From NCBI GenBank assembly GCA_007121565.1, contig SKKI01000131.1:1-11910 (forward strand): a DNA stretch of 11,910 nt, given 5' to 3'. A model generated the notes under the pieces. It saw nothing but the letters and a program-made list of their open reading frames with translations, searched no databases and was not told where the DNA came from. Of the stretch, positions 1-11,910 are shown piece by piece; positions within the stretch are counted from its first letter, which is position 1; each line of letters opens with the position of its first letter. The DNA is from Phycisphaerae bacterium. Its GTDB lineage: Bacteria; Planctomycetota; Phycisphaerae; Sedimentisphaerales; Anaerohalosphaeraceae. The position numbers and the translations under genes are program-made.

Positions 1-6
1 AAACCA

Positions 7-1431
7 TTAAGAAAACAATTCAAATGCCAGGGCGTAGTCGCGGTCTTTCTGAAAGACTCGGTTGCGGATATCGATGTGGTAAACGCCATCTTGCGGCAGA
101 GTCAGGGCGGCTTTGCGGAGGTTGTTGTCCGGATCGTACTCGGAAAACAGTACCTGCCCGTCGGGCGATTTGACCTCCAGCCGCAGGTTAAAGCGCGGCG
201 CCTCTTCGACATAGGAGGCCGCCGAGCGGCGCAACAGCCTGCGGTGCCACGTCACCGTCAGCACCAGCCGCTGATTTTTCCGGGCGGCGACGGCATACTG
301 ATGGTGTTCGTAAAAGCCAAGCGTTTCGTAGGCCCATCCGCTGTCTTGCTCAAGGGTCCTGCCGGGGCGCACACGCCCGGCGTCGAGCAAGGCTGTCGCG
401 CGGCCGACATCCAGCCGGCCGTATCCCCGTTCAGGATGCCAGAGAACCGTATTGGGATCTGTCGGCTCGGATGACTTATCCAGGACATTCGGATCGGCGG
501 TATTGACCAGGACGGCCTTGATGGTCAGGCTTTTGTCGTCGTAGGGAGTGTCGGTCTGCGCGGCCCGCTGCATCAGCACAGCGGCCGCCCCGGCGGTATG
601 CGGCGCGGCAAAGCTGGTTTCGCCGCGGGTTGAGCCGGCCGCCGACCAGGCGCTGTCGCCGGCGGCATTGGGAATCATCAGCCGGTGGGCCGGAGCTGTC
701 AGTTCGGGTTTGCGGCGGCCGTCCGGCGTGGGGCCGGAATTGGAAATGGAACCGACAACGCGGTGGCGACCCTGTCCGTCCAGCGCCAGCCCGCCGGTGG
801 TTATGCCGTTGAATGCATCGCCGAAGACGGTAACCGATGTTTCACTGTTGCCGGCGGCATTGGCGAAAAACACATCGTAATGCTCGGCGTAATAGTCGTA
901 AATCGCGCTCCAGATCGAAGAGCCGTCAGGCGTTACGGCACTGCCGGGAATCTGAACGCCGGTGACGACAATGCGGCAGCCCTGATTGACGATCAATTCA
1001 TGCAAAGCGCGATCCAGGGTAAGCGGCGACATACCGCCGTCGAGGATGCGTGCGCTGTGCAGACGGGCTCCCGGCGCAACACCCAGGCACGCCGGGCAGT
1101 CCGGGCCGCCCTGGGCAACGACAATGCCGGCCACTTGGGTATCGTGGGAATTGGCGCGCAGGCCCTGGCCGGTAAAATCATGGTTGATAACCGCCCGTTC
1201 GGACGCGCCGGCAGCGAAGGCCTCGTGCGAGGCGCGCGCATTGCCGGCTGACAGCATTGCAATGCCGATCCCTTCGCCGGTCAGCCCCTGCCGGTGGGCG
1301 ATGTGGGCATTGATACCGTTGGCCCCGACCGACTCGACCAGCGCCTGCGCTGTGCCGACAAGCAGACAGGTCATGACGGCGAGCAAATGCAGCAGCGGAC
1401 AAATTCGGGTTTGTCGGCCAGACCATCGCAT
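7..1431 (-). CDS. Exported subtilase (S8)-like protein with degenerate Asp motif
   Basis: 474 aa from the ATG at 1431. Residues 1-30 look like a Sec signal peptide: basic start, hydrophobic core, cleavage after Ala-Gln-Ala. The body follows the subtilisin fold order. Residues NSHDTQVAG carry the catalytic-type His (H96, with HGTH altered to HDTQ). ANAAGN supplies the oxyanion Asn (N195), and TSFAAPHTAG carries the nucleophile-type Ser (S273). RRKPELTAP is the usual strand before it. The first motif, where families read V-I-D-S-G or L-S-D-G, here reads IAMLSAGN, so the catalytic Asp is missing (S61-A62). The last ~90 residues look like a beta-sandwich appendage. An in-frame GTG at 1485 extends the frame, but it lies inside the stem-loop terminator of the upstream gene, so 1431 is preferred. 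No strong ribosome site is visible. It is either a protease with an altered active site or an inactive pseudoprotease; family membership is solid, activity is uncertain. Confidence 0.85.
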   Translation of the reverse strand: MRWSGRQTRICPLLHLLAVMTCLLVGTAQALVESVGANGINAHIAHRQGLTGEGIGIAMLSAGNARASHEAFAAGASERAVINHDFTGQGLRANSHDTQVAGIVVAQGGPDCPACLGVAPGARLHSARILDGGMSPLTLDRALHELIVNQGCRIVVTGVQIPGSAVTPDGSSIWSAIYDYYAEHYDVFFANAAGNSETSVTVFGDAFNGITTGGLALDGQGRHRVVGSISNSGPTPDGRRKPELTAPAHRLMIPNAAGDSAWSAAGSTRGETSFAAPHTAGAAAVLMQRAAQTDTPYDDKSLTIKAVLVNTADPNVLDKSSEPTDPNTVLWHPERGYGRLDVGRATALLDAGRVRPGRTLEQDSGWAYETLGFYEHHQYAVAARKNQRLVLTVTWHRRLLRRSAASYVEEAPRFNLRLEVKSPDGQVLFSEYDPDNNLRKAALTLPQDGVYHIDIRNRVFQKDRDYALAFELFS

Positions 1432-1467
1432 GGGTGTCTTTGGACTCTCAGTTAGGGTGGTGACAAC

Positions 1468-1499
1468 AAAAAAAGAGCGTCGCACAACAGCGACGCTCT
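1468..1499 (-). terminator. Intrinsic terminator after the PTS EIIA gene
   Basis: A perfect 10-bp inverted repeat (AGAGCGTCGC at 1474-1483, GCGACGCTCT at 1490-1499) encloses a 6-nt loop. Read on the minus strand it is followed by seven T residues (1474-1468, the first shared with the stem end). It begins 5 bp past the stop codon of the EIIA gene. This ends that transcript and implies that the protease-like gene downstream needs its own promoter or relies on read-through. Confidence 0.9.
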
Positions 1500-1504
1500 G
1501 TTAC

Positions 1505-1963
1505 TTATTCGGATTCTTTGCCGCTGATCAGCGAGAATACCTCTTCGGGCGATCCGGCCTTTTCAAGCTGTGCCTTGAAGGGCGCATCCAGCAAAAGTCG
1601 ACTGATCCGTGCAAGGGCCTGGATATGCGGGCCCGTCTGGTCGGGCGGGGAGATCAGCAGGACGATGATCTGCACGGGTTTGTCATCAATGCTGTCAAAA
1701 TCAATCGGCTCACGGGCAATGCCGATTGCCATAATCAGTTCTGTAACGGCGCCGCACTTGCCATGCGGAATGGCGATGCCCGAGCCGATGCCGGTACTGC
1801 GCGTGGCCTCTCGAGCCATCACCGCCTCAAGCGCTTCGGCGCGGTCGCCCAGAAGGCCCGCATCGGACAACACATTGACCAACTCTTCAATGGCCTGGTT
1901 TTTGTCTTTGCTTTCCAGCGGCGCCTTAATGCAGGACGGCTGTAGTATCTGTGTCAGAATCAT
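1505..1963 (-). CDS. PTS EIIA type-2 domain protein (PtsN-like)
   Basis: 152 aa, a single EIIA domain of the fructose/mannitol/nitrogen-PTS type, the usual length for a stand-alone PtsN-like protein. The phosphorylation site is the motif IAIPHGK with His67. The second conserved His of the family is H113 in PDQTGPHI. No IIB, IIC, HPr or EI gene lies beside it, so a regulatory phosphocarrier role (as PtsN in other bacteria) is more likely than sugar uptake; this is inference. The gene appears monocistronic: a sigma70-like promoter lies at 2018-2046 and a strong terminator follows its stop. No clear Shine-Dalgarno sequence precedes the ATG. PtsN is linked to nitrogen and potassium regulation in proteobacteria, but nothing here shows a functional tie to the nitrogen genes further right. 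Confidence 0.9.
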   Translation of the reverse strand: MILTQILQPSCIKAPLESKDKNQAIEELVNVLSDAGLLGDRAEALEAVMAREATRSTGIGSGIAIPHGKCGAVTELIMAIGIAREPIDFDSIDDKPVQIIVLLISPPDQTGPHIQALARISRLLLDAPFKAQLEKAGSPEEVFSLISGKESE

Positions 1964-2017
1964 AAGCGTACGTTTAACAAACTCAAGTTAAATGATTGTC
2001 TGATATACAAGCCAATC

Positions 2018-2046
2018 CTTATAGCGATTTGAACGCCTCTTTGCAA
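2018..2046 (-). promoter_or_regulatory. Sigma70-like promoter for the PTS EIIA gene
   Basis: On the minus strand, TTGCAA (2046-2041) and TATAAG (2023-2018) are separated by 17 bp. Transcription would start near 2011, leaving a leader of roughly 50 nt. The elements match housekeeping-type -35 and -10 boxes reasonably well; this is a pattern match only. Confidence 0.4.
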
Positions 2047-2133
2047 CAGAATTATTGAAAAGATTTTACTATTTCAGCGGTCTAAAGTCTTGAAACAGTC
2101 GCTGAGTCGCTGCATCGCCGATCGTTAATGCTT

Positions 2134-2868
2134 TCAGCGAGCAGCGACGGTCGATTCCGGAGAGCAGTTTACTGTTTTTTTGATGCGCGACCGCTGTTTG
2201 ATTGTTCGAACGGGTCTCGGCAGGGCGTCGGTCGGCAATGAGGCCATACGCACCGCTTCACAGGCGGTCTCGGCGTACAGGTCGGCGCCGATTTCCTCCC
2301 AGAGCCCCTCGGCTCGCTTAAATACCCCGCCGGAGAGCATGATCCGCATATCCGGCCAGGCGTTGATCTGGCGGATGCGGTCGATCAGTTCGCGCACGGC
2401 AGGGGCCTCCTTGCCGTTGAAGCCGTACAGCAGCAGCACGTCAGGGGCAAATCCGTGAATGAACTCCAGGATATCTTCATTGTTGACGGTGCCGCCGAGA
2501 AATCGACACTGCCAGCCGTCGCTTTCAAACAGGTCGCAGGTCATCTGTCCGCCCAGCTCGGCCTGTTCGGAGTCGGTTGTGATGATCACGATCCGTTTAT
2601 CGACGGCAGGGCGGCGGGGCAGCTTATTCTGCAATTGGTTCACGATGCTGCGGTTGATGCGTGCGGCCAGGGCCTCTTGGGCCGGCAAAATGCGATCCTG
2701 GCGATATAAATTGTCGATTTCGACCATGATCGGCCAGATCACCTCCATATAAACGTGGTGGGCCAGGGCACCGCCTTGCAGGGCCTGCTCAATAATGCCG
2801 CGACAGACCATACGATCACCTTCCAAAAGAGCCTCCAGATACCGTTCGCGGGTCAATTGCTTAATCAT
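2134..2868 (-). CDS. Cobalamin-binding-fold protein (B12 cap + Rossmann domain)
   Basis: 244 aa. Residues ~5-85 resemble the helical cap module of methionine synthase and CarH-type proteins. Residues ~90-212 resemble the B12-binding Rossmann domain: IVIITTDSEQAELGGQM, then FLGG, a D-V-L-L-L-Y strand, and the LSGGVF segment (residues 178-183). The tail (213-244) is basic and low-complexity. Classical members carry an axial His in H-x-L-G; here the aligned residue is Ala103 (AELG). The cap's E-H pair also seems to read E-A. It may therefore bind cobalamin base-off without a His ligand, bind another ligand, or serve as a non-binding sensor. There is no DNA-binding domain and no methyltransferase partner nearby. 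A good Shine-Dalgarno sequence (AGGAAGG, 9 nt before the ATG) supports the start. The fold is confident; the function is unknown. Confidence 0.75.
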   Translation of the reverse strand: MIKQLTRERYLEALLEGDRMVCRGIIEQALQGGALAHHVYMEVIWPIMVEIDNLYRQDRILPAQEALAARINRSIVNQLQNKLPRRPAVDKRIVIITTDSEQAELGGQMTCDLFESDGWQCRFLGGTVNNEDILEFIHGFAPDVLLLYGFNGKEAPAVRELIDRIRQINAWPDMRIMLSGGVFKRAEGLWEEIGADLYAETACEAVRMASLPTDALPRPVRTIKQRSRIKKTVNCSPESTVAAR

Positions 2869-3189
2869 GGATTTTTGCCTTCCTAATTCAGTTATATTGT
2901 CTAAACTTTCGAAAACACTTGTTTTGTTGTTAATTTAGGCAATCTTCACCCCTCTCTATCGAACGCACCCCGCAAAAATCTTTAGATAAAATAGAAAAAA
3001 TGGAAAATTTGGGAAAACTTTCGTCAGTGTTGTTTAAAATCATTTAAATATATTAATAATAAGTATTTATAAGTTTTCAATAGACTTTAGGCCGATAAAA
3101 TTAATTTTATAACGGGTTAGACCTGGCGTCTGTTTTGTAAAAAATGTTAAAATAGGTCGTTTAAATTTGTCGCATAGGAATTTGTATTT

Positions 3190-3238
3190 GTAGCACGGCC
3201 ATCTTGGCCGTGTTCACGGGCTGCCAAGCCCATGCTAC
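3190..3238. repeat. 49-bp palindromic element able to form a three-way junction
   Basis: A closing stem GTAG/CTAC (3190-3193 with 3235-3238) brackets two hairpins. The first is CACGGCCA-TCT-TGGCCGTG (3194-3212), a perfect 8-bp stem. The second is CACGGGCT-GCCA-AGCCCATG (3215-3234), 8 bp with one mismatch. The GC-rich block sits abruptly in AT-rich DNA, as mobile palindromic repeats (REP/MITE-like) do. It resembles short palindromes I associate with planctomycete genomes, but only one copy is in this window, so its repeat status is inferred. No U-tract follows on either strand, so a simple terminator is unlikely. Confidence 0.55.
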
Positions 3239-3269
3239 TTTAAATTGTGCAAAAATACGAAACAAGCAC

Positions 3270-3296
3270 TTGAAAATGCTGCATCACGTGTATAAT
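3270..3296 (+). promoter_or_regulatory. Sigma70-like promoter for hisH-hisF
   Basis: A perfect -10 box TATAAT (3291-3296) is preceded by TTGAAA (3270-3275) with a 15-bp spacer, which is on the short side. It would start transcription near 3303, about 37 nt before the hisH ATG. It probably serves hisH, hisF and possibly the downstream sigma54 activator gene. Confidence 0.5.
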
Positions 3297-3339
3297 ACAG
3301 AGTTGTTCAGAAAGTCTTATGCTTTAATGAGTTAAATTT

Positions 3340-3957
3340 ATGCTTTTAATCATCGATTATGGTGCAGGAAATATCCGAAGTGTGATCAATGCGCTGCGTT
3401 TTATCGGTGCGGATGTGGCTGTGAGCTGCGATCCGGCTGAGTTTCGACGCGCCCAAGGGCTGATTTTGCCGGGCGTGGGGGCCAGCGGGTACGCGATGCG
3501 AATGCTGGCGCCGTTTGCCGAGGCGATCAGCGAGACAGTCCGCCGCGGTACGCCGCTTTTGGGCATCTGTCTGGGGTTTCAGCTTTTGTTTGATCAGAGT
3601 CACGAGATGGGCGTTACCCCGTGTCTGGGATGGATCGGGGGCAGTGTCGTGCCGATTCCGCCGGGGCGGACGATTCCGCATATGGGGTGGAATTATGTCC
3701 AGGCCCCCGAGAGGATGCGGCTGATGGCCGGGCTTGGGCCCGGGCGGCATTTTGCGTTTGTCCATTCGTATTACGCCGAGGTGGCCGATGCGGCCGCCAC
3801 AGTGGCGACGGTGGACTATGACGGGCTGCAGATGGCGGCGGCGATTGAAAAGGACAACATCTTCGGCTGTCAGTTTCATCCGGAAAAAAGCGGCGATGAC
3901 GGATTGACCCTGCTGCGCAATTTTAATGATATTTGTCGGGAGAGGCGGCCATGCTGA
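3340..3957 (+). CDS. hisH: Imidazole glycerol phosphate synthase, glutaminase subunit HisH
   Basis: 205 aa, normal length. HisH hydrolyses glutamine and passes ammonia to HisF in the fifth step of histidine synthesis, also yielding AICAR for purine synthesis. Class I amidotransferase landmarks are all present: the oxyanion-strand motif PGVG (44-47), the nucleophile Cys77 in [10 protein letters not shown], and His180/Glu182 in QFHPEKSG. The N-terminal [12 protein letters not shown] is typical of the family. The start ATG at 3340 has no strong Shine-Dalgarno sequence. The 3' end overlaps hisF by 7 nt, which indicates translational coupling of the two subunits of one enzyme. The other his genes are not in the window. 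Confidence 0.97.
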
Positions 3958-4718
3958 CCAAACGCATTATTCCGTGCCTGGATGTCAAGGACAATCGTGT
4001 CGTCAAGGGCATCAACTTTCTGAATCTGCGCGACGCGGGCGATCCGGTCGAGCTGGGGGCGCGCTACAGTGACCAGGGGGCTGACGAGTTGGTGTTTCTC
4101 GATATTACCGCGACGATCCGCTCAAAAAAGACGATTGTCGAGCTGGTTGAGCGCGTGGCCGAGCGGATTTTTATTCCCTTTACCGTCGGCGGCGGGATTC
4201 GCACGGCCGATGAGATCGGCTTGCTGCTGCGCAGCGGCGCTGACAAATGCTCGCTGAATACCGCCGCGGTCGAGAATCCGGATTTGATTCGCGAATCGGC
4301 CGAGCGGTTCGGCAACCAGTGTGTGGTGCTGGCGATTGACGCGCGGCGAAAGAGCCGGCAGGGCGGCCAGTGGATCGTAACGGTCAAGGCCGGCTCCGAG
4401 CCGACAGAGATTGACGCCGTCCAGTGGGCCCAACAAGCCCAAGCGCTGGGCGCGGGTGAAATTTTGCTGACCAGTATGGACGCCGACGGCACACAGGCCG
4501 GCTATGATATCGAGCTGACGCGCGCGGTGGCCGAGGCGGTGGATATTCCCGTCATCGCCTCCGGCGGGGCCGGGACGCTGGAGTCGCTGCTGCATGTCCT
4601 GCAGGAGGGCAAGGCCTCGGCGGTACTGGCGGCCTCGATTTTTCACTACGGCACCTACAGCATCGCTGAGACGAAAGACTTTCTCCGGCAGCACAATATC
4701 CCTGTTCGAATGGTCTAA
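3951..4718 (+). CDS. hisF: Imidazole glycerol phosphate synthase, cyclase subunit HisF
   Basis: 255 aa TIM barrel that uses ammonia from HisH to turn PRFAR into imidazole glycerol phosphate and AICAR. The catalytic aspartates are D11 (IIPCLDVK) and D130 (VVLAIDARR), at exactly the numbering of characterised HisF proteins. Phosphate-binding segments TVGGGIR (78-84) and ASGGAG near the C-terminus are intact. The start was set at 3951, because [13 protein letters not shown] is the conserved N-terminus and a GGGAGAGG ribosome site (3938-3945) sits just upstream; a longer in-frame TTG at 3933 is less likely. It overlaps the hisH stop codon by 7 nt. No terminator is seen in the 38 bp before the following activator gene. 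Confidence 0.97.
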
Positions 4719-4756
4719 TACGCTGAATCAGAATTGAACTCTCAGAGGTTGGAGAT

Positions 4757-6280
4757 ATGGTAAAAAAACTCGCTCACGAGGTGGAATTGCTTGCGGATGT
4801 GGCCAAGGCGTTTGCCGAGTCGCTGCACCTGGAAACCACTCTGGAGTCGATTCTCCACGCGCTGGAGGCGCATCTCGGGCTGGAACGGGGAGCCATTACC
4901 CTGCTCGATGCCGACAGCGAGATGATATCGCTCAAGGTGGCACACGGCTTGAGCGAGGCGTGTGCCGAACAGATCACCTATCGCGTCGGGGAGGGCATCA
5001 CCGGGCTGGTCGTGCAGAGCGGCCAGGAAGTGGTCGTGCCGGATATTCGCAAAGACCCGCGTTTCCTGGCCAAAACCGGTCAGCGCAGCCGGAGCAAGGG
5101 ACAGAAGATCGCGTTTTTCTGTGTGCCGATCAAGCTGGAGGGCAAGACCATCGGGGCCATCAGTGTGGATCGGACAGTTCGCCCAAGCGATGACTTTGAG
5201 GCGTATGTGCGTCTGCTGGAGGTGGTCGCGACGATGGTGGCCCAGGCGGTCAAGCTGAACAAACTGGTGGAAAGCGACCGCCGGCAGTTGCGCAGCCAAA
5301 ACGAACAGTTGCTGCGTGAGCTGAAAAATCGCTTCAACATCCACAATATGGTCGGCACGAGCAACGCGATGATCGAGGTGTACCGCCTGATCGAACAGGT
5401 GGCCAACAGCAACGCCACAGTGCTGATTCGCGGCGAAAGCGGCACCGGCAAGGACCTGATCGCCCACGCGATTCATTACAACAGTCATCGGGCCAAGAAA
5501 CCGTTTGTCAAAATCAACTGTACGGCCCTGCCGGAGACCCTGCTCGAAAGCGAGCTGTTCGGTCATGAAAAAGGCGCCTTTACCGGCGCGGCCGAGCGCA
5601 AGCCGGGGCGGTTTGAACTGGCCGACGGGGGAACAATTTTTCTCGATGAGATCGGCGACTTTTCGCTGAACCTTCAGGTCAAGCTGCTGCGTGTGATACA
5701 GTTTAAGGAGTTTGAGCGCGTCGGCGGCTATGAGACGATCAAGTCCAATGTGCGGATTATTGTCGCGACGAACAAGAATCTCGAAGAAGAGATCAAAAGC
5801 GGGCTGTTTCGCGAGGATCTGTATTATCGCATTAATGTGTTTCCAATCTATATGCCGCCGCTGCGTGATCGCACAAATGATGTGATGTTGCTGGCGGATT
5901 TTTTCCTCGAACGCTATGCACGGGAAAATAACAAGGCCATCAATCGCATTTCGACGCCGGCCATTGAGATGCTGACCAGTTACCACTGGCCCGGCAATGT
6001 CCGCGAGCTGGAAAACTGCATCGAGCGGGCGGTGCTGCTGTGCAACGAGGACGTGATTCGCTCGGATCACCTGCCGCCGTCGCTTCAGATGGTGCGCAAA
6101 AGCAACCAAAGCGATGCGTTATCGCTGCCGGAAAAGGTTGCCAACCTGGAGCGCGAGATGATTGTTGACGCGCTGAAAAAGACTAGCGGCTGCCAGCGCC
6201 GCGCGGCGGCGGAGCTGGGTGTGACCCAGCGGATCCTGGGCTACAAGGTCCGCAAGTATGACATCCTGAAACGCCCCTAA
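4757..6280 (+). CDS. NifA-like sigma54-dependent activator (GAF-AAA+-Fis HTH)
   Basis: 507 aa bacterial enhancer-binding protein. Residues ~15-165 form a GAF sensory domain and ~168-192 a charged, probably coiled-coil linker. Residues ~196-430 are the AAA+ domain, with Walker A GESGTGKD (226-233), the sigma54-contacting loop GAFTGA (273-278), Walker B TIFLDE (293-298) and the R-finger region [12 protein letters not shown]. The C-terminal Fis-type helix-turn-helix spans ~478-503 ([20 protein letters not shown]). The domain order matches NifA/AnfA rather than NtrC, since there is no response-regulator receiver domain. No nif genes are present. It stands directly upstream of two sigma54-type promoters of ammonium-assimilation genes, so it is inferred to activate these, with the GAF domain sensing a metabolite such as 2-oxoglutarate or responding to PII. 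A purine-rich ribosome site (GAGG, 8 nt before the ATG) supports the start. It is probably transcribed with hisHF. Confidence 0.92.
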
Positions 6281-6284
6281 GTTT

Positions 6285-6324
6285 ACATTTTTGTAAAATG
6301 AACACAAAGGCGCTACAAAATTGT
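6285..6324 (+). promoter_or_regulatory. Candidate enhancer pair (two ACA-N4-TGT dyads) for the porin-amt-PII operon
   Basis: Dyad 1 is ACATTTTTGT (6285-6294) inside the longer palindrome TTTACATTTTTGTAAA. Dyad 2 is ACAAAATTGT (6315-6324) inside CGCTACAAAATTGTAGCG. Their spacing is exactly 30 bp, about three helical turns. A further TGT at 6352-6354 continues the same 30-bp phase as a half site. They lie about 119 and 89 bp upstream of the -24 GG of the sigma54 promoter, a normal place for an enhancer. The same arrangement recurs before the glutamine synthetase gene. The binding protein is not known; the adjacent activator is the obvious candidate. Confidence 0.5.
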
Positions 6325-6338
6325 AGCGTCTTTTTATT
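6309..6338 (+). terminator. Intrinsic terminator after the sigma54 activator gene
   Basis: Stem CGCTACA (6311-6317) and TGTAGCG (6322-6328) with the loop AAAT, extendable by a G-U and a G-C pair, is followed by TTTTTATTT. It lies 28 bp after the activator stop codon and should insulate the porin-amt operon from read-through. Its stem coincides with the second ACA-N4-TGT dyad. Confidence 0.8.
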
Positions 6339-6406
6339 TCCTCAATTTTTTTGTAAGTCCTTCTGAAAAAGTGACATAAAGTTAATTTGAGGAGGTTTTT
6401 TCTGTC

Positions 6407-6422
6407 TGGTACACCGCTTGCA
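6407..6422 (+). promoter_or_regulatory. Sigma54 (-24/-12) promoter of the porin-amt-PII operon
   Basis: TGGTAC-ACCGC-TTGCA matches the sigma54 consensus TGGCAC-N5-TTGCA except for T in place of C at one position. The invariant GG (6408-6409) and GC (6420-6421) are correctly spaced by 12. Transcription would start near 6433, leaving a leader of about 80 nt before the porin ATG. It lies downstream of the proposed enhancer pair. Confidence 0.85.
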
Positions 6423-6514
6423 ATTCCCCTGTTCGTGCTTTGACCGTGAAACAGGCCTGTTCACCGAAAGCGTTAACAAACACCAACAGAAACACGTAAA
6501 TCAGGAGAACAACA

Positions 6515-7279
6515 ATGAGTATCAGGAAAAAAGCAGCAGTCGTGGGTATGGCGGTGATGTTGAGTGCAGCGGTAGTTGCCGAGCAGCATCAATGGGGTGT
6601 CGATGTCACAGCGGACTTTTTCGGCAAGTACATCTGGCGCGGTCAGAATCTGACGGACTCAACAGTCTTCCAGCCCGGTGTGGATCTGTCGTATGCGGGC
6701 CTGACCGGCTCGGTCTGGGGCAACCTGGATATGACCGATGTCAACGACGACAGGGGTAAGTTCAATGAGTGGAACTTCGGTATCGATTACAGCGACGCGG
6801 TGCCGGGCGTCGAGGGCGTGGACTTTTCCATCGGGGCGATTTATTACCGCTTCCCCAGCGCATCGCCGTCGAGTACGACCGAGCTGTACTGGGGCTTTGC
6901 CTTTGATGTATGGCTCGAGCCGTCGGTAACGGTCTATCACGATGTGGACGAGGCCAATGGCACTTATGTCGAGCTTGGCGCCGGTCACAGTTTTGAAGAC
7001 GTGTTTCACATTTCGCCGGATGTACCGGTGAGCGTGGAGATTGCCGCCAGCCTCGGATGGGCCGATTCGGATTTCAACGATTTCTATTGGGGCGTGGACA
7101 GCAGTCGGTTTACTGATTTGGCGCTGTCACTGGCTCTGCCGATGGAAATCGGCGGCTGGACCGTGGCCCCGAGCCTCAACTATGTAACCCTGCTCAGCGA
7201 CCGGCTGCGGGCGACCAATGAATATGCCTCGAAAAGTGATTACGTCTTTGCGGGCCTGAGCCTTTCAACAGGGTTTTAA
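6515..7279 (+). CDS. Putative outer-membrane porin (TorF/Gcw_chp-like)
   Basis: 254 aa. Residues 1-22 are a signal peptide (basic start, hydrophobic core, cleavage near Val-Val-Ala). The rest is made of short alternating amphipathic strands rich in Trp, Tyr and Gly, and ends in Leu-Ser-Thr-Gly-Phe. The C-terminal Phe is typical of outer-membrane beta barrels. The segment GKYIWRGQNLTDSTVFQPGV (38-57) resembles the Y-x-x-R-G-x-x-x-x-D-x-P-x-x-Q motif of the TorF/Gcw_chp family of putative porins, whose substrates are mostly unknown. It is the first gene after the sigma54 promoter, with a clear AGGAG ribosome site 7 nt before the ATG, and is followed after 39 bp by amt. The context suggests an outer-membrane channel for ammonium or another small nitrogen compound made under nitrogen limitation; this is inference. 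The family assignment is from motif memory. Confidence 0.75.
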   Translation: MSIRKKAAVVGMAVMLSAAVVAEQHQWGVDVTADFFGKYIWRGQNLTDSTVFQPGVDLSYAGLTGSVWGNLDMTDVNDDRGKFNEWNFGIDYSDAVPGVEGVDFSIGAIYYRFPSASPSSTTELYWGFAFDVWLEPSVTVYHDVDEANGTYVELGAGHSFEDVFHISPDVPVSVEIAASLGWADSDFNDFYWGVDSSRFTDLALSLALPMEIGGWTVAPSLNYVTLLSDRLRATNEYASKSDYVFAGLSLSTGF

Positions 7280-7318
7280 CGACATGACAAACGCTATATT
7301 TTTGCAAGGAATTTGACT

Positions 7319-8683
7319 ATGAAAAAATTACGAAAAAACAGACGAATCAGTCATGTAGTGTGGCTATGTATGGGTGTGCTGCTGGTCGGGGCTGCTGCGG
7401 CGGTTGCCGATGAGCCGGCTCCGGTCGGGGAGATCGAAGCGGCTGTCGAAGGGCTGCAGATGAATATGAATATTCTCTGGACCTGTATCGCGGCGTTTTT
7501 GGTGTTCTTTATGCAGGCCGGTTTTGCGATGGTCGAGTCGGGCTTTACCCGGGCCAAGAATGCCGTTAACATCATTATGAAGAACCTGATGGACTTTTCA
7601 GTCGGTTCGCTGGCGTTCTTTCTGGTGGGCTTTGGGTTGATGTTCGGTGCGACCAACGGGCTGTTCGGCACGACCCTGTTTGGCCTTAGCGGTGTCGAGC
7701 CGGGTGAAGACTGGAACTGGACGTTTTTGATTTTCCAGACGGTTTTTGCCGCGACCGCCGCGACCATCGTCTCCGGTGCCATGGCCGAACGCACCAAGTT
7801 TGTCGGCTACCTGGTGTACAGCTTCTTCATTACGCTGTTGATTTACCCGATTTTCGGCTCGTGGGCCTGGGGCAGCCTGCTTGATGGCGATGGCTGGCTG
7901 GAAGGCCTGGGCTTTCTGGATTTTGCCGGCTCGACTGTTGTGCACTCCGTTGGCGGATGGCTGGCTTTGGCCGGGGCGATTATCCTTGGCCCGCGGCTGG
8001 GTAAATATGGCCCGGACGGCAAGCCCAAGGCGATTTTGGGACACAATATGCCGCTGGCCTCACTGGGTGTGTTTATCCTGTGGTTCGGCTGGTTTGGCTT
8101 CAATCCCGGCAGCACCACGTATGCCGACGGCTGGATTGGCTATATTGCCGTCACCACCAACCTGGCTGCGGCCGGCGGTGCGGTGGCCGCCACGGCCACG
8201 TCCTGGATACTGCTGAAAAAGCCGGACGGCTCAATGGCCCTCAACGGCGCGCTGGCCGGACTGGTATCCATCACCGCGCCGTGTGACGGTGTGACACCGC
8301 TCAGCGCGATTCTGATCGGACTGGTCGGCGGGGCGCTGGTCGTTGTCAGTGTCATCTTCATCGACCGTGTGCTCAAAGTGGACGATCCGTGCGGTGCAGT
8401 CAGCGTCCACGGCGTCTGCGGGGCATGGGGAACACTGTCGGCGGGCCTGTTTAATATGGACACAGGGCTGTTCTACGGCGGCGGACTGGGCCAGTTGGGC
8501 GTACAGGCGGTCGGCGTACTGGCGGCCTTTGCATGGGCGTTCGGCTTGGGTCTGGTGTTGTTCTGGACGATCAGCAAGACCGTTGGCCTGCGGGTTAGCC
8601 CCGAAGAAGAAATGAAGGGCCTGGACATCGGCGAGCACGGGATGGAAGCGTACAGCGGATTCCAGATCTTCAGTAACATGTAA
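7319..8683 (+). CDS. amt: Ammonium transporter Amt
   Basis: 454 aa inner-membrane ammonium channel of the Amt/Mep/Rh family. Residues 1-30 are a cleavable signal peptide or first membrane segment; about 11 further hydrophobic helices follow. The twin pore histidines are H209 ([10 protein letters not shown]) and H364 ([12 protein letters not shown]). The Phe gate region is [20 protein letters not shown] (139-158), and [11 protein letters not shown] (255-265) is also typical. The C-terminal tail [17 protein letters not shown] is the conserved cytoplasmic domain that couples to PII proteins. The ATG at 7319 was chosen because AAGGA (7306-7310) sits 8 nt upstream; an in-frame TTG two codons earlier is less likely. 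It is the middle gene of the porin-amt-PII operon; the PII gene begins 41 bp downstream, the usual amt-glnK linkage. Confidence 0.97.
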
Positions 8684-8724
8684 AAATAAAATCGCAAACA
8701 GATATCAGAAATGTGAGGATTCAA

Positions 8725-9066
8725 ATGAAACTGATTATAGCGTATATTCAGCCGCATAAGCTGGACGATGTGAAAAAGGCCCTGACCGAGGCCAAGGTCA
8801 GCAAAATGTCCGTGACCAACTCGCTGGGCTGCGGCGAGCAGATGGGATATGAAGAAAGTTACCGCGGGATTCGCTTTGAGGTCAACCTGCTCAAGAAAGT
8901 GCGGCTCGAGATCGCGGTCAACGAGGATTATCTCCAGCACGCCGTCGATGCGATTATCGCCGGGGCCCGGACCGGCGAGATCGGTGACGGCAAGATATTT
9001 ATCCTCGATCTGGCCGACTGTATCCGGATTCGCACCGGCGCCCACGGCGTCAAAGCGATCGGGTAG
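8725..9066 (+). CDS. glnK: PII nitrogen-regulatory protein (GlnK/GlnB family), Phe at position 51
   Basis: 113 aa. PII trimers bind ATP/ADP and 2-oxoglutarate and control targets including Amt, which this gene adjoins. Visible ligand residues are Q39, K58, G87-D88-G89-K90 and R101/R103 in IRIRTG. The C-terminal signature [14 protein letters not shown] is intact. The T-loop reads [13 protein letters not shown]: Tyr46 is present, but residue 51, uridylylated in E. coli, is Phe (codon TTT at 8875-8877), and residue 49, a phosphoserine in cyanobacteria, is Ile. Known covalent control is therefore unlikely, and regulation is probably by ligand binding only. The start at 8725 fits the family N-terminus ([16 protein letters not shown]) and the GAGGA ribosome site 5 nt upstream. 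The symbol glnK rests on amt linkage. Confidence 0.95.
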
Positions 9067-9089
9067 CACGGCAGAAAGTGCGAAAAATG

Positions 9090-9129
9090 ACAATTTTGTT
9101 AAAAATAGTTTGATTTGCTACAAATTTGT
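9090..9129 (+). promoter_or_regulatory. Candidate enhancer pair (two ACA-N4-TGT dyads) for glutamine synthetase III
   Basis: The dyads ACAATTTTGT (9090-9099) and ACAAATTTGT (9120-9129) lie exactly 30 bp apart, the same spacing as upstream of the porin-amt operon. They are about 128 and 98 bp upstream of the -24 GG of the glutamine synthetase sigma54 promoter. The second shares GCTACAAA with dyad 2 of the other promoter (GCTACAAAATTGT there, GCTACAAATTTGT here). AT-rich DNA makes single hits cheap, but the repeated paired geometry is harder to get by chance. Confidence 0.5.
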
Positions 9130-9171
9130 TATGTTTAGGATAATATCTCTGTTTTGCGCGAGAACACTTAA

Positions 9172-9189
9172 CTCTTTTTATAAAAAGAG
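9172..9189. repeat. Perfect 18-bp AT palindrome upstream of glnN promoter
   Basis: CTCTTTTTATAAAAAGAG is identical to its own reverse complement. It lies between the proposed enhancer pair and the -24/-12 promoter, where a DNA-bending protein or a repressor could bind. As a weak hairpin it could also be the end of the PII transcript, but there is no U-tract after it. The role is unknown. Confidence 0.45.
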
Positions 9190-9220
9190 ATTAGGGAAAT
9201 AAAGGCGGCTTTCGCGTTTG

Positions 9221-9236
9221 TGGCACAATGCTTGCA
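9221..9236 (+). promoter_or_regulatory. Sigma54 (-24/-12) promoter of glutamine synthetase III
   Basis: TGGCAC-AATGC-TTGCA is a perfect match to the sigma54 core consensus, with GG at 9222-9223 and GC at 9234-9235. The expected start is near 9247, about 65 nt before the chosen ATG. It shows that glutamine synthetase has its own sigma54-controlled transcript separate from the amt operon. Confidence 0.92.
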
Positions 9237-9311
9237 TTCTAATAAATTGTGGTTACAAGGCCGTCTTAAGCAACGGATTTGGACAATGTTAATTTTTCAG
9301 GAGTTTTGGAA

Positions 9312-11405
9312 ATGGACAGTCAGGTCAAGTTAAGTGATGTGTATGGGGTAAACGTGTTCAATGACGCAGTTATGCGTCAGCGTCTGCCCAAAACGATTTA
9401 TAAGGAATTCGTCAAGGTCCGCAACGGCAGCATAGAAATGACCCAGGCGATCGCCGATGTGCTGGCCGGGGCAATGAAAGACTGGGCGCTGGAACACGGG
9501 GCGACACACTATACCCACTGGTTTCAGCCGATGACCGGGTTTACAGCCGAAAAGCACGACTCATTCATCTCGCCCACGCCGGACGGCAGAACCATCCTCG
9601 AGTTCAGCGGCAGCGAGCTGATCAAGGGCGAGCCGGACGCGTCGTCGTTTCCCTCGGGCGGTTTACGGGTGACCTTTGAGGCCCGCGGCTATACGGCCTG
9701 GGACTGTACCTCGCCGGTCTTTATCAAGGGCAAAACGCTGTATATTCCCTCGGCCTTCTGCTCTTATACGGGCGAGGCGCTGGATAAGAAGACGCCGCTG
9801 CTGCGGTCGATGGAAACGCTGAACAAACAGGCGATGCGTGTGCTGCGGGCCCTGGGCAATGGCGATGTGTCCAGCGTGACCTCGACCCTCGGGCCGGAGC
9901 AGGAATACTTCCTGGTCGATCGCCGCTTTTTTGAAAAGCGGATGGATTTGATGCTGGCCGGGCGTACCCTGTTTGGCGCGCCCTCGCCGCGGGGCCAGGA
10001 GATGGAAGATCACTACTTCGGCGCGCTGCATGAGCGGGTTTCGGCCTTTATGAACGACGTCAATTTTGAATTGTGGCAACTGGGTGTCTCGGCCAAAACC
10101 CAGCACAACGAAGTGGCGCCGGCCCAATATGAAATCGCGCCGATCTTTACGACCGTCAACGTGGCGACCGATCATAATCAGATTACGATGGAAACGCTGC
10201 AGAAGGTCGCCCGTCGGCACGACTTTGTGTGTCTGCTGCATGAAAAACCGTTTGCCGGGGTCAACGGTTCGGGCAAGCACAACAACTGGTCGCTGGTGAC
10301 CGACACCGGCAACAACCTGCTCGATCCGGGCAACACACCGCATGATAATATGCTGTTTCTGGTGTTCTTGTGTGCGGTCATTCGGGCGGTGGATAAATAC
10401 GCTCACCTGCTGCGTGCGTCCGTGGCCAACCCGGGCAACGAACACCGCCTCGGGGCCAACGAAGCGCCGCCGGCGATCATCTCGATCTTTCTGGGCGACC
10501 AGTTGACCGATATTTTTGAGCAGCTTGCCGCCGGCGGCGCCAAGACGAGCCAACAGGGCGGCCAGCTCAAACTGGGCATCTCGACCCTGCCGCCGCTGCC
10601 GAAGGACTGCACCGACCGTAACCGAACCAGTCCGTTCGCGTTTACCGGCAACAAGTTCGAGTTTCGGATGGTCGGCTCCAGCCAGTCCACGTCGGGCCCG
10701 TGTTTTGTGCTCAATACGATTGTCGCCGATGTGCTGATGGAGATTGCCGACGAGCTGGAAAAGAGCAAGGACGTCAAGGCCGACGCCCAGAAAGTGCTCA
10801 AAAAAATTGCCACCGACCACGCGCGGATTATCTTCAACGGCGACAACTATTCGGACGACTGGGTCAAAGAGGCCCACAAGCGCGGGCTGTCGAATATCGC
10901 CTCCGCCGTCGATGCGCTGGAGACGATTCTCGAAAAAGAGAATATTGATGTCTTCAAGCGTCATAAAGTGCTGAGCAAACACGAGCTGCACGCTCGCACC
11001 GAGATCTTGCTTGAGAATTACAGCAAGACGCTCAACATCGAAGCCGGGGCGACCTTGAGTATGGCCAAGCGTCAGATTCTGCCGGCATGCATCGCCTATT
11101 CGACGAAACTGGCCGAGGCAGTCAATGGCCTGACCGCCGCCGATATCCGACCAGCCGTACAGAAACGTGAACTGGAAAAGGTCAACAGCCTGATCGAAGA
11201 CCTCAGCAGTGCCATTGAGGCGCTAGACAAAGCGGTCGGCAAGGCCAGAATGATCGAAAAGCCCGGCGACCAGGCCCGATGCTTCAAAGAAGACGTCGTG
11301 CCGGCGATGGCCGAGGTCCGAACCGCCGCCGACACGCTCGAGATGACGGTCGATGCCGAGTTGTGGCCGTTGCCGGGGTATGTGGAGATGTTGTTTTTGC
11401 GATAA
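9312..11405 (+). CDS. glnN: Glutamine synthetase type III (GSIII, GlnN)
   Basis: 697 aa, the length of the large GSIII class rather than the ~450-470 aa GSI. It makes glutamine from glutamate, ammonia and ATP in the cytoplasm. The N-terminal [18 protein letters not shown] and the [20 protein letters not shown] segment are GSIII-specific in my recollection. Active-site motifs are GPEQEYF (194-200, metal-binding Glu), [10 protein letters not shown] (266-275), [10 protein letters not shown] (318-327, the ATP/glutamate-binding KHNNW loop) and [13 protein letters not shown] (376-388). The C-terminal third is the helical extension of the class. The start at 9312 is favoured by CAGGAG (9298-9303) 8 nt upstream; an in-frame TTG at 9279 precedes that site and is unlikely. 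The Tyr adenylylation site of GSI-beta is not part of this class. It works with the adjacent glutamate synthase. Confidence 0.97.
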
Positions 11406-11429
11406 AAAAATACACGCCGGATCTCCTTT

Positions 11430-11468
11430 AGCCCTGTCGGACATGCGTTGTGTTTGACAGGGCTTTTA
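11430..11468 (+). terminator. Intrinsic terminator after glnN
   Basis: AGCCCTGTC (11430-11438) and GACAGGGCT (11456-11464) form a perfect 9-bp stem with a 17-nt loop, followed by TTTATTTAAATT. It lies 24 bp after the glnN stop and separates it from the glutamate synthase gene. Confidence 0.85.
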
Positions 11469-11527
11469 TTTAAATTCCTATCATAAGAAAAACTAATCTA
11501 TAAATTAAAAAAAATGATAAAAAGTAC

Positions 11528-11557
11528 TTGACTTTTTACGCCATTTAAACGTAATAT
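11528..11557 (+). promoter_or_regulatory. Sigma70-like promoter for the glutamate synthase gene
   Basis: TTGACT (11528-11533) and TAATAT (11552-11557) with an 18-bp spacer resemble housekeeping -35/-10 boxes. Transcription would begin near 11564, about 47 nt before the ATG. No -24/-12 element or ACA-N4-TGT pair is seen here, so this gene seems to be under separate control from its neighbours. Confidence 0.5.
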
Positions 11558-11610
11558 AGACAGTGATAATTTGAGATTCAAAAGACACTGGTTTACAGGA
11601 ACCGTTTAAA

Positions 11611-11910
11611 ATGCCATTGATGCCCAACAATCAGGGGTTCTATGAGTCGCGGCGGGAACACGACGCCTGCGGGATCGGGGCGGTTGTCAATATTTCCGGC
11701 GTGCGCGACCATTCTATCATTAATTATGGCAAGCAGATTTTGCTGAACCTGCACCATCGCGGAGCCGCTGGAGCGGACGATGTGACCGGCGACGGGGCGG
11801 GTATATTGACGCAGATTCCCCATCCGTTTATTAGTGCTGAAGCTAAGCGGCTGGGGCTGGATCTTGCGGATCCGGGTCAGTATGGCGCGGGGATGGTGTT
11901 TCTGCCGCCC
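11611..11910 (+). CDS. gltB: Glutamate synthase large subunit GltB (5' part, cut by window end)
   Basis: The first 100 codons are present and the gene continues past the window. The product transfers the glutamine amide nitrogen to 2-oxoglutarate, completing the GS-GOGAT cycle with GSIII upstream. The N-terminal class II glutaminase domain is clear: REHDACGIG carries the nucleophile Cys20, so a 19-residue propeptide would be cleaved to expose it. HHRGA (52-56) and TGDGAGILTQIPH (62-74) are typical conserved blocks. The ATG at 11611 is supported by AGGA (11597-11600) 10 nt upstream; a second Met three codons later is less well placed. The expected full length is about 1500 aa. Whether electrons come from NADPH or ferredoxin cannot be told from this fragment. 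Confidence 0.95.
   Translation, partial: MPLMPNNQGFYESRREHDACGIGAVVNISGVRDHSIINYGKQILLNLHHRGAAGADDVTGDGAGILTQIPHPFISAEAKRLGLDLADPGQYGAGMVFLPP

What the first reader, a model, noticed from the sequence alone, without database searches (positions are those of the whole stretch)
6285..9129. Two sigma54 promoters share paired ACA-N4-TGT dyads exactly 30 bp apart
Upstream of the porin-amt-PII operon the dyads start at 6285 and 6315; upstream of glnN they start at 9090 and 9120. Each pair is spaced 30 bp, about three helical turns, and lies roughly 90-130 bp before the -24 element. A third TGT at 6352 keeps the same phase in the first region. This differs from the NifA site TGT-N10-ACA and the NtrC site, though the neighbouring activator is NifA-like. 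It may be a distinct enhancer for a nitrogen regulon.
Basis: partly seen in the sequence, partly recalled or inferred. Interest (0 to 1): 0.7.

Follow-up and report, generated by a model that had tools for sequence, protein, structure and literature searches.

The report
Paired switch sites for nitrogen genes
Two short mirror-image DNA sites, usually 29 to 31 letters apart, sit in front of nitrogen-uptake genes in many planctomycete bacteria and are most likely the landing pads of a NifA-like switch protein encoded next door, a known style of control put to a use for which I found no description.

Summary
In detail: ACA-N4-TGT dyads at 6285/6315 and 9090/9120, 30 bp apart, before sigma54 elements at 6407 and 9221. 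They are not AT-rich noise. In 198 genomes of the class, 57 of 61 A/T-core pairs from a 16-46 bp search are spaced 29-31. Of 86 pairs from 45 genomes, 58 have a -24/-12 element at 60-135 bp, about 3% expected, nearly all before amt, porin-amt-PII, glnN, glnA or gltB. Pairs track a NifA-family activator with one HTH type: 30 of 56 genomes with it, 3 of 142 others. Most likely this is an enhancer of a nitrogen-assimilation regulon bound by the neighbouring activator; binding is inferred. Unrelated response regulators also use single ACA-N4-TGT dyads, a live rival. Pairs just upstream of activator-family genes are mostly 29 bp apart (13 of 16, against 2 of 37 enhancers, main group), suggesting autoregulation. 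The 'third TGT' is not conserved. New variant of a known kind.

The parts
4757..6280 (+). NifA-family sigma54 activator gene (GAF, AAA+ with GAFTGA, C-terminal helix-turn-helix)
   Evidence: Pfam GAF, Sigma54_activat, HTH_8; NCBIfam nifA model 544.2 bits, cut-off 528.85, best stretch residues 9-440; GAFTGA at residue 279
6285..6294 (.). distal dyad of the porin-amt-PII promoter (ACATTTTTGT; TAC-N6-GTA at 6284-6295)
6315..6324 (.). proximal dyad of the porin-amt-PII promoter (ACAAAATTGT; TAC-N6-GTA at 6314-6325)
6306..6333 (+). stem-loop with T tail around the proximal dyad, probable terminator of the activator gene
   Evidence: 12 pairs, 5 G-C; -14.9 kcal/mol for its 26-nt core
6407..6422 (+). 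sigma54 -24/-12 element TGGTACACCGCTTGCA
   Evidence: 1 mismatch; 82 bp after the pair end
6515..7279 (+). putative porin gene, first gene of the amt operon
   Evidence: TorF-like porin model below its cut-off (33 of 47 bits)
7319..8683 (+). ammonium transporter gene (amt)
   Evidence: TIGR00836, 446.9 bits, cut-off 343.3
8725..9066 (+). PII protein gene
   Evidence: PF00543
9090..9099 (.). distal dyad of the glnN promoter (ACAATTTTGT)
9120..9129 (.). proximal dyad of the glnN promoter (ACAAATTTGT)
9221..9236 (+). sigma54 -24/-12 element TGGCACAATGCTTGCA
   Evidence: 0 mismatches; 91 bp after the pair end
9312..11405 (+). type III glutamine synthetase gene (glnN)
   Evidence: GSIII_N, Gln-synt_C

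Best explanation
The dyad pairs are upstream activating sites (enhancers) of a nitrogen-assimilation regulon. A one-component NifA-family activator, encoded at 4757-6280, binds each TACA-W4-TGTA-like palindrome as a dimer; two dimers about three helical turns apart on one face of the DNA seed the active AAA+ oligomer, which loops to sigma54 polymerase at the -24/-12 element some 80-90 bp downstream and opens the promoter. Targets are ammonium uptake and assimilation genes (porin-amt-PII and glnN here; also glnA, further amt genes, PII and gltB in relatives). Shown: the sites, their conservation, the fixed spacing, coupling to -24/-12 elements, the target genes, co-occurrence with the activator. 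Inferred: physical binding, dimer and oligomer steps, activation under nitrogen limitation, control of the GAF domain by PII or another nitrogen signal. In many relatives a version mostly spaced 29 bp lies just upstream of the activator gene, where it probably mediates negative autoregulation (inferred).
For: Spacing: in 59 relatives 50 of 52 listed A/T-core pairs are spaced 29-31; the 60 other listed dyad pairs spread over 17-46, 13 of them at 29-31 (listing cut short). In 198 class genomes 57 of 61; the backwards control gave 1 match there. Promoter coupling: 58 of 86 unique pairs have a -24/-12 element at 60-135 bp, 3% expected. Orthologous promoters, at most one mismatch in twelve: 13 of 30 glnN loci and 16 of 27 activator-downstream loci have a pair at 29-31 bp, against 0.17 and 0.67 on average for six control spacing sets; a -24/-12 element is present in 11 of those 13 and 15 of those 16, and in 1 of 17 and 0 of 11 loci without the pair. 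From the promoter side: 23 of 31 sigma54 sites in loci of named close homologues have a pair at 29-31 bp, 2 at the 18 other spacings of 20-40; 10 of 20 against 1 in distant orthologues without an exact pair; 0 of 17 (1 elsewhere) near unrelated activators. Targets of the 58: nearest known gene amt 20, porin 16, glnN 13, PII 1, gltB 1, none 7; of these 7, five precede glnA-like genes (3 confirmed; 2 by eye), one asrA, one is an activator-proximal pair with a weak opposite-strand element. 0 of 43 genomes whose homologue aligns only to before residue 495 have pairs (two of these, G076 and G129, are cut by contig ends); ten of them aligned all have an NRNTLNKK recognition helix.
Against: No binding or expression data. 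26 of 56 genomes with an activator aligned through the HTH lack an exact A/T-core pair; six of these (G038, G072, G077, G097, G103, G109) have a different helix, TERLMGLR. Three genomes have pairs but no activator at E <= 1e-125: G046 (found in two pieces, one with a stop inside), G013 and G163 (unexplained). Eleven of 86 pairs have neither a -24/-12 element in range nor an activator start; 7 of the 11 precede amt or glnN. 17 of 30 glnN loci and 11 of 27 activator-downstream loci have no pair, so the regulon changes among relatives. The glnN dyads in the window lack the flanking T/A (both sides at 9090, one side at 9120). Same-genus genomes G001-G003 have no activator at E <= 1e-100 and G002's glnN has neither pair nor -24/-12. 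Single ACA-N4-TGT dyads are used by unrelated response regulators. Counts do not allow for shared ancestry; several loci appear to be the same contigs as the G-handle genomes.
Confidence: 0.78

Rival explanations
1. The pairs are real regulatory sites but are bound by another factor, for instance an OmpR-type response regulator (BceR, GraR and CopR types use such dyads) or a BlaI/CopY-type repressor (recalled), which tunes these promoters; the activator binds elsewhere.
For: Published single dyads: TNACA-N4-TGTAA with an AT-rich centre for BceAB-linked response regulators (PMC9020739), ACAAATTTGT for GraR (PMC3128592), TGACA-N4-TGTCA for CopR/CusR (PMC12428095), passages only. 17 pairs lie just upstream of activator-family genes without sigma54.
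Against: The pairs occur at set distances before -24/-12 elements, track the HTH type of this activator, and resemble sites of NifA-family activators, also paired. I did not test co-occurrence with any response regulator.
Confidence: 0.14
2. Chance palindromes in AT-rich spacers, or the stems of transcription terminators, without a regulatory role.
For: Spacers are 62-65% A+T; dyad 6315 lies in a terminator-like stem, and two relatives (G025, G027) have the same overlap.
Against: 0 of 20,000 shuffles give pairs in both spacers; spacing sharply peaked in other genomes; no terminator-like site was listed at the glnN pair; 9 of 12 activator-downstream proximal dyads fold no better than -5 kcal/mol.
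Confidence: 0.02
3. An ordinary NifA or NtrC enhancer of the textbook sequence, misread by the first reader.
For: The activator passes NCBI's nifA equivalog cut-off (544.2 against 528.85 bits) and its best full-length solved relative is a Nif-specific regulatory protein (9qq6).
Against: No TGT-N10-ACA in either spacer, no NtrC-type dyad; nifH in only 2 of 59 genomes searched; the best stretch of the nifA match stops at residue 440, before the HTH.
Confidence: 0.04

Closest known systems
AnfA enhancer of the anfH promoter, TAC-N6-GTA (Rhodobacter capsulatus and other alphaproteobacteria; PMC7294313)
   Same: Two palindromic sites upstream of a sigma54 promoter, activator of GAF-AAA+-HTH type encoded just upstream with a terminator between (passages); both dyads at 6284-6325 fit TAC-N6-GTA.
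   Different: Target there is Fe-nitrogenase, here ammonium assimilation; the two glnN dyads do not fit the outer letters; AnfA spacing is in a figure that is not held, so not compared; AnfA is reported to have a cysteine motif in its GAF domain, here only one GAF cysteine (C128) is conserved.
VnfA1 enhancer GT(T/A)C-N6-GTAC (Azotobacter vinelandii; PMC9542535)
   Same: Most promoters hold two motifs at similar spacing, taken as cooperative binding by a NifA-family activator (passage).
   Different: Different half-site flank, vanadium-nitrogenase regulon; its spacing value was not seen.
NifA enhancer TGT-N10-ACA
   Same: Activator architecture and family model; typically within 150 bp of the start site (PMC7294313 passage).
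   Different: Half sites face the other way and are 10, not 4, apart; no such site in either spacer.
Single dyads of BceR-, GraR- and CopR-type response regulators (PMC9020739, PMC3128592, PMC12428095)
   Same: ACA-N4-TGT core, AT-rich centre in the BceR and GraR cases; 9120 (ACAAATTTGT) equals the GraR palindrome.
   Different: Other protein family; in the passages seen, no fixed 30-bp pairing or sigma54 element is mentioned.
NtrC regulon of Pseudomonadota (recalled)
   Same: Physiological role: ammonium uptake, glutamine synthetase; autoregulation.
   Different: No receiver domain found here, different site and HTH.

Membership tests
sigma54 enhancer (upstream activating site) | lies upstream of a -24/-12 element | tested here: met
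   both window pairs; 58 of 86 pairs in the set, 3% expected
sigma54 enhancer (upstream activating site) | bound by an AAA+ activator and needed for activation | not testable with these tools
   needs gel shift and reporter assays
AnfA-type site (TAC-N6-GTA) | dyad TAC-N6-GTA | tested here: inconclusive
   2 of 4 window dyads fit; the glnN dyads do not; T before ACA in 76% of 172 dyads read on both strands, inflated because one flanking T was part of the search pattern
AnfA/VnfA activator | conserved cysteine motif in the GAF domain | tested here: inconclusive
   only C128 is conserved in the GAF domain over 57 close and 40 distant rows, some genomes twice; the exact AnfA/VnfA motif was not seen
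AnfA/VnfA activator | regulates an alternative nitrogenase | tested here: not met
   targets are ammonium genes; nifH-family match in 2 of 59 genomes
NifA (equivalog) | score over TIGR01817 cut-off | tested here: met
   544.2 against 528.85 bits
NifA (equivalog) | works on TGT-N10-ACA sites and nif genes | tested here: not met
   no such site in the spacers; no nifH match at E <= 1e-60 in 57 of 59 genomes, the own one (78% complete) among them
NtrC | receiver domain and NtrC-type HTH and site | tested here: not met
   GAF instead of receiver; no site in the spacers; ntrC model 357.7 of 558.6 bits

The most novel reading that the evidence does not exclude
A spacing code: one NifA-family protein is the master nitrogen-assimilation regulator of a large part of the Phycisphaerae; at pairs spaced about 30 bp and set in helical steps (about 80, 91, 103, 124 bp) before a sigma54 promoter it activates, while at pairs spaced 29 bp over its own sigma70 promoter it represses, and such proteins, auto-named NifA in organisms without nifH, are an AnfA/VnfA-like branch serving general nitrogen control.
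Probability: 0.35. Interest if true: 0.72.

Novelty: new variant of a known kind. Interest (0 to 1): 0.6.

Why it matters
It gives a testable nitrogen-control circuit for planctomycetes; among the papers listed by my searches of an open-access library (the last three lists were capped) I saw none that describes one. It would show a NifA-family activator, usually tied to nitrogen fixation, running ammonium assimilation in bacteria without nifH, warn that the automatic name NifA misleads for the window's protein, and provide 58 natural promoters in which enhancer spacing and helical phase can be compared.

Tried and rejected
Chance or AT-rich background: rejected by shuffles and spacing histograms. 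Terminator only: rejected; stem plus T tail is clear in 3 of 12 activator-downstream pairs checked (own, G025, G027), G030 is doubtful and G029 looks alike by eye. Third in-phase site: not conserved. Textbook NifA and NtrC sites: absent from the spacers. Helical phasing of the enhancer-to-promoter distance: R = 0.58 at 10.5 bp for 57 distances (one weak outlier at 109 bp dropped), 0 of 5000 jittered sets as high at each of three jitter widths; kept as suggestive only, since the best period is 11.3 and the two main modes partly follow lineage (about 80 bp in distant, 91 bp in close orthologues). A -10 hexamer after the proximal dyad of activator-gene pairs: 6 of 17 against 7 of 58 at 5 of 6 matches (p 0.06), 15 of 17 against 23 of 58 at 4 of 6 (p 0.0006); weak. 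In the 29-bp count (13 of 16 against 2 of 37) the 16 include two near-identical G039 contigs, two overlapping pairs of one triple in G030 and the paralogue in G026; one of the 2 enhancers spaced 29 is the activator-proximal pair of G029. Dropped before counts: reverse-strand duplicates; pairs with other cores or spacings before fetching flanks; two short loci (L040, L057). Group III loci had no -24/-12 site of at least 10 of 11 to test. Aquifex Nlh1/Nlh2: the listing held one relevant review, not read for a binding site. On re-check I read passages of the three papers listed and ran; because of the former I lowered the main confidence from 0.82 to 0.78 and raised the other-factor rival from 0.10 to 0.14.
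Full report
What is in the window. The ORF list shows hisH- and hisF-like genes (names recalled, not scanned), then a sigma54 activator (4757-6280: GAF, AAA+, HTH), a putative porin (6515-7279), amt (7319-8683), PII (8725-9066) and type III glutamine synthetase glnN (9312-11405). The pair ends lie 82 and 91 bp before the TGG of the -24 element.

Is it more than chance? In 20,000 dinucleotide shuffles of the two spacers no trial gave a pair (spacing 16-46) in both. In the own genome (1.72 Mb held, 78% complete) the only two perfect pairs at exactly 30 bp are these two. A search of 59 relatives, own included, for dyad pairs at spacings 16-46 gave 231 hits on both strands against 97 for the backwards control. 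Of 112 listed non-redundant hits (the listing was cut), 52 have all-A/T cores in both dyads, and 50 of these are spaced 29 (15), 30 (26) or 31 (9); the other 60 are spread over 17-46 with 13 at 29-31. In 198 genomes drawn from the class the A/T-core pattern hits 34 genomes and the control gives one match; 57 of 61 non-redundant pairs are at 29 (20), 30 (29) or 31 (8). In the phylum draw (246 genomes, some of them the same; 14 match; control 3 matches) the 14 pairs from genomes outside the class are at 29 (2), 30 (5), 32 (2), and 20, 21, 23, 34, 46 (one each). One of three Acidobacteria loci with a full-length homologue of the activator has a 31-bp pair between amt and the activator gene (L249).

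What do the pairs precede? I fetched flanks of A/T-core pairs at 29-31 bp and found 86 unique pairs in 45 genomes. 58 have a -24/-12 element (at least 9 of 11 matches, with GG and GC) 60-135 bp downstream in one orientation, where the background rate predicts about 3%; 17 of the rest lie upstream of a gene of the activator family (15-98 bp from the homology start; one is a nif-linked paralogue in G026); 11 are neither, 7 of them before amt or glnN. Nearest known genes for the 58: amt 20, porin 16, glnN 13, PII 1, gltB 1, none 7. Of these seven, three are confirmed GlnA and one AsrA, two look like GlnA by eye, and one is an activator-proximal pair with a weak opposite-strand element. The distances cluster at 78-83, 86-94, 102-104 and 124 bp, with single values at 69, 76 and 109; this fits helical steps, though lineage explains part of it.

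Conservation at orthologous promoters, misses included. With at most one mismatch in twelve, 13 of 30 glnN loci (the window's among them) have a pair at 29-31 bp within 500 bp upstream, against an average of 0.17 loci for six sets of three control spacings. A -24/-12 element is present in 11 of these 13 and in 1 of the 17 without a pair. Downstream of the activator gene 16 of 27 loci have a pair (control 0.67); 15 of these 16 and 0 of the other 11 have a -24/-12 element. So pair and promoter are kept or lost together, and a good part of the glnN genes in the family is outside this control. In a further test, among good -24/-12 sites (at least 10 of 11) in loci L180-L299, 23 of 31 in loci of named close relatives (record titles Phycisphaerae, Sedimentisphaerales, Anaerohalosphaeraceae and broader names; several are probably the same contigs as G-handle genomes) have a pair at 29-31 bp and 2 at the 18 other spacings between 20 and 40; for distant orthologues without an exact pair it is 10 of 20 against 1, for six further distant loci 1 of 3, for loci of unrelated activators 0 of 17 against 1.

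Which protein? The activator gene adjoins the amt operon in the window and many relatives. Across 198 genomes, 56 have a homologue (E <= 1e-125) whose alignment runs through the HTH; 30 of these have pairs. Of the other 142, 3 do (p 7.5e-17, without correction for ancestry). Forty-three of the 142 have a homologue at that E-value whose alignment ends before residue 495 (two of them cut by contig ends), and none has a pair. In ten of these that I aligned, the recognition helix is of the NRNTLNKK kind, against mostly TxRxxxYK in the pair-bearing groups (that the former is NtrC-like is recalled). Among the 26 genomes with an aligned HTH but no exact pair, six have a third kind, TERLMGLR.

Autoregulation. 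They lack sigma54 elements, and some run into a -10-like hexamer (weak), as a repressor site would. One relative (G030) has three dyads in a row there. In the window there is no such pair: the activator follows hisF by 38 bp and no dyad lies between.

How it probably works. Oligomer formation, binding to the upstream site, DNA bending and contact with sigma54 polymerase are described for NifA (review passages, PMC9866876) and are inferred here. The signal is unknown. A PII gene sits in the target operon, and PII control of the NifA-family activator AnfA has been reported (PMC12093980, abstract and outline only), so GAF-PII control is a reasonable guess.

Comparison. PMC7294313 (abstract, passages and section 3.2) defines the AnfA site as TAC-N6-GTA, with two sites before anfH, both needed for full activity, and a terminator of anfA just upstream: the same layout as 6280-6422. 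The window's only two TAC-N6-GTA matches are the dyads at 6284 and 6314. PMC9542535 (passages) reports VnfA1 motifs GT(T/A)C-N6-GTAC, mostly two per promoter at similar spacing. Single dyads of the same core are published for unrelated response regulators: TNACA-N4-TGTAA with AT-rich centre (PMC9020739), ACAAATTTGT for GraR (PMC3128592), TGACA-N4-TGTCA for CopR/CusR (PMC12428095), passages only. So the kind of site is known; its use for ammonium assimilation in Phycisphaerae, the tight spacing and the 29/30 split did not turn up in my searches (open-access library, several lists capped, most papers seen only as listings). The activator passes the NifA equivalog cut-off, yet the best stretch stops before the HTH, and nifH is found in 2 of 59 genomes, so the automatic name is probably misleading.

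Limits. Counts are not independent across related genomes. Exact A/T-core patterns miss degenerate sites. The glnN dyads in the window deviate in the flanks. Same-genus genomes G001-G003 lack the activator at E <= 1e-100, and G002's glnN has neither pair nor -24/-12 element.

Noticed in passing
window 6306-6333; G025 and G027 equivalents (L154, L161): The proximal enhancer dyad doubles as the core of the activator gene's terminator-like stem, so one palindrome may serve in DNA and RNA.
   Followed up: partly
L126 (G026:C7) 294-333, 380-1864, 1968-2203: A second NifA-like gene next to nifH has a 30-bp pair 41 bp upstream of its homology start, while the nifH promoter (CGGCACACTGTTTGCA at 2203) has instead a repeated TGACAAAnATTTCCGAA at 1968 and 2059: perhaps a cascade from the general regulator to a nif-specific one with its own site.
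   Followed up: partly
L200-L209 (ten genomes of families f11, f13, f20, f22): Homologues of the activator keep GAF and AAA+ but carry a different HTH (NRNTLNKK type) after a longer linker, as if the DNA-binding end had been exchanged; these ten genomes have no exact pair.
   Followed up: partly
L181-L184, L186, L189 (G097, G038, G077, G072, G103, G109): A third recognition helix, TERLMGLR, or near it, in activator orthologues of genomes without an exact pair; one of them (L182) has a pair with one mismatch.
   Followed up: no
L100 (G134:C21) pair at 2502, minus strand: A 31-bp pair and a perfect -24/-12 element precede asrA (anaerobic sulfite reductase subunit A), an unexpected target.
   Followed up: no
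L249 pair at 2735: An Acidobacteria contig has the same paired site between amt and an activator homologue, so the system may reach beyond Planctomycetota.
   Followed up: no
L155 (G025:C237) pair at 2502: A 30-bp pair lies 111 bp before the homology start of another activator-like gene (35% identical), in one of the two relatives with nifH.
   Followed up: no
G001-G003 (same genus); L007: The nearest relatives held lack the activator at E <= 1e-100, and G002's glnN has neither pair nor -24/-12 element, which suggests joint loss.
   Followed up: partly
window 11611-11910: The start of a glutamate synthase-like gene (name recalled) lies downstream without a dyad before it, although the homologous gene in G037 has a 31-bp pair and -24/-12 element (L133).
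   Followed up: no
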